Shown piece by piece: positions 1 to 64,000 of a stretch of DNA of 64,000 nucleotides. The stretch comes from Sideroxydans sp. (lineage in GTDB: Bacteria > Pseudomonadota > Gammaproteobacteria > Burkholderiales > Gallionellaceae): assembly GCA_028687425.1 (NCBI GenBank), contig JAQUAD010000002.1, positions 1 to 64,000 on the forward strand, in the 5' to 3' direction. A model generated the notes under the pieces. It made no database searches. It was given only the letters and a program-made list of their open reading frames with translations, and was not told the origin of the DNA. A program made the translations under genes and the position numbers. Each line of letters begins with the position of its first letter. Positions within the stretch are counted from its first letter, which is position 1.

Positions 1-57
1 TGAAAAGCCCTTGGGAATGGCGGTTAAGGGGCGGCGCATCGGGCTGGCGCTATCGTA

Positions 58-63
58 TATAAT
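58..63 (+). promoter_or_regulatory. Putative -10 box (TATAAT) upstream of ccmA
   Basis: TATAAT about 38 nt upstream of the ccmA ATG; no convincing -35. Confidence 0.3.
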
Positions 64-100
64 CCCGCGTTCTTTTAACCGAGCCGAACCAGCGTAATCC

Positions 101-730
101 ATGCAAGCGTCCCCGAAACTGGAAGTGATTGATCTGGCCTGTGAGCGTGGCGACCATCGTCTGTTCAGCGGCCTCAGCTTCACGCTTTCCAGCGGCGAGC
201 TGATGCAGGTGCAGGGCGAGAACGGCAAGGGCAAGACGACATTGCTGCGTGCGCTGTGCGGTTTCGTGCAGCCGGTGGCCGGCGAGGTGCACTGGTGCGG
301 GCGCAACGTAGAGGAATGGGACGAGGATTTCCATGCGCAGACTTGCTACCTCGGCCACCTGAATGCGATCAAGGATGAATTGAGCGCACTGGAGAATCTG
401 CTGCTGACGGCAGGGCTGGCCGGTGTGCAGCTGAGCGAGAAGGCGGCGCTGGATGCATTGCGTCGTATGGGCCTGCGTCGCCGGGAACACCTGCCGGTGC
501 GCGTGTTGTCGCAAGGTCAGCGTCGACGCGTCGCATTGAGCCGATTGCTGGTAGTCGATGCAGCATTGTGGATACTGGATGAGCCCTTGACCGCACTCGA
601 TGTGGGGGCAGTCGACCTCATGCAGGAACTTATCGGAGAACATCTGTCGAACGGCGGCATGACGATATTCACCACGCACCAGCCATTGCAGGTGGCGGGT
701 ATCGAAACGCGGGAGCTGTTGCTGTCATGA
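101..730 (+). CDS. ccmA: Heme exporter ATP-binding protein CcmA
   Basis: ABC ATPase motifs (GENGKGKTTLLR, LSQGQRRRVALSRLL, WILDEPLTALD); first gene of ccm operon. Confidence 0.95.
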   Translation: MQASPKLEVIDLACERGDHRLFSGLSFTLSSGELMQVQGENGKGKTTLLRALCGFVQPVAGEVHWCGRNVEEWDEDFHAQTCYLGHLNAIKDELSALENLLLTAGLAGVQLSEKAALDALRRMGLRRREHLPVRVLSQGQRRRVALSRLLVVDAALWILDEPLTALDVGAVDLMQELIGEHLSNGGMTIFTTHQPLQVAGIETRELLLS

Positions 731-1413
731 CGAGTCGACTCTCTGTGTTCGGTTTGTTGGGTTTGGTGATCCGGCGAGATCTGTTGCTGGCGATGCGTCG
801 CCGGGCAGATGTGCTGACCACGCTGATCTTCTTCGTGATGGTGGTCAGCCTGTTCCCGCTGGGCGTGGGGCCGGAGCCAGACATGTTGCGCAAGATGGCT
901 GGCGGTGTGTTGTGGGTCGCCGCCTTGCTGTCGTCTATGTTGTCATTGCCGCGCATGTTCTCGGCAGATCACATCGACGGCACGCTGGAACAGATGATGC
1001 TGGCCCCGCAGTCGCTGACCGTAATGGTGCTGGGCAAGATCGTCGCACACTGGATGCTGTCCGGTCTGCCGCTGGTGCTGATCGCACCGGTGTTGGCCCT
1101 GCAGTTCGACATGCCGGTGGAAGCGATCGGTGTGCTGATGTTGGCGCTGTTGTTGGGCACACCGGTGCTGAGCATGATCGGCGCTGTCGGCGCGGCGTTG
1201 ACGCTGGGCTTGCGCGGCGGCGGCGTGCTGGTGTCGTTGCTGGTGTTGCCGTTGACCATTCCCGTGCTGATCTTCGGCGCGGGCGCGGTCGAAGCAGTGA
1301 GTAGTGGTATGGACGCAGTATCCAACCTGTCTTTGCTGGGTGCGTTCCTGCTGTTTGCCCTGGTGTTTTCGCCCTTCGTGGCAGCCCAGGCGTTACGGAT
1401 ATCTATGGAGTGA
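727..1413 (+). CDS. ccmB: Heme exporter permease CcmB
   Basis: Multi-TM protein, ATGA overlap with ccmA, operon position. Confidence 0.95.
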   Translation: MTSRLSVFGLLGLVIRRDLLLAMRRRADVLTTLIFFVMVVSLFPLGVGPEPDMLRKMAGGVLWVAALLSSMLSLPRMFSADHIDGTLEQMMLAPQSLTVMVLGKIVAHWMLSGLPLVLIAPVLALQFDMPVEAIGVLMLALLLGTPVLSMIGAVGAALTLGLRGGGVLVSLLVLPLTIPVLIFGAGAVEAVSSGMDAVSNLSLLGAFLLFALVFSPFVAAQALRISME

Positions 1414-1419
1414 TGAAGA

Positions 1420-2157
1420 TTGGCGATCAACTGGTTTAAATATTCCGCACCTTCCACCTTCTATGGTCTGGCAGGCAAACTCATTCCCTGGTTCTCATGG
1501 CCCGCAGCGGCGCTGTTCGCAGTCGGACTGTACATCGGCTTCTTCGTCGCACCGACCGATGCGATACAGAGCGAGGCTTACCGCATCATCTTCATCCATG
1601 TGCCGGCTTCCATCCTGTCCATGTTCCTGTATCTCATCATGGCCGGCTATGCCGCCCTCGGCCTGATCTTCAAGACCCGCCTCTCTGCCATGATGGCCTC
1701 CGCACTGGCACCGACCGGCGCGCTGTTCGCTTTCATCTCGCTGTGGACCGGCGCGCTGTGGGGCAAACCGATGTGGGGTGCATGGTGGGTATGGGATGCT
1801 CGCCTTACCTCGGAACTGATCCTGTTGTTCCTCTATCTCGGTTTCATCGCGTTGCAAGCTTCCATTGAAGACCCGCGCCGCGCAGACAAGGCAAGTGCCT
1901 TGCTCGCCATCGTCGGTTCGGTGAACGTGCCCATCATCTATTACTCCGTGCAGTGGTGGAACACCCTGCATCAGGGCGCGACCATCAAGATGACCGGCAC
2001 CAGCATGCACGTCGCCATGCAGCAATCCATGTTCACCGTGCTGGTCGCCTGCTGGCTCTACGCCATCGCGGTTGGTCTGTCTCGTGTACGCAGCATCATC
2101 CTCGAGCGTGAAGCGAATACGCAGTGGGTGAAAGAATTGAAAGAGGTGCGCGAATGA
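1420..2157 (+). CDS. ccmC: Heme exporter/transfer protein CcmC
   Basis: WGKPMWGAWWVWDARLTSELILLFLYLG tryptophan-rich motif typical of CcmC. Confidence 0.95.
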   Translation: MAINWFKYSAPSTFYGLAGKLIPWFSWPAAALFAVGLYIGFFVAPTDAIQSEAYRIIFIHVPASILSMFLYLIMAGYAALGLIFKTRLSAMMASALAPTGALFAFISLWTGALWGKPMWGAWWVWDARLTSELILLFLYLGFIALQASIEDPRRADKASALLAIVGSVNVPIIYYSVQWWNTLHQGATIKMTGTSMHVAMQQSMFTVLVACWLYAIAVGLSRVRSIILEREANTQWVKELKEVRE

Positions 2158-2315
2158 GCGAATTTTTCTACATGAACGGCTACGCGTTCTACGTATGGGG
2201 TTCTTACGGTGTTGCGCTGCTGGTGTTCCTGGTCGAGGTCGCCATGGTGCGCAACAGAAGGAAGCAGGCCTTGCGCCAATTGCGTTTGATGAACGATGAC
2301 GGAGATGCAGCATGA
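2154..2315 (+). CDS. ccmD: Heme exporter protein CcmD
   Basis: Short single-TM protein MSEFFYMNGYAFYVWGSYGVALL; ATG at 2154 overlaps the ccmC stop (ATGA). Confidence 0.93.
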   Translation: MSEFFYMNGYAFYVWGSYGVALLVFLVEVAMVRNRRKQALRQLRLMNDDGDAA

Positions 2316-2764
2316 CACCCAGACAGAAACGATTGACATGGATTTTGGTGGGCGTCGGCCTGGTGGCGGCTGCAGTCGGTCTGGTGCTGTTCGCATTGAA
2401 GAACAACGTCAGCCTGTATTTCACACCGACCCAGGTCTACAACAAGGAAGCACCGCAAGCGCGCAACTTCCGCATCGGCGGCATGGTGGAAGAGGGCAGT
2501 GTGCAACGTCAGAAGGACGGCCTGACCGTGCACTTTAAGATCACCGACACGACCAATGCCATGGAAGTGGTCTACAAAGGCATCCTGCCCGACCTGTTCA
2601 AGGAAGGTAAAGGCGTGGTCGCACAGGGTAAGCTGAATGCCGATAACGTGTTCGAAGCCGAAGAAGTGCTGGCAAAGCATGATGAGAACTACATGCCGCC
2701 CGAGGCCATGGACGCGATCAACAAAGCCAAGCAGGCCGAAGCAAAAGCCGCAGCCACAAAATAA
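2312..2764 (+). CDS. ccmE: Cytochrome c maturation heme chaperone CcmE
   Basis: Heme-binding HDENY (HxxxY) motif near C-terminus; operon context. Confidence 0.95.
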   Translation: MTPRQKRLTWILVGVGLVAAAVGLVLFALKNNVSLYFTPTQVYNKEAPQARNFRIGGMVEEGSVQRQKDGLTVHFKITDTTNAMEVVYKGILPDLFKEGKGVVAQGKLNADNVFEAEEVLAKHDENYMPPEAMDAINKAKQAEAKAAATK

Positions 2765-2781
2765 TTTAAGAAAGTATCCGT

Positions 2782-4767
2782 ATGATTCCAGAGATCGGTA
2801 ATTTCGCACTCGTCGTTGCACTGTTCATCGCCATCGTTCAGGGGGTGTTGCCCATCTACGGTGCGGCACGCGGCAACGAAGTGCTCATGGGCACGGCCCG
2901 TACTTTGGCGGTGGGACAGATGGTCCTGGTCGGGATCGCCTTCGCATGTCTGACCTGGGCCTTCATCTCCAACGACTTCTCCGTGCTGTATGTCGCGCAG
3001 CACTCCAACTCGCAACTGCCCATCCAGTACCGCATCTCCGCACTGTGGGGCGGCCACGAGGGTTCTCTGTTGCTGTGGGCGTTCATCCTGACGCTGTGGA
3101 TGGTGGCCGTGGCCGCGTTCAGCAAACACCTGCCGCTGGAGATGGTGGCACGTGTGCTGGGCGTGATGGGCCTGGTCTCCGTCGGCTTCCTGCTGTTCAT
3201 GCTGTTCACCTCCGATCCGTTCGACCGTCTGTTGCCCGCTGCACTTGACGGTCGCGACCTCAATCCGCTACTGCAAGATCCCGGTCTGGTGATCCACCCG
3301 CCGATGCTGTACATGGGCTACGTCGGCTTCTCTGTGGCATTCGCCTTTGCGCTGTCCGCCTTGCTGGGCGGCAAGCTGGATTCCACCTGGGCGCGCTGGT
3401 CGCGTCCCTGGACGACTGTGGCCTGGGTATTCATGACATTGGGTATCGCACTGGGAAGCTGGTGGGCATATTACGAACTGGGCTGGGGCGGCTGGTGGTT
3501 CTGGGACCCGGTCGAGAACGCATCCTTCATGCCCTGGCTGGTCGGCACAGCACTGATCCACTCGCTGGCCGTCACCGAGAAACGCGGCGCGTTCAAGAGC
3601 TGGACTGTGCTGCTCGCCATCGCCGCATTCTCGCTGTCGCTGCTGGGTACCTTCCTGGTGCGTTCCGGCGTGCTGACTTCGGTACACGCCTTCGCCACCG
3701 ATCCCAAGCGCGGTATCTTCATTTTGTCTTTCCTGGTCGCAGTCATCGGCGCTTCCCTGATGCTGTTCGCATGGCGCGCGCCGAAGGTCGGACTGGGCGG
3801 CAAGTTCGGCATCATCTCGCGCGAGTCCATGCTGCTGAGCAACAACGTGTTGCTGTCCGTGGCGTCTGCCTCCGTATTCCTCGGCACGCTGTATCCGCTG
3901 TTCATGGACGCACTCGGCTTCGGCAAACTGTCCGTCGGCCCACCGTACTTCAACACCGTGTTCGTGCCGCTGATGGTGCCGCTGGTGATGATGATGGGTC
4001 TGGGCCCGGTCGCACGCTGGAAGCAGACCAGCCTGCCCGACGTGTGGCAGCGCGTGCGCTGGGCATTGGCTGCCAGCATGGTGATCGCCATCCTGTTGCC
4101 GCTGATCATGGGTGAATGGACACCGCTGATCGGTCTGGGCATCCTGCTGGCCGCCTGGGTCATCACCACTTCGCTGATGGATTTGCGCCGCCGCATGGGT
4201 AGCGAAGGCAGCTTCATGCAGCGCCTGAAAGTGCCGTCGCTCAGCTACTACGGCATGCAGTTCGCCCATATCGGTATTGCCGTATTCATCATCGGCGTCA
4301 CCATGGTCAAGGGTTATGAGACCGAGCGCGACGTGCGCATGGATATCGGCGACACGTTGAGCACCGGCGGCTACGTGTTCCGTTTCGACGGCGTGAGCGA
4401 AGAAGAAGGCCCGAATTACATCGCAGCCAAAGGCCGTTTCAGCATCAGCAAAGACGGCAAGCTGGTTACCGTGCTGGAGCCCGAGAAGCGCCAGTACAAC
4501 GCATCCGGCATGCCGATGACGGAAGCGGCCATCCAGACCGGCTTCCTGCGTGACCTGTATGTGTCCATGGGCGAACCCATTCCCAATAGCGAAGCCTGGG
4601 CAGTGCGCATCTACATCAAACCCTTCGTCGACTGGATCTGGGGCGGCTGCCTGTTGATGGCACTGGGCGGCATCCTGGCGATCAGTGACAGGCGTTATCG
4701 TATCCACGCACGTAAAGCGAATGCAGCACCGACTACAAGCAAACCTCTGGAGGAGCAGACAGCATGA
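2782..4767 (+). CDS. ccmF: Heme lyase subunit CcmF
   Basis: 661 aa multi-TM with WGGWWFWDPVENASFMPWL motif. Confidence 0.97.
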   Translation: MIPEIGNFALVVALFIAIVQGVLPIYGAARGNEVLMGTARTLAVGQMVLVGIAFACLTWAFISNDFSVLYVAQHSNSQLPIQYRISALWGGHEGSLLLWAFILTLWMVAVAAFSKHLPLEMVARVLGVMGLVSVGFLLFMLFTSDPFDRLLPAALDGRDLNPLLQDPGLVIHPPMLYMGYVGFSVAFAFALSALLGGKLDSTWARWSRPWTTVAWVFMTLGIALGSWWAYYELGWGGWWFWDPVENASFMPWLVGTALIHSLAVTEKRGAFKSWTVLLAIAAFSLSLLGTFLVRSGVLTSVHAFATDPKRGIFILSFLVAVIGASLMLFAWRAPKVGLGGKFGIISRESMLLSNNVLLSVASASVFLGTLYPLFMDALGFGKLSVGPPYFNTVFVPLMVPLVMMMGLGPVARWKQTSLPDVWQRVRWALAASMVIAILLPLIMGEWTPLIGLGILLAAWVITTSLMDLRRRMGSEGSFMQRLKVPSLSYYGMQFAHIGIAVFIIGVTMVKGYETERDVRMDIGDTLSTGGYVFRFDGVSEEEGPNYIAAKGRFSISKDGKLVTVLEPEKRQYNASGMPMTEAAIQTGFLRDLYVSMGEPIPNSEAWAVRIYIKPFVDWIWGGCLLMALGGILAISDRRYRIHARKANAAPTTSKPLEEQTA

Positions 4768-5291
4768 TGCGTTTCCTGTTACCGCTGGTCATCTTTATCG
4801 TACTGGCCGGCTTCCTGTTCGTCGGCCTCGGCCTCAACCCGCGTGAAGTGCCGTCGCCGCTGATCGACAAACCCGCACCGGCTTTTGTGCTGCCGCAACT
4901 GCATAACGAGAAGAAGACCTTCTCGCCGGAAGACATGAAGGGCAAGGTGTGGCTGCTCAACGTGTGGGCGTCCTGGTGCGTATCCTGCCGCGAAGAACAC
5001 CCCGTGCTGATGGCACTGTCGCAGCAGAACATCGTGCCGATCTACGGCCTCGACTACAAGGACAAACCCGAAGACGGCAAGATGTGGCTGGCACGCGGCG
5101 GCGATCCCTACGTGGCGAGCGCGATGGACCGTGAAGGCCGCATCGGTATCGACTACGGCGTGTACGGCGTACCGGAAACTTACGTCATCGATAAACAAGG
5201 CGTCATCCGCTACAAACAGATCGGCCCGGTCACACCGCAGAATCTGAGCGAAACGATCCTGCCCCTCGTTGCGGAGCTGCAAAAGAAATGA
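4764..5291 (+). CDS. ccmG: Thiol:disulfide interchange protein CcmG/DsbE
   Basis: Thioredoxin fold with WASWCVSCREEHP; GVYGVPETYVID cis-Pro region. Confidence 0.95.
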   Translation: MMRFLLPLVIFIVLAGFLFVGLGLNPREVPSPLIDKPAPAFVLPQLHNEKKTFSPEDMKGKVWLLNVWASWCVSCREEHPVLMALSQQNIVPIYGLDYKDKPEDGKMWLARGGDPYVASAMDREGRIGIDYGVYGVPETYVIDKQGVIRYKQIGPVTPQNLSETILPLVAELQKK

Positions 5292-5749
5292 AGAAACTAC
5301 TGATCCTGCTGTTCTGTCTGCTACCCGTGTTCGCCCATGCAGGTGAAGCACAAGACCTGGCCAAAGACCCCGTACTGGAAAAACGCATGATCGGCCTCGC
5401 CGAGAAACTGCGTTGTCTGGTGTGTCAGAACGAATCGCTGGCCAGCTCGCACGCCGAACTGGCGGAAGACCTGCGCCGCGAAGTGCGAGAACTGATGCAA
5501 AAAGGCATGAGCGATCAGGAGATCATGGACTATCTGGTCGCCCGCTATGGCGATTTCGTGTTGTACCAACCGCCAGTGAAGAGCTACACCATGCTGCTCT
5601 GGTTCGGGCCGTTCGCACTGCTGCTCGTCGCCGGTCTGGGCCTGGTCGTGCAGTTGCGCAAGCGCCGTGAGACCGTGCCCGAGGCAGAACTGACACCCGA
5701 GGCGCATCAGCGCGCTGCCGCCCTCCTTAACGAAGAAGACAAATCATGA
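5288..5749 (+). CDS. ccmH: Cytochrome c-type biogenesis protein CcmH
   Basis: LRCLVCQNESLASS (CxxC) motif and C-terminal TM. Confidence 0.95.
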   Translation: MKKLLILLFCLLPVFAHAGEAQDLAKDPVLEKRMIGLAEKLRCLVCQNESLASSHAELAEDLRREVRELMQKGMSDQEIMDYLVARYGDFVLYQPPVKSYTMLLWFGPFALLLVAGLGLVVQLRKRRETVPEAELTPEAHQRAAALLNEEDKS

Positions 5750-7038
5750 CCCTGTTCTGGATTCTCTGTGTGGCGTTGATCGCCATCGCCATCGTATTCA
5801 TCGTCTACCCGCTGTGGCGCGGTGCACCCAAGAGCAACGTCGTGGCACGCGATGCAGCCAACCTCGAAATCCTGCGCGACCAGATCGCCGAGATGGACAA
5901 CGACCTGAAGAACGGACTGCTCACGCCCGAATTGCATGAGCAAGGCAAACGCGAACTGGAAGCGCGCGTGCTGGAAGAAGTCGGCCAGGTTGAAGCGGAA
6001 GTTGCACCGGCCGGCCGTCCCGGCAAAGTGCTGGCCATCGTGCTGGCCGCGCTGTTGCCGGTCATGTCGTTCGGCGTCTACTTCATCGTCGGCGAGCCCA
6101 ATGCCATGCGCAAGGGAGATTCCGACACCATGTCCCAGGCCAATCCGCATTCCGGCATGGAAGGCATGGGCGGAACGATGCGCACAGAGAATGGCATCCG
6201 CGAACTGGAGAAGCGCGTAGCAGCCAACGATCAGGATGGCGAAGCCCTGGTGATGCTGGCACGCAGCTATATGGATGCAGAGCGCTTTGCGGAATCTGCC
6301 AAGGTCTACGCCAAGCTGGTCAAGCTGATCCCGGACGAAGCCTGGGTATGGGCCGACTACGCCGACGCGCAAGCCATGGCCATCGGCCAGACGCTGCGCG
6401 GCAAGCCGACCGAGTTCATCAACAAGGCGCTCAAGCTCGACCCGAACAACATGAAAGCGCTGGCACTGGCCGGTTCCGCCGCCATGGAACGCGGTGATTT
6501 CGCTGCCGCCATCAAGCACTGGGAAAAGCTGCTGGCACAACTGCCGCCCAACAGCGAAGATGCGATGGCGATCCAGGGCGGACTGAAGGAAGCACGCCAA
6601 TTGATGGCCCACATGAAGAGCGGCGGCAAGACACCACCCATGCTGGAACAGATCGCACCGCCTCAGGAAATGGCGAGCGCGGCCGCACCGGGCAAGGAAC
6701 GCATCACCGGTCGCGTCACGCTCGATCCGAAACTGAAGGGCAAATACAGCCCGGACGACACCCTGTTCGTGCTGGCCCGTGCTGCCCAAGGTCCGAAGAT
6801 GCCGCTCGCCATCATGCGCATGCAAGTGAGCGACCTGCCGCTGGACTTCGAACTGGATGACAGCATGGCCATGGCACCGCAGATGAAGCTCTCCAACTTC
6901 GACGAAGTCGTGGTGGTCGGCCGCATCTCCAAGTCAGGTACTGCGATGCCGCAGGCCGGCGATGCGGAAGGCTTCAGTATCACCGTCAAGCCGGGTACCA
7001 AGGGTGTGAAGTTCAAGATCGACCACATCGTCGAATAA
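5746..7038 (+). CDS. ccmI: Cytochrome c maturation TPR protein CcmI
   Basis: N-terminal TMs followed by TPR region; ATGA overlap with ccmH. Confidence 0.93.
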   Translation: MTLFWILCVALIAIAIVFIVYPLWRGAPKSNVVARDAANLEILRDQIAEMDNDLKNGLLTPELHEQGKRELEARVLEEVGQVEAEVAPAGRPGKVLAIVLAALLPVMSFGVYFIVGEPNAMRKGDSDTMSQANPHSGMEGMGGTMRTENGIRELEKRVAANDQDGEALVMLARSYMDAERFAESAKVYAKLVKLIPDEAWVWADYADAQAMAIGQTLRGKPTEFINKALKLDPNNMKALALAGSAAMERGDFAAAIKHWEKLLAQLPPNSEDAMAIQGGLKEARQLMAHMKSGGKTPPMLEQIAPPQEMASAAAPGKERITGRVTLDPKLKGKYSPDDTLFVLARAAQGPKMPLAIMRMQVSDLPLDFELDDSMAMAPQMKLSNFDEVVVVGRISKSGTAMPQAGDAEGFSITVKPGTKGVKFKIDHIVE

Positions 7039-7059
7039 CTTGTACCTCGCAACGCAAAC

Positions 7060-7092
7060 AAAGCCGCACCGGAAGATCGGTGCGGCTTTTTT
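7060..7092 (+). terminator. Rho-independent terminator of ccm operon
   Basis: AAGCCGCACCG-gaagat-CGGTGCGGCTT followed by TTTTTT. Confidence 0.92.
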
Positions 7093-7097
7093 ATTCG

Positions 7098-7257
7098 TAG
7101 GTTGGGTGGAGCGCAGCGATACCCAACAATGACAAGCTATGGGTATCGCGTTGCTTCACCCATCCGAGTGATCGTAGGGCGCAATAACCAACGGGCATTG
7201 CGCCGTATGGTCGGCACAAAACATCCGGTGCAATGCACTACGTTTATTGCACCCGAC
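7098..7257. repeat. Composite intergenic palindromic repeat cluster (left of lipocalin gene)
   Basis: GGTTGGGTGGAGCGCAGCGATACCCAAC...GGGTATCGCGTTGCTTCACCC, then GTAGGGCGCAATAACCAACGGGCATTGCGCCGTATG, then GGTGCAATGCACTACGTTTATTGCACC. Confidence 0.8.
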
Positions 7258-7292
7258 AAAGGCCAATTCGTTGGCGGAAAAAGGAGCGTGAC

Positions 7293-7886
7293 ATGAGATC
7301 GAATCTGATTGCAGCTTGCCTGACCGCTGTCATGGTGCTGTGGCAATCGACCGCCACCGCACAACCGTTGCAGACCGTCCCCGAGGTCGACCTGCAACGC
7401 TACCTCGGCAAGTGGTACGAGATCGCCAGCATCCCGCAATTTTTCCAGCGGCAATGCGTGGGCGATGCCATGGCTGAATACGCGCAGGCCGGAGCCGACA
7501 TCGCCGTCACCAACAGTTGCCGCACAGCAAATGGCGAACGTTCGGTGGCACACGGGCAGGCGAGGGTGGTCGATGAGGAAAGTCGCGCCAAACTCGAAGT
7601 GACCTTCGTCAAACTGTTCGGCTGGCTCTACCTGCTTGGCGGGGACTACTGGGTGATCGACCTCGCGCCGGATTATCGCTACGCCGTGGTCGGCCATCCC
7701 GACCGCGACTACGCATGGATATTGTCCCGGCAGCCCTCGCTAGCTATGCCGGACTTGGTCGGCATCGAACAGCGATTGCGCGAGAACGGCTACGACAGTT
7801 GCGCCTTGATCACCACAATCCAGACCGGCGGTCTGTCAGAGAAGATGCCTTTATGTAAGGCAGTCGGAAATCGGAAGGCGCAATAA
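7293..7886 (+). CDS. Lipocalin family protein (Blc-like)
   Basis: Signal peptide; DLQRYLGKWYEIASIPQFFQRQCV lipocalin GxW motif; ATG at 7293. Confidence 0.88.
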   Translation: MRSNLIAACLTAVMVLWQSTATAQPLQTVPEVDLQRYLGKWYEIASIPQFFQRQCVGDAMAEYAQAGADIAVTNSCRTANGERSVAHGQARVVDEESRAKLEVTFVKLFGWLYLLGGDYWVIDLAPDYRYAVVGHPDRDYAWILSRQPSLAMPDLVGIEQRLRENGYDSCALITTIQTGGLSEKMPLCKAVGNRKAQ

Positions 7887-7902
7887 GCGCTTCTGAAAAA
7901 GG

Positions 7903-7986
7903 CAGGGCGCAATACCGAAGAGCATTGCGCCGCTAGGGGGAACTCAAAAATCCGGTGCAATGCACTGCGTTTATTGCACCCTACGC
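7903..7986. repeat. Composite intergenic palindromic repeat (right of lipocalin gene)
   Basis: GCAGGGCGCAATACCGAAGAGCATTGCGCCG plus GGTGCAATGCACTGCGTTTATTGCACC, same order as 7171-7257. Confidence 0.8.
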
Positions 7987-7989
7987 GGG

Positions 7990-9177
7990 CTATTTATTAT
8001 TGATGTAGTTATTCGTTAGGTTTTGCTTGAAAAACTCAATAAGAAATTTATCTCCGTGCTGATCGTAGGCAACTAAAGAATACTTGTCAGTGTGATCCCA
8101 CACCCTCAAAAAGGCTTCACGCATATTTTCACTTAACACAACAGACCGCTGTTTGCTGGGCAACGGAAAAGTCATGAGTGATTCTGTATCGGAGTTATTA
8201 AATCGGAAATGTAGATCGCTAGGACAAGTATAAAATTCGCTTGTATTAGTCGATGTTCGCGGATTACAAAACAAGTATCCCGCAGGTAACGATATGGTTA
8301 TGCTTCCAACTTGAGCAGTCCCGATTTCGTAACCTAAATGAATTGTTGCTCCGCCATCTTTTGAGCGAATTTCAGAGGAAATTATACTTGCGCCATTATC
8401 ACTGCTTGGTTTGATCTTAGCCAATTCCTCGATGCGCTTCTTTGCGGAAGCACTACCCTGTGCCGCAGCCTGCTTGTACCACTTCAATGCCTCGGCATAA
8501 TTTTGCTGCACTCCGATTGGGAAGTCATACATCATTCCAACGTACTCTTGCGCAAAAGTTAACCCATGCTCAGCAGACTTGAGGTACCACCGCAAAGCTT
8601 CTTTATAGTCTTTGGAAACACCATGTCCTTGTTCATACATTCGGCCAATGTTGAACTGCGCCCAAGCAACACCTTGCTCCATACTGAATTTATTCTGAGT
8701 AGTCTCTTGCTCAACAGCTTTCCGAAACCACCTCATAGCCTCTGCATAATCTTTTGCTACCCCAACGCTGCCGTCACCGTACATAAGCCCAATATTGGTC
8801 ATTGCCCATGCACTGCCTTTGCTGGCAGCTGTTTGATACCACCGCAATGCTTCTGAATAATCCGTTTTTACGCTATAGCCATAAAAGTACATCACACCAA
8901 TGTTTGCTTGTGCTTCAGCATCTCCCTGCTCAGCAGCTGACCAATACCACTGCATTGCTTTTGCGTAGTTCTTTTTTGCGCCATAGCCGTTAAGGTACAT
9001 CGTCCCGATGCAATTCTGTGCTCTCGCATCGCCTTTATCAGCTAGTAGCTTCCACTCTTTCATTGCTGCAGGGTAATTTTGTATTTGATATGCGGCTATT
9101 CCATCATCAAATCCGGCATAAGCATGTGTCATGCAAATCAGCAATAGACTTCCAACAAGCAACCTGTGTATTTTCAT
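7990..9177 (-). CDS. Sel1-like repeat (SLR/TPR) protein
   Basis: Repeated A..NIG.MY..G.GV..DY.EA..WY..AA.QG units; signal peptide. Confidence 0.88.
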   Translation of the reverse strand: MKIHRLLVGSLLLICMTHAYAGFDDGIAAYQIQNYPAAMKEWKLLADKGDARAQNCIGTMYLNGYGAKKNYAKAMQWYWSAAEQGDAEAQANIGVMYFYGYSVKTDYSEALRWYQTAASKGSAWAMTNIGLMYGDGSVGVAKDYAEAMRWFRKAVEQETTQNKFSMEQGVAWAQFNIGRMYEQGHGVSKDYKEALRWYLKSAEHGLTFAQEYVGMMYDFPIGVQQNYAEALKWYKQAAAQGSASAKKRIEELAKIKPSSDNGASIISSEIRSKDGGATIHLGYEIGTAQVGSITISLPAGYLFCNPRTSTNTSEFYTCPSDLHFRFNNSDTESLMTFPLPSKQRSVVLSENMREAFLRVWDHTDKYSLVAYDQHGDKFLIEFFKQNLTNNYINNK

Positions 9178-9344
9178 GCTTTGATTTCCTGTTTTTAGAT
9201 ACGAATAGTTTGCAGCAGGAGGAACAATCTAGGCTTTCATATTCCAGAAACGGGATCAGCATCGACCTATGTTTGCAACCGCATCTCAATTTCGAGGTTC
9301 GCATCCTAGCTTGCCCCACTTCGCAGCGGCAACCAGAAATTTGG

Positions 9345-9370
9345 CCTATATATTTTCCGAAATATATAGG
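9345..9370. repeat. Perfect AT-rich inverted repeat upstream of SLR gene
   Basis: CCTATATATTT-TCCG-AAATATATAGG (11-bp perfect arms). Confidence 0.8.
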
Positions 9371-9385
9371 CTGGCGCAGAGGACG

Positions 9386-11173
9386 TTATTGGTGAACGTT
9401 GTCCACGTTCAACTGCAACCAATACTCCAGCAACGCCAGATGCCATAGCTTGCTACCGTTCAATCGCGTGAAGTAAGACTCTGGCGAAGCGAGCAGTTTC
9501 TCCACGTAAGCACGGTTGTACAGCCCGCGTTTCAGACAGGCTTCCGATAGCAATATCTCGCGCATGAATGCCAGGAACTCACCACGCACGTATTTCAATG
9601 CGGGGACGGGGAAGTAGCCTTTGGGGCGGTCGATCACGCTGTCGGGGATGAGGCCACGCGCGATGGCTTTGAGGGGGAACTTGCCGCCTTCTTTCAGTCG
9701 TAGCGAGGGCGGCATCTTTGCTGCCAGTTCGACGAGCTCGTGATCAAGGAAGGGCACGCGCGCTTCCAGTCCCCAGGCCATGCTCTGGTTGTCCATGCGT
9801 TTCACCGGGTCGTCCACTACCAGCGTGCTCACGTCGAAGCGCAACACCTGGTCGAGGAATTCGTCGGCGTGCGGTTTCGCCAATTCTTTGGCGACCAGTT
9901 CGCTGGTGACGTCTTCCGTGCGATAGGCCTTTGTGACTGTCTCCAGATACTCGGCATGGTCGCGGTCGAAGTAGTGGTTGCGGAATTTATCCAGCGCATC
10001 GCCTTCTTCTGCATCCATCTTCGGATACCAGAAGTAGCCGCCGAATACTTCGTCCGCACCTTGGCCTGCCAGCACAACTTTCACGTCTTTCGAGACTTGC
10101 TCTGCCAGCAGGTAGAAGGCGACGTTGTCCTGGCTCACCATGGGCTCGGACATGCTGCGCACGGCTTCCGGCAAACGCTTCAGCACTTCGCTGTTGGGGA
10201 TGTGCATCTTGTGGTGCTGCGTGTTGTAGCGCGCCACGACCTGATCGGAGTATTCGAACTCGTCGCCTTTCTCCGCATCGCCGCCGATGTCTTCGAAGCC
10301 GATGGAGAAGGTGCACAGGTCGGGTACGTGGTCTGCGAGTAGCGCCACAATCAAACTGGAATCCAGACCGCCCGAGAGCAGCACGCCCACCGGCACGTCA
10401 GCGGCGAGGCGATGACGTTCCACCACTTTCTTCAGCACGTGGCGCGTGGCGTTCAGCCAGTCCTGTTCGGTCAGGCCCACATCTGGGCGGGTGGCATCCA
10501 GTTCCCAGTAACGCTTGTGCGACACATCGCCAGTAGCGCTGATGCGCATCCAGCTCGCCTGCGGCAGTTTGCGTATGCCATTGAGCAGGGTGCGTGGCGG
10601 TGGCACCACGGCATGCAGGGTGAGGTGGTGATGCAGGGCGACGGGGTCGATGCTGGTGTCGATGCCGCCGCCTGCCAGCAGCGATTGCGTGCTGGAGGCG
10701 AAGCGCAGCGATGCACCGTCCAGCGCGTAATACAAAGGCTTGATGCCGAATCGGTCGCGTGCCATGAACAGCGTGTGGTCGCGCTGGTCCCAGATGGCGA
10801 AGGCGAACATGCCGTAGAAGTGTTCCACGCAATGCTCGCCCCAAGCGTGGTACGCCTTAAGGATGACCTCGCTGTCGCCGTCGGAGAAGAACTCGTAATC
10901 CATCTCCTGCAATTCGGCGCGCAGTTCTCGGTAGTTATAGATGGTGCCGTTGAACACCAATGTCAGGTGCAACGTCTCGTCCACCATGGGCTGGCGCGAG
11001 CGATCTGACAGGTCGATGATGGAAAGACGCCTGTGGCCGAAGGCGAGCGGGCCGTCGGCATACACGCCGGAGGCATCCGGGCCGCGCTTGATCAGCGCAT
11101 CGGTCATGCGCATCAGTCGGTCGTGGTCGGGAGTTTGTTTGTCGAAGCGTAGTTCGCCGCAGAGGCCGCACAT
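9386..11173 (-). CDS. Asparagine synthase family amidotransferase (possibly NAGGN-type)
   Basis: N-terminal MCGLCGE Ntn glutaminase; RRLSIIDLS; GVLLSGGLDSSLIVALLAD PP-loop. Confidence 0.88.
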   Translation of the reverse strand: MCGLCGELRFDKQTPDHDRLMRMTDALIKRGPDASGVYADGPLAFGHRRLSIIDLSDRSRQPMVDETLHLTLVFNGTIYNYRELRAELQEMDYEFFSDGDSEVILKAYHAWGEHCVEHFYGMFAFAIWDQRDHTLFMARDRFGIKPLYYALDGASLRFASSTQSLLAGGGIDTSIDPVALHHHLTLHAVVPPPRTLLNGIRKLPQASWMRISATGDVSHKRYWELDATRPDVGLTEQDWLNATRHVLKKVVERHRLAADVPVGVLLSGGLDSSLIVALLADHVPDLCTFSIGFEDIGGDAEKGDEFEYSDQVVARYNTQHHKMHIPNSEVLKRLPEAVRSMSEPMVSQDNVAFYLLAEQVSKDVKVVLAGQGADEVFGGYFWYPKMDAEEGDALDKFRNHYFDRDHAEYLETVTKAYRTEDVTSELVAKELAKPHADEFLDQVLRFDVSTLVVDDPVKRMDNQSMAWGLEARVPFLDHELVELAAKMPPSLRLKEGGKFPLKAIARGLIPDSVIDRPKGYFPVPALKYVRGEFLAFMREILLSEACLKRGLYNRAYVEKLLASPESYFTRLNGSKLWHLALLEYWLQLNVDNVHQ

Positions 11174-11185
11174 GGTTATTGGTCT

Positions 11186-12103
11186 TTAGAATTCGATGGA
11201 GGGACGGATGACGAAGGTCAGTGTATCAGCGGTGCCGTTGCGCAAAGTGCCGGCATATTCTTCCGGGCTGGTCCAGATGAAACCGGCGCTGATCACCGGG
11301 ATGAAGCTCTTGCCCGACAGCGGAATTTTCTTGCCGGCGATAAATTCTGTGCGCACCAGCTTGCCGGTATTCTGCAGGAAATGCATGCGGAACTCGGCGG
11401 TGGTGTTGTCCAGCCAGTCCAGGCCGGGGGAATGCAGTTCGGTGTTGCTGCGCGACAGGCCGATGTAATACACATCGTTCACTTCCACATTGCGGTGGTA
11501 TTTCGCGCCGCCGCGAAAACTCCAGGAAAGTTTCTTGTCGATGTAATCGAGCTGGCCCTTGATCTTCCATTCCAGTTCGATCCAGTCGTCATCCACCATG
11601 GTGTTGTTCTTGATGTGCTTCTCGCCTGCACTGACCAGATAGCCGGTGTAGCCGTAGTTGTTACCGATGCGTTTTTCGCCCGGTCGCTTCAGCTTGGCCA
11701 CGTTGCCGAAGAACACCGACACTGCCCAAGGCTCCTGGAAACCGGCGGTCAGCGACTCGATGATGTTGAAGTTGTTGCCTATCGCCGCGCTGTCGTAAAA
11801 ACCGCGGTGGTGAGTCTTCAGGTAGGTGCCCAGTATCGGCATCGGGTAGATGCTGGCCTCCACCGTCATGTAGCGCGGGATGACGGAGTCCTTGATCAGT
11901 TCGCGGTAGATCACTGCTTCGCTGCCGGATTCGATGGTGGGGATGGGTTCGTTGGTGAGCGGGATGTTGTAACCCACGTCGGTGTAATAAGGGTCTATCT
12001 CGTAGACGAACTCGGCATGCGCTGCATCATCCTGAGCCTGCGACGTCCCGCATGCCAGAACGGCGAGGACTGCAAGCAGGAAAGGTCGCATGGAAAGAGG
12101 CAT
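11186..12103 (-). CDS. Conserved secreted/outer-membrane-like protein of unknown function
   Basis: Signal peptide MPLSMRPFLLAVLAVLACGTSQAQ; aromatic C-terminus (RPSIEF); longer ORF-track start rejected. Confidence 0.7.
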   Translation of the reverse strand: MPLSMRPFLLAVLAVLACGTSQAQDDAAHAEFVYEIDPYYTDVGYNIPLTNEPIPTIESGSEAVIYRELIKDSVIPRYMTVEASIYPMPILGTYLKTHHRGFYDSAAIGNNFNIIESLTAGFQEPWAVSVFFGNVAKLKRPGEKRIGNNYGYTGYLVSAGEKHIKNNTMVDDDWIELEWKIKGQLDYIDKKLSWSFRGGAKYHRNVEVNDVYYIGLSRSNTELHSPGLDWLDNTTAEFRMHFLQNTGKLVRTEFIAGKKIPLSGKSFIPVISAGFIWTSPEEYAGTLRNGTADTLTFVIRPSIEF

Positions 12104-12199
12104 GAGCCGGATTCTATAGGCAGAAGCCCCAGCCTCAAAGCATAGCCGACTGTAGTGAAGGGTTTCGGTAGAATGCCCCCTCCACAACAGGAGCACACC

Positions 12200-12661
12200 T
12201 TGAAAAGACTCACCGCAAACAACCTGAACGACCTCGGCCAACTGGCGCAGCAATCGCCGCGTCTGCGCATGAACAGCAACCTGCACAGCGATCTCGCCGA
12301 CCCCATCCAGCGTCTCGCCATCGCCATGGAACCCGGCACCCTGATCATGCCGCACCGCCACCCGCACACCTGGGAAGTGCTGACCGCATTGAAAGGCCGT
12401 TTCACCGTGCTGGTGTTCGACGATGCAGGTTGCGTCACCGAACGCGCCGAACTGGGCGAGGATTGCAGCGTGGTCGAGATTCCCGCCGGCGGCTGGCATG
12501 CCGTGCTGTCGCGCGATGTCGGCGCGGTCATCTTCGAAGTGAAACACGGGCCGTATGCGCCCATCGCCGATGACGATGTGGCGGACTGGGGCAAGGGCCG
12601 CAGTGCCGCCGAGTTGAACAGCTGGTACGCAACGGCGAACGTGGGCGACCGTCTGGCCTAG
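12200..12661 (+). CDS. WbuC-like cupin-fold protein
   Basis: MPHRHPHTWEVLTALKGRFTVLVFDD cupin motif; TTG start with AGGAG upstream. Confidence 0.7.
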   Translation: MKRLTANNLNDLGQLAQQSPRLRMNSNLHSDLADPIQRLAIAMEPGTLIMPHRHPHTWEVLTALKGRFTVLVFDDAGCVTERAELGEDCSVVEIPAGGWHAVLSRDVGAVIFEVKHGPYAPIADDDVADWGKGRSAAELNSWYATANVGDRLA

Positions 12662-12770
12662 TGTCCTCCTTGACGGATGCCGTGCTGCGTACCATGCTGC
12701 AACTGCGTACGTCCGGTACAGAACATCCAGGGGCAGTCGACCGGCTAATGAGCTGACAGGAGGAACGATC

Positions 12771-12932
12771 ATGCTGAGTAAAAGCCATATCCGTCGTCCT
12801 GTTGCAATCGCGCTGATGGTGCTTGGGGCTGCGGTGATGTACAGCGCGCCTTCCAGCTGGAAGGGTGCATTGATACTGGCACTGGGCGTAGCCATCGAAC
12901 TGGTCGGCATCGCCATCAAGCGCAAGGACTGA
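12771..12932 (+). CDS. Small (53 aa) membrane protein
   Basis: MLSKSHIRRPVAIALMVLGAAVMYSAPSSWKGALILALGVAIELVGIAIKRKD; AGGAGG RBS; below ORF-track length cutoff. Confidence 0.7.
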   Translation: MLSKSHIRRPVAIALMVLGAAVMYSAPSSWKGALILALGVAIELVGIAIKRKD

Positions 12933-12970
12933 ACTCCGGTGTGTGCCGAAATCCGCAAGCGGTATGCACC

Positions 12971-13663
12971 ATGACTGAAGCCGCGAATCCGACAGCAGGC
13001 GAGGATTGCTATGTCCCGCTGCGAAACAGGATGATCGAAGAGATTCGCGCCATCGCCCGTGAATCTGCCGTCTACCAGCCTGTGCAACCTTCCGAAAAAG
13101 TGCTGGCCGTCATGACGAACATCCCGCGTCATCGTTTCGTGCCGGACGGCGAGGTATACAACGCCTATGCCAATCGTCCGCTGTCCATCGGTCACGGACA
13201 GACCATCTCGCAACCCTACATCGTCGCCCTGATGAGCGGCCTGCTGGCGCTGGAAGGCCAGCAGCGCGTGCTGGAGATCGGCACAGGCTCGGGCTATCAG
13301 GCCGCCGTGCTGTCCGGCTTGGCCGCCAAGGTCTACAGCATGGAGATCGTCGCGCCGCTCGCCGCTGCGGCTGCGGCTCGTCTGCATGCGCTGGGTTACG
13401 ACAACGTCGAAGTGTGTGCCGGCGATGGCTCGCTGGGCTGGTCGGAACATGCGCCTTACGACGCCATCATCCTCACCGCCGCCGCCGAGCAAGGGCCCCC
13501 CGCCTTGCTGGCTCAGCTCAAACCGGGCGGGCGCATGGTGATCCCGGTCGGCGGCTGGCTGGACGTGCAGCAACTGCTGCTGATCGACAAGGCGCAGGAT
13601 GGCACACTGCAACGCAAGAACATCGAACCGGTGCGCTTCGTGCCGCTCACCGGCGAGGGCTAG
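12971..13663 (+). CDS. pcm: Protein-L-isoaspartate O-methyltransferase
   Basis: VLEIGTGSGYQAAVLSGLA SAM motif; SIGHGQTISQPYIVALM. Confidence 0.93.
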   Translation: MTEAANPTAGEDCYVPLRNRMIEEIRAIARESAVYQPVQPSEKVLAVMTNIPRHRFVPDGEVYNAYANRPLSIGHGQTISQPYIVALMSGLLALEGQQRVLEIGTGSGYQAAVLSGLAAKVYSMEIVAPLAAAAAARLHALGYDNVEVCAGDGSLGWSEHAPYDAIILTAAAEQGPPALLAQLKPGGRMVIPVGGWLDVQQLLLIDKAQDGTLQRKNIEPVRFVPLTGEG

Positions 13664-13802
13664 TCCCTCATCTGCAAGCCGTACACACGCAACAACGATC
13701 CGGGGCCGAAGGCGACGCGCATCGCGGCCATTTTGCTAAACTCACCTCGACGCCGCCGCAGCGGGATACAGTAGCCAAACCACACAGTGCAGGAGTTGAT
13801 GG

Positions 13803-14918
13803 ATGAGAGTCGGCGTACCGAAAGAGATCAAGACCAACGAGAACCGCGTATCGCTGGTGCCGGCCGGTGTCGAGGCGCTGGTCAGCGCCGGACACAGCGT
13901 GCTGGTGGAAACGGGCGCAGGCAAGGGCAGCGGTTTTGAAGACGATGCCTATGTGGCGGCCGGTGCACAGATCGCAGCGGATGCAGATGCCGTATGGGCG
14001 GCCGCCGAACTGATCGTCAAAGTGAAGGAACCGATCGAAGCGGAATGGAAACGCATCCGCCGCGGCCAGGTCATCTTCACCTATTTCCATTTCGCGGCCA
14101 GCGAACGCCTGACCCAGGCGCATCTCGATTCCGGCGCCATCTGCATCGCCTACGAGACGGTGGAGCTGCCGAACCGCGAACTGCCCTTGCTCACGCCGAT
14201 GTCGGAAGTTGCGGGACGTATGGCGGTACAGGAAGGCGCGAAATATCTGGAGAAACTGAACGGGGGGCGCGGCATCCTGCTGGGCGGCGTGCCCGGTGTG
14301 GCTCCGGCCAAAGTGGTGGTGCTCGGTGCCGGCGTGGTCGGCGTGAATGCAGCCAGGATCGCCGCCGGCATGGGCGCCAGCGTGGTCATCCTCGATATCG
14401 ATCTGGAACGGCTGCGCTATCTTAGCGACGTCATGCCGGCCAACGTGCAGATGCTGTTCTCCGACCGTCACCAGTTGCTGGCACAGATCGCCGAGGCCGA
14501 TCTGGTCATCGGCGCGGTGCTGATCCCCGGCGCACTCGCACCGAAACTGATCCGCAGCGAAGACCTCAAGCTGATGCGCGAGGGCGCGGTGATCGTCGAC
14601 GTCGCGGTCGACCAGGGCGGTTGCGTCGAAACCACGCGCCCGACCACGCATGAGCATCCCACCTATGTGGTGAACGGCGTGGTGCACTACGGCGTAGCCA
14701 ACATGCCCGGCGGCGTGCCGGTGACCTCCACACTGGCGCTGACCAACGCCACCCTGCCTTACGTGTCGCAGCTGGCGAACCATGGCTGGCGCGATGCGCT
14801 GAAGCAATCGTCCGCCTTGCTCAACGGCCTGAACATCATCGACGGCAAAGTCACCCATCGCAAAGTCGCCGAAGCCTTCGGCATGCCTTACCACCCCGCA
14901 GAATCCTTGCTTGATTGA
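13803..14918 (+). CDS. ald: Alanine dehydrogenase
   Basis: MRVGVPKEIKTNENRVSLVPAGV; VVVLGAGVVGVNAARIAAGMGASV; NMPGGVPVTST. Confidence 0.95.
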   Translation: MRVGVPKEIKTNENRVSLVPAGVEALVSAGHSVLVETGAGKGSGFEDDAYVAAGAQIAADADAVWAAAELIVKVKEPIEAEWKRIRRGQVIFTYFHFAASERLTQAHLDSGAICIAYETVELPNRELPLLTPMSEVAGRMAVQEGAKYLEKLNGGRGILLGGVPGVAPAKVVVLGAGVVGVNAARIAAGMGASVVILDIDLERLRYLSDVMPANVQMLFSDRHQLLAQIAEADLVIGAVLIPGALAPKLIRSEDLKLMREGAVIVDVAVDQGGCVETTRPTTHEHPTYVVNGVVHYGVANMPGGVPVTSTLALTNATLPYVSQLANHGWRDALKQSSALLNGLNIIDGKVTHRKVAEAFGMPYHPAESLLD

Positions 14919-14925
14919 GAACAAC

Positions 14926-17334
14926 ATGCCCGCACCCAGCCTGACACCCGCCGAACTCCGCCTGTCCATACTGCCCGACACGCTGGGTTTTGCCGACACC
15001 TCGGAACTGCTCGACTACCCCCTGCCATGGATAGGACAGGAGCGTGCCCAGATGGCCGCCGAGTTCGGCTTGCAGATGGAGCAACCGGACTACAACCTGT
15101 TCGTGCTGGGCGAGGTCGGCAGCGGCCGTGCCTCTTTGTTGCAGCGCGCGATGCATACGGCCGCCGCCAATCGTCCGGTGCCGCCCGACCTGTGCTATCT
15201 GCACAACTTCGATGTGCCGGAACGGCCGCTGGCCTTGCGCCTGCCTGCCGGGCAGGGGCGGCAACTGCGCCAGATGATGGCGCAGCTGGTGAAGACGCTG
15301 ATCAAGGAGATCCCGCTGCGCCTGAACGGGCAGGACTTCAAGAGCGAGAGCGAGCGCATCGAGAACGACTACAAGGTGGCGGAAGCCAGGGAATACGCCG
15401 CACTCGACGCTTCCGCCGAGAAGCGCAATTTCACGCTGCACCGCGAGAGCGGACACATGGTGTTCACCTATCGCAATGCCAAGGGGCACACGCTGACCGA
15501 AGAAGAGATGCTGGCACTGCCCAAGGAAAAACGCGCGAAGATCGATCAGGCCGAGCTGGATCTGCGTGTCGAGATCAGCGAATACTTCGACAAGACCCTC
15601 GCCATGGGACGGCTGAAGGACGATGCCATGGCCGCCCTGCGCCGGCAGGTGGTGAAGCCGCTGCTCGATCACGAACTGCAGGAGATACGCGCCGCGCTGA
15701 AAAAGCAGATCAAGGATTCGGTCAAGCTGGGCACCTATCTGGAGCAGGTGTCGCGCGACGTGCTGGACAAGGTGGAACTGTTCAATCCCTTGCCCAGCGA
15801 TGACGACATCCGTCTGGAAACGCTCAACAAGCTGCTGACGCGCTACCGCGTCAATCTGGTGGTGGACAACGACGGCCTCACCGGCGCGCCGGTGATCGTG
15901 GAAGACAACCCCATGCACCGCTCGCTGTTCGGCAGCATCGAATACCAGTCCGAGAACGACGTGCTGATGACCGACTTCTCGCGCATCCGCGCCGGCAGCC
16001 TGCACAAGGCGCACGGCGGCTTCCTCATGCTGCACCTGCGCGACCTGCTGGTGGACGGTCTGGTGTGGGAGAAACTGCGCCGCCTGCTGCGCAGCAGCCG
16101 TCTGCAGATCGAAGAGCCGGGCACGACCTTCACGCCCATCGCCACCGTGTCGCTGGAACCGGAAGCCGTGGACGTGGACATCAAGATCGTGCTCATCGGC
16201 TCGCGCGAACAGTATTACGAACTGCAGGACAACGACCCCGAATTCGCGCGCCACTTCCAGGTCAAGGTGGACTTCGCAGGCAGTTTCTACGCCAGCGCCG
16301 AGACGCGCCACGCCACGGCCATCTTCGTTGCCAACGCCTGCAAGCAGCGTGGCTTGCCGCACTTCACGGCGGCTGCCATGGGGCGCTTGCTGGAAGATGC
16401 GCACCGCGCGGTGGACGACCAGTCGCGGCAGAGCGCGAACTTCGCGCGCATCGAAGCGCTGGTGGTGGAAAGTGCGCTGATGTGTTCCGCGCGTAGCGGC
16501 CGCGTGGTCGAAGCGGCCGATGTCGATGCCGCACTGGCCGCGCGCATCAAGCGCCACGACTATCCCGAACAGCGCATGCACGAAGCCTTCGCCGAGGGCG
16601 ACCTGCTGGTGGATGTGCACGGTGCCAGGGTCGGGCAGATGAACGCGCTGACGCAGATCGATATGGGCGAATTCCGTTTCGGTTTCCCGGTGCGCCTCAC
16701 AGCGCGCACCTACGCCGGCGAGGACGGCCTGCTCAACATCGAACGCGAAGTGGAACTGTCCGGTCCCATCCACGACAAGGGCGTGTTCATCCTGCAGAAC
16801 TATCTGTCCGCGCTGTTCGCGCACAACGCGCCGCTCAACTTCAATGCCTCCATCGTGTTCGAGCAGGAATACAACGGCGTGGAAGGCGATTCCGCCTCCT
16901 GTGCCGAGCTGTACACCTTGCTGTCATCGCTGTCCGGCTTGCCCATCAAGCAGGGCATCGCGGTCACCGGCGCGGTGAACCAGCACGGCGAAGTGCTGCC
17001 GGTGGGCGGACTGAACGAGAAGATCGAGGGTTACTACCGCGTCTGCCTGACGGCGGGACTGGACGGCAGCCAGGGCGTGCTGATCCCGCACCGCAACCGG
17101 CGCCACCTGATGCTGTCGCGTAAGGTGATCGAGGCGGTCGACCAGGGGCTGTTCCACATCTACACGGCGGAGCACGTGAGCGAAGGCATCGAGTTGCTCA
17201 CCGGCATGCCCGCCGGTGTGGCGGACGAACATGGCGAGTATCCGCAAGGCAGTGTGCTGGGCTATGCCCAGCAGACCCTGCTGGCTTACCATCACGCCTG
17301 CCAGGAATCCGGGCACCACAAGAAAGAAGAATAG
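14926..17334 (+). CDS. Lon-like ATP-dependent protease (AAA + C-terminal Lon protease domain)
   Basis: VLGEVGSGRASLLQRAM; VEGDSASCAELYTLLSSLSGLPIKQGIAVTGAVNQHGEVLPVGGLNEKIEGY. Confidence 0.9.
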   Translation: MPAPSLTPAELRLSILPDTLGFADTSELLDYPLPWIGQERAQMAAEFGLQMEQPDYNLFVLGEVGSGRASLLQRAMHTAAANRPVPPDLCYLHNFDVPERPLALRLPAGQGRQLRQMMAQLVKTLIKEIPLRLNGQDFKSESERIENDYKVAEAREYAALDASAEKRNFTLHRESGHMVFTYRNAKGHTLTEEEMLALPKEKRAKIDQAELDLRVEISEYFDKTLAMGRLKDDAMAALRRQVVKPLLDHELQEIRAALKKQIKDSVKLGTYLEQVSRDVLDKVELFNPLPSDDDIRLETLNKLLTRYRVNLVVDNDGLTGAPVIVEDNPMHRSLFGSIEYQSENDVLMTDFSRIRAGSLHKAHGGFLMLHLRDLLVDGLVWEKLRRLLRSSRLQIEEPGTTFTPIATVSLEPEAVDVDIKIVLIGSREQYYELQDNDPEFARHFQVKVDFAGSFYASAETRHATAIFVANACKQRGLPHFTAAAMGRLLEDAHRAVDDQSRQSANFARIEALVVESALMCSARSGRVVEAADVDAALAARIKRHDYPEQRMHEAFAEGDLLVDVHGARVGQMNALTQIDMGEFRFGFPVRLTARTYAGEDGLLNIEREVELSGPIHDKGVFILQNYLSALFAHNAPLNFNASIVFEQEYNGVEGDSASCAELYTLLSSLSGLPIKQGIAVTGAVNQHGEVLPVGGLNEKIEGYYRVCLTAGLDGSQGVLIPHRNRRHLMLSRKVIEAVDQGLFHIYTAEHVSEGIELLTGMPAGVADEHGEYPQGSVLGYAQQTLLAYHHACQESGHHKKEE

Positions 17335-17412
17335 CCGCGCATCTGGCGCGGGCGGCTTTTTGCCACAGGAACGTGGCCACCGGGGGGCGACCTTTGTTCG
17401 CAAGGAGACACG

Positions 17413-18075
17413 ATGCCTTTTTCGCCATTGCGCATGCTGCTGTTCTTTCTGGCGCTGACCTTGCTGGTGGTCGTCGTCCAGTTCGGCCTGATCACCATCG
17501 CCTTCGACAAGCTGGGGCTGTCGGCCGATTCGGCCTATCTGCTGCTGATCACCACACTGGTCGGCAGTCTGCTCAACCTGCCGCTGTTCAGTATCAAGAG
17601 CGACATCGAAGGCACGCCGCGCATCCCGCCGATGCTGGCGCGCATGATGTTCATCAAACTGCCGCCGGTCACCGACCGGATTCTCGTCACCATCAACGTC
17701 GGCGGTGCCGTGGTGCCGCTGGCATTCTCGTTCTACCTGTTCGTGCACAGTCCGCTCAGTTTGGTGCAGATCGCCTTGGCAGTGGCGGTGGTCAGCTTCG
17801 TGGTGTACCGGATCAGCGGTCCCATCCCGGGTATCGGCATCGGCATGCCCACCCTCATCGCGCCGCTGGCCGCGGTCATCATCGCCACCTTGCTGGATCC
17901 GTTGCAGCGTGCGTCGCTGGCCTACATCGGCGGTACGCTGGGGGTGCTGGTCGGGGCCGACCTGTTGCGGCTGGGCGACGTGCGCAAACTGGGCACGCCT
18001 GTGGTGTCCATCGGCGGTGCCGGCACCTTCGACGGCGTGTACATCACCGGCATGCTGGCCGTGCTGCTGGCCTGA
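17413..18075 (+). CDS. DUF1614-like integral membrane protein
   Basis: Multi-TM; SAYLLLITTLVGSLLNLPL; VSIGGAGTFDGVYITGMLAVLLA. Confidence 0.75.
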   Translation: MPFSPLRMLLFFLALTLLVVVVQFGLITIAFDKLGLSADSAYLLLITTLVGSLLNLPLFSIKSDIEGTPRIPPMLARMMFIKLPPVTDRILVTINVGGAVVPLAFSFYLFVHSPLSLVQIALAVAVVSFVVYRISGPIPGIGIGMPTLIAPLAAVIIATLLDPLQRASLAYIGGTLGVLVGADLLRLGDVRKLGTPVVSIGGAGTFDGVYITGMLAVLLA

Positions 18076-18079
18076 ACTT

Positions 18080-18520
18080 CTATTCGGCGCGGATCAGCAA
18101 CACCGGCATCGTGGAAACGCGCACCACGCCTTCCGCCACGCTGCCCAGCAACAGTCGATTGAGTCCGGTACGGCCGTGCGTGCCGATCACGATCAGGTCG
18201 GCCTGCCAGCGTTGTGCTTCATCCTCGATCACGCTGGCGATGCGTTCGCTGCCTGCGTCGCGTATCTCGGTCTCGGCCGTCCTTCCGGCTTGCCGCACCT
18301 GTTCGGCTGCGTCCGCCAGGATATGTTCGCCGGTGGTGCGTGCGGCCTTGTGCAGCTCCTCGTAATCGATGAACTCATAGCCTTCGGTCAGCGTGACGTA
18401 ACTCGGCACCACATGCAGCAGGCGCACTTGCGTGGCGTTGTCGCCCTGTTGCAGCGCTTCCTGCAATGCGCGCTGCGAGGTCGGGCTGCCGTCGACAGGA
18501 ACCAGGATTCGTTGGTACAT
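18080..18520 (-). CDS. Universal stress protein (UspA family)
   Basis: MYQRILVPVDGSPTSQRAL; DLIVIGTHGRTGLNRLLLGSVAEGV. Confidence 0.95.
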   Translation of the reverse strand: MYQRILVPVDGSPTSQRALQEALQQGDNATQVRLLHVVPSYVTLTEGYEFIDYEELHKAARTTGEHILADAAEQVRQAGRTAETEIRDAGSERIASVIEDEAQRWQADLIVIGTHGRTGLNRLLLGSVAEGVVRVSTMPVLLIRAE

Positions 18521-18566
18521 GGCTCACTCCTTTCCCGCACGTCATCCCTGCACGTGCGCAGCGCGC

Positions 18567-19061
18567 TCAACGCGACCAGCTCACCCGCAACAGGTTCTGG
18601 TCAGGGTTGTAGTGATATTCCAGCTCGCCCTGATAGGCATGGTGTAGCGCTTCGCCGATGCCGCGCGCCAGATGCATGTCGGTGGTGGTCACCATGAAAC
18701 CGTCGGCGGTGTCCTCGATGTCCATGACACGCTGCAAGGGGTGGTCGGCTTTTTCCTTGTCTTCATGGTTGCTGATCAGTTGCCTGGTCTCGCTCTCGTG
18801 CGCGGCCAGGAAATCGCCGCTCAGGGCAAGGAAGCCCGCCGGGAATTTGTCGCGTATGCGCTGGCAGGCAGGGCAGAGCGTCTCGTGTGCGCCCGGCGGC
18901 GCTTCTTTCCATTGCCAGCGCCCGTCGTGGAACACGGCGCCGCAATCCGGACAGCGTGCCGGCTCGGCGGGTTTGCCTTTGCTTTGATAGGTGTCGTGTA
19001 CGGCTTCCTGCATGAGTTGATCGCGACGGATGAGTTTGAAACCGGGGGGATGCTTGGACAT
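18567..19061 (-). CDS. BCAM0308-like zinc-ribbon protein
   Basis: Two CxxC pairs (CPDCGAVF, CPACQRIRDKFPAGFL); start at 19061 with AGGAGG upstream. Confidence 0.7.
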   Translation of the reverse strand: MSKHPPGFKLIRRDQLMQEAVHDTYQSKGKPAEPARCPDCGAVFHDGRWQWKEAPPGAHETLCPACQRIRDKFPAGFLALSGDFLAAHESETRQLISNHEDKEKADHPLQRVMDIEDTADGFMVTTTDMHLARGIGEALHHAYQGELEYHYNPDQNLLRVSWSR

Positions 19062-19118
19062 GACGACCTCCTTTGGTGGATGCGGCCGTCGCCTCAAGGG
19101 CAACGGCCGCCGACTGGA

Positions 19119-19568
19119 TCAGGACACCGTGACGTTGATCGATCTGTTCCTGGCCTTCTCTGTCTTGGGCAGGCTGACGTTCAGCATGCCGTCCTTGAAC
19201 TCGGCCTTCACCTTGTTCTCGTCGGCATCGTCGGGCATGCGGAAGCTGCGCACGAAGTTGCCGTATGAACATTCCACGCGGTGGAACTTCTTGTTCTTCT
19301 CTTCCTTCTCCATCTTGCGCTCGCCCTGGATGGTGAGCATGCCGTCCTGTACCGACACCTTGACGTCTTCCTTCTTCACGCCGGGGATCTCGCCCTTGAT
19401 CAGGTACGCATCGTCGGTTTCGCTGATATCCACCGAAGGTGACCAGTCTGCGACTGCCAGCATGTTCTGGTCTGAATCCTCGGTACTGCCGGCGCGTCCG
19501 AAGAGACGGTTGAGCCGGTTGGAAACGTCTTCCAGTTCCTTGAATGGATCCCATTTGATCAGGTTCAT
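19119..19568 (-). CDS. Small heat shock protein, Hsp20/alpha-crystallin family
   Basis: PSVDISETDDAYLIKGEIPGVKKEDVKVSVQDGMLTIQGERK; FKDGMLNVSLPK. Confidence 0.95.
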   Translation of the reverse strand: MNLIKWDPFKELEDVSNRLNRLFGRAGSTEDSDQNMLAVADWSPSVDISETDDAYLIKGEIPGVKKEDVKVSVQDGMLTIQGERKMEKEEKNKKFHRVECSYGNFVRSFRMPDDADENKVKAEFKDGMLNVSLPKTEKARNRSINVTVS

Positions 19569-19583
19569 GATGTTCTCCTTAGG

Positions 19584-19781
19584 TTATTTGCGGGGTGCTG
19601 ATGCGAAGCAATCCTCCCGCCAGCGGCAATGCAACTGGTCGCACCGGCCATCACGGGCCGTGGCGAAACAGTCGAAATTCCCTTCGGCGAGCTGGATGCT
19701 GCGTATCAATTCGATCTTGTACATACGATCGGGCTTGATGCCGCATGATTTGGCGATACGGTGAATCTCTTGCATATTCAT
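19584..19781 (-). CDS. Small SAP-like domain, Cys-containing protein (65 aa)
   Basis: MNMQEIHRIAKSCGIKPDRMYKIELIRSIQLAEGNFDCFATARDGRCDQLHCRWREDCF. Confidence 0.75.
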   Translation of the reverse strand: MNMQEIHRIAKSCGIKPDRMYKIELIRSIQLAEGNFDCFATARDGRCDQLHCRWREDCFASAPRK

Positions 19782-19897
19782 GACGGCTCTCCCTGTTACA
19801 AGGCAATAGTCACAAAAAGCTTCCATGCAATGAACTGCATGGGTGGGGGTGATTATTTTTCTCCTATAACAGCATGATTGCAATGGGTAATATTGCA

Positions 19898-19921
19898 TAT
19901 ATATTTTGGCCGGAATATATA
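19898..19921. repeat. AT-rich inverted repeat in divergent promoter region
   Basis: TATATATT-ttggccgg-AATATATA (8-bp perfect arms, GGCC centre). Confidence 0.7.
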
Positions 19922-20019
19922 GACTATCGTCTGGGTGCGCCGTGCAGAAGGCGTAGCATCGTGTTGCCGGAGCAGTGAAACGGCATGGCAATGGATACGC
20001 TCAAGGGAATTGTTACAGG

Positions 20020-21204
20020 ATGAAGATGGCAGGGAGATTGAACAGGTTCTTGCAGCTGCTGGGAGCGCTGGTTTTGTTGCTGTCCGCTTCAGGCAATGCC
20101 GTGGCCGACGCAGCCCGGTCTGCGGACATCGAAGTCTTCGTGCAGCAGGGCTGTCCGCACTGTGCGCAGGCCAAGACCTTCCTCGCACAACTCGGGACAT
20201 ACCGCCCCGAACTGAGCATCGTCATCCGCGACGTGTCGCAGGATGCTGAAGCCATGCAGCGCCTGCAGCAGATCGCGCAGCAATATGGCGGCGCGGTGCG
20301 CGTGCCGACCTTACTGGTGCGCGGCCAGGTGATCGTCGGTTACTCGACGGAAGCCGCCACCGACCGGCTCATCCTCGACGCGCTGAAACAGAGCCAGCCC
20401 GGCGCGGCGATGGACAGCTTGAGCTGCGAAGCCGAGCAGGCCGCCACCTGCGGCGGTGAAGCGCGCGAAGCGCCGCGCGACTACTCGCTGCAGCTGTTCG
20501 GCCATACGCTCTCGCTGGAGCAGGTCGGCCTGCCGCTGTTCACGCTGACGCTGGGCCTGCTGGACGGTTTCAATCCCTGCTCGATGTGGGTGCTGCTGCT
20601 GATGCTGTCGCTGCTCGCGCCGCTCAATGACCGCAAGCGCATGTTCGCCGTGGCGGGCACCTTCGTCGCGGTGCAGGGTATCGCCTACTTCCTGTTCCTC
20701 GCGGCATGGCTCAACCTGTTCCTGCTGGTCGGCTTGTCGCGCATCTCCGAGATCGTCATCGCGCTGCTCGCGCTGTTCGCCGGCGCGATCAACCTCAAGG
20801 ACTTCTTTGCATTCGGGCGCGGGCTGTCGCTGTCCATCCCGCAGTCGGCCAAGCCCGGCATCTACGAACGCCTGCGCCGCATCCTGCAGGCGAAGGAGCT
20901 TACAGCGGCCATCATCGCCACCATCGTGCTCGGCGTGCTGGTGCAGCTGGTCGAGCTGATGTGCACCTCGGGCTTCCCTGCGCTGTTCACGCGCATCCTC
21001 ACCCTGCGCGAACTGGATGGCGCGGCCTACTACGGCTACCTGCTGCTGTATGACTTCGCCTACATGCTGGACGATCTGTTCATCCTCGCCGTGGGCGTGG
21101 TCACGCTCAGCCAGCGGCGCTTGCAGGAAAAGGAAGGGCGCATGCTCAAACTGCTGAGCGGGGTGGTGATGCTGGGCTTGGGGATATATCTGCTGCTGCC
21201 GTGA
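20020..21204 (+). CDS. Glutaredoxin/thioredoxin-like domain fused to CcdA/DsbD-like membrane domain
   Basis: VFVQQGCPHCAQAKTFL (CPHC) N-terminal; membrane Cys motifs GFNPCSMWVLLLML and VELMCTSGFPALF. Confidence 0.87.
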   Translation: MKMAGRLNRFLQLLGALVLLLSASGNAVADAARSADIEVFVQQGCPHCAQAKTFLAQLGTYRPELSIVIRDVSQDAEAMQRLQQIAQQYGGAVRVPTLLVRGQVIVGYSTEAATDRLILDALKQSQPGAAMDSLSCEAEQAATCGGEAREAPRDYSLQLFGHTLSLEQVGLPLFTLTLGLLDGFNPCSMWVLLLMLSLLAPLNDRKRMFAVAGTFVAVQGIAYFLFLAAWLNLFLLVGLSRISEIVIALLALFAGAINLKDFFAFGRGLSLSIPQSAKPGIYERLRRILQAKELTAAIIATIVLGVLVQLVELMCTSGFPALFTRILTLRELDGAAYYGYLLLYDFAYMLDDLFILAVGVVTLSQRRLQEKEGRMLKLLSGVVMLGLGIYLLLP

Positions 21205-21207
21205 AGG

Positions 21208-21849
21208 CTAGGCTGTGTGCAGTGTGAGCTTGAACAGGGCGCCGCCGTCCGGTCCGTCTGTCAGCGACACCGAGCCACCACCGTGCGCCTCCGCCACGGC
21301 CTTGCATAGCGCAACGCCCACGCCGGTCGACGGCGCATTGCCTGCAGGATGGTCCAGCCCCGGGCCGTCGTCCTGCACGCAGAAGGTCACCTTGTCCGTT
21401 TCCTGTTCGAACCACAGCCACACGTGCCCCGCGGCATAGCGCAAGGCGTTGTTCAGCGCGGACTCGATGGCCATGCCGGTCAGGTATTCGTCGAGTTGCG
21501 CACTGCCGCGCCGCTTCGCATCGGGCGCGATGCGGATGCGCGATTCGTCTACTTCCAGCGCGAACGCGTGGCCGTGTTTGCCGCTGGCGGAAGGGCTGAC
21601 ATCCAGCGTGTCCTGCAGGAATTCGAGCAGATCGATCTCCACCAGATTCGGCTTGAGGCCGAACTGTTCGTGCTTGTAGAGCGTGAGGAAAGACACCAGC
21701 CGCTGTTTCAGTTCGATGCAGCGCTGATAGGCCTTGCGCGCTTCCTCCGGCATGCCGGGCTGATGATTGAGCTGTTCCAGATCGGCTTCCAGCAGGGCCA
21801 GCGAATTCTTGATGTCGTGGATGACCAGTGTCGAGAGTGCTTCTTTCAT
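21208..21849 (-). CDS. Cytoplasmic sensor histidine kinase lacking a sensor domain
   Basis: HisKA-like VIHDIKNSLALLEADL; HATPase motifs NALRYA, VQDDGPGLD, GVGVALCKAVAEAHGG. Confidence 0.88.
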   Translation of the reverse strand: MKEALSTLVIHDIKNSLALLEADLEQLNHQPGMPEEARKAYQRCIELKQRLVSFLTLYKHEQFGLKPNLVEIDLLEFLQDTLDVSPSASGKHGHAFALEVDESRIRIAPDAKRRGSAQLDEYLTGMAIESALNNALRYAAGHVWLWFEQETDKVTFCVQDDGPGLDHPAGNAPSTGVGVALCKAVAEAHGGGSVSLTDGPDGGALFKLTLHTA

Positions 21850-21862
21850 GAGGTTCTCCCTG

Positions 21863-23545
21863 TCAGGTGCCCGATATCTGGTTATAGAAGCGGTAGAACG
21901 CCATCACCTTCTCGTTCTGCGGCACCAGTTTGTCCAAGGTCGCCAGATACTGCTTGGCACGCTCGTCGATCTCCTCGTCCCAGCCTTGCTGCTTCAGCCA
22001 AAGCAGATGCAGCTGTGCCGCCGCCAGCAGTGCCTCGATGTTCTCGTCGTGTATGTGCAGCGCTTCCTTCACCTTGGTATATGCCTGCTCGAAATGCGCC
22101 TCGCGCATCAGCTTCTGCGCCTCATCCACCAGCACCAGGATGCGGCGCTGGCCCGCGTCGATCACTTCGGCCACCTTGTCATGCTGGCCGGTGTCCTTCA
22201 TCGACTTGCTCACGTGGCGCGTGACGCGGTGGCGCTCCTTGCCGCTGGACTGCACCGCCTGCGTCATCATCTTCAGGCCGAGGATCTCGTCGCCCAGCTT
22301 CAGCGCGGCCTTGCCGAGGTGGTTCATCGTCTCGCTGCCGTGGTTGTCGTCGGTCATCAGGCGCTGTGCGCGTTCGACCAGCTTCTTCGCCTTGTCCTTG
22401 TCGCCGCTGTCGAAATACGCCTGCGCCAGGATCGCGTTCTTCGAGATGCCGAACTCGTCGCGCTCCGCATATTTGCGCGCGTGCCGCTCCAGCGTGTCGA
22501 TTGCGCCCATCGGGTCGCCCAGGTCGGTCTGGATCTGCGCCAGCGCCAGATAGTCTTCCGGCTTCTCGGTGATGGAGCCGGTGGAGAGCTTGATGGCGGA
22601 CTGCGAGAACTTCTTGGCCTCGTCCAGCTTGCCCAGCAGGAACGCGGACTCCGACGTGGTGCGGAAGCGTTTCGCCGTGGGCAATATCTCGGCGGCGCGC
22701 GTCGCCAACTCGTGCGCGCCTTCTTCGTCATGCTGTTTCAGGCGGATGTCGGCCAGCAGCTCATAGGCCGCGACATAGCTCGGGTGCTGCTCGATGATCT
22801 CGCGTGCCGATTTCTCTGCTGCCTCCAGGTCGCCGGACATGCGCTGCGCCCGCGCGAAGCCGATCTTCACCCACGGCACGTTGTCGTTCAGCGCCAGCGC
22901 CTGCTGGTAGGTGGCCAGCATGTTCTGCACGTCGTGCAGCTCGTGTTGTGCTTCGGCCTTCAGGCGCAATGCCGCCATCTGCCAGCGGTCGTTGCTGGCA
23001 GAGGCCAGCAGCTTGTCGCATTCGCTCACCACGCGCGCATAGTCCTTCGCGTCCATCGCGGTCAGCGCCGGCATCAGGAAATTGCGCCGGTCGAACAGGC
23101 GTTCCAGTCGCGTGCGCAGCTTCTTCTCGGGGCAGGGCTTGAGGATGTAATCGTCCGGCGCGAACTCAGCCGCGTTCGCCACATAGGCGTATTCCGCCTC
23201 GGCGGTCACCATCACGAAGATGGTCTTCGCGCTCAGCATGTGTTCGTTGCGCAGGAATTCGAGGAAGTGCTGGCCGGAACTGGCGCGGCTCAGGTTATAG
23301 TCGCACAGGATCAGGTCGAACTGGTGGATCTCCAGCTGGCGCAGCGCCTCTTCGGCATTGGACACCCCCTTGGTCGAGTTGATGCCCATCCATTCCAGTT
23401 GCGAGCGCAGCGCATGGCGCATGGCGCCGATGTCGTCGATCACCAGCGCGCTGAATTTGTCGAACTGGATGAACTCGTTCACCACCGACGGCTTCGTGCC
23501 GCCGATCATGTCGGCCATCGTCCTGGCTTCTGGTTTTTTCTGCAC
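21863..23545 (-). CDS. Response regulator receiver domain with C-terminal TPR repeats
   Basis: SALVIDDIGAMRHALRSQL, phospho-Asp in DLILCDYNLS, DDYILKPC; long alpha-helical TPR tail. Confidence 0.88.
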   Translation of the reverse strand: MQKKPEARTMADMIGGTKPSVVNEFIQFDKFSALVIDDIGAMRHALRSQLEWMGINSTKGVSNAEEALRQLEIHQFDLILCDYNLSRASSGQHFLEFLRNEHMLSAKTIFVMVTAEAEYAYVANAAEFAPDDYILKPCPEKKLRTRLERLFDRRNFLMPALTAMDAKDYARVVSECDKLLASASNDRWQMAALRLKAEAQHELHDVQNMLATYQQALALNDNVPWVKIGFARAQRMSGDLEAAEKSAREIIEQHPSYVAAYELLADIRLKQHDEEGAHELATRAAEILPTAKRFRTTSESAFLLGKLDEAKKFSQSAIKLSTGSITEKPEDYLALAQIQTDLGDPMGAIDTLERHARKYAERDEFGISKNAILAQAYFDSGDKDKAKKLVERAQRLMTDDNHGSETMNHLGKAALKLGDEILGLKMMTQAVQSSGKERHRVTRHVSKSMKDTGQHDKVAEVIDAGQRRILVLVDEAQKLMREAHFEQAYTKVKEALHIHDENIEALLAAAQLHLLWLKQQGWDEEIDERAKQYLATLDKLVPQNEKVMAFYRFYNQISGT

Positions 23546-23714
23546 CGTTTCCCCTTGTTCGGTGTTCGTGTGGTGTCGCAGCGTACATCGCGCTGCGCTT
23601 ATGGCTGAATCATAACGAAAAAAGCACAGGCGCCTGACCTTTTCTCGGTGAAGGTCTTCGCGCTTTACGGTAAGCTACGCGCCTTCTGTTCCACATCTAG
23701 AAAGCGCAATACAA

Positions 23715-25385
23715 ATGGCACAAGGTCAATACGTAATGTCCATGCTCCGCGTGAGCAAGATCGTCCCTCCCAAGCGTCAGATCATCAAGGATATCTCCCT
23801 CAGCTTCTTCCCCGGCGCCAAGATCGGCCTGCTCGGTCTGAACGGCTCGGGTAAATCCACCGTGCTGCGCATCATGGCCAAGCAGGACAAGGAATACGAC
23901 GGCGAAGTGCAACACCTGCCCAACATCAAGATCGGCTACCTGCCGCAGGAACCCGTGCTCGACCCGAGCAAGACCGTGCGCGAGGAAGTGGAGTCCGCAC
24001 TCGGTGAAGTGATGGAAGCGCAGAGCAAGCTGGACGCCGTGTACGCCGCCTATGCCGAGCCGGATGCCGACTTCGACGCACTCGCCGCCGAGCAGGCACG
24101 TCTGGAGAACATCATCGCCGCTTCGGGTAGCGATGCCACCCACCAGATGGAGATCGCCGCTGATGCATTGCGTCTGCCCGAGTGGGATGCCGTGATCAAG
24201 AACCTTTCCGGTGGTGAGAAGCGCCGCGTGGCACTGTGCAAACTGCTGCTGGAAAAACCGGACATGCTGCTGCTCGACGAACCCACCAACCACCTCGATG
24301 CCGAATCGGTGGAATGGCTGGAACAGTTCCTGGTGCGCTTCCCCGGCACCGTGGTCGCCGTCACCCACGACCGTTACTTCCTCGACAACGCCGCCGAGTG
24401 GATCCTCGAACTGGACCGCGGCCAGGGCATCCCCTGGAAGGGTAACTACTCCGAATGGCTGGAGCAGAAAGAAGCGCGTCTGGAGCAAGAGAACAAGCAG
24501 ATCGACGCCCACATGAAGGCGATGAAGCAGGAACTGGAATGGGTGCGCCAGAACCCCAAGGCGCGTCAGGCCAAATCCAAGGCGCGTCTGCAACGCTTCG
24601 AAGAACTTTCCAGCACCGAATACCAGAAACGCAACGAAACGCAGGAGATCTTCATCCCCGCCGGTGAGCGTCTGGGTAACGAAGTCATCGAATTCGAAGG
24701 CGTCAGCAAAGCCTATGGCGACCGCCTGCTGATCGACAACCTCAGCTTCAAGATCCCGCCCGGCGCCATCGTCGGCATCATCGGCCCCAACGGTGCCGGT
24801 AAATCCACGCTGTTCCGCATGATCACCGGCAAGGAAACACCGGACAGCGGCACCGTGAAGATCGGCCAGACCGTGAAGATCGCTTTTGTCGACCAGTCAC
24901 GCGAAGGGCTGGACAACGACAAGACCGTGTTCGACGCCATCTCCGGCGGCAACGACATCCTGACAGTCGGCAAATACGAAACCCCGGCACGTGCCTACAT
25001 CGGCCGCTTCAACTTCAAGGGCGCAGACCAGGGCAAGATCGTCGGCCAGCTCTCCGGTGGTGAGCGCGGTCGTTTGCATCTGGCGCAGACCCTCATCTCC
25101 GGCGGCAATGTGCTGCTGCTCGACGAACCCTCCAACGACCTCGACGTGGAAACCCTGCGTGCGCTCGAAGACGCGCTGCTGGAATTCGCCGGCTGCGTCG
25201 CCGTCATCTCCCACGACCGCTGGTTCCTCGACCGTATCGCCACCCACATCCTCGCCTGCGAAGGCGATTCGAAGTGGACGTTCTTTGATGGCAACTATCA
25301 GGAATACGAAGCGGACAAGAAGAAGCGTTTGGGTGAAGAGGGAGCTAAGCCTAAGCGGATTCGGTATAAGCCGATTAGCCGGTAA
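23715..25385 (+). CDS. ettA: Energy-dependent translational throttle protein EttA (ABC-F)
   Basis: Two ABC domains (GLNGSGKST, GPNGAGKST; LSGGEKRR, LSGGERGR), ABC-F linker, EttA-like length. Confidence 0.95.
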   Translation: MAQGQYVMSMLRVSKIVPPKRQIIKDISLSFFPGAKIGLLGLNGSGKSTVLRIMAKQDKEYDGEVQHLPNIKIGYLPQEPVLDPSKTVREEVESALGEVMEAQSKLDAVYAAYAEPDADFDALAAEQARLENIIAASGSDATHQMEIAADALRLPEWDAVIKNLSGGEKRRVALCKLLLEKPDMLLLDEPTNHLDAESVEWLEQFLVRFPGTVVAVTHDRYFLDNAAEWILELDRGQGIPWKGNYSEWLEQKEARLEQENKQIDAHMKAMKQELEWVRQNPKARQAKSKARLQRFEELSSTEYQKRNETQEIFIPAGERLGNEVIEFEGVSKAYGDRLLIDNLSFKIPPGAIVGIIGPNGAGKSTLFRMITGKETPDSGTVKIGQTVKIAFVDQSREGLDNDKTVFDAISGGNDILTVGKYETPARAYIGRFNFKGADQGKIVGQLSGGERGRLHLAQTLISGGNVLLLDEPSNDLDVETLRALEDALLEFAGCVAVISHDRWFLDRIATHILACEGDSKWTFFDGNYQEYEADKKKRLGEEGAKPKRIRYKPISR

Positions 25386-25444
25386 TACTAGGGATAGAGC
25401 ATCCGCTTCAATGGGCTTGCTCGTTTTACAATATTCAAAAGATA

Positions 25445-26023
25445 ATGCCTAAGAATAGAAGCGAACTTGAAAGCACTTACAGTAATGCCTGCGACCAAGG
25501 CAGTTATCGTGTTATGTTATCTGGGCGCTATGAGAAGAATACTGCTCAAACGGTGCCAGGATTTTTGCATTTTGGCAAAGCAAGTCTTCTTTATGAGTTG
25601 GACGTTCTCAGCGTTGACAATGAAACTTCCTACTTAAGCCAATATGCTACTTGTCTTTGGTTCGATGGCATTCCTAACAAAACTGGGGATACATTTCGAG
25701 CAGCTTATGAGTGGGTTTTAGATGTCAAAGAAGATTTGCGTGGACAGGGGGCTGGAAGCTTCTATTTTTTAGTCCAAACGAAGGTCCTTCCTAGATACGG
25801 CGTCAGTCAAATTTGGCTATCTGCAGAATATTTTGGCCCTCGTTTTTGGAAAAAGCGCGGGTTTAAATTTGTTGACGATACATTTTGGCTTCACTATGAC
25901 GAATATTGCGAGTTCAATTCAGATGCTCCAAAAACACGCAATGTTGATGAAGTGCCAGTCGAGTACTTCAACGAACTACGAGGAAGTGGGCTCAAATATT
26001 CGATGGTTTACAATTTTAATTAA
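25445..26023 (+). CDS. GNAT-like N-acetyltransferase, AT-rich accessory gene
   Basis: VKEDLRGQGAGSFYFLVQTKVLPRYGVSQIWLSAEYFGPRFWKKRGFKF resembles GNAT motif A/B. Confidence 0.6.
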   Translation: MPKNRSELESTYSNACDQGSYRVMLSGRYEKNTAQTVPGFLHFGKASLLYELDVLSVDNETSYLSQYATCLWFDGIPNKTGDTFRAAYEWVLDVKEDLRGQGAGSFYFLVQTKVLPRYGVSQIWLSAEYFGPRFWKKRGFKFVDDTFWLHYDEYCEFNSDAPKTRNVDEVPVEYFNELRGSGLKYSMVYNFN

Positions 26024-26028
26024 TTACT

Positions 26029-27603
26029 ATGCAACTACGTTTAGCATCTCGGTTCGATCCGAATCAGTCATATCTTGAGGCATCGTTCATGTCGCAAGAA
26101 GGGATGCTTCGTCTTGAAAGTTTGGATTCTCCAATTTCGAGCGTAGAAGAATATTATGGTACGCAACATATCAGTAGCTCTTTTGATTATTCTTATCTAG
26201 ACCAACATGGTTGGCACCCGATTCGTGGAGTGGCTGGGAATGTGGTTCGAAATCTACTCGTATTGCTTTCCCGAGAAGTAGTGAGCGGAAGACGCAACGC
26301 GTTATTTTCTTTTACTCAATCGTTTCTGAATGACTTGCCGAATACGGAGGAGTTTCGAGACGCATTGATTCAACAACCTGAAATAACGTTGCAGCAAATA
26401 GATTTAATTGGTAACAACGATGAAGAGTTATTGAGGGCATCTCTAGTAGAGCTTACAGGCTGGCTTTACTTCTACCTAAATTCACGCTTACTTGAGGATG
26501 GCGAGGGTAACGCCTTTGTGAGTACATTCTTGGGAGTTTTACTCGAATCCTCAGCCATTTCTGCTCAAGTAATACTCTCACAGCTTAATGAAATAGATTC
26601 TGAGTTTATTCCAACTTTCTCTACACCTGAGAGTTACAGAAGGTTGTTTCAAGCGGCGACCTCTGAATCGTCGAATCGGCAAACATTGAGTCAGATAGCC
26701 TATTTTTCGAGAGAAACTTGGGGAGCAGTGAATGACGAATGGGCACTTGCCGCTCGATCAGGCGTTCCTGAACATCAAAGTATCCCTACCGAAGTAATTA
26801 ATGCGATCCTCTCAGGCATAAGGCCTGTTTCCCCTCGGTTTTTACCTCAAACTCAGGATAGAAGCAGGCAGTTCGTTGCGCATCAAATTTTGCGATATTT
26901 TGATTTTCGGCTACCTCAATTGGACGAAGTGGCGACAGCTCTTGGAGTGCAGATACTGCGATTAGATCTCCCGGATGATCTTTTAGGATTGTATGTTGGA
27001 AATATTAGAAGACACGCACCAGTAATAGTGGTGAATGAACAAGCTAGAAATGAAGGCTCTCGTAATTTCACTATTGGCCATGAGCTGGGCCACTATTTAC
27101 TACATACATTTGAACCAATTTTTGCGTGCGGGGATATGGAGCTATATGGCTCTTCTCAGGATGCAGAATCTCAAGCAAACGAATTTTCCACAGAGTTGCT
27201 TATGCCTGTGCAGGCAATTCGCGATCACCTAAATGCTCAATTCTCAATTCAAAACGTACGGGATATCGCATCTGCATGTAACGTGTCTTTTGAGGCGGCG
27301 GCAAGAAGAAGAATTGAACTAACTCAAAACAGAAATATTGCATTGGCTGTGGTTGTTGGTGAAATGATTCAACGAATTTACGGTAGCACTATTAATGAGG
27401 AAGGTCTGCGTTGGATCGGACGAGCGTCTGTTGGGAGAAATGCGGTTAGTTTGACTCAAGCTCGCCGACTCTCGGAACAAAGGGTCGCAAATCTTTCGAG
27501 ATTCTTTCCTGGTGTCCAGCGGCTAGAACTGGCTGATTTGGAAATTGCCGTGTTGCCTTTTGAAAACGGTGAAGGTTATTACCTGTTCCTTGAACGAGGA
27601 TAG
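26029..27603 (+). CDS. ImmA/IrrE-like (M78/DUF955) Zn-metallopeptidase with long novel N-terminal region
   Basis: FTIGHELGHYLLH (HExxH) plus SQANEFSTELLMP; 5-nt gap to the upstream GNAT gene. Confidence 0.82.
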   Translation: MQLRLASRFDPNQSYLEASFMSQEGMLRLESLDSPISSVEEYYGTQHISSSFDYSYLDQHGWHPIRGVAGNVVRNLLVLLSREVVSGRRNALFSFTQSFLNDLPNTEEFRDALIQQPEITLQQIDLIGNNDEELLRASLVELTGWLYFYLNSRLLEDGEGNAFVSTFLGVLLESSAISAQVILSQLNEIDSEFIPTFSTPESYRRLFQAATSESSNRQTLSQIAYFSRETWGAVNDEWALAARSGVPEHQSIPTEVINAILSGIRPVSPRFLPQTQDRSRQFVAHQILRYFDFRLPQLDEVATALGVQILRLDLPDDLLGLYVGNIRRHAPVIVVNEQARNEGSRNFTIGHELGHYLLHTFEPIFACGDMELYGSSQDAESQANEFSTELLMPVQAIRDHLNAQFSIQNVRDIASACNVSFEAAARRRIELTQNRNIALAVVVGEMIQRIYGSTINEEGLRWIGRASVGRNAVSLTQARRLSEQRVANLSRFFPGVQRLELADLEIAVLPFENGEGYYLFLERG

Positions 27604-27637
27604 AAAATTATTGGCGGTGGCATCGTATCGGCATTTC

Positions 27638-27655
27638 ATCGCCCGCAAGGGCGAT
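27638..27655 (+). terminator. Dispersed GNRA-loop hairpin, copy 1
   Basis: ATCGCCC-GCAA-GGGCGAT then TTTCATTTT, 35 nt after the metallopeptidase stop. Confidence 0.65.
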
Positions 27656-27770
27656 TTTCATTTTGAGGCCGACGATCTCGCTTACTGCGAATTAATGCAC
27701 AAATCATGGGGGCAGGTCTTGCAATACGACATTTCATGCCATTGAGGCCAGCTCGTATTAACCTTCATAC

Positions 27771-27790
27771 CATCGCCCGAAAGGGCGATG
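27771..27790 (+). terminator. Dispersed GNRA-loop hairpin, copy 2
   Basis: CATCGCCC-GAAA-GGGCGATG then TGCTTTT. Confidence 0.65.
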
Positions 27791-27824
27791 TGCTTTTCTG
27801 AATCCCTCCAAGGAAATCCAATAA

Positions 27825-28025
27825 ATGGAATTAAGTGAACTCGGTCTGGATGGTGCGCTTGCTGAGCAAGCCGAATGTGCATCAGGCCTTCATCTGGCGC
27901 GGGTGGTTGCTGTGGATCGCGGTCATTTTGTGGTGCGCAGTGAGCGGGGTGAGGCTTTGGCCGAGCTGACGGGGAAGTTTCTCTACACCGCCGATTCTTC
28001 CGCCAAATTAAAGGGGTCGGCATAG
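27825..28025 (+). pseudogene. Truncated 5' fragment of an rsgA-like gene
   Basis: LHLARVVAVDRGHFVVRSERGEALAELTGKFLYTADSS aligns with LHPARVTAVDRGRYVIRNAQDELPAELTGKFLHEATSS of RsgA at 40471; no GTPase domain. Confidence 0.85.
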
Positions 28026-28076
28026 GAATATGTTTTGGCAGGCGTGCTGCACAAACAAACGCGATGCTGACCCATA
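28009..28076. repeat. Possible mobile-element remnant bounded by near-perfect inverted repeat
   Basis: GGGGTCGGCAT (28013-28023) and ATGCTGACCC (28064-28073), one mismatch, at the rsgA fragment breakpoint. Confidence 0.4.
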
Positions 28077-28115
28077 ACAGTGAATTAGGCCGCACGTCGT
28101 GCGGCGCGATCACGA

Positions 28116-28949
28116 TCATTCATCCACTTCAATCATGGTGTCAGATTCACTGAATAGCCAGGCGAAAGCGATACCGAAACCATAATTATGCTGCTGTTTG
28201 ACGAGGGGGCTGTCAGCGATGGCAGCCCCTTTTAATGTGTCGAACTTGATGAATCCTCCCACCCATACTTTGGAATAGCGTTTGCCGAGTGTGGCCATGA
28301 TCTGCGTGCCAGAATAGCCACCTTGTGCGGAATAGGCCGGGCGATCTGCCGTCGCATAGGTCGGTGCGACATCGTAATAATGCTGGTGATAACGCTGATC
28401 GGCGAATATGCCGCTCGCGCCGATCCCCATCCCCCAGCCGCTTCCCTTGATGTCATAGATGTCGGCGCGCAGCATGGGCTGGAACAGGATGCCGGTGTCT
28501 TGCAGCTTGGTGGTCCACACGGTACGTACGGGCAGCCGCAGGGTGAGTTCGGTGTTGTGGTCGCTGGCACGATACAGGTGCACATTGATGGAGGGGCCGA
28601 TCTCGAAACTGGGGTCGAGGTCTGGCATGCCGCGCCGTGCCTCGATCGCGCCGCTGTTTACGGGGATGGAGCCGCTCAGGCTGAAATCGAGCTCGGCGAG
28701 GTCGCTCTGGTAAAGCATGCCACGCACACGACCGCGATCGATTTTCAGAAACTCCCCGCGATATTGCACATAGGGAATGGGTAGCAGATAGGTTTTATAT
28801 TCACTCGATCCGCGGTAATACGGGAAAGTGAACGTCGCCAGTCCGCCGCCGGCTTCCCATAACGGAAGCTTCTCGGCATATGCAGGCGTGGTGAAGAAGC
28901 TGATGCCTGCGAGAACGGCGGTGATGAGCCGGTGTATTGGATTCTTCAT
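28116..28949 (-). CDS. MipA/OmpV family outer-membrane protein
   Basis: Signal peptide; LPLWEAGGGLATFTFPYYRGSSEYKTYLLPIPYVQYRGEFLKIDR; beta-barrel-like. Confidence 0.88.
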   Translation of the reverse strand: MKNPIHRLITAVLAGISFFTTPAYAEKLPLWEAGGGLATFTFPYYRGSSEYKTYLLPIPYVQYRGEFLKIDRGRVRGMLYQSDLAELDFSLSGSIPVNSGAIEARRGMPDLDPSFEIGPSINVHLYRASDHNTELTLRLPVRTVWTTKLQDTGILFQPMLRADIYDIKGSGWGMGIGASGIFADQRYHQHYYDVAPTYATADRPAYSAQGGYSGTQIMATLGKRYSKVWVGGFIKFDTLKGAAIADSPLVKQQHNYGFGIAFAWLFSESDTMIEVDE

Positions 28950-29069
28950 GCTGTGATGGCTGTGTTCAATTGTTGGGGGCAGTTTCGGATCATCTTCCTA
29001 AGCCAGGACAGGTATCATGCTCCTCCGAATTACATGATCACAACTTTCATGAGTTGAATCGAGGTGACG

Positions 29070-29372
29070 ATGTTTATCGCAATGAACAGATTCAAAATCA
29101 AACCCGGCCACGAACAGGATTTTATCGATATCTGGAAAGGCCGGGATTCACACCTTCACACCGTTCCGGGTTTCATCGAATTCCATCTGTTGCAGGGGGC
29201 CAGCACAGATGATTTCACGCTGTTCTCCTCTCACGCTAAATGGGATTCTCGCGATGCTTTCGAGGCATGGACAAAATCCGAAGCCTTCAGGAAGGCACAT
29301 GCCAGTGCGGGAGGTCGTAAAGATATTTACCTGGGGCCGCCGCAGCTCGAATGCTTTGAGGTTGTTTTGTAG
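29070..29372 (+). CDS. Antibiotic biosynthesis monooxygenase-fold protein (IsdG/HmoA-like)
   Basis: MFIAMNRFKIKPGHEQDFIDIWKGRDSHLHTVPGFIEFHLLQG. Confidence 0.82.
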   Translation: MFIAMNRFKIKPGHEQDFIDIWKGRDSHLHTVPGFIEFHLLQGASTDDFTLFSSHAKWDSRDAFEAWTKSEAFRKAHASAGGRKDIYLGPPQLECFEVVL

Positions 29373-29409
29373 ACAATCCAAGGGGGCAGCTTCGCAGTAA
29401 CCTTCCAAA

Positions 29410-29429
29410 CATCGCCCACTCGGGCGATG
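29410..29429 (+). terminator. Dispersed hairpin, variant copy
   Basis: CATCGCCC-ACTC-GGGCGATG then TTTGTTTT, 38 nt after the upstream stop. Confidence 0.65.
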
Positions 29430-29454
29430 TTTGTTTTCAGGCCCACGAAATCAC

Positions 29455-30450
29455 TTACTGGATAAGTCCCGCGTACAGGAAGTAACCGTATGCCGCGACT
29501 AGTGCACCACCGCCGATGCGCGGGATGCGCCCGAGGATGCCGATGGAGAGGAAGTGCACCAGCCCAGCGCCGAGGATGAGGTAGGTGCCCAGCTGGAACG
29601 AGTCTGGCAGCTGTATCGGGTTGAACAGGGCGAACAGGCCGATGCACATGGGGATGCAGATGTGACCGTCGCCGATCTGCGAGCTGACGACGATGTCGGT
29701 GCGGCCAATGGTGGCGTAGTAGAGCGCGATTAAGGCGTTGGGCAGCACCATGAGGATGCCGCTGAACCAGCCGATCTTGGCGAAGCTGAATACGGGATTG
29801 TTGGAGGTGGTGACCCAGTTCACGAGGTTGTCGACGGAGTAATAGATGCCATAGGCGGCGAGGCCGATGAGCGCGAGGTCGATGACGATGGTCCAGTGGG
29901 TGCTGCGGTTCTTGCGGATGTTGTCCTTGAGCACTTCGAACACGTGCAGGATCTGCCAGAACACGAACAGGGCGACGAGGATGAGGCCGTCGTAGAAGTT
30001 CAGTTCTCCGTCGCTGCCCAGCGCCCACAGCGTGCCGGTGAACAGGAACAGGGCGATCAGGGTGACGAGCAGGTTGAGGCGGTTGATGCGCGCGAACTCC
30101 GCCTGCTTCTGTTTGCTCTTTTCTTTTGCCACGACGGCGGCGGAGCCGAACAGGGCGGTGAGGCCGAGGATGAGGGTGAGGTTGGTGACGTTGTTGACCA
30201 GGCTGTTCTCGATGACAGCGCCGCCGTTGCTGGCGGACTTGCTCATGACCAGCGCGAACATCAGGTTCGCGAAGCCGGAGCAGTAGGGCATGATGAGGGT
30301 GCCGAGCACGGTGCCTTCGAAGCCTTTGCTTTCCATGACATGCAGCCGCCAGATCATCAGTGCGTTCGCCAGCGCGAAAATGAGCAGCAGGGACAGCGGA
30401 TGGTCTAGGTAGGGGAGGGCGGTGGCCAGGCTAGGGAGTTCGTTTGGCAC
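29455..30450 (-). CDS. Sodium/calcium exchanger (CaCA) family membrane protein
   Basis: SGFANLMFALVMSKSASNGGAVIENSLVNNVTNLTLILGL and PNALIALYYATIGRTDIVVSSQIGDGHICIPMCIGLF alpha repeats. Confidence 0.82.
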   Translation of the reverse strand: MPNELPSLATALPYLDHPLSLLLIFALANALMIWRLHVMESKGFEGTVLGTLIMPYCSGFANLMFALVMSKSASNGGAVIENSLVNNVTNLTLILGLTALFGSAAVVAKEKSKQKQAEFARINRLNLLVTLIALFLFTGTLWALGSDGELNFYDGLILVALFVFWQILHVFEVLKDNIRKNRSTHWTIVIDLALIGLAAYGIYYSVDNLVNWVTTSNNPVFSFAKIGWFSGILMVLPNALIALYYATIGRTDIVVSSQIGDGHICIPMCIGLFALFNPIQLPDSFQLGTYLILGAGLVHFLSIGILGRIPRIGGGALVAAYGYFLYAGLIQ

Positions 30451-30600
30451 AGTCGGCAGTCGGAAATTTTGTGCGCGGGATTATGGTTGCAGGGCTGGTC
30501 GACGTCAATTTGGGGAAGTGGCGCCGGGCGGCCGCTTTGCTTTGGCATCGCCAGGGCGGTTTGGGTACACTGCACGCCTACAGGAAACGGATGGATTTCG

Positions 30601-31161
30601 ATGAACGATACAGTCACTCAGGCGATGCAGGAAGCCGAGGCTGCGAATGCAGCGGCGCAGCGCATCGTGCGTCATTTTCAGGGCAAGGGCTTTACCCGCA
30701 TCACCGAGGCGATGATCCTGCATATCCGCCACATCGCGGGCGAACGTGCGGAAGTCGACGAGGCTTTCGAGGTGGCCCATAAGCAAGGGCGGGTGCCGCC
30801 GCTGAGCATGTATTTCACCATCCATTCCTATGGGCATTATTCCGAATTCCGCAGCTTCGATGAGGCCAAGGCTGCACTGGGCAACGATTTCACGCTGACG
30901 CTGATCCATGACATCCCGCAGGTGTTCTTCGAACCGGCACCGGTCATGGCCGACGATCCGCTGGCGACCGGCACGAAATACGATGTGATCATGAAGGTGT
31001 GGGATAACGTCGAAGGATGCGCAATAGCCATCCTGCTGAACGACCCCGATGCGTCGTTCGTCGATTACATCGGCACCCATCCCGGCGCGGAATGGCAAAA
31101 GATCATGGGCGACCTGGTGGTGGCTTCGACTTCGTTGAGTGATGCCTTCTCGCTGGACTGA
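30601..31161 (+). CDS. Conserved hypothetical protein
   Basis: 186-aa ORF with upstream leader; no recognised motif. Confidence 0.65.
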   Translation: MNDTVTQAMQEAEAANAAAQRIVRHFQGKGFTRITEAMILHIRHIAGERAEVDEAFEVAHKQGRVPPLSMYFTIHSYGHYSEFRSFDEAKAALGNDFTLTLIHDIPQVFFEPAPVMADDPLATGTKYDVIMKVWDNVEGCAIAILLNDPDASFVDYIGTHPGAEWQKIMGDLVVASTSLSDAFSLD

Positions 31162-31260
31162 ACGGGACAGCATCGAATCAGAGAAGGCTGCGTCCAATGG
31201 TATTAGTCATCATATGGAGCAGCCTATGTTTTCTGGGGAATAACTGCGCAGGAGCCAACA

Positions 31261-32007
31261 ATGACCATTGAATCACAAGCAGACATCGACGCACTGCAAC
31301 GCATAGGCCGTATCGTGTCGCTCACCCTGCACAAGATGCTCGATGCTATTGAGCCGGGCATGACAACGGCGGAGCTGGATGCCATTGGGGCGAGGCTGCT
31401 TGCTGGATTCGGCGCACGTTCTGCGCCGCAGCTTGCCTATGATTTTCCGGGCGCGACCTGCATCAGTGTGAACGAGCAGGCAGCCCATGGCGTGCCGGGG
31501 AATCGCATCATCAATGCTGGCGACCTGGTAAACGTGGATGTCTCTGCGGAACTGGATGGCTATTTTGCGGACACGGGGGGCACCAAGGTCGTGCCGCCCA
31601 GCTCTCCGATCAAGACCAGACTCTGCCATGCGACGCGCACTGCATTGTCCGAGGCGATCAAGGTCACCAGGGCAGGGCAGCCGCTCAACCGGATCGGCAG
31701 GGCGATAGAACAAGTCGCGAATACGCATCGCTTGAGGATCATCGAGAACCTTGGCGGTCATGGGGTAGGTAGAGCCATCCACGAAGAGCCTGAGCACATT
31801 CTGGGTTTCTACGACCCGCGCGACCAGCGCGTTCTCAAGGAAGGTATGGTCATTGCCATTGAGCCTTTCCTGTCCACCAAGAGCAGGATGGTTGCCGAGG
31901 CTGACGATGGCTGGACGCTGGTGGGCAAGCCGGGAAATTTCTCTGCCCAATTCGAGCACACCTTGATCGTTACCCGTAGCGAGCCGATCGTGGTTACGGT
32001 TCACTGA
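31261..32007 (+). CDS. map: Type I methionine aminopeptidase
   Basis: AHGVPGNRII; VNVDVSAELDGYFADTGGT; GGHGVG; IEPF; FSAQFEHTLIVT metal ligands present. Confidence 0.93.
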   Translation: MTIESQADIDALQRIGRIVSLTLHKMLDAIEPGMTTAELDAIGARLLAGFGARSAPQLAYDFPGATCISVNEQAAHGVPGNRIINAGDLVNVDVSAELDGYFADTGGTKVVPPSSPIKTRLCHATRTALSEAIKVTRAGQPLNRIGRAIEQVANTHRLRIIENLGGHGVGRAIHEEPEHILGFYDPRDQRVLKEGMVIAIEPFLSTKSRMVAEADDGWTLVGKPGNFSAQFEHTLIVTRSEPIVVTVH

Positions 32008-32070
32008 TACATGAATCGCAATGATTGGTGGGAACAGTGGATAGTGGAAGCAAGGCAATCGTTATTTGAT

Positions 32071-32090
32071 CATCGCCCGCAAGGGCGATG
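32071..32090 (+). terminator. Dispersed GNRA-loop hairpin
   Basis: CATCGCCC-GCAA-GGGCGATG then CTCTTTT, between map and next gene. Confidence 0.65.
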
Positions 32091-32109
32091 CTCTTTTCAA
32101 GAGCATTGA

Positions 32110-32805
32110 ATGACAGCAAAGCGCAAAAACACCTGGCTCAGCTGGAGCAGCGGCAAGGACAGCGCCTGGGCGTTGCAGATGCTGCGCCAGTCGGATGAAT
32201 ACGCAGTCAGCGGCTTGTTCACCACCATCAACATGGCGTTCGACCGGGTGGCGATGCATGCGGTGCGTGTCGATCTGCTGCGCGCGCAGGCGCAGGCAGT
32301 GGGACTGCCGCTGTACCTGATCGAGATTCCCTATCCGTGTTCGGACGCGCAATACGCCGCTGCGATGGCGGACTTTGTGGCGCGTGCGCAAAGCGAGGGT
32401 GTGCAGTGCATGGCGTTCGGCGATCTGTATCTGGAGGATGTGCGCCGCTACCGCGAGGAGCGCATGCAGGGCACGGGCATCGCGCCGGTGTTCCCGCTGT
32501 GGGGCAAGCCGACGCGCGCCTTGCTGGATGAGATGCTGGCCGGCGGGCTGCGTGCCTGTCTGACCTGCGTCGATCCGCGTGTGCTGCCTGCGGCGTTCGC
32601 GGGGTGCGAGCTGGATGCGGCCCTTGTCGAAAGCATGCCTGATGGCATCGACCCCTGCGGCGAGAAGGGCGAGTTCCATACTTTTGTGTTCGATGGTCCG
32701 ATGTTCAGGCATCCGCTGGCGGTGGCGCCGGGCGAGGTGGTAACGCGCGATGGGTTTGTGTTTGCCGACTTCAGTCCGGCAGCAGCGGGCGCTGTTGCGC
32801 CGTAG
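32110..32805 (+). CDS. Diphthine-ammonia-ligase-like PP-loop ATPase (DUF71/Dph6 family)
   Basis: TWLSWSSGKDSAWALQML PP-loop; GDLYLEDVRRYREERMQGTGIAPVFPLWG. Confidence 0.87.
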   Translation: MTAKRKNTWLSWSSGKDSAWALQMLRQSDEYAVSGLFTTINMAFDRVAMHAVRVDLLRAQAQAVGLPLYLIEIPYPCSDAQYAAAMADFVARAQSEGVQCMAFGDLYLEDVRRYREERMQGTGIAPVFPLWGKPTRALLDEMLAGGLRACLTCVDPRVLPAAFAGCELDAALVESMPDGIDPCGEKGEFHTFVFDGPMFRHPLAVAPGEVVTRDGFVFADFSPAAAGAVAP

Positions 32806-32821
32806 TTTGATCGTATAAAAA

Positions 32822-32843
32822 GGTGGGGGCGTTTGCCCCCACC
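32822..32843 (-). terminator. Rho-independent terminator between convergent genes
   Basis: GGTGGGGGC-gttt-GCCCCCACC; on the minus strand followed by TTTTTAT. Confidence 0.8.
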
Positions 32844-32869
32844 CTCATTGCCTGGTCCTGGCTGCCGGT

Positions 32870-33259
32870 TCAGTGTAGTTGTTCATGCAGGCACAGGTAG
32901 TTGCCCTCGGTGTCCTTGAACCACGCTGCCTTTTCCGATTCCATCGAACAGATGTGGTTGACCGTCTTGAGGTTGGGTCTGTTGTAGTCTTCGAAGCGGA
33001 TGCCTTCGCCTTCGAGTTCCTTGATCACCCTCTCGATGCCTTGCACCTCGAAGCTCATCACCGTGTAGTCAGACTTGGTGCCTTCGGGCTTGGGCGTCAG
33101 TGCGATATGGTCGCCTTTGCCGCAGGCGAACATGTAGTTGCCTTCGGCGGCGAAACCTTCCGGCTTGAGTCCCAGCTTGCCGCCATAGAATTTGCGCGCC
33201 CGATCCATGTTCATCACCGGGAGGATGGTGGTTACGCCAGCATGTGTTAATGAAGTCAT
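32870..33259 (-). CDS. VOC (glyoxalase/bleomycin-resistance) family protein
   Basis: TTILPVMNMDRARKFYGGKLGLKPEGF; start at 33259 with upstream RBS. Confidence 0.88.
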   Translation of the reverse strand: MTSLTHAGVTTILPVMNMDRARKFYGGKLGLKPEGFAAEGNYMFACGKGDHIALTPKPEGTKSDYTVMSFEVQGIERVIKELEGEGIRFEDYNRPNLKTVNHICSMESEKAAWFKDTEGNYLCLHEQLH

Positions 33260-33690
33260 TTTCGTCTCCTGAAATGTTGGGGGAATGCGATGTACGGCCG
33301 CTGTGTTCTGGCCGACATTGCGTTGCGAGTGGTGGGCAGCTTCGGTCTGCCCGGGGTGGGAAGTGCATGCTGTGCAGCATGTTTCAGTTATGCGCCAGAC
33401 GGGCCGTGAACTGCCATTCAGGTGACGCATGGCCTGGATGGAGGGGCACATTATTGCGCTGTGGACGGAAGAAAAAAACCCGTTTGTGAGTGTATATATT
33501 GGGCACTGAACGCCGCTCGCAATGCGTGCTGGCAGCAGCGCGCTTGCGAATCCGCACCACATGGTTTTCAGTTCGCGGACGGGGTGGATGGAAAGGGCTT
33601 GAAGGAATTCGCGCAAAGGTACAAAGTGCAAGGCGTGTAGCCGTTCCGCGCGGCTGACTTAAGCTGATTCACTTCTGATGGAGGTCGATC

Positions 33691-34077
33691 ATGTTCTCAC
33701 CTGTCACTATCCCTTTCGGGGCAAAGATGCTTTTCAATACGGCCACGATCAAGCCCGATGTGCCTTTCGAGGATGTCGAGGTGGCGCTGGCCGAGATGTG
33801 CAATGTGGTGAAGGATACCTACGGCGGCGACAGGGGCGGTTTCATTGCCGGCCAGGTGTATGAGTTCTCAGGTTTTGTTTCGGACGAGGGCAGCCTGAGC
33901 GATTCGAGATCGGCCAGGAAACATATCGCGATCGTTACTTACTGGAAGTCTTTCGAGGAGCATGAACGGTCACACGCGGACAAGGCGTTCAAGGAGAAAT
34001 TCGCGGCCCTCGCGGAGCTGTGTGTGGAGAGCAAGGAGCTGGGTTACGACATGCTCTGGCAAGGGGCGCTGGAATAG
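33691..34077 (+). CDS. Conserved hypothetical (possible ABM-like fold)
   Basis: 128-aa ORF; HIAIVTYWKSFEEHERSHADKAFKEKFAAL. Confidence 0.65.
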   Translation: MFSPVTIPFGAKMLFNTATIKPDVPFEDVEVALAEMCNVVKDTYGGDRGGFIAGQVYEFSGFVSDEGSLSDSRSARKHIAIVTYWKSFEEHERSHADKAFKEKFAALAELCVESKELGYDMLWQGALE

Positions 34078-34153
34078 ACTTTTCTGGATACGGAGGTGCA
34101 CCGGTCGCTAGTCCTGGTGCCGGGTGTGGTCGATCAATCCAAAGGAGAGCACC

Positions 34154-35155
34154 ATGGGCAGCAAGGATGTCGAAGGCACCAGACTGCAATCTGCTGCGAT
34201 CACGATGAATCCCGGCCTGCAAGCATCCATCGCCAGACAGCGCAAGATACTGAAAGGCTGGCTCGCGTCCTCGCTTTCCATCATCGCGGAAGAGTGCGTG
34301 CCGGTGTGGCCGCAGCGCGCGGCGCTGGAAAGCAGGCTGCTGGCAGGCATGAGCGAGTTGCCTTACTGCAAGTATCTCTACCTGCTGGATACCAAAGCGC
34401 AGCAGATCACGTCCAATGCTTACCGCGGCGGGCTGATGGAGAAGCAGTTCGGCCGCGACCGCAGCCACCGCCCGTATATTGCCGAGGCACTGGCCGGCAG
34501 CGACTTTTCCCTTTCCGATGCCTACATCAGCCAGAACCTGCAGCGGCCTTCGCTGACGGCGATACAGGCGGTGCGCGATGCGCAGGACAAGCTGCTGGGC
34601 TATCTGGGGGCGGACTTCGACCTGCGCGAATTGCCCGCGACACAGGCGATCTATACCCAGCCCGGGCAGTGGATGCAGCTCAAGGGCGATCCGGCGATAC
34701 GTGGTGGACTGTTCCATCAGCAACGTGCGGAAAGCCTGATGGACAAGCAAATCGATACCGTGTTGCAGGTGATCAACGAGCTGATCACGGTACACGGGGT
34801 GTTCCACGCCAAACTGCATTTCTCCAGCTCGCGCGCGACGCTCTGGGAAGTGAACGATCCTTTCCGCTTCCGGCTGCATGGCATCGACGATCTGGCCAGC
34901 CCCGATCTTTGTCTGGCTTACCCGCATGTGGCTTATCCTGCCGACGCGGCGATCCCGGCGAAAGCGGTGGCGGGGATACTCAAAAGCTTCCGCGAGCTGC
35001 GTTTCATGGACGAGACGATCTATCTGCGTTCGGGCATGCTCAATATCTTCAACGGCATGGTCGCGCTGACCTTTTCATGCGATGGCACGCACTACATGCC
35101 CTGGCAGGATCTGGCGCACAGGAAGCTGGATTTCCTGTCGGGTGATACGACGTAG
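34154..35155 (+). CDS. PDC/Cache-like sensor domain protein without evident TM segments
   Basis: FGRDRSHRPYIAEALAGSDFSLSDAYIS...AVRDAQDKLLGYLGADFDL resembles PDC sensor signature. Confidence 0.72.
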   Translation: MGSKDVEGTRLQSAAITMNPGLQASIARQRKILKGWLASSLSIIAEECVPVWPQRAALESRLLAGMSELPYCKYLYLLDTKAQQITSNAYRGGLMEKQFGRDRSHRPYIAEALAGSDFSLSDAYISQNLQRPSLTAIQAVRDAQDKLLGYLGADFDLRELPATQAIYTQPGQWMQLKGDPAIRGGLFHQQRAESLMDKQIDTVLQVINELITVHGVFHAKLHFSSSRATLWEVNDPFRFRLHGIDDLASPDLCLAYPHVAYPADAAIPAKAVAGILKSFRELRFMDETIYLRSGMLNIFNGMVALTFSCDGTHYMPWQDLAHRKLDFLSGDTT

Positions 35156-35183
35156 CGTTCGGCAATAAATCGAAGGAGAGAAT

Positions 35184-35504
35184 GTGAAAATCAGAACGAT
35201 GTTGTTTGCCTGGGTGTTGGCCGGGGCGTTCAGCGACCCCGCATTGGCAAGCGGGGCGGACTGCGCGAATAGCTTCTACAAGATGATCGCCACGGAACTG
35301 GCAGCTGCGGATCGTCAGCAGGGGCACCCCAAGCCCGACTTCGACAGCCTCGGGGAGATCAAGGACATCGGCATGGCGCAGCTCGAAGACAAGGTGAGCC
35401 AATGGCCCGAGGATGCGACCTTCTCGATCAGCGTGCTGGACGATCACATCGCCGTGGCGATCTTTTGTCCGGGCATGATGAAAAAATGGGAGTGGCGTCC
35501 ATGA
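35184..35504 (+). CDS. Small secreted hypothetical protein
   Basis: Signal peptide MKIRTMLFAWVLAGAFSDPALA; GGAGAG RBS. Confidence 0.65.
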   Translation: MKIRTMLFAWVLAGAFSDPALASGADCANSFYKMIATELAAADRQQGHPKPDFDSLGEIKDIGMAQLEDKVSQWPEDATFSISVLDDHIAVAIFCPGMMKKWEWRP

Positions 35505-35779
35505 AATACGAGATCAGGAAGAACGAAGACGGCATCGATATCGCGGTCGCCGATGTGGCGAACCAGCAGCAGGGATTGCTGGCAGCCTTCCGCGAGTGTC
35601 AGGAGGGACGCTGCTCCTGTCCGACCGAGGAATACAAGAAGCTGGATACGCTGGAAATCTCGCAGAGCGAAGCCGGACTGGCGTTGCACCTGAAGGCCAG
35701 GGACGGCGAGGTGTTCGACAGTGCGGAGATCGAGAAGTGCTTGAACTACACAGCCGGGCGTTTGAGGGATGCGACCTGA
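35501..35779 (+). CDS. Small Cys-containing hypothetical protein, coupled to upstream gene
   Basis: ATGA overlap at 35501; CQEGRCSCPTEEYKKLD. Confidence 0.65.
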   Translation: MKYEIRKNEDGIDIAVADVANQQQGLLAAFRECQEGRCSCPTEEYKKLDTLEISQSEAGLALHLKARDGEVFDSAEIEKCLNYTAGRLRDAT

Positions 35780-35836
35780 TCGCCGGGTGCCATGATGCTT
35801 CGGGTTTTGTGACCTGCTTTTCGAGTGGAGGATGTG

Positions 35837-36679
35837 ATGAGGATAGTTCGCCTGTTTGCATGCATCGTTGTACTCATTTCCGCGGTGCTTTCCGGTTGCG
35901 CAAGCAGCGGACCGTCGCCGGATGTGATGCGCGCAGAGGTCGCGGGTTATCAATTGCCGCGCATGCCTGCCGGGGGTAAGGCGATCGTTTATGTCGTGTT
36001 CGAGGAGGACTACTACGATATGGCGGCGTTCGATGTGTTCCTCGACGGTCAGGAGACAGCGTCCAGAGTCGGGCGCAATCACGGCGGACAATATTTCTTC
36101 TTCGAGATGGCACCGGGCGAACACAAGCTCTTTTCCAGGGGAGAAAAGTGGGCGGAGCTGGCCGTTTCCGCCAAGGCGGGCGAGGTCATCTTCATCCGGC
36201 AGGAACTGGTGTTCGGGATGATGGCCGCGCGCGTCAATCTGTTGCGACTGGATGAGGTGGAGGGGAAGTATTACGTCAGCAAGCTGAAACGCGGTGAGGC
36301 TGTTCAACCGCTGGCTACGAACCGGCCTGCGACTTCGGCACAGGGAACGACTGCAGGGACGGCGGTGAGCGATACTTTCATCGGGATTGTCACGGGCGGC
36401 AACATGGCGAAGGGAATAGGCTTCTCCAACCTCAATGTAAAGCTCTTTGTTACACCTGCTGAGGGCGGGCCGGTAGTGTTCTTTGTCAGATCCGACTCGA
36501 AGGTCTACGATGCCGGCGGCAGGGAGATAGACTACCTCGAAGCCTCAAGGACCAAGGGAAAGAAAGTCGAGATACGGTATTTCGTGATTCAGGACGCCAC
36601 GGGCGGAGAGCCTGGCCGTAGCGACTTTGCCTATGAGATCGGCGAGAAAGGCGCGCGGACTTTGCACATCCTGGAATGA
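35837..36679 (+). CDS. DUF2846-like lipoprotein
   Basis: Lipobox VLSGCASS; GKAIVYVVFEEDYYDMAAFDVFLDG; HGGQYFFFEMAPGEHKL. Confidence 0.77.
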   Translation: MRIVRLFACIVVLISAVLSGCASSGPSPDVMRAEVAGYQLPRMPAGGKAIVYVVFEEDYYDMAAFDVFLDGQETASRVGRNHGGQYFFFEMAPGEHKLFSRGEKWAELAVSAKAGEVIFIRQELVFGMMAARVNLLRLDEVEGKYYVSKLKRGEAVQPLATNRPATSAQGTTAGTAVSDTFIGIVTGGNMAKGIGFSNLNVKLFVTPAEGGPVVFFVRSDSKVYDAGGREIDYLEASRTKGKKVEIRYFVIQDATGGEPGRSDFAYEIGEKGARTLHILE

Positions 36680-36731
36680 CTGAATTCCTGCCGCGGTCGA
36701 TGTGGCGCTTGCATCGCGGTCGATAGCCCGC

Positions 36732-36768
36732 GTAGGGCGCAATAACCAACAAAAATTGTGCCGTATGC
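36732..36768. repeat. Intergenic palindromic repeat, third copy of 7171-type element
   Basis: CGTAGGGCGCAATAACCAACAAAAATTGTGCCGTATG. Confidence 0.7.
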
Positions 36769-36842
36769 TGATACCCACGGCCGAGGAGTTTTCTGTTCTA
36801 CAATCATCCCCAGATTTAATATGGGGATAAGCAGGAGCAAAA

Positions 36843-37400
36843 ATGCGAATGACACAGCTGACTCTTAAGTCGACTATATTGGCGATGTCTCTTATGATGG
36901 TGGCGATCCCGGCACATTGCGGCGTCTATAAATGGGTGGATGAAGAAGGGCGGGCGCACTATTCGGAGCAGCCGCCTAAGCAGGGTAAACACACCCAGTT
37001 GCATGTAAAGCCCGCCCCAGAAATTCCTCAAAACAAATCGATCGATTTCGCATCCCAAAATCTCTCTCGTTTGTGCGATAAACAATCACCTTGGTTCAAC
37101 GCTCAGCAGTGCGATATGCAACGCCAGTACGATGGGGGGATGGAAAACATGCGCGCTCGACAGCAGGCGGATGCTCTTGCCGCGAAGAAAAGGAACGAAG
37201 CTGACCGGAAGCATTACAGAGACATGGAAGAAAAAATAGCCGCCGATGCAAAAGCTCGTGATGATGAACTGGTCGCGGAGTGCAAACGCAATCGCGAGGT
37301 TTACTGTGATAAGGGAGTGGAGCGGATCAAGTCTGAGCAGTCGATGCGCAAGTTCGATGAGGAGATTGCTCGAAAGAAGCGCTACTCTTATGGATATTAG
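36843..37400 (+). CDS. DUF4124-like periplasmic protein
   Basis: Signal peptide; GVYKWVDEEGRAHYSEQPP. Confidence 0.87.
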   Translation: MRMTQLTLKSTILAMSLMMVAIPAHCGVYKWVDEEGRAHYSEQPPKQGKHTQLHVKPAPEIPQNKSIDFASQNLSRLCDKQSPWFNAQQCDMQRQYDGGMENMRARQQADALAAKKRNEADRKHYRDMEEKIAADAKARDDELVAECKRNREVYCDKGVERIKSEQSMRKFDEEIARKKRYSYGY

Positions 37401-37499
37401 CGTTCAATCCAAAGGGGCGACATCAGCAAAGGCAGCAGAATCGAATTGTTTTAGTGTGATACTGGCTTCATCGAGCGCTGAATCAAAAGGAGGCAGACC

Positions 37500-37946
37500 A
37501 TGAGCACAGGCACTATCCGTCTTCACCGCGTACTCCGCACCCAGCCGGCACGTATCTACAAGGCCTTTCTGGATGCGGAGGCGCTTCCCAAGTGGTTGCC
37601 GCCCTACGGCTTCACCTGCAAGGTCGAGCACATTGATGCCCGGGTGGGCGGCACGTTCAGGATGTCGTTCACGAACTTCTCCACCGGCAAGGGCGAATCG
37701 TTCGGCGGCGCGTATCTCGAACTCGTTCCCGCGCAGAAGATCAGTTATTCGGACAAGTTCGACGATCCGAACCTGCCCGGTGAGATGAAGACCACGGTGA
37801 CGCTGACGCCAGTATCGTGCGGCACCGAGATCAACATCGTGCAGGAAGGCATCCCCGAGATGATCCCGCTGGAGATGTGTTATCTCGGCTGGCAGGAATC
37901 CCTCGCGCAGCTCGCGAATCTGGTCGAGCCGGAGATACCCGGTTGA
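37500..37946 (+). CDS. SRPBCC/AHSA1 family protein
   Basis: TIRLHRVLRTQPARIYKAFLDAEALPKWLPPYGFTCKVEHIDARVGGTFRMSF. Confidence 0.9.
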   Translation: MSTGTIRLHRVLRTQPARIYKAFLDAEALPKWLPPYGFTCKVEHIDARVGGTFRMSFTNFSTGKGESFGGAYLELVPAQKISYSDKFDDPNLPGEMKTTVTLTPVSCGTEINIVQEGIPEMIPLEMCYLGWQESLAQLANLVEPEIPG

Positions 37947-38011
37947 AGTGAAGTTGTTGTAGTTGTGTTTGGCAGCGTGTCGTATTTGATCAATAACCTG
38001 AGGAGATCATC

Positions 38012-38086
38012 ATGGGCAGTAAAGACAAGCGGAAAGAATCAAAAGGCAAACAACCGCAACCCAAACCGGCGCCGGGAGCAAAATAG
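38012..38086 (+). CDS. Possible 24-aa basic Pro/Lys-rich microprotein
   Basis: MGSKDKRKESKGKQPQPKPAPGAK after GAGGAG RBS. Confidence 0.4.
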   Translation: MGSKDKRKESKGKQPQPKPAPGAK

Positions 38087-38123
38087 GCAGAGCAGGACTG
38101 TCATCATTGCTGTGCGTTACATG

Positions 38124-38143
38124 CATCGCCCGCAAGGGCGATG
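38124..38143 (+). terminator. Dispersed GNRA-loop hairpin
   Basis: CATCGCCC-GCAA-GGGCGATG then TTCTTTT. Confidence 0.65.
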
Positions 38144-38163
38144 TTCTTTTGTAGCGATACATT

Positions 38164-38245
38164 ATGGAATTGAACAAATTGGGTCCTGATCTCCTGACGC
38201 AAGCGCAGTCAGAGGCACTGTGTGGCGCGGGTGACGGTTTGTCGG
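38164..38245 (+). pseudogene. Decayed 5' remnant of an rsgA-like gene
   Basis: MELNKLGPDLLTQAQSEALCG resembles the other RsgA N-termini; then a shifted frame reading ARVTV; leader nearly identical to that of rsgA at 40471. Confidence 0.55.
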
Positions 38246-38362
38246 TGGGTGTCATGCTGGGGTATTGCTTCAATTATTGGAGGTTTGACCTTGTGCTATT
38301 CTTCGCAAAAAAAAGTGATGTGAAAGGAGGATGGCCATTAATTTTGCATAAAGGGGCGTTCT

Positions 38363-40402
38363 GTGCGTGCAGTGCAGCTGTTGTCTGTGTTGTATCTTGT
38401 TGTGGTACTACTTGCAGGGTGTGGTGGTGGCGCCGGAACAACGGCAGCTACTGGTAATAGCACGACTAATCCGCCTCCGTCCTCTTCAACTACGACTCCC
38501 TCACCTGTCGTTACCAACCCTACATCAAATTATGTTCGCCTGATAAGCGATCCAGGCGATTACGTCGGCCAAGGCCAGACATATCTTTACACTCCAGACA
38601 TTGCCACCATAGATCTTGCAGGCTCCGGCAATCTCATTCAGATCAGTATTCACGGTGCCAAAGATTGGATAGGGACGTTCAAGGCACCAGATTCTGCAAA
38701 TAAATTTGTGGCTGGGACCACGTATTCCGCTATTCAAGGCTATCCATATCATGATCCTGCAGCTGGCGGGATGAATTGGAGCGGTGATGGGCGTGCCTGC
38801 AATATGCTGACTGCCTCGATGACGATCGACAAGATCACCTATATCAACCAGACGATTTCCGCTGTAGATATGCGCTTTGATCAGGATTGTTCAGGTATCT
38901 CTGCTGCATTGCACGGTGAGATCCACTGGGTGGGGGATCCAGCTTTATTACCTATAGGGGCGACACCTCCAGGAACGTGGGCTCCGCCAATGGGTGTCGC
39001 TCCAACCAATATGGTGAATTACGTCTATCTCGAAAGCGATATCGGCGATTTTGTTGGCGGTGGCTGGATATATGCATACACCCAGGCAGATTCGATTCTT
39101 TCTGCCACGGTATATGGATCAAAGCTCTCATTTTCAGTCACAGGGGATCAAAGCTGGAGCGGCTGGTTTCAGGAAACAGATGTAGCAGGGCAGCTGCAAA
39201 CTGGCTACGTCGGCTCTATGCAATTCGACCCGCTGACCAATTTTTCCATGTGGAGTGGTGAAGGACGTGGCTGCACGTCCTACTCGGGATGGTTCATCAT
39301 TGACAAGGCGACCTATGCAGCGGGAGCTTTGACAGAACTCGATCTCAGGTTTGAGCAATTATGTGCCGATAGTACTTACGCATTGCATGGTGCGATCCAT
39401 TGGTCGTCTGCCGATATTACAGCCCCGCCCGGGCCTGTTACGCCTCCGCCCGTAGATCTCTGGCAACCTCCTGTTGGAGTGACGCCCGCCGCGGGGAATT
39501 TCGCTTACTTTGAGAGTGACCCCGCTGATTTTGTGGGCAAAGGGAAAAGCTATCTATATACACAGGCGAATTCCAGATTCTCGGTTAGCAGTCCTGCAAA
39601 TTCCCTTAATGAACTCACTGTGAAGATTGAGGGGGATTTGCCATGGAATGGCTCGGTCATAGGCATGAACTCGATGACCCAGCTACAGCCCGGTTATTAC
39701 TCTGGGGTGCTCCGTGCTCCGTTCCATAATCCAGTGAAGGGCGGCTCAAGCTGGAGTGGGAGCACCAGAGGATGCAACCAGTCTTATGGTTGGTTCGTGA
39801 TCGATAATGTGACCTATACCGCTGGTGTGTTAACAGCGCTAGACCTTCGTTTTGAACAGCATTGTGAGGGAGCAACACCAGCTCTGCGCGGGGCAATTCA
39901 CTGGACGCCCACTGACACTACGATGCCCCCCGGTCCGGTGAGCCCTGCTCCGGCCAATCTGTGGACACCACCTGCCGGATCGGTTCCTGTGACGGGTAAC
40001 TACATCTATATGCAGAGCCAGCCAGGGAATTATGTCGGCCAGGGACTGACCTATCTCTATACACCTGCAACGGCTACGGTTACGCAGACTACTTTTGGAA
40101 ATAGGCTGAATCTCGATATCGCGGGTGCCAATCATTGGACAGGCTCACTTCAGGCGATGTACTTCTTAAGTAGTCTGGTACCGGGGTACTACGAGGTCAA
40201 TGATGCGAATTACTACAATCCGGTTAAAGGAGATATGGCTTGGGGTATGGATTCATATGGTTGCTCCAATCCAGTCGGCTGGTTCGTTGTAGATAACGTC
40301 ACCTATTTGAATGGTGCGGTTTCCTCAATCGATGCGCGCTTCATGCAGCAGTGTTACCTTGAAGTTGCTCCTTTGTACGGAGCCATCCATTGGGTATTCT
40401 GA
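38363..40402 (+). CDS. Lipoprotein with four tandem about 160-aa repeats
   Basis: GTG start, lipobox LLAGCGGG, four units starting N[YF]xYxxSxxGDFVG and ending ALHGAIHW. Confidence 0.85.
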   Translation: MRAVQLLSVLYLVVVLLAGCGGGAGTTAATGNSTTNPPPSSSTTTPSPVVTNPTSNYVRLISDPGDYVGQGQTYLYTPDIATIDLAGSGNLIQISIHGAKDWIGTFKAPDSANKFVAGTTYSAIQGYPYHDPAAGGMNWSGDGRACNMLTASMTIDKITYINQTISAVDMRFDQDCSGISAALHGEIHWVGDPALLPIGATPPGTWAPPMGVAPTNMVNYVYLESDIGDFVGGGWIYAYTQADSILSATVYGSKLSFSVTGDQSWSGWFQETDVAGQLQTGYVGSMQFDPLTNFSMWSGEGRGCTSYSGWFIIDKATYAAGALTELDLRFEQLCADSTYALHGAIHWSSADITAPPGPVTPPPVDLWQPPVGVTPAAGNFAYFESDPADFVGKGKSYLYTQANSRFSVSSPANSLNELTVKIEGDLPWNGSVIGMNSMTQLQPGYYSGVLRAPFHNPVKGGSSWSGSTRGCNQSYGWFVIDNVTYTAGVLTALDLRFEQHCEGATPALRGAIHWTPTDTTMPPGPVSPAPANLWTPPAGSVPVTGNYIYMQSQPGNYVGQGLTYLYTPATATVTQTTFGNRLNLDIAGANHWTGSLQAMYFLSSLVPGYYEVNDANYYNPVKGDMAWGMDSYGCSNPVGWFVVDNVTYLNGAVSSIDARFMQQCYLEVAPLYGAIHWVF

Positions 40403-40430
40403 AGTGGAAGGCAGATATTGGATTGCCGAA

Positions 40431-40450
40431 CGTCGCCCGCAAGGGCGATG
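40431..40450 (+). terminator. Dispersed GNRA-loop hairpin upstream of rsgA
   Basis: CGTCGCCC-GCAA-GGGCGATG then TTCTTTT, 29 nt after the upstream stop. Confidence 0.65.
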
Positions 40451-40470
40451 TTCTTTTGTAGAGACAAATC

Positions 40471-41529
40471 ATGAAATCAGGAAAACCCGGTTGGGACGAA
40501 CAATTTGGAATACAGGCGGCTGCGCTGTGCGGAAGCGATCTGCACCCGGCGCGGGTAACTGCGGTAGATCGCGGGCGTTATGTCATTCGCAATGCACAGG
40601 ACGAGCTGCCGGCCGAGCTGACGGGCAAGTTCCTGCATGAGGCCACGTCATCGGTGGATATGCCGTGCGTGGGGGACTGGGTGTGTGTGCAGTATCACGA
40701 TGCGGGCGCGTCGGCGAGCATCCATGATGTGCTGCCACGGCGCTCTTTCCTTCGGCGCAAGGCGCCCGGCAAGCACATCGATTTCCAGATGATCGCGGCC
40801 AACATCGATGTGGCGTTCATCGTGCAGTCGTGTCATTTCGATTTCAATGTGCGCAGGCTGGAGCGCTATCTGGTGATGGTGAACGAGGGGCAGATCGAGC
40901 CTGTGCTGCTGCTGACCAAGACCGATCTGGTGAGCACGGCGGAGCTGGAACGCATGATGGGCAGCATCCGCGCGGCGGGCATCACGGCGCTCATCATCGC
41001 GTTGAGCAACCTGACGGGCGAGGGCGTGGCGCAGGTGCGTGAGGCGATGGAAGCGGGCAAGACTTATTGTCTGCTCGGTTCTTCCGGTGTGGGCAAGACC
41101 ACGCTGATCAACCAGTTGCTCGGTCAGGATGCGCTGCAAACGGGCGCGGTGAGCGGCACGGGCGAAGGGCGACACACCACCACACGTCGCCATCTGATCA
41201 CGCTGGATAACGGCGCATTGCTGATCGACATGCCGGGCATGCGCGAGCTGGGCATCATGAGTGCAGGCGAGGGCGTGGCGGACAGCTTTGCCGACATCAA
41301 GGTGCTCAGCGGCCAGTGCCGTTTCTCCGACTGCAGTCACGAACGTGAGCCGGGCTGTGCGATCCGCAAGGCGATCGAAAATGGCGAGCTGGATGCGGCG
41401 CATTACCAGAGCTATCTGAAGCTGCAGGCCGAGTCGGATTTCAATGAGATGTCGTACCTGGACAAGCGCAAGAAGGACAAGGCGTTCGGCAAGATGGTTC
41501 GTACGGTGCTGAAAGCGCGGAGGAAGTGA
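40471..41529 (+). CDS. rsgA: Ribosome small subunit-dependent GTPase A
   Basis: Circularly permuted GTPase: LLTKTDLV, LLGSSGVGKTTLINQLLG, LIDMPGMRELG, C-terminal Zn motif CRFSDCSHEREPGC. Confidence 0.96.
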   Translation: MKSGKPGWDEQFGIQAAALCGSDLHPARVTAVDRGRYVIRNAQDELPAELTGKFLHEATSSVDMPCVGDWVCVQYHDAGASASIHDVLPRRSFLRRKAPGKHIDFQMIAANIDVAFIVQSCHFDFNVRRLERYLVMVNEGQIEPVLLLTKTDLVSTAELERMMGSIRAAGITALIIALSNLTGEGVAQVREAMEAGKTYCLLGSSGVGKTTLINQLLGQDALQTGAVSGTGEGRHTTTRRHLITLDNGALLIDMPGMRELGIMSAGEGVADSFADIKVLSGQCRFSDCSHEREPGCAIRKAIENGELDAAHYQSYLKLQAESDFNEMSYLDKRKKDKAFGKMVRTVLKARRK

Positions 41530-41582
41530 GATAATCCGGGGCGACATCATCGCGTAACGATTTCATCAGGGAGTGATTCAGG

Positions 41583-42062
41583 ATGACGGGCATGAAAAGA
41601 TACATCGTCGCACTGGCTGCATTGGTCTTGATCGGATGCGGCCCCAAGGAAGATCAGTTCGTGGATGCCAAGGCGGCTGCCGAATTGCAGGCCAGAGGCG
41701 AGCTGGTGCTGGACGTTCGCGAGGCGGACGATTACAAACAGTTCCATATCCCGGACAGCACGAACATTCCATACGGTCGCTTGCAACCGCGCCTGTCCGA
41801 ACTGGATGCATACAAGGGCAAGCCCATCGTGGTGATCGACCATTCCGGATTGCGTGCACCCCGCGCATGGGAGGAGCTGCAAAAGTCCGGATTCACTCAG
41901 GTGACCATCGTGAAAGGCGGTATCGCCGAGTGGAAGAAGGCGGGATTGCCTCTCGATACGATGGAACAGCAGATGGAGATCGAGCGGGTGGAACAAGAGA
42001 AGCAGCAGCGGGAGATCGATCAGCTGGAATGGGAGCTGGAGCAGCTGAAAAAAGGAAGCTGA
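41583..42062 (+). CDS. Rhodanese-like domain lipoprotein with C-terminal coiled coil
   Basis: Lipobox ALVLIGCGPK; LVLDVREADDYKQFHIPDSTNIPY; usual active-site Cys loop reads DHSGLRA. Confidence 0.85.
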   Translation: MTGMKRYIVALAALVLIGCGPKEDQFVDAKAAAELQARGELVLDVREADDYKQFHIPDSTNIPYGRLQPRLSELDAYKGKPIVVIDHSGLRAPRAWEELQKSGFTQVTIVKGGIAEWKKAGLPLDTMEQQMEIERVEQEKQQREIDQLEWELEQLKKGS

Positions 42063-42091
42063 CCGCTTTGACATGCCAGGGGGATGACACG

Positions 42092-43258
42092 ATGCAAACC
42101 GGACCGCGCGAGATCGTCACGCCATTCAGAAACATCCCGCTGGAGGTGCCGGAGGGGATGAAGCACAACGAGTTCTTCAACAGCACGGAGAACCTGAACG
42201 ATCTGGTGAACAACAACGGCCTGCTGATGAATGCGGAGAACCTGTTGTTGTACCGCAAGGCGCTGGGGCACAGCACCGAGTTCGACTGTTCGATCATCTA
42301 CAACACTTCCAAGACCATCCTCAATCCGCTGGGGCGACCAGTGCGGCGCACGCAGGTGGCGGACAATGTGAAGCATGTGTGGAATCGGATGAACCAGATC
42401 ATCATCGATTACATGCTGGAGCAGTATCCCGACCCGGCCGAGGCGCTGATCCTGGCGGGCGAGGCGAGTTTGGATGCAACCTGGCCGCTGACCTCGCCTG
42501 GCGTACCCAGCATCCGCATGTTGCACAACCACTTCATCGTCTTTCCCACGCAGACTTTGCGCGAGGCCAGACTGGCCGATCCCGGCAATCCCAATCTGAC
42601 CGATGGCGGTCAGCACAGTCTGTTCCAGGCTTATATGCGCGATGTGTATCGCGATTTCTTCGACCAGGCGCTGAGCCTGAAGATACTCAAGCCGGCAAGC
42701 GAGGAGGATGCGCGTATCCATCTGACCGGCTATCCGCAGGGGCTGCCCAGCTGGGAGATACAGGGCGGGGCGAGCGCGCTGAAGGATGTGCATTTCTGGA
42801 AAGAGTACGACGAGGTGCTGAAGGGCTTCCTGGATTTCTACCGCACCTTCTTCTCGCAGGTCTCCACGCACAATGCGACTATGCTGACGGATGTGCATTT
42901 CCCCGAGCAGGTGGAGAACGTGCTGCTGTTCAACAACGATTTCATGAAGACGGCGAAGAAGGTGCGCGACCACTGCATCGTGGATGCGAAGTATGCCAAT
43001 GCGATCCGCTGGCAACCGGCGTTCAAGCAGATCATCTACCGCAACGATGCGGGCAAGCTGATCGTGACCATCAGCCAGAACTCCATCGGCAACGCGATCA
43101 CCGAATTGTTAGGCGTGGTGGTGAACCGCATCCCCGATGCGGAGGCTTATGCGCGGCATGAGCCTGCGCTGGTCGCGCGCCTGCTGGAGGTGCGCCGCCG
43201 TCTGGTGGAAGCCGATCTGGGCGAGGGCATCGCCACGGCTTGGTGGCCGAAGGAATAA
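42092..43258 (+). CDS. Conserved hypothetical protein (388 aa)
   Basis: Start at 42092 follows rhodanese gene; MLHNHFIVFPTQTLREARLADPGNP; family not recognised. Confidence 0.7.
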   Translation: MQTGPREIVTPFRNIPLEVPEGMKHNEFFNSTENLNDLVNNNGLLMNAENLLLYRKALGHSTEFDCSIIYNTSKTILNPLGRPVRRTQVADNVKHVWNRMNQIIIDYMLEQYPDPAEALILAGEASLDATWPLTSPGVPSIRMLHNHFIVFPTQTLREARLADPGNPNLTDGGQHSLFQAYMRDVYRDFFDQALSLKILKPASEEDARIHLTGYPQGLPSWEIQGGASALKDVHFWKEYDEVLKGFLDFYRTFFSQVSTHNATMLTDVHFPEQVENVLLFNNDFMKTAKKVRDHCIVDAKYANAIRWQPAFKQIIYRNDAGKLIVTISQNSIGNAITELLGVVVNRIPDAEAYARHEPALVARLLEVRRRLVEADLGEGIATAWWPKE

Positions 43259-43352
43259 GCGATGCAGGCTGCAGGCGAACTTTGAACGATAATGGGGCCT
43301 GATTTTCTGGCTATTCATGCATGTCATGCATGACGCAATGATTGAAACGAAT

Positions 43353-44351
43353 ATGAAAGACACGATGGGTACATTGCTGAGGGCCGCTTTGCTGGCCGTT
43401 TTGTTTTTGGGGATGGGCGGGTGCAGTTCCGTGGTGAAGCTGAACGTGAAGCATGCGCCGGAGATGGATCTGGGGGCAGTGCGCACGCTGAATGTGGCGC
43501 GTTTTACCGTGTCCGGACAGGTGAATCCGGATGCTGCCAATGGTCGAGATGCCTGGCGCAACATGTTGAAGAATGCAGTGGCCGGCAGCTTTGCAGCGCC
43601 ATCCGATGTGAGCGTGCAGGAGAACCAGTATTCAGGATTGGTGGATGCGCTGATGCGCAACGGCTACTACCAGGTCAGCACGGGTGTCGCGGATGCGAAT
43701 GTGACCGGGCATGTGGATTATCGGGTGAATGACAGATTGTCCGAGCAGGAGAACAAGAAGGCGGAAGAGGGCAAGCGGAAGACGTACACCCTGACGCGGA
43801 CCGTGGAGGCGACGCTGCACTTCATGGTGACTGACCGGCACGGCATGGTGCTGGGCAGCTCGCAGGTGCAGCATGCTGCCGAGAAGAAATGGACCGACGA
43901 AAGCGAAAAGGAGGTGCGTGAGCATGCGCAGCAGCAGAGCGTGGCCTCCTATGTGCTGGATGAGGTCGCCGCCGCGAATGCCTTACTGGTGAAGAAGATC
44001 GCCCCGCACTATGAGCAGGAAAGCCGGGTGCTGGAAGAGTGCGATGGCGAGCCGAGCAAGCAGGGCAACAAGGCAGCCGAGGCTGGCGATTGGCTGGCGG
44101 CGGCCAGTCACTGGCAGGCGATGAGCCGCAGCGGCGATGCGGCATGCCGCCATGCGGCGGAATACAATCTGGGTGTGTTCGACGAGAGCGAAGGCCGACT
44201 GGGCGAGGCGCTGATGCGCTTCGAGAATGCCTATGCCTTCACGCACAACGCCAAATTCTCCGCCGACGCCGAGCGCATCCGCCAGCGCATGCGCGAAGAA
44301 GAGAGGATGAGACAGAACGAAGCGAAGCGGCAGCAGGCTGAGCCGCTTTGA
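43353..44351 (+). CDS. Putative lipoprotein with C-terminal TPR-like region
   Basis: Lipobox LGMGGCSS; AAEYNLGVFDESEGRLGEALMRFENAYA. Confidence 0.7.
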   Translation: MKDTMGTLLRAALLAVLFLGMGGCSSVVKLNVKHAPEMDLGAVRTLNVARFTVSGQVNPDAANGRDAWRNMLKNAVAGSFAAPSDVSVQENQYSGLVDALMRNGYYQVSTGVADANVTGHVDYRVNDRLSEQENKKAEEGKRKTYTLTRTVEATLHFMVTDRHGMVLGSSQVQHAAEKKWTDESEKEVREHAQQQSVASYVLDEVAAANALLVKKIAPHYEQESRVLEECDGEPSKQGNKAAEAGDWLAAASHWQAMSRSGDAACRHAAEYNLGVFDESEGRLGEALMRFENAYAFTHNAKFSADAERIRQRMREEERMRQNEAKRQQAEPL

Positions 44352-44437
44352 ACTGGAAGCTGTAATCTCCGGCCTGTAATATCCGGAGCGTAGCACCTCA
44401 GTTGTCACTGAAAACCATCATCAGGAGGAGTCGAGTC

Positions 44438-44923
44438 ATGAGTGCAGTCGCAGATTTCAAGATCGTTCGTAATTCCACAGTGGGCACTGAACTGACCGAA
44501 GACAAGGCCAAGTCGTTGTCCGGGATACTGGGGGTGCGCCATTTGAAAGATGGCGAGCTGCTGGTGCGGGAGGGCGAGGCAGACCAGACCCTGTTCATTC
44601 TGGCGAGCGGCAGACTGGCGGTGACCAGCAAGGATGCAAATGGTGTGGAGCAGGCCGTTTACACGATGAAAGAGGGCGAGTGCGCCGGCACCCGTGCATT
44701 CGTTGAACAGTCGCCGCGCAAGGCGACGCTGCGTTCGGTAGGCGATGCGGTCGTATATACGCTGACGCCGGCTGATTTTGAAACACTGCTCGAAACACAA
44801 CCGCGTCTTGCCTTCAAGGTGATGCGCGCCCTGTTCCGCGTGACCCATGCCAACCTGTCGCGGATGAATCAGGAGAGCAAGGAGTTGGCGAATTACATCT
44901 CCAAGACGCAAGGGCGCTACTGA
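44438..44923 (+). CDS. Cyclic nucleotide-binding domain protein
   Basis: LKDGELLVREGEADQTLFILASGRLAVTSKDANG. Confidence 0.87.
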   Translation: MSAVADFKIVRNSTVGTELTEDKAKSLSGILGVRHLKDGELLVREGEADQTLFILASGRLAVTSKDANGVEQAVYTMKEGECAGTRAFVEQSPRKATLRSVGDAVVYTLTPADFETLLETQPRLAFKVMRALFRVTHANLSRMNQESKELANYISKTQGRY

Positions 44924-44933
44924 GGCCGGTCCG

Positions 44934-45485
44934 ATGTCGCTGTTAATGAAGCCGATGTCTGATGCTTGGGCGATGCGCCGTGCCGAGGCTGCCGATGTCG
45001 ATGCCATCGTGGTGCTGGTCAATTCGGCCTACCGTGGCGATTCCAGTCGCGCGGGCTGGACGACCGAGGCGGACATCCTGGGCGGGCAGCGCACGGACAC
45101 CGAAGAGATCGCGCGCCTGATCGCAGAAGCGGGTTCGGAGTTCATGCTTTGTGTGCGCGACGGCGAGATCGTCGGCTCGGTGCATCTGCTGCGGCAGGAT
45201 GCGGACACCGCATACCTGGGGATGTTGGTCACCAGGCCTGGCTTGCAGGGACAGGGGCTGGGCAGTCGTTTGATGGACGAGGCGGAACGCTTCCTGAAGA
45301 ACAAGTGGGGCATCACGCGCTTGCAGATGCAGGTGATCACCCTGCGCGAAGAGTTGATCGCATTCTATGAACGTCGCGGTTTCAAGCGTGCCGGCATATT
45401 CAAGCCGTTCCCGGCCGATGAGCCCCGTTTCGGTCTGCCCAAGGTGGCAGGCCTGCAGTTCGAGGTGCTGGAAAAGGCGCTCTGA
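44934..45485 (+). CDS. GNAT family N-acetyltransferase
   Basis: AYLGMLVTRPGLQGQGLGSRLMDEAE; LIAFYERRGFKRAG. Confidence 0.92.
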   Translation: MSLLMKPMSDAWAMRRAEAADVDAIVVLVNSAYRGDSSRAGWTTEADILGGQRTDTEEIARLIAEAGSEFMLCVRDGEIVGSVHLLRQDADTAYLGMLVTRPGLQGQGLGSRLMDEAERFLKNKWGITRLQMQVITLREELIAFYERRGFKRAGIFKPFPADEPRFGLPKVAGLQFEVLEKAL

Positions 45486-45530
45486 AACGAGCTGCACAGA
45501 TCACAGACAGATACACAAGGGGGCGATCCG

Positions 45531-45974
45531 ATGAAACAGTTCAAACTCGATTCGAGTGCGGTGGTGTATATCTCGGCGCTGATGCTGGCGCTGGGAGCGT
45601 TCCTGCCGCTGACCAACATTCCTGTCTACGGCGATGTCAGCTATCACCGCATCGCGAAGATTGAGGCGTATCTGGTGGTGGTGTTCGCAGTTGCCGGACC
45701 GGTGATGCTGTTTCTGAAACAAACCAGGCGGCTGTTCTTCGCGCCGCTGGGCGTCTGGGTCGTGCTGCTGTTTCCGGCGATCAAAAGTGCGCTGACCCCG
45801 AAGGGCAGCAAAGGCATGCTGAGTGGCATCGCGGATAGTGCCTCCGGCGTGATGGGCGAATTCGCCGGCAGGCTGTTCCTCAACATCGCCAACTTCAAGT
45901 GGGGCGGTTTGATCTTCATCTCGGGCTTGCTGATTTTTACGCTGGCTTGCGTGTTCAAGTCGTTGAGAAAATGA
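45531..45974 (+). CDS. Four-TM hypothetical membrane protein
   Basis: Hydrophobic segments; RBS-like GGGGG upstream. Confidence 0.65.
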   Translation: MKQFKLDSSAVVYISALMLALGAFLPLTNIPVYGDVSYHRIAKIEAYLVVVFAVAGPVMLFLKQTRRLFFAPLGVWVVLLFPAIKSALTPKGSKGMLSGIADSASGVMGEFAGRLFLNIANFKWGGLIFISGLLIFTLACVFKSLRK

Positions 45975-46007
45975 TTTCCCGCTTGGCGTGGCGGGAGGGA
46001 GTGCATA

Positions 46008-46745
46008 TTGCATAGCGTGATCACGGCGCTGCTTGCCGCGCTGAAGACATTTTTCCATCCCAGGATGCTGGCATTGGTGCTGTGGCCGATGCTGCTGGCG
46101 ATGGCATTGTGGGTGGGAGCGGCATTCATCTTCTGGGGCAGCTGGATGGACGGGCTGACCGGACTCGTGCAGCAGACCGGTCTGGAGCAATGGCTCGCCC
46201 AGGGCTTCCTGGCTGTTGCGACACACTATCTGATTGCCACCGTGCTGGTGTTGCTGTTGTTGCCCGCGATCTATGTGACGGCACTGATGATCACGGCGAT
46301 CTTTTCGATGCCGGCCATGGTCGGGCATGTGGCGGGGAAATGCTATCCAGAATTGGTGCGCAAGCAGGGCGGCACCGTGGCGGGGAGCGTCTTGAACGCG
46401 CTGCTGGCCGTGGCGGTGTATTGCCTGGGCTGGATCGTCACCCTGCCGTTGTGGTTGTTCTCACCCTTTGCGCTGGTCTTGCCCATCGTGCTGATGGCTT
46501 ACCTGAACCAGCGCCTGTTCCGTTACGACGCATTGGCCGAACATGCCAGCCGCGAAGAGATCGATCAGGTCGTGGAGCGTGCTTCCGTAAAGTTGTATCT
46601 GTTGGGGGCTGCGGCGGGCCTGTTGCAGTTCGTGCCGCTGCTGAATTTCATTGCGCCGGTGTATGTGGCACTGGCATTCATCCATCTGTGCCTTGATGAG
46701 CTGCAGCAGCTGCGTTCGCAGCCTGCCGGAAGTGTCGGCAGTTGA
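46008..46745 (+). CDS. EI24/CysZ-like membrane protein
   Basis: Multi-TM with YLNQRLFRYDALAEHASREEI and FVPLLNFIAPVYVALAFIHLCL. Confidence 0.8.
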   Translation: MHSVITALLAALKTFFHPRMLALVLWPMLLAMALWVGAAFIFWGSWMDGLTGLVQQTGLEQWLAQGFLAVATHYLIATVLVLLLLPAIYVTALMITAIFSMPAMVGHVAGKCYPELVRKQGGTVAGSVLNALLAVAVYCLGWIVTLPLWLFSPFALVLPIVLMAYLNQRLFRYDALAEHASREEIDQVVERASVKLYLLGAAAGLLQFVPLLNFIAPVYVALAFIHLCLDELQQLRSQPAGSVGS

Positions 46746-46773
46746 GCAGCGCCGTGTCCGGCATGGGCAAACT

Positions 46774-46926
46774 TTAGCCGGCTGAGCGGATGGTGCAGTA
46801 GTTGAGCAGGTCGCCCAGCGCTTCATAAGCAGCGCGCATCGACTGGAACAGTCCGAGGAATCGGGATTCGCTGTCGTAGAGCGCGCGCTGTGTCTGCGGA
46901 TCGGTGGTGAGGTAGATCTTGACCAT
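46774..46926 (-). CDS. Small 50-aa hypothetical protein
   Basis: MVKIYLTTDPQTQRALYDSESRFLGLFQSMRAAYEALGDLLNYCTIRSAG; GGAGGG RBS; absent from ORF track. Confidence 0.65.
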   Translation of the reverse strand: MVKIYLTTDPQTQRALYDSESRFLGLFQSMRAAYEALGDLLNYCTIRSAG

Positions 46927-46946
46927 GATGCCCTCCGTTTAGACTT

Positions 46947-46959
46947 TATATCGGATATA
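46947..46959. repeat. Short AT palindrome in divergent promoter
   Basis: TATAT-CGG-ATATA between minus gene 46926 and plus gene 47017. Confidence 0.4.
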
Positions 46960-47016
46960 TTCCCCGCTACTTTAGGGAACGATCCTGTAACCGGCTGAGA
47001 CTATCGGGTGAATACG

Positions 47017-47295
47017 ATGAATGAGACTTCAGTTTCGACTGGCGGCAAGCGCAATATCTGGATGCGCGGTTTGTTCATGCTGCTGATGGGGTTTGCATTG
47101 CATGTGAGCGGGACGGTGCTGGCCGTGGTGGCGGTGATCCAGTTCGTGATCGTGCTGGTGAACGGTTCGCCCAATGATCGCCTGCTTGCATTCGGCCGCA
47201 GTCTGGGGAACTACCTGCGACAGATCGTGAACTATCTGACCTTTGTGACGGAAACCATGCCCTTTCCCTTCAGTGAGTGGCCGTCTGCCGAATAA
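47017..47295 (+). CDS. DUF4389-like membrane protein
   Basis: MLLMGFALHVSGTVLAVVAVIQFVIVLVNGSPNDRLLAFGRSLGNYLRQIVNYLTFVTE. Confidence 0.8.
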   Translation: MNETSVSTGGKRNIWMRGLFMLLMGFALHVSGTVLAVVAVIQFVIVLVNGSPNDRLLAFGRSLGNYLRQIVNYLTFVTETMPFPFSEWPSAE

Positions 47296-47314
47296 TCCAT
47301 GACCGGGAATACCG

Positions 47315-48127
47315 TTGTTCACTCCGACCGAATTGAGACTGGCCGCCCGGCTTTTTCTGGCTGAATCCGACGCGGCGCGCAAGGTCGCGGCGGTGCGGTA
47401 TCTGGCTGGGGCGTGGGCCGCAGGTCGGATGGAACTGGATGCCCATGCGGTTCTGATCGAAACACTGCCCATCCCCGGTCATCCGGGCAAGCCTGAACTG
47501 GTCGATCCGCGCGCAGTGCCGCGTCGGGCCATGCATACTCCGGAGGGGCGTGCGGCGATGGTGCATGCAATGGCGCATATCGAATTCAACGCGATCAACC
47601 TGGCACTGGACGCGATATGGCGTTTCCCTGCCATGCCGCGCGAGTATTACTCAGACTGGCTGCAGGTGGCGGACGAAGAGGCGTTGCACTTCACACTGCT
47701 GGCGGATCATTTGCAGACGCTGGGTTATGCCTACGGTGATTTCCCGGCGCATAACGGCTTGTGGGATATGGCGCAGAAGACACGGCACGATGTGCTGGCG
47801 CGTATGGCCTTGCTACCGCGTACGCTGGAGGCGCGCGGGCTGGATGTGACACCGGGCATGAAGGCGCGGCTGGTGCAGGCCGGTGATGCGGCAATTGCGC
47901 CCATCATGGATGTGATCCTGCGCGACGAGGTGGGGCACGTGCAGATCGGCAACCGCTGGTTCAATCATGTGTGCGCGCAGCGCGGGCTGGACCCGCTCGC
48001 AACGTATGCCGGCTTGTTTGCGGCGCATCATCCTGCGCCGTTGCGGGGGCCGTTCAATCTGGCGGCGCGGCGCGCGGCGGGATTCAGCGAAGCTGAATTG
48101 GATGCGCTGCAGGCGCAGGAAGCATAG
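47315..48127 (+). CDS. DUF455 ferritin-like protein
   Basis: HIEFNAINLALDAIWRF; DEEALHFTLLADHL; DEVGHVQIGNRWF metal-ligand pattern. Confidence 0.88.
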   Translation: MFTPTELRLAARLFLAESDAARKVAAVRYLAGAWAAGRMELDAHAVLIETLPIPGHPGKPELVDPRAVPRRAMHTPEGRAAMVHAMAHIEFNAINLALDAIWRFPAMPREYYSDWLQVADEEALHFTLLADHLQTLGYAYGDFPAHNGLWDMAQKTRHDVLARMALLPRTLEARGLDVTPGMKARLVQAGDAAIAPIMDVILRDEVGHVQIGNRWFNHVCAQRGLDPLATYAGLFAAHHPAPLRGPFNLAARRAAGFSEAELDALQAQEA

Positions 48128-48142
48128 GGGGAAGGTTTCAAT

Positions 48143-48889
48143 ATGGGTTTTACGGTCGAAGTTAAGGAGAGCGATGGACTGAGATCGCTGCATTTCGGTT
48201 CGGCCTGGATGCAGGGTGCGATGCGCATCGACCGTCCTTTTGAGCTGGCATTCGAATATACGCGGGTGATGATGGCGGCACTGTTGTTGCGCGAAGGTGA
48301 TTTTCCGCGGAGGGTATTGCAGATCGGTCTGGGGGCTGGCTCGCAGACCAAATTCTTGTACAAGCACAGACCGGCAGCGCATCTGACCGTGGTGGAGATA
48401 GAACCCAGGGTGGTGCAGACGGCACGAGAGTCGTTCTGCCTGCCGGACGATCCGGCACGGCTGGAAGTGGTGGTGGGCGACGGGGTGGATTTCGTATACC
48501 AGACCGGCCATCGCTTCGATCTGATCATGGTGGACGGTTTCAACGATCACTCGCACCCCGGCGACCTGAATACCTTGCCGTTCTACCGCGCTTGCCGCGA
48601 GCGGCTGAGCGAGCAGGGCATCCTGGCGGTCAACCTCATTGGTTTGAGCGACGGCGTGAAGGGAGGCTTCGCTTTCATCGAGTCGGCCTTCGAACAGCGT
48701 GCGGTGAGATTCCCGCGATGCGCCAGCGGCAACACCATCGCATTTGCGGCGACAGGTGCGTCTGTCGATTTCACCATTGAGGAGTTGCAGGCGAGGGCGG
48801 CCAGGGAAGATGCGGGATTGGCGCTATCGCTGATGCTGGACAGGCTGGCGACGTTGCCCGGCTGCGAGGATGGTCGTCTGCGACTCTAG
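48143..48889 (+). CDS. Spermidine synthase-like methyltransferase-fold protein
   Basis: VLQIGLGAGSQTKFLYKHRPAAHLTVVEIEPRVV; FDLIMVDGFNDH. Confidence 0.87.
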   Translation: MGFTVEVKESDGLRSLHFGSAWMQGAMRIDRPFELAFEYTRVMMAALLLREGDFPRRVLQIGLGAGSQTKFLYKHRPAAHLTVVEIEPRVVQTARESFCLPDDPARLEVVVGDGVDFVYQTGHRFDLIMVDGFNDHSHPGDLNTLPFYRACRERLSEQGILAVNLIGLSDGVKGGFAFIESAFEQRAVRFPRCASGNTIAFAATGASVDFTIEELQARAAREDAGLALSLMLDRLATLPGCEDGRLRL

Positions 48890-49119
48890 TCGCTGGAGAG
48901 CACGACTTGTCCTGAGGTGCGTTCGTCTTCGTGGCGGATCACGGTGGTCGAAACCGTAATGTGTTCATCCTTGCGCACACCGTAGTGTTCGTTCAGCAGG
49001 TGCGCAATCAGGGTCGCGTTATTTTCGTCGGGAACCAGTGCCAGGGTCATGTTATCGGTCGCGGTGTGCAGGCTGACGCGGTAGAAGTGGGCCGGGGTCC
49101 TGATATATGTACGGTGCAT
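48886..49119 (-). CDS. Small conserved hypothetical, paralog of 49770..50003
   Basis: MHRTYIRTPAHFYRVSLHTATDNMTLALVPDENN...; RBS upstream. Confidence 0.8.
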   Translation of the reverse strand: MHRTYIRTPAHFYRVSLHTATDNMTLALVPDENNATLIAHLLNEHYGVRKDEHITVSTTVIRHEDERTSGQVVLSSD

Positions 49120-49638
49120 TTTCGGTCCTTCCTGAGATGGATGTTGTTCCGGATCTCAATAACCAAGCTGCTGTTTCAGTCCAGTGTATGGGCGTCCAGT
49201 TGATCCGGTTACAACGCTACCGGCTGGAGATGCGCATGTATATCAGTATAAATATCTAGATGATTCACCCTTCGCCCGAGGATTACCCATTTGGCAGGTC
49301 TGATCGCGTTCGTTTTTCGTGGTGTCGGCGATGCATCGGGGGCACACCTCTGCAGGAACGAGGCGCTGTAGCTTGCAAAGTAATGCTGTAGTAATTTGGT
49401 CAGTTATCTGGCGCGACTGAATACAGGGGATGCCCCATGGATTCGGACTACGGCCGGTCGTAGCATGTACCCAAGCGCCAGTCCGCGTAATTCTGACAGG
49501 AGCAGCTTTCGCTCCTGCTGCTCGCTACTTCATGATTCCGGGCTGCGTGCTGGCCAAGGCCGGAGCAGTGACAGAGCGCGAGTCGAAGTGCGGTGTCCTG
49601 TCTTGGCGTGCGGTCAATTGCTGAGCGAGGTGATCAAA

Positions 49639-49749
49639 ATGAAAAAAATCAACGATGGAATCGCCAGTTTTGTGCGCTGGCTGCTGGCCGGCGTATTCTC
49701 TTTCATCATCGTATTGCCGACCTGGGTGTCGGTTACCTATGAGATATAG
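49639..49749 (+). CDS. Possible 36-aa single-TM microprotein
   Basis: MKKINDGIASFVRWLLAGVFSFIIVLPTWVSVTYEI; GAGG upstream. Confidence 0.45.
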   Translation: MKKINDGIASFVRWLLAGVFSFIIVLPTWVSVTYEI

Positions 49750-49769
49750 CCGGCAGCAGCTTGCAATTG

Positions 49770-50003
49770 CTAGCTGTTGGAAATGACGACGTTGCCTGTC
49801 GACTTTTCATCTTCATGCCGGATCACGGTGGCCGAGACCGTGATGTGCTCGTCCTTGCGCAGGCCGTAATGTTCTGTGAGCAGATGGGCGATCAGGTTGG
49901 CGTTGTTCTCGTCAGGCACCAGCGCCATTGTGACGCTGTCCACAGGGTTGTGCAGCGTGATGCGATAGAAGTGAGCAGGAATGCGGATGTATGTGCGGTG
50001 CAT
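49770..50003 (-). CDS. Small conserved hypothetical, paralog of 48886..49119
   Basis: MHRTYIRIPAHFYRITLHNPVDSVTMALVPDENN...; about 57/77 identical by hand count. Confidence 0.8.
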   Translation of the reverse strand: MHRTYIRIPAHFYRITLHNPVDSVTMALVPDENNANLIAHLLTEHYGLRKDEHITVSATVIRHEDEKSTGNVVISNS

Positions 50004-50242
50004 GATGATCCTCGATGGCTATGGTGCAGTTTTCCAATCGCGGGAATCGCCCTGACTTCGCAGCTCAATGTTTGGGCGTTCTGCGAACTTGGCGTAACGC
50101 TACCGCTAGATTTCCATTTTGTAAACGAGAATCATCATCAATCCGTTAAGGTTAGCTGGCACCGAATGATCCTTCAGGCTTGCAAGTCCATTGGCTACGG
50201 GGAAATCAGGCGAATTCCACGTTGCAACTAACCGAATCCGGA

Positions 50243-50515
50243 ATGTCGATGATGATGCTGGAACTGCCTTCCATATGGAATATCGTGATTTCCACGGTCG
50301 TGTTCTTTGCCTCGGCATGGTATTTCAATCGCTGGCTCAATGAACAGGGGCTTCCCAAAGGCATGACGCGGGGGCTGGCGGTGTTCGTGCTGGCCTATCT
50401 GGTTTCCTGGGGCGCCGGTGGATTGGTGGATTGGGTGGCAGGACCGCAGCCCCAGCTGGCCTTATCGCAGGATGCGTCCGGGCTGCTCAAGCAGTTGGAC
50501 GAGTTGCGACGCTGA
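50243..50515 (+). CDS. Small membrane hypothetical protein
   Basis: 90 aa, two hydrophobic segments; ATG at 50243. Confidence 0.65.
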   Translation: MSMMMLELPSIWNIVISTVVFFASAWYFNRWLNEQGLPKGMTRGLAVFVLAYLVSWGAGGLVDWVAGPQPQLALSQDASGLLKQLDELRR

Positions 50516-50645
50516 GTCTGAGGGCGAATAGACCTTGTTTATATTGTGGAAGATGCTTGGCGGTTATTTGACCCTGACTGTCTGGCACCCTATGCTGCAC
50601 ACATCTCGCTGACTTTCACCGCGCTTTGCGGCTGCCGCATTCCCC

Positions 50646-51893
50646 ATGTTTCTTGACCCGCGCACCTTGTTGTTCTCCCTGATACTGGTTAACTCGCTCA
50701 TGGTGTTGAGCCTTTTCGTCGCACACTCGGTCAAGGGACGCGAGCAAGGCTTGAAAAAGTGGGCGATGGCAGTATTGCTAGAAACGGTTACCTGGCTACT
50801 GGTCGCCGCGCGCGGTGTGGTGACCGATGAGCTGTCCATTGTGCTGGCCAATATGTTCAAGGCAGCTTCGTATGCATTCATGCTCTATGCCATCCATGAA
50901 TTCCAGCGCCGTGATTTCTCATTGTGGAAACTGTTCTTGCCGGTGGTGGCGGTACTGCTGGTGTCCGGATCCCTGATGGGTGACATCGCCGGCCGATTTG
51001 TCTGGGTAGGGCTGATATACGCAACCCAAGTGGTGTTGATCGTGCATGCGCTGTTGTCGGATCCCGAGACGCGCCAGGGGCGTGCATGGCGCTTGTTATT
51101 CGGCGGTGCGCTCATGATCCTGCTGGTGTTGGCTATACGGGCCGTGGCTGCTTTGTCGGGGCATGTTGATTTTGCCCAGCCGCAGAACCACATTGCTGTC
51201 CATTGGGTGCAGATCGTTTCCTTCATCGCGGTGATGACGATAACCTTGCTCGGTTCGGTCGGTTTTGTGCTGCTCATCAAGGAGCGTACCGACCGCGAGA
51301 TCATGCAGCTGGCGATGACCGACAGCTTGACCGGCGTACCCAATCGGCGTGCGCTGATTCAACAGGCCGAACTGCTGAAGGCGCAGCGCGGCGACAAGCC
51401 GGTTTCGTTGCTGATGATAGACGTCGATCATTTCAAACGCATCAACGACACCTACGGACATCCGGCAGGCGATGAGGTACTGCGTCAGGCCACCGCGCTG
51501 ATGACTCAGCGTCTGCGTGCCGGTGACGTATTGGGGCGTTACGGCGGCGAGGAGTTCTGCGTAATCGCACCTGATACGGATGCCAAGGGGGCCTCGATAC
51601 TGGCCGAAACATTGCGCGAGATCATTGCGGTCAAACCCGTGCGGACGGAGGAGGCGGAAGTCTCTGTGACGATCAGTATCGGTGTTGCTTGTTGCGCTAC
51701 TGATCAGAAGCGTGATTTGAAATCACTGCTGGCCGAAGCCGATGCGGCGCTGTATCAGGCCAAGCAGGAGGGGCGCAACCGGGTCGTATGCGCCGCCAGT
51801 TGCCTGGGGGAATTGCCAGGGCAGACTTCGCAAGCACGCGGGCCGGGACGTGATCATCCTGATCCTGTATCGTTCGGGAACGAGGGTGAATGA
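50646..51893 (+). CDS. Membrane-bound diguanylate cyclase (GGDEF)
   Basis: RYGGEEF active site, RAGD I-site 5 residues upstream; N-terminal multi-TM. Confidence 0.95.
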   Translation: MFLDPRTLLFSLILVNSLMVLSLFVAHSVKGREQGLKKWAMAVLLETVTWLLVAARGVVTDELSIVLANMFKAASYAFMLYAIHEFQRRDFSLWKLFLPVVAVLLVSGSLMGDIAGRFVWVGLIYATQVVLIVHALLSDPETRQGRAWRLLFGGALMILLVLAIRAVAALSGHVDFAQPQNHIAVHWVQIVSFIAVMTITLLGSVGFVLLIKERTDREIMQLAMTDSLTGVPNRRALIQQAELLKAQRGDKPVSLLMIDVDHFKRINDTYGHPAGDEVLRQATALMTQRLRAGDVLGRYGGEEFCVIAPDTDAKGASILAETLREIIAVKPVRTEEAEVSVTISIGVACCATDQKRDLKSLLAEADAALYQAKQEGRNRVVCAASCLGELPGQTSQARGPGRDHPDPVSFGNEGE

Positions 51894-51929
51894 CCGCATT
51901 ATTCATTACTGGGCATGGGCAGGATAGAT

Positions 51930-52358
51930 ATGAGTCAGGCATTTCTGGATCGAATGAAGGGATCTTTTCGCGGCATGTTGCACTGGACCGACCTGGATGC
52001 TTTATGGGCGGCTGTGCGGGCAAAGCCGGATGGGTGGTATATCAGTATGGTCGGCGAGGAGCCGGTGCTGCAAACCATGACGGTCGAGGCATTGAATGAC
52101 TTCCTCTTGGAGATTGATGCGTTGCTGCGGCGCGAGCATGACTGTTCGCACTGCGGTATCGTGTATGCCGACGATATGGATGATCCTACCCTGATCAAGA
52201 TCCACGATCCGGGCAGTGTCGGCAGTTCGTGCAGCAGTACCCCGGTTCCGCCGCGCTGGATGCTGAGCCGCCTGCCGCCATCCCTGATTGAGGATACTGC
52301 TCCAGTGCCGGGTAATCGCAGGCGCTGGTGGCAAAAGCTGTTCGGAGTAAGGAAGTAA
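51930..52358 (+). CDS. Hypothetical protein
   Basis: 142-aa ORF with CSHCGIVYADDMDDPTLIKIHDPG. Confidence 0.7.
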   Translation: MSQAFLDRMKGSFRGMLHWTDLDALWAAVRAKPDGWYISMVGEEPVLQTMTVEALNDFLLEIDALLRREHDCSHCGIVYADDMDDPTLIKIHDPGSVGSSCSSTPVPPRWMLSRLPPSLIEDTAPVPGNRRRWWQKLFGVRK

Positions 52359-52418
52359 AGCTCGCGAGGGCGGTGCGCGCATGCGCCGTTTGCGCTGTTG
52401 ATTGAAACAGGAGGGCGT

Positions 52419-54677
52419 ATGGAGTTGCTGCCGTTCTTCAGTAGACATCGTGCGATCTATCTGCGCTATACCCTGCTGGGTCTGGCGCTTGTGCTGGCTT
52501 TCGCTTCGGTCCAGTTATTCCTGCTGCTGGACAATGCGGTTCCGCGTAATTTCATCGTTCCCACCCTGCTGGGTCTGGTCATCGGACTGTTGCTATCGAC
52601 ACTGGTTGCGATGCGGAGCGAGATCATAAGCAGCCAGCGACTGTTCCGTGCCGTGGCCGATCTGGCACAGGAATTCATCTATGTGCGCAACACTGAGGGC
52701 GTCTACGAATATGTGTCTCCCTCATGTCTGCCAACCACCGGATATAGCCAAGATGATTTCTATGCACAGCCACACCTGATGTCGCGTCTGGTGCTGGAGG
52801 AAGATCGCGATATCTGGGATCGTCATGTGTTCCAGATGCACGAGCAGGGCAAGCCTGAAAGTCTGCTGATCCGCATCAGGGCACGCGACGGGGAGATACG
52901 CTGGCTGGAACATATATGCAGCGACTTGCGCGACGAACGGGGAAGGTTGCTCGGGGTGCGTTCGACCAATCTTGATGTTACCGGGCGCATGCTGAAGGAG
53001 CATCAGCTGGCGATTGCAGCGACCGCATTCGAGACGCACGATGCCATCCTGATCACCGATGCGGAAACCCGGATCATCCGTGCGAACAAGGCATTTACCG
53101 AGATCACCGGTTATGAGCCGGAGGAGGTGATCGGGAAAACGCCTGCCATCCTGAAGTCGGGCAAGCATGACAAGGCTTTCTACGAGGAGATGTGGGCGAC
53201 CCTGCTGCGCGATGGGCGGTGGGAAGGTGAGTTGCTGGACCGTCGCAAGAACGGGGAGATATATCCCAAGCAGCTGACCATCACGGCGGTCAGGAACGAA
53301 CAGGGCGAGGTGACAAACTACGTCGGAATATTCAGCGATATCACCACCCGCAAGGCTGCTGAAGAAGAGATCAATCGCCTTGCCTACTACGATACGCTCA
53401 CTTCATTACCCAACCGCCGTCTGCTGATAGATCATCTGCAGCTGGCGATGGCAGCGAGTGATCGCAACCAGAGTTATGGTGCAGTGCTTTTCATCGATCT
53501 GGACAACTTCAAGGATCTGAACGATACGCAAGGTCACGATGTCGGCGACCAGTTGCTGGTGGAAGTGGCGCACAGGCTGCTTGCCTGCGTGCGCACCGGA
53601 GATACTGTGGCCAGGCTGGGCGGGGATGAGTTCGTGGTCATGCTAGCCAATCTGTTCGATACCGAGCTGGATGTGGTGCCGCGGGCAGAGTCGGTGGCGA
53701 CCAAGGTGCTCTCGTCACTCAATTTGCCCTACCAGCTCAACGGACAGCAATATCACGGCACGGCGAGCATCGGCGTGACGTTGTTCCACGGTACCGAGAA
53801 AAGTGTGGACGAGTTACTCAAGCATTCAGATTTGGCGCTGTATCAGGCCAAGAACCACGGGCGTGCGACGCTGCGCTTCTTCGATCCTTCCATGCAACAG
53901 GCGCTGGAGTTGCGTGCCCAACTGAGCAAGGACATGCATTTGGCCTTGCGTGAGCAGCAGTTCAAGTTGTATTTCCAGCCGCAGGTTAATGCAGAGGGGC
54001 GCTGTGTTGGTGCCGAGGTGTTGCTCAGGTGGGAACATCCTGAGCGTGGCCTGTTGCTGCCTAACGTATTCATCCCGCATGCGGAGGAATCCGGGATGAT
54101 CGCCGACATCGACTACTGGGTATTGCGAGAGGCCTGCCAGCGCTTGCAGAGTTGGCAGGGTAAGGGACCGGCGCGCATTCCGCTGGCAGTCAATGTCTCG
54201 GCAGCTGCCTTCATGCGTCCCGATTTTGTCGATGATGTATTGTCCATCGTCAACAGTACGGGAATCGATCAAGGATTGCTCAAACTGGAGCTGACCGAAA
54301 CTTCCCTGATCAATGGCTTGGAAGAGGCTAAAGGCAGGATAGGCCGTCTCAAGTCGGCCGGTATCTGCTTCTCGCTGGATGATTTCGGGACGGGATATTC
54401 CTCGCTCTCCTATCTGCGCCAGTTGCCGATCAGTCAGTTGAAGATCGATCGCGCCTTTGTGCGCAACGTCGTCACCGAAGCGGGCGATGCGATGATCGCG
54501 AAGACCATCATCGACATGGCGCAGAATCTCGGCCTGGAACTCGTGGCAGAAGGGGTGGAGACGCAGGCTCAGTTCGACCTGCTGGTATCCTTCGGCTGTC
54601 GCACGTTCCAGGGCTATCTGTTTTCCCGGCCTTTGACGTTGAGTGACTTCGAGAGCGACAACTGGTCGAGCGCATAA
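52419..54677 (+). CDS. PAS-PAS-GGDEF-EAL protein
   Basis: PAS regions, RLGGDEF, EVLLRWEHPE and LDDFGTGYSSLSYL. Confidence 0.95.
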   Translation: MELLPFFSRHRAIYLRYTLLGLALVLAFASVQLFLLLDNAVPRNFIVPTLLGLVIGLLLSTLVAMRSEIISSQRLFRAVADLAQEFIYVRNTEGVYEYVSPSCLPTTGYSQDDFYAQPHLMSRLVLEEDRDIWDRHVFQMHEQGKPESLLIRIRARDGEIRWLEHICSDLRDERGRLLGVRSTNLDVTGRMLKEHQLAIAATAFETHDAILITDAETRIIRANKAFTEITGYEPEEVIGKTPAILKSGKHDKAFYEEMWATLLRDGRWEGELLDRRKNGEIYPKQLTITAVRNEQGEVTNYVGIFSDITTRKAAEEEINRLAYYDTLTSLPNRRLLIDHLQLAMAASDRNQSYGAVLFIDLDNFKDLNDTQGHDVGDQLLVEVAHRLLACVRTGDTVARLGGDEFVVMLANLFDTELDVVPRAESVATKVLSSLNLPYQLNGQQYHGTASIGVTLFHGTEKSVDELLKHSDLALYQAKNHGRATLRFFDPSMQQALELRAQLSKDMHLALREQQFKLYFQPQVNAEGRCVGAEVLLRWEHPERGLLLPNVFIPHAEESGMIADIDYWVLREACQRLQSWQGKGPARIPLAVNVSAAAFMRPDFVDDVLSIVNSTGIDQGLLKLELTETSLINGLEEAKGRIGRLKSAGICFSLDDFGTGYSSLSYLRQLPISQLKIDRAFVRNVVTEAGDAMIAKTIIDMAQNLGLELVAEGVETQAQFDLLVSFGCRTFQGYLFSRPLTLSDFESDNWSSA

Positions 54678-54731
54678 GCAGATGCGGTTTGTTGCCTGAA
54701 GAGTTGGCAATTTTTTCGATGGGGGCGAGGC

Positions 54732-55391
54732 GTGAAGATCCGCATTATGGCAACGCAGGATATCGAGGCTGCGACCGACCTGCAGGAGCGGGTCTATTCG
54801 GCGATCCCGCCATTCACTCGACAGCAGTTCGAGAGTCTGCTTGAGCATTTTCCGAATGGGCAGTTCGTTGCCGAGCTGGATGGCGAGATCGTCGGACTGG
54901 CAGTGTCGCTGGTGATCACCTGGGACGATTACAGTCTGCATCACACCTGGGACAGCGTGACCAACCAGGGATATTTCGATACGCACGATATGAGCGGCCG
55001 CACCTTGTACGGTGCGGAAGTGTGCGTGGATCCCGATGTGCGGAACCAGGGTGTGGGACATGGCCTGTATGAGGCGCGACGCATGCTGTGTCGTGCCATG
55101 AACCTGAAACGCATCATCGCCGGCGGGCGCTTGCCGGGATATCACAAGGTGGCGGAGCGGATGCCGCCGGAGGAGTATGCCAAGCGTGTGATCTGGGGCG
55201 ATCTGTACGATGCGGTGCTGCGCTTTCAGCTGGGGGAAGGTTTCAACTATTGCGGCATCCTGAAAGGCTATCTGCCTGCCGACGACGATTCGCTGGGCAA
55301 TGCTGCGCTGATCGTCTGGCTCAACCCGGATTTCGATGCTTCGCGGCCGACCGTTTTGCCACCCGTCAACCTGTTGCAGGAGGGGATATGA
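54732..55391 (+). CDS. GNAT family N-acetyltransferase
   Basis: VCVDPDVRNQGVGHGLYEARRMLCRAMNLKRIIAGGRLPGYH. Confidence 0.87.
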   Translation: MKIRIMATQDIEAATDLQERVYSAIPPFTRQQFESLLEHFPNGQFVAELDGEIVGLAVSLVITWDDYSLHHTWDSVTNQGYFDTHDMSGRTLYGAEVCVDPDVRNQGVGHGLYEARRMLCRAMNLKRIIAGGRLPGYHKVAERMPPEEYAKRVIWGDLYDAVLRFQLGEGFNYCGILKGYLPADDDSLGNAALIVWLNPDFDASRPTVLPPVNLLQEGI

Positions 55392-56260
55392 GAGTACGCA
55401 TCGCAGCAGTGCAGTACAGGTTGCGTCATATAGACGACTGGGAGGGCTTTGCCAACCAGGTGCGCTTCGTGCTGCATAGCGCAGCCGATTATCAGCCGCA
55501 TTATGTGTTGTTGCCGGAGATATTCACCACCCAGATCCTGTCGTTCATGGATAACGAGGATGTGCCCAAGGCGGTGCGCGAGTTGAGTGAATATACCGAG
55601 CGCTATGTCGAACTGTTGCGCGGCCTGGCGATGAAGCACCAGTTCTTCCTGATCGGCGGCAGCCATCCGACCATGCGCGAAGGCAGGCTGTTGAATACTG
55701 CCTACCTGTTCACGCCGGGCGGCGAGGTGCATACGCAGGACAAGATCCACCGCACGCGCTGGGAGAAAGAGAAGTGGCATACCGACCACGGCGAGTCGCT
55801 CAAGGTGTTCCATACGCCGCATGCCAAGATCGGCATCCTGATCTGTTACGACATCGAGTTCCCGGAACTGGCGCGCCGCTTGTCGGAAGAGGGCGCGGAG
55901 ATCGTGTTCGTACCGTCCTGTACCGACGACCGGCAGGGCTTCCTGCGCGTGCGTTATTGCTGCCATGCGCGTGCGATCGAGAACCAGATCTACGTCGCGA
56001 TGACCAGTACCGTGGGCAACCTGCCGGTGGCGGGGCTGCGGCTGCATTACGGCCAGGCATCCATCATCACGCCGTCCGACTTTCCGTTCGCGCGTGACGG
56101 CATCGCTGCCGAAGGGGTGATGAACGAGGAACAGATCGTGGTGGCCGATGTGGATCTCGCCCTGCTGGACGAGAACCGGCTCAAGGGCACCACCATCCCG
56201 CTGCTGGACAAGCGTGCAGATTTTTACAACGAGAAAGCGGTGAATGTCACCGTATCCTGA
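55388..56260 (+). CDS. Carbon-nitrogen hydrolase (nitrilase superfamily)
   Basis: Catalytic triad regions LLPEIFTT, KIHRTRWEKE, ILICYDIEFPELAR; ATGA overlap with GNAT gene. Confidence 0.93.
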   Translation: MRVRIAAVQYRLRHIDDWEGFANQVRFVLHSAADYQPHYVLLPEIFTTQILSFMDNEDVPKAVRELSEYTERYVELLRGLAMKHQFFLIGGSHPTMREGRLLNTAYLFTPGGEVHTQDKIHRTRWEKEKWHTDHGESLKVFHTPHAKIGILICYDIEFPELARRLSEEGAEIVFVPSCTDDRQGFLRVRYCCHARAIENQIYVAMTSTVGNLPVAGLRLHYGQASIITPSDFPFARDGIAAEGVMNEEQIVVADVDLALLDENRLKGTTIPLLDKRADFYNEKAVNVTVS

Positions 56261-56274
56261 ATATGGCAGAAACA

Positions 56275-57747
56275 ATGAATGAATCGCCTTTGAGCGTATT
56301 GCATCCGACTCAAGTCTGGTCCCACTTCGCTACCTTGTGTGCGATCCCGCGTCCGTCCTATCACGAGCATGCACTCAAGCAACATCTTGCTGCCTGGGCC
56401 GATGCTCACGGCATCGCGCATTTCGAGGATGCCGTCGGCAATCTCATCCTGCAGAAGCCCGCCAGCCCCGGCTGCGAATCCGCGCCCGGCGTGATCCTGC
56501 AAGGGCATCTGGACATGGTGTGTCAGGCCAATGCGGGCACGGTGCATGACTTTGAGCGCGACCCCATCCAGATAGTCGTGCGCGATGGCTGGGTGATCGC
56601 GGAGAACACCACGCTGGGCGCAGACAACGGCATCGGCGTGGCGCTGGCTCTGGCGGCACTGGAAGCGGAGGGACTTGAGCATCCGGCACTGGAAGTGTTG
56701 CTGACCATCAACGAAGAGTCGGGCATGGACGGCGCGCGCGGCTTGGCCCCCGGCACGCTGCAGGGCCAGTACCTCCTCAATCTGGACACCGAGGAATGGG
56801 GGCATTTCTACCTGGGGTGCGCGGGCGGCGTAGATGTCGAGGTGCGTCATATCAGTGAGATGGAAGCGCTGCCGCCGGACTACGCGGTACTGCGTTTCGA
56901 TGTGTCCGGCTTGCGCGGCGGCCATTCCGGTATCGACATCCATCTCGGTCGCGGCAATGCCATCAAGTTGCTGGCTGAAGCTTTGCGCGATCTGGCTGCA
57001 CATACCGATGTGCGCCTGATCGAGATGCAGGGCGGCAGTGCGCGCAACGCCATCCCGCGCGAGGCGTTCGCCATCTGCGCAGTGCCGCTTGCTGCCGTTT
57101 CCGGCATAGATGAATGGGCGGAGCATCGTTTGACCTCATGGCAGCACCGCTTCTCGGATGTGGATGCGGGCATCGCCTTCGGTTATGAGCTGGACGAGAT
57201 GCCGGTGGGGCAGGCGGTGAGCGCAACGGAGCGCGACCATCTGCTGGGTTTTCTGGACAACGTGGTCAATGGCGTGTCGCGCATCAGCGACGATTTTGCC
57301 GGTGTGACTGACACCTCGAGCAATCTGGGTATATTCAAGCTGTCACAGGGTGAAAGTAAAGTGACCTTCAAAGTGCGCTCACTGCTGGATGCGCGCGCTG
57401 ACGTGCTGGCCGACAAGCTGGTCTCGTTCGCCGCCGGTTACGGTCTGCGTGCATACAAAGACGGAACCTATCCGGGTTGGACGCCGAATCCGGCGTCGCC
57501 GTTGCTGGCCTTGTGCCAGCAGGTGTACGAGGCTCAGTTCGGTGCGCCGGCGTCGCTGCAGGTGATCCATGCAGGGCTGGAGTGCGGACTGCTGGCGGCC
57601 AGCCATCCGCATCTGGACATGATCTCGTTCGGGCCCGACATACGCGGGGCGCATGCGCCGGGCGAGAAGGTGGAGATCGCCTCCGTCGAGTACTGCTGGA
57701 CGTTGTTGCAGGCGGTGTTGCGGGCTTTGGCAAAGCCCGTCGCCTGA
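56275..57747 (+). CDS. pepD: Aminoacyl-histidine dipeptidase (PepD family)
   Basis: LQGHLDMVCQAN; LGADNGIGVALALA; TINEESGMDGARGL; SGLRGGHSGIDIHLGRGNAIKLLA. Confidence 0.95.
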   Translation: MNESPLSVLHPTQVWSHFATLCAIPRPSYHEHALKQHLAAWADAHGIAHFEDAVGNLILQKPASPGCESAPGVILQGHLDMVCQANAGTVHDFERDPIQIVVRDGWVIAENTTLGADNGIGVALALAALEAEGLEHPALEVLLTINEESGMDGARGLAPGTLQGQYLLNLDTEEWGHFYLGCAGGVDVEVRHISEMEALPPDYAVLRFDVSGLRGGHSGIDIHLGRGNAIKLLAEALRDLAAHTDVRLIEMQGGSARNAIPREAFAICAVPLAAVSGIDEWAEHRLTSWQHRFSDVDAGIAFGYELDEMPVGQAVSATERDHLLGFLDNVVNGVSRISDDFAGVTDTSSNLGIFKLSQGESKVTFKVRSLLDARADVLADKLVSFAAGYGLRAYKDGTYPGWTPNPASPLLALCQQVYEAQFGAPASLQVIHAGLECGLLAASHPHLDMISFGPDIRGAHAPGEKVEIASVEYCWTLLQAVLRALAKPVA

Positions 57748-57756
57748 TTTGCCTGT

Positions 57757-58575
57757 TCAACTGAACAGCTGCGACACCACGTTGTATTCGTTGATGGCGG
57801 AAAACACGCTTCCCCAATTCCTGTTCCCGGTCTGAGGCTGGCTGGACAGCAGCCCGAGCAGGTCGTTGAACGTCTGCCGCTGCGGTGTGTTGAACAGCAG
57901 CGAGTAATCCGAGGTGGATTGCAACAGTGCATCGAGCGATGTGTACTGGCTGCCGGATTGGCTGATGTATCTGCCCACCACGTCGCTGAAGGCAGTGCTG
58001 GCTTGGGAGAGCAGTGAGGCTGCACCCGCAGCGTCGCTTTCGAAGGCGGCTTGCAGGGTGTCCGTGTCCAGGCTCAGGCTGGACGTCGTGCCGGGAAAAA
58101 GGGGTGCCTGATAGCTGATGCCAAGTTGCGACAAGCGGGTCAGCGACGAATCACCGTTGGCATAGGTCGCTTCGGCCTGCACGTTGAGCGGCAGGGTCAG
58201 GCTGGATGCACCCGTGAGACCGGTAGCCGACAGTGCATTCGTTGTATTCAGGCTGGCAACGCTCTGCTGCAGCTTGTTGAAGCTATCAATCAGCCTTTGG
58301 GCGTTGCTGGTCAGACTTTCAATGTCTGGCTCGGCGGAAGGGATGTTGTTCAGTCGCAGCGTATTCTGGAACGCAACGGCGGCCGACAGTAGCTGTCCTT
58401 TTTCCGAGATGCCGACGACAGTCGAGGAATAACCGAACAGCGAAGGGCTGGACAAACTGAGCTCTGCCGACAGTAGCGCATAGGATGGCGTCACTGAGGG
58501 GCTGGCGAGTATGCCGACCAGCGAAGAATTGGGATTGATGGCGAGCAAGGGATCCATTTTCATCTCCCCGGTCAT
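57757..58575 (-). CDS. FliD C-terminal-like / Ser-rich hypothetical protein
   Basis: LSQLGISYQAPLFPGTTSSLSLDTDTLQAAFESDAAGAASLLSQASTAFSDVV resembles flagellar cap FliD_C. Confidence 0.55.
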   Translation of the reverse strand: MTGEMKMDPLLAINPNSSLVGILASPSVTPSYALLSAELSLSSPSLFGYSSTVVGISEKGQLLSAAVAFQNTLRLNNIPSAEPDIESLTSNAQRLIDSFNKLQQSVASLNTTNALSATGLTGASSLTLPLNVQAEATYANGDSSLTRLSQLGISYQAPLFPGTTSSLSLDTDTLQAAFESDAAGAASLLSQASTAFSDVVGRYISQSGSQYTSLDALLQSTSDYSLLFNTPQRQTFNDLLGLLSSQPQTGNRNWGSVFSAINEYNVVSQLFS

Positions 58576-58701
58576 GGTTTGCAGAATAGCTACCTGACGA
58601 CTAAATGGTACTCCTGTAATTTGCGTAATTGAAGAGGTGCGGCTGATGCATGCTGGTCATACGGTTGATCGGGCATTAGACTTGGCCTGTCTGGAGAAGG
58701 T

Positions 58702-59874
58702 ATGAAAATGGAATGGATGGACAGCCTCTCGTCCGGTGATGAGGTAGAGATATTGCGTTTCCGGACGCTGCTTGAGCGTGCGCGTCTGGCTGCCATGATG
58801 GCGCCGCTGGGCACGCTATACATCGCCTGGCTGGCGTGGACGGCCACGCCATGGACGTGGGTGGTCGGCTGGATGCTGCTCAACAGCGTATCGGACGGCA
58901 TCAGCTATGTGCTGGCCAGCCGCTGGTTGAAACAGCCGTTGCCGCATGAACGCATCGCCGCCGCGCTCAACTGGCAGATCGTGCTGCGCGTGTTGCAGGG
59001 ACTGAGCTGGGGCGCGGCCATCGTGCTCTTCCATGGGCCAGGTCCCGATGCCGCTATGGGCGACATGATCATCCTGCTGGTGCTGATCTCGATCTCGGCC
59101 ATCAGCGTGACCAATATGGCACCGTCATTCAGCACCATGCTGACCTTCTGCGCGGCCGTCCTGATCGTGCCATTCGTGTTCTTCCTGACGCTGGGCGAAA
59201 CGTTCTATGTGAACTTGTCCATCGGTCTGGGCATCCTGTTCCTCGTCGAGATGCAGGTCGGCTGGGATGCCTATCGCCAGTTTGTGGAAGGTGTGCGGCA
59301 GCTGGTACAGAACCGCAGCAACCGCCGCCAGCTGGAGCAGCGCAACGGCCAGCTCGATGCACTCAACCAGACGCTGCAGGTGATGGCTGTGCACGACCAG
59401 CTCACCGGCTTGTATAACCGGCACTTCATCGTTGATCAGCTGGAACGTCAATACGAGATGTTCGGGCGCTACGGCAACGTATGCTCCATCGTGCTGATCG
59501 ATATCGATCATTTCAAGAACGTGAACGACAGTTTCGGACACGGTGTGGGGGACGCGGTACTGGTTTCCTTTGCCAGATGCGTGGAACCTTTGTTGCGTCA
59601 GGGGGACTTCTTCGGGCGCTATGGCGGCGAGGAGTTCATTCTTGTCTTGCCCATGACGGATCAGGCGGCGGCAGTCCAGCTTGCGCAGCGCATACGCACC
59701 AATCTGAAGGATTGCGATCTGCTGGCGGAGCAGGAGCATGCCTGGTGCGTCTCGGCATCGTTCGGCGTGGCGCAGATACGGGCCGGGGAATCGCTTGAAA
59801 GCTGGATGGTGCGAGTGGACCAGGCTTTGTATCGCGCCAAGGACAATGGTCGTGACTGCGTGGTCGCGGAGTGA
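58702..59874 (+). CDS. Membrane-bound diguanylate cyclase (GGDEF)
   Basis: RYGGEEFILVLP with RQGD I-site; N-terminal TM segments. Confidence 0.94.
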   Translation: MKMEWMDSLSSGDEVEILRFRTLLERARLAAMMAPLGTLYIAWLAWTATPWTWVVGWMLLNSVSDGISYVLASRWLKQPLPHERIAAALNWQIVLRVLQGLSWGAAIVLFHGPGPDAAMGDMIILLVLISISAISVTNMAPSFSTMLTFCAAVLIVPFVFFLTLGETFYVNLSIGLGILFLVEMQVGWDAYRQFVEGVRQLVQNRSNRRQLEQRNGQLDALNQTLQVMAVHDQLTGLYNRHFIVDQLERQYEMFGRYGNVCSIVLIDIDHFKNVNDSFGHGVGDAVLVSFARCVEPLLRQGDFFGRYGGEEFILVLPMTDQAAAVQLAQRIRTNLKDCDLLAEQEHAWCVSASFGVAQIRAGESLESWMVRVDQALYRAKDNGRDCVVAE

Positions 59875-59877
59875 GTC

Positions 59878-60219
59878 ATGATCCGCCTTGAAGCTGCCCT
59901 GTCGGCATGGGGACGCCCCGAGTTCGAAGAAGCGCTCAAGGGGGAATTGATGCAGCTCGGCATCGCGAACCTGCCGCTGCAGGCGGGGCTGACTTCCGGC
60001 AGTCAGGTGTTGGACAGGCCGATCAGCGTGATCGTCAAGCGCATCGAACACACCGAATCCAGCATCAGCATACAGGTCGGGGTATTCTTCAAGAGCGTCA
60101 TCGCGGGCTGCAGTTGTGCCGATGACCCTACGCCGCAGGACGAGCTGGATGAGTTCTGCGAATTGCAGCTGGATATCGACAGGATGACGGCTATCGCCAC
60201 CATTACGCTGCTGGATTGA
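59878..60219 (+). CDS. Hypothetical protein
   Basis: 113-aa ORF 3 nt after the diguanylate cyclase. Confidence 0.7.
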   Translation: MIRLEAALSAWGRPEFEEALKGELMQLGIANLPLQAGLTSGSQVLDRPISVIVKRIEHTESSISIQVGVFFKSVIAGCSCADDPTPQDELDEFCELQLDIDRMTAIATITLLD

Positions 60220-60341
60220 ATGTCATGCCGTCTCAGGGTATCGAAGGCGAGCCGTTTTAGCCCCTTATTCTGTACAATTGCGCACTTGCGAGCGACCTGC
60301 CGGGCGGGTTTAGCCACAACACATTAAACGGAGTCAATTGA

Positions 60342-61658
60342 ATGAAAGCACCGATCCCATTACGCAACGTTCCCCAGTCCAACATCTTCCGCAAAGGCGA
60401 TGTCTTTGTGTTGTTCGGCGAACTGTTTGGTCGGGGCTATGCCAATGGTCTGATCAACGAGGCGCGCAAGGCCGGCATGACCATCGTCGGTGTCACCGTG
60501 GGACGGCGTGATGAGAACAACGCACTGCGTGCCTTGACCGCCGAGGAACTGGCGACAGCCGAGGCCAATCTGGGCGGGCGCATCATCAACGTGCCGCTGA
60601 TGGCCGGTTTCGATCTGGATGCTCCGGCCGGCGAACCGACACCGACCGACCTGATCGCCGACATGTCGCTCAAGAGCTGGCAAGCCGACAAGCTGGATTG
60701 GGCGCAGATCGAGCGCTGCCGTGCAGCGGGCGTGCAACGTTTCAAGGATTCGGTCGCCAAAGTGATGGCCGAACTGGACGGCATGATCCCGGACGGTGCC
60801 AATGCATTCTTCGCCCACACCATGGCCGGCGGCATTCCCAAGGTGAAGGTGTTCCTCGCAATCGCCAACCGCATCTACAAGGGGCGCGGCGAGCGTTTCA
60901 TGCCGTCCAGCGCGCTGCTCGGCAGCGATCTGGGCAAGTTGATCCTGATGAATTTCGACGAAGTCACGGCCAACACCTTCCAGCACCTGATCGAAGGCAG
61001 CGCAGCGATCCGCGCGCGTCTGGAGAAAACGGGCGGACAGGTGCGCTATACCGCTTACGGTTATCACGGGACGGAGATCCTGATCGGTGGCAAGTATGAG
61101 TGGCAGACTTACACCAACTACACGCAGGGCCGCGCCAAGATGCGCCTGGAGCAGCATGCGGAAGCGGCTTGGGCACAGGGCATCAAGGCCACGGTGTACA
61201 ACTGCCCCGAGATCCGCACCAATTCTTCGGACATCTTCGTCGGCGTGGAATTGTCGCTGTTCCCCTTGCTGAAGGCATTGAAGCAGGAAGGCGGCAGCGC
61301 CTGGGCAGAAGCCCAATGGCAAGCCTGTCGCGAGGTGTTGCTGGAAGGCGAGTCGCTGGAGAACCTGCTGAACACTATCGATGCGTACAACGACAGCGAA
61401 GTGATGAAAGGCTTCCGCAATTTCGAGGCATGGCCGATGGACAACACGGCTGAACTGGCGGATGTGATGATCGGCACTTCGGAAGCCATCACCAAGATGC
61501 ATAAGTCCCGCGATGCGCTGGTGACCGATGTGTTGAGCGCCTTGGTGCTGGAAGGTACCGGCCCGCTGATGTTCCACGAGACATCGAATCCAGCCGGTCC
61601 GGTGCTGTGGCTGAACCACGACGTGATCGCCAAACAGCTGAACCAGATGCACGCTTGA
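60342..61658 (+). CDS. FabMG-like putative enoyl-ACP reductase family protein
   Basis: VPQSNIFRKGDVFVLFGELFGRGYANGLINEARKAGMTIVGVTVGRRD Rossmann-like N-terminus; family assigned from memory. Confidence 0.6.
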   Translation: MKAPIPLRNVPQSNIFRKGDVFVLFGELFGRGYANGLINEARKAGMTIVGVTVGRRDENNALRALTAEELATAEANLGGRIINVPLMAGFDLDAPAGEPTPTDLIADMSLKSWQADKLDWAQIERCRAAGVQRFKDSVAKVMAELDGMIPDGANAFFAHTMAGGIPKVKVFLAIANRIYKGRGERFMPSSALLGSDLGKLILMNFDEVTANTFQHLIEGSAAIRARLEKTGGQVRYTAYGYHGTEILIGGKYEWQTYTNYTQGRAKMRLEQHAEAAWAQGIKATVYNCPEIRTNSSDIFVGVELSLFPLLKALKQEGGSAWAEAQWQACREVLLEGESLENLLNTIDAYNDSEVMKGFRNFEAWPMDNTAELADVMIGTSEAITKMHKSRDALVTDVLSALVLEGTGPLMFHETSNPAGPVLWLNHDVIAKQLNQMHA

Positions 61659-61664
61659 TCCAGA

Positions 61665-61682
61665 GCGTGCCGTCCGGCACGC
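61665..61682. terminator. Hairpin between convergent genes, possible terminator
   Basis: GCGTGCC-GTCC-GGCACGC; no strong T tract. Confidence 0.35.
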
Positions 61683-61694
61683 CTGTCTGTCGTA

Positions 61695-62291
61695 TCACTC
61701 GATGCGGCAGGCTTCCTCGAAACTCAGTCTCGGATTGCGTGGATAGACCCCCTTGGGGTCGCCGTAGCCGAGGCTGCAGATGAAATTCGATCTCACATTC
61801 GTTCCCGCAAAAAACAATTCGTCCACCTTGGCATTGTCGAAACCTGACATCGGGCCGCAATCCAGGCCGAGTGCACGTGCCGCGACGATCAGATAAGCGC
61901 CCTGCAGCGTGCCGTTGCGGAACGCGTTGGTGAAGGCGGTCTTTTCGTCCCCGTTGAACCAGCTTGGCGCATCCGGTGCATTGGGGAACAGCTTGCCCAG
62001 TTTGTCGTAGAAATGCAGGTCGTAGCCGATGATGGCCGTGACGGGGGCCGCCATGACTTTGGCGCGGTTACCCTCCATCAAGGTCGGCAGCAGTTTTTCC
62101 TTGGCTTCTTGCGATTTGACGAACACGATGCGTGCCGGGTTCGAATTGGCCGAGGTGGGACCCATGCGGAAAGTGTCGTACAACCGGCGCAACAGCTCTT
62201 CCGCAACGGGGGCGTCGGTCCAGATGTTATGCGTGTGGGCATCGAGAAAGAGCTGGTTCAGTGCGGCTTGTTCAAGGGCCTTGTGGCTCAT
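61695..62291 (-). CDS. RutE/HadB-like malonic semialdehyde reductase (nitroreductase family)
   Basis: [46 protein letters not shown]. Confidence 0.9.
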
Positions 62292-62516
62292 CAGGGTCTC
62301 CTGCTGTTTTATTGCAGTATGCTGCTTTCGGCCCGGATTGTCACCCGCGCGGATGCGGGCCTTTCCCTTTTTTCGCAGACAGCAGACGGCCGATGGATCG
62401 AGCGGATAAATCGCGTACCGGAGATTGTCTGATGAAATGAATTATGTCCTAATGCTGCCGTTAGGAAATTTTGGGTTTTGTTGAGTAGCACTTCATTCAG
62501 GTAGCGGAGTTCCGGT

Positions 62517-64000
62517 ATGGATAAAGCGCAGGAAAAGCTTGCGATCAGCAAGTTGGTCTTTGAATTGACTGTCTCTGGAAGTGATTCGGGTGATCTGGAT
62601 GTCCTGCTGGCAGAACTGTTCGTCTTGATGAAGGAACATAACGGTTTTCCGATTGAATCACGCGGCGCGATCCTGTTGCTCAATCCACGGGGGAAGTATT
62701 TTCAGGTCGCACAATATGGCATGCCGCCGGCTTGGGAAAATCCGCTTAATTGGGCGGAGCTGAACCTTCCCGAACCGAGCGATACCGAACGTTGCCATAC
62801 CAAGCAGATTTCTTACGAAGATGCCACGCTCGGTGCCATCGTCCATACCCGCATCATGTTGTTGCCGCTTCGTGTCGAAGGACGCTATATCGGCTATGTG
62901 ACCTTGTTCGTGCCGATGGGCTACGAGTTGTGCGAACTCTATGCCGACTTCTTCAGCGACTTGGCGCGCGCCCTGTCCGGTCTGGTGCAGCGTACCTTGT
63001 CGATGGAGACCTTGCGCATACGCGAGTTGGAACTCGAGGAAGCCCGGGCGGATGCGATCCGCAGTCTGGGCGTGGCTTCGGAATACCGGGATAACGAGAC
63101 AGGCTGGCACATCATGCGCATGACCAATTACGCGCAGTCCATCGCCAAGGCCATGAATCTGCCGGTAGTGCAGCGCGACCTTTTGTATATTGCCGCGCCC
63201 ATGCACGACGTGGGCAAGATCGGTATCTCCGATGCGGTGCTGCTGAAGCCGGGCAAGCTGACCGATGAAGAGTTCGAGGTGATGAAGAAGCATACCGATA
63301 TCGGCGTCACCATCCTGGAGGGCAAGGACGAGTTGATTAAAGCGGCACGCGACATCGCCGGCAGCCACCATGAACGCTGGGACGGTAAGGGCTATCCCAA
63401 GGCACTGAAGGGAGATGAGATACCTTTGCTGGCGCGCATCTGCGCTGTTGCCGATGTGTTCGATGCACTCACCTCGACGCGCCCTTACAAGGAGCCGTGG
63501 TCGGTGGAGCAAGCGCACGACTGGGTGATGTCGGAAGCGGGTAAGCATTTCGATCCGGCCGTAGTCAAAGCATTTGATGCTTCGATGCCCGAGATCCTGC
63601 GTATCCGGGAGCTGTACCGGGACGACATCATCGATCCCAAACAGGTTTTGACATTGCCGCCTATCCGCCACCGCGAGAATGAATGGATCCCCTGGGACGA
63701 CAGCCTGAGCGTGGGTATCGACGTGATCGATGAGCATCATCGCTATTTGTTCGACCTGATCAACGATCTGTATCAGGTGGTGATACGCAAGCGGGGTGCA
63801 CGTGAGGTAGCGCGCCTGATCAAGGCGCTGGATGCCTATGCCAAGATCCATTTCCGCTCGGAAGAGCAGATGATGAACCACTATGCATATCGCGGCGTGG
63901 ACCGCCAACTGCACCAGCATCATGCCTTTGAGGAAAAGGTTGCTGAATTCTATGAAGAACTGCACGCTAATCCCCTGGTAGCCCAGTTCGACGTGCTTTC
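62517..64000 (+). CDS. GAF-like + HD-GYP + bacteriohemerythrin protein (partial, runs off window)
   Basis: Manual translation: APMHDVGKIGISDAVLLKPGKL, HHERWDGKGYP, then WDDSLSVGIDVIDEHHRYLFDLINDLY...HFRSEEQMM...HQHHAFEEKV. Confidence 0.9.
   Translation, partial: MDKAQEKLAISKLVFELTVSGSDSGDLDVLLAELFVLMKEHNGFPIESRGAILLLNPRGKYFQVAQYGMPPAWENPLNWAELNLPEPSDTERCHTKQISYEDATLGAIVHTRIMLLPLRVEGRYIGYVTLFVPMGYELCELYADFFSDLARALSGLVQRTLSMETLRIRELELEEARADAIRSLGVASEYRDNETGWHIMRMTNYAQSIAKAMNLPVVQRDLLYIAAPMHDVGKIGISDAVLLKPGKLTDEEFEVMKKHTDIGVTILEGKDELIKAARDIAGSHHERWDGKGYPKALKGDEIPLLARICAVADVFDALTSTRPYKEPWSVEQAHDWVMSEAGKHFDPAVVKAFDASMPEILRIRELYRDDIIDPKQVLTLPPIRHRENEWIPWDDSLSVGIDVIDEHHRYLFDLINDLYQVVIRKRGAREVARLIKALDAYAKIHFRSEEQMMNHYAYRGVDRQLHQHHAFEEKVAEFYEELHANPLVAQFDVL

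Follow-up and report, generated by a model that had tools for sequence, protein, structure and literature searches.

In the window analysed here, a 64,000-nucleotide stretch of a Sideroxydans sp. contig, two adjacent genes directly 3′ of ettA may form a horizontally acquired toxin-antitoxin (TA) or defence module with a Rosmer-like mode of action, a reading to which we give a probability of about 0.45. The cassette combines identifiable domains in both proteins with intact catalytic residues, an operon-like arrangement, a foreign composition and a location within a defence hotspot. The first gene, ORF1, would encode a GNAT toxin that acetylates an essential target, for example an aminoacyl-tRNA or a translation protein, and ORF2 would serve as both antitoxin and sensor, its probably helical N-terminal region keeping ORF1 inactive. 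The CapP/PprI-like unit of ORF2 would respond to single-stranded DNA (ssDNA) from phage infection or DNA damage, and the activated protein would then cleave either itself or a partner, releasing ORF1. We infer that ORF1 is toxic, that ORF2 neutralises it, that ssDNA is the trigger, and what is cleaved; a Rosmer-like mode appears the most plausible because of the RosmerTA/RipAB and CapP/PprI precedents and because a GNAT-M78 pair is located in a defence hotspot. RmrA M78 proteins are the antitoxins of differing toxins (PMC10440598), RipB, which is of the Xre-M78 type, counteracts the toxin RipA (PMC12795458), and ssDNA activates both PprI and CapP (PMC10904395).

The genes that make up the locus are the following:

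Positions 23715-25385, plus strand: ettA, encoding an ABC-F protein; its 3′ end is the hotspot boundary
Positions 25445-26023, plus strand: ORF1, 192 aa, divergent GNAT-like acetyltransferase and candidate toxin
Positions 26029-27603, plus strand: ORF2, a 524-aa M78 (ImmA/IrrE) protein and candidate antitoxin/sensor

ORF1 starts 59 bp past the ettA stop codon, and the gap between ORF1 and ORF2, from stop to start, is 5 nt (26024-26028), in line with the original prediction of two closely spaced same-strand genes. In arrangement this is the two-gene same-strand operon of RosmerTA, the operon being predicted. No sigma-70-like promoter was found in the 59-bp leader before ORF1, nor any Rfam family in the cassette region. 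The cassette had also been described as more AT-rich than ettA, and the overall GC content was indeed 0.417 for ORF1 and 0.437-0.441 for ORF2, compared to 0.603 for ettA, while GC3 was 0.34-0.375 in ORF1 and ORF2 and 0.78-0.85 in three host genes. The horizontal acquisition proposed for the module is supported by this foreign GC and GC3, together with the site at which the cassette lies.

Immediately 3′ of ettA lies a hotspot that collects AT-rich, mostly unrelated defence/TA-type cassettes across the family. ettA itself was matched in all 101 of the family genomes searched, with DNA identities of 84-92% among the nearer of them, and its downstream sequence was read in 68 family genomes, comprising 10 of one genus, where a sodB-type gene usually lies 3′ of ettA, and 58 others. 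In these 58 other slots the next 2 kb had a mean GC of 0.46, with 42 of the 50 measurable slots falling below 0.50. The 95 ettA-slot proteins grouped into 72 families, and the slot content included a DRT-like reverse transcriptase, PDC-S06, PDC-S14, an NsnA/PD-T4-2-like protein and an AbiLi/AriA-like protein with a second gene. The 78 slot proteins scanned matched 209 PADLOC families, against 16 for 47 other window genes, a rough comparison given that these are counts of families rather than proteins and that related models overlap. M78 proteins were present in four ettA slots: three of these (G770, G773 and G822) hold an HTH-M78 gene followed by a DUF4411/PIN-type gene and resemble RosmerTA, and the fourth (G821) holds a 320-aa M78 protein with a 111-aa partner. 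The two DUF4411/PIN partners that were scanned (L106 and L128) matched no PADLOC model. In 12 of the 58 slots the last 23-180 bp of ettA occur again about 0.1-1.1 kb downstream, a mark of repeated insertion; when such a copy was sought in the window, only the one ettA 3′ end was present, and no repeat marks the insertion. The hotspot evidence strengthens the defence/TA reading that had been put forward for the cassette, within which the roles of ORF1 and ORF2 are ones that we infer. The site also provides a compact, family-wide address for reading out more defence candidates.

Hairpins and a broken rsgA had been noted 3′ of the cassette, and both were located there:

Positions 27638-27655, plus strand: terminator-like hairpin, 35 nt past ORF2
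Positions 27771-27790, plus strand: second copy of the hairpin motif
Positions 27825-28025, plus strand: 5′ fragment of rsgA, 67 codons, adjoining the cassette

The presence of a truncated rsgA beside the cassette indicates that the region is undergoing rearrangement. An intact rsgA lies at 40471-41529, 12 kb from the fragment, and in another genome (G154, L056) an intact rsgA is found 3′ of the equivalent ettA cassette. The hairpins belong to a GC-rich repeat of ~27 bp with a ATCGCCCGnAAGGGCGAT core, which occurs in the window at 27637, 27771, 29409, 32070, 38124 and 40433; only two copies of its strict form, the one with a T tail, are present in the genome, and both lie within the window. 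Among the other window genes, one encodes a protein that matches PADLOC TIR-effector models (3.1e-10), and a weak match to PycC was also obtained.

ORF1 appears to be a divergent GNAT-like acetyltransferase. When it was compared by hhalign with an alignment of 24 GNAT domains, taken from the Sideroxydans genome and related genomes, residues 86-140 aligned with a probability of 77.7 (P 1.9e-5), while none of 100 shuffles of ORF1 exceeded 2.1 and its reversed sequence scored 0.1. The two motifs from which a GNAT-like protein had been predicted both fell in register within this alignment, as in the GNAT superfamily:

Positions 25739-25756, plus strand: GNAT motif A, RGQGAG (acetyl-CoA pyrophosphate loop), in register with the GNAT consensus
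Positions 25844-25864, plus strand: GNAT motif B, FWKKRGF, aligned to the consensus alYeklGF, with Trp135 replacing Tyr

Since the single-sequence AlphaFold model of ORF1 was poor (mean pLDDT 35) and was left out of the fold search, the assignment is drawn from the sequence profile. ORF1 had no match in Pfam, NCBIfam, PADLOC (RmrT models included) or the PDB, and no homologue could be recognised in 400 order, 399 phylum and 34 genus genomes or in the plasmid, phage and viral-contig collections. Weak matches to ORF1 (L004, L148) and to the ORF2 N-terminus (L006, L007) were rejected as homologues, as they proved to be a generic GNAT-like protein, stop-containing frames or a borderline match within a 4,156-aa frame.

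GNATs that act on small molecules are common, and this counts for an alternative in which the cassette is concerned with resistance or stress rather than being a TA module, the substrate of the GNAT being an antibiotic or other small molecule, with ORF2 as the stress regulator of the GNAT. A precedent of this kind is the preference for resistance as the function of GNAT-Xre and GNAT-RHH operons (Makarova et al. 2009, PMC2701414). We consider this unlikely for ORF1-ORF2, however, since ORF1 resembles none of the acetyltransferase families named in Pfam, NCBIfam or the PDB and the ettA slot is otherwise rich in defence/TA-type genes.

ORF2 can be divided into two parts, and its putative catalytic residues lie in the second of them:

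Positions 26029-26868, plus strand: residues 1-280, unmatched, predicted mostly helical in a low-confidence model
Positions 26875-27600, plus strand: residues 283-524, CapP/PprI-like, a peptidase followed by probable HTH-like and GAF-like parts
Positions 27079-27093, plus strand: HELGH zinc motif (H351, E352, H355), invariant in a 64-sequence alignment
Positions 27166-27168, plus strand: Glu380, probable third metal ligand, invariant in a 64-sequence alignment

Pfam placed Peptidase_M78 at residues 303-427 (E 8.8e-17), which together with the invariant catalytic residues upholds the ImmA/IrrE peptidase that the HELGH motif had suggested. The PADLOC capP model matched residues 283-480 (E 1.6e-32), and the RmrA models, at best 9e-12, matched the M78 part only (about residues 296-449). 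In the AlphaFold model of ORF2, block pLDDT was 76-95 over about residues 281-430 and lower beyond, and Foldseek aligned the model in the PDB with Thauera CapP (7t5t, 2.7e-9) and ssDNA-bound PprI (8sln, 2.9e-6), and also with IrrE, 3dti and 8slm; a viral Foldseek search returned mainly IrrE-domain matches at E < 0.001. With both the capP profile and the CapP and PprI folds matched, residues ~283-524 resemble a CapP/PprI-type protein along most of the length of CapP, and both HExxH and the distal Glu are kept. The HMM and structure searches originally suggested as a check therefore gave a GNAT-like profile for ORF1 and, for the C-terminal half of ORF2, an M78 peptidase of CapP/PprI-like predicted fold.

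The N-terminal part of ORF2 had been said to match nothing recognised and to show no obvious Xre HTH, and the profile, structure and genome searches were all blank. Residues 1-280 had no match in Pfam, NCBIfam, PADLOC, PHROGs or the PDB and no homologue in 369 class genomes or viral contigs, and the predicted structure of residues ~1-275 was poor (block pLDDT about 34-56) and mostly helical. The profile libraries detected no N-terminal Xre HTH in ORF2, and Pfam gave no RHH match. Whole ORF2, searched in 400 order and 229 class genomes, plasmids and phages, returned only M78-domain relatives; two further scans of genome contigs with whole ORF2 relied on short near-exact peptide matches, by which distant relatives could be missed. 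The N-terminal half is nonetheless a genuine reading frame, as its 280 codons form a single open frame, with 9-22 stops in each of the other five, and 0 of 20,000 shuffles remained open.

Among the best 80 relatives of ORF2 in GTDB species genomes, the similarity was confined to the M78 part. Most of these proteins are ~300 aa long, and many lie just after a ~106-aa Xre repressor, which is the CapH/CapP layout. The Sideroxydans genome also carries a separate CapH/CapP-like pair (G000:C16:3366-3734), in which a 109-aa Xre-type ORF is followed by a ~282-aa M78 ORF.

The layout of these relatives bears on the possibility that ORF2 is a CapP/PprI-type ssDNA-activated protease, and no binding antitoxin, whose cleavage of ORF1 or of a host repressor would turn the GNAT on. 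Its C-terminal unit resembles stand-alone CapP, and ORF1 holds the upstream position that in many CapP-like relatives is taken by the Xre repressor, the known type of cleavage target of such proteases (PMC10904395). ORF1 is without an HTH and is not CapH-like, however, and the usual substrate is missing because no CapH lies nearby; this reading, which moreover gives the ~280-aa N-terminal addition no role, thus seems unlikely to us.

The flanks of 110 relative loci, searched with the GNAT profile and with ORF1 as query, showed no GNAT next to the M78 gene, although the profile scores ORF1 only weakly and a GNAT as divergent as ORF1 may be missed. The ORF1-ORF2 pair is a singleton across all the genome, plasmid, phage and viral samples searched, and since neither ORF1 nor the N-terminal part of ORF2 yielded a homologue in them, the GNAT-M78 pairing is described from one locus. 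The lack of conserved linkage in the samples searched, and the truncated rsgA that adjoins the cassette, would fit two unrelated orphan genes that have become neighbours by chance within a hotspot gathering foreign DNA. Against such an accident, which we judge improbable, both ORFs are intact, lie 5 nt apart on the same strand, have the same foreign GC3 and lie ahead of a terminator-like hairpin, and the catalytic residues of the protease are all retained.

We therefore return to the Rosmer-like reading, against which we count the missing comparative support for the pairing, the absence of an Xre HTH from ORF2 and of an RmrT match, the motif-B Trp, the 110 loci in which no GNAT was found, the single ettA 3′ copy and the low-confidence model of the ORF2 N-terminus. 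A further, more tentative possibility is that the cassette represents an undescribed TA/defence family, in which a GNAT toxin would be controlled by one protein, a fusion between a new antitoxin domain and an ssDNA-sensing protease of CapP/PprI-like type, with the same polypeptide detecting DNA stress and releasing the toxin by proteolysis. If the Rosmer-like reading is right, M78 antitoxins would gain a GNAT among their partners. ORF2 would moreover be an M78 antitoxin that lacks the Xre HTH, usually presumed to be the cleavage target, and would make the cleavage targets of Rosmer-type M78 proteases testable.

GNAT toxins of the TacT/AtaT/KacT type have in common with the cassette a GNAT-like core in a two-gene layout. 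They differ from it in that the partner of ORF1 is an M78 protein rather than an RHH (DUF1778-type) antitoxin, to which ORF2 has no match, and in that ORF1 has no family match and carries Trp in place of the motif-B Tyr. The predicted fold of the ORF2 C-terminal half aligns with PprI/IrrE of Deinococcus (8sln, 3dti and 8slm), but PprI/IrrE has no counterpart of the N-terminal 280 aa and no DdrO-like gene lies beside ORF2. The CBASS-associated CapP of CapH/CapP (7t5t) resembles residues 283-524 in sequence (capP, 1.6e-32), predicted fold (2.7e-9) and catalytic residues; however, CapP relatives are ~300 aa long and often follow a ~106-aa Xre repressor, whereas ORF2 has an N-terminal extension and a GNAT gene upstream. 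As the gene upstream of ORF2 is a GNAT and no Xre ORF was found in the cassette, so that the Xre partner is missing, the cassette is not CapH/CapP, and CBASS membership was rejected, with no CapH or other CBASS genes recognised alongside.

The cassette shares with RosmerTA (RmrA/RmrT; RipAB of Streptococcus pneumoniae) an operon-like two-gene arrangement in which an M78/ImmA-IrrE protein is paired with a varying partner, and its M78 domain retains the catalytic residues H351, E352, H355 and E380. ORF1 comes first, and toxin-first order is common in RosmerTA, being found in 58% of the ImmA/Rosmer node (PMC10440598). In relatives, moreover, the same ettA slot holds the three HTH-M78 and DUF4411/PIN pairs. 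On the other hand, the GNAT partner matches no RmrT model, and ORF2 has a 280-aa unmatched N-terminus with no detectable Xre HTH of the kind seen in the HTH-M78 proteins of the neighbouring slots, so that the RmrA match does not extend over the full antitoxin with its N-terminal HTH, a domain described as frequent, not universal, in RmrA (PMC10440598). Given the partial RmrA match and the absence of any HTH detected in ORF2, the cassette is not filed as a RosmerTA member, but it may still work like RosmerTA.
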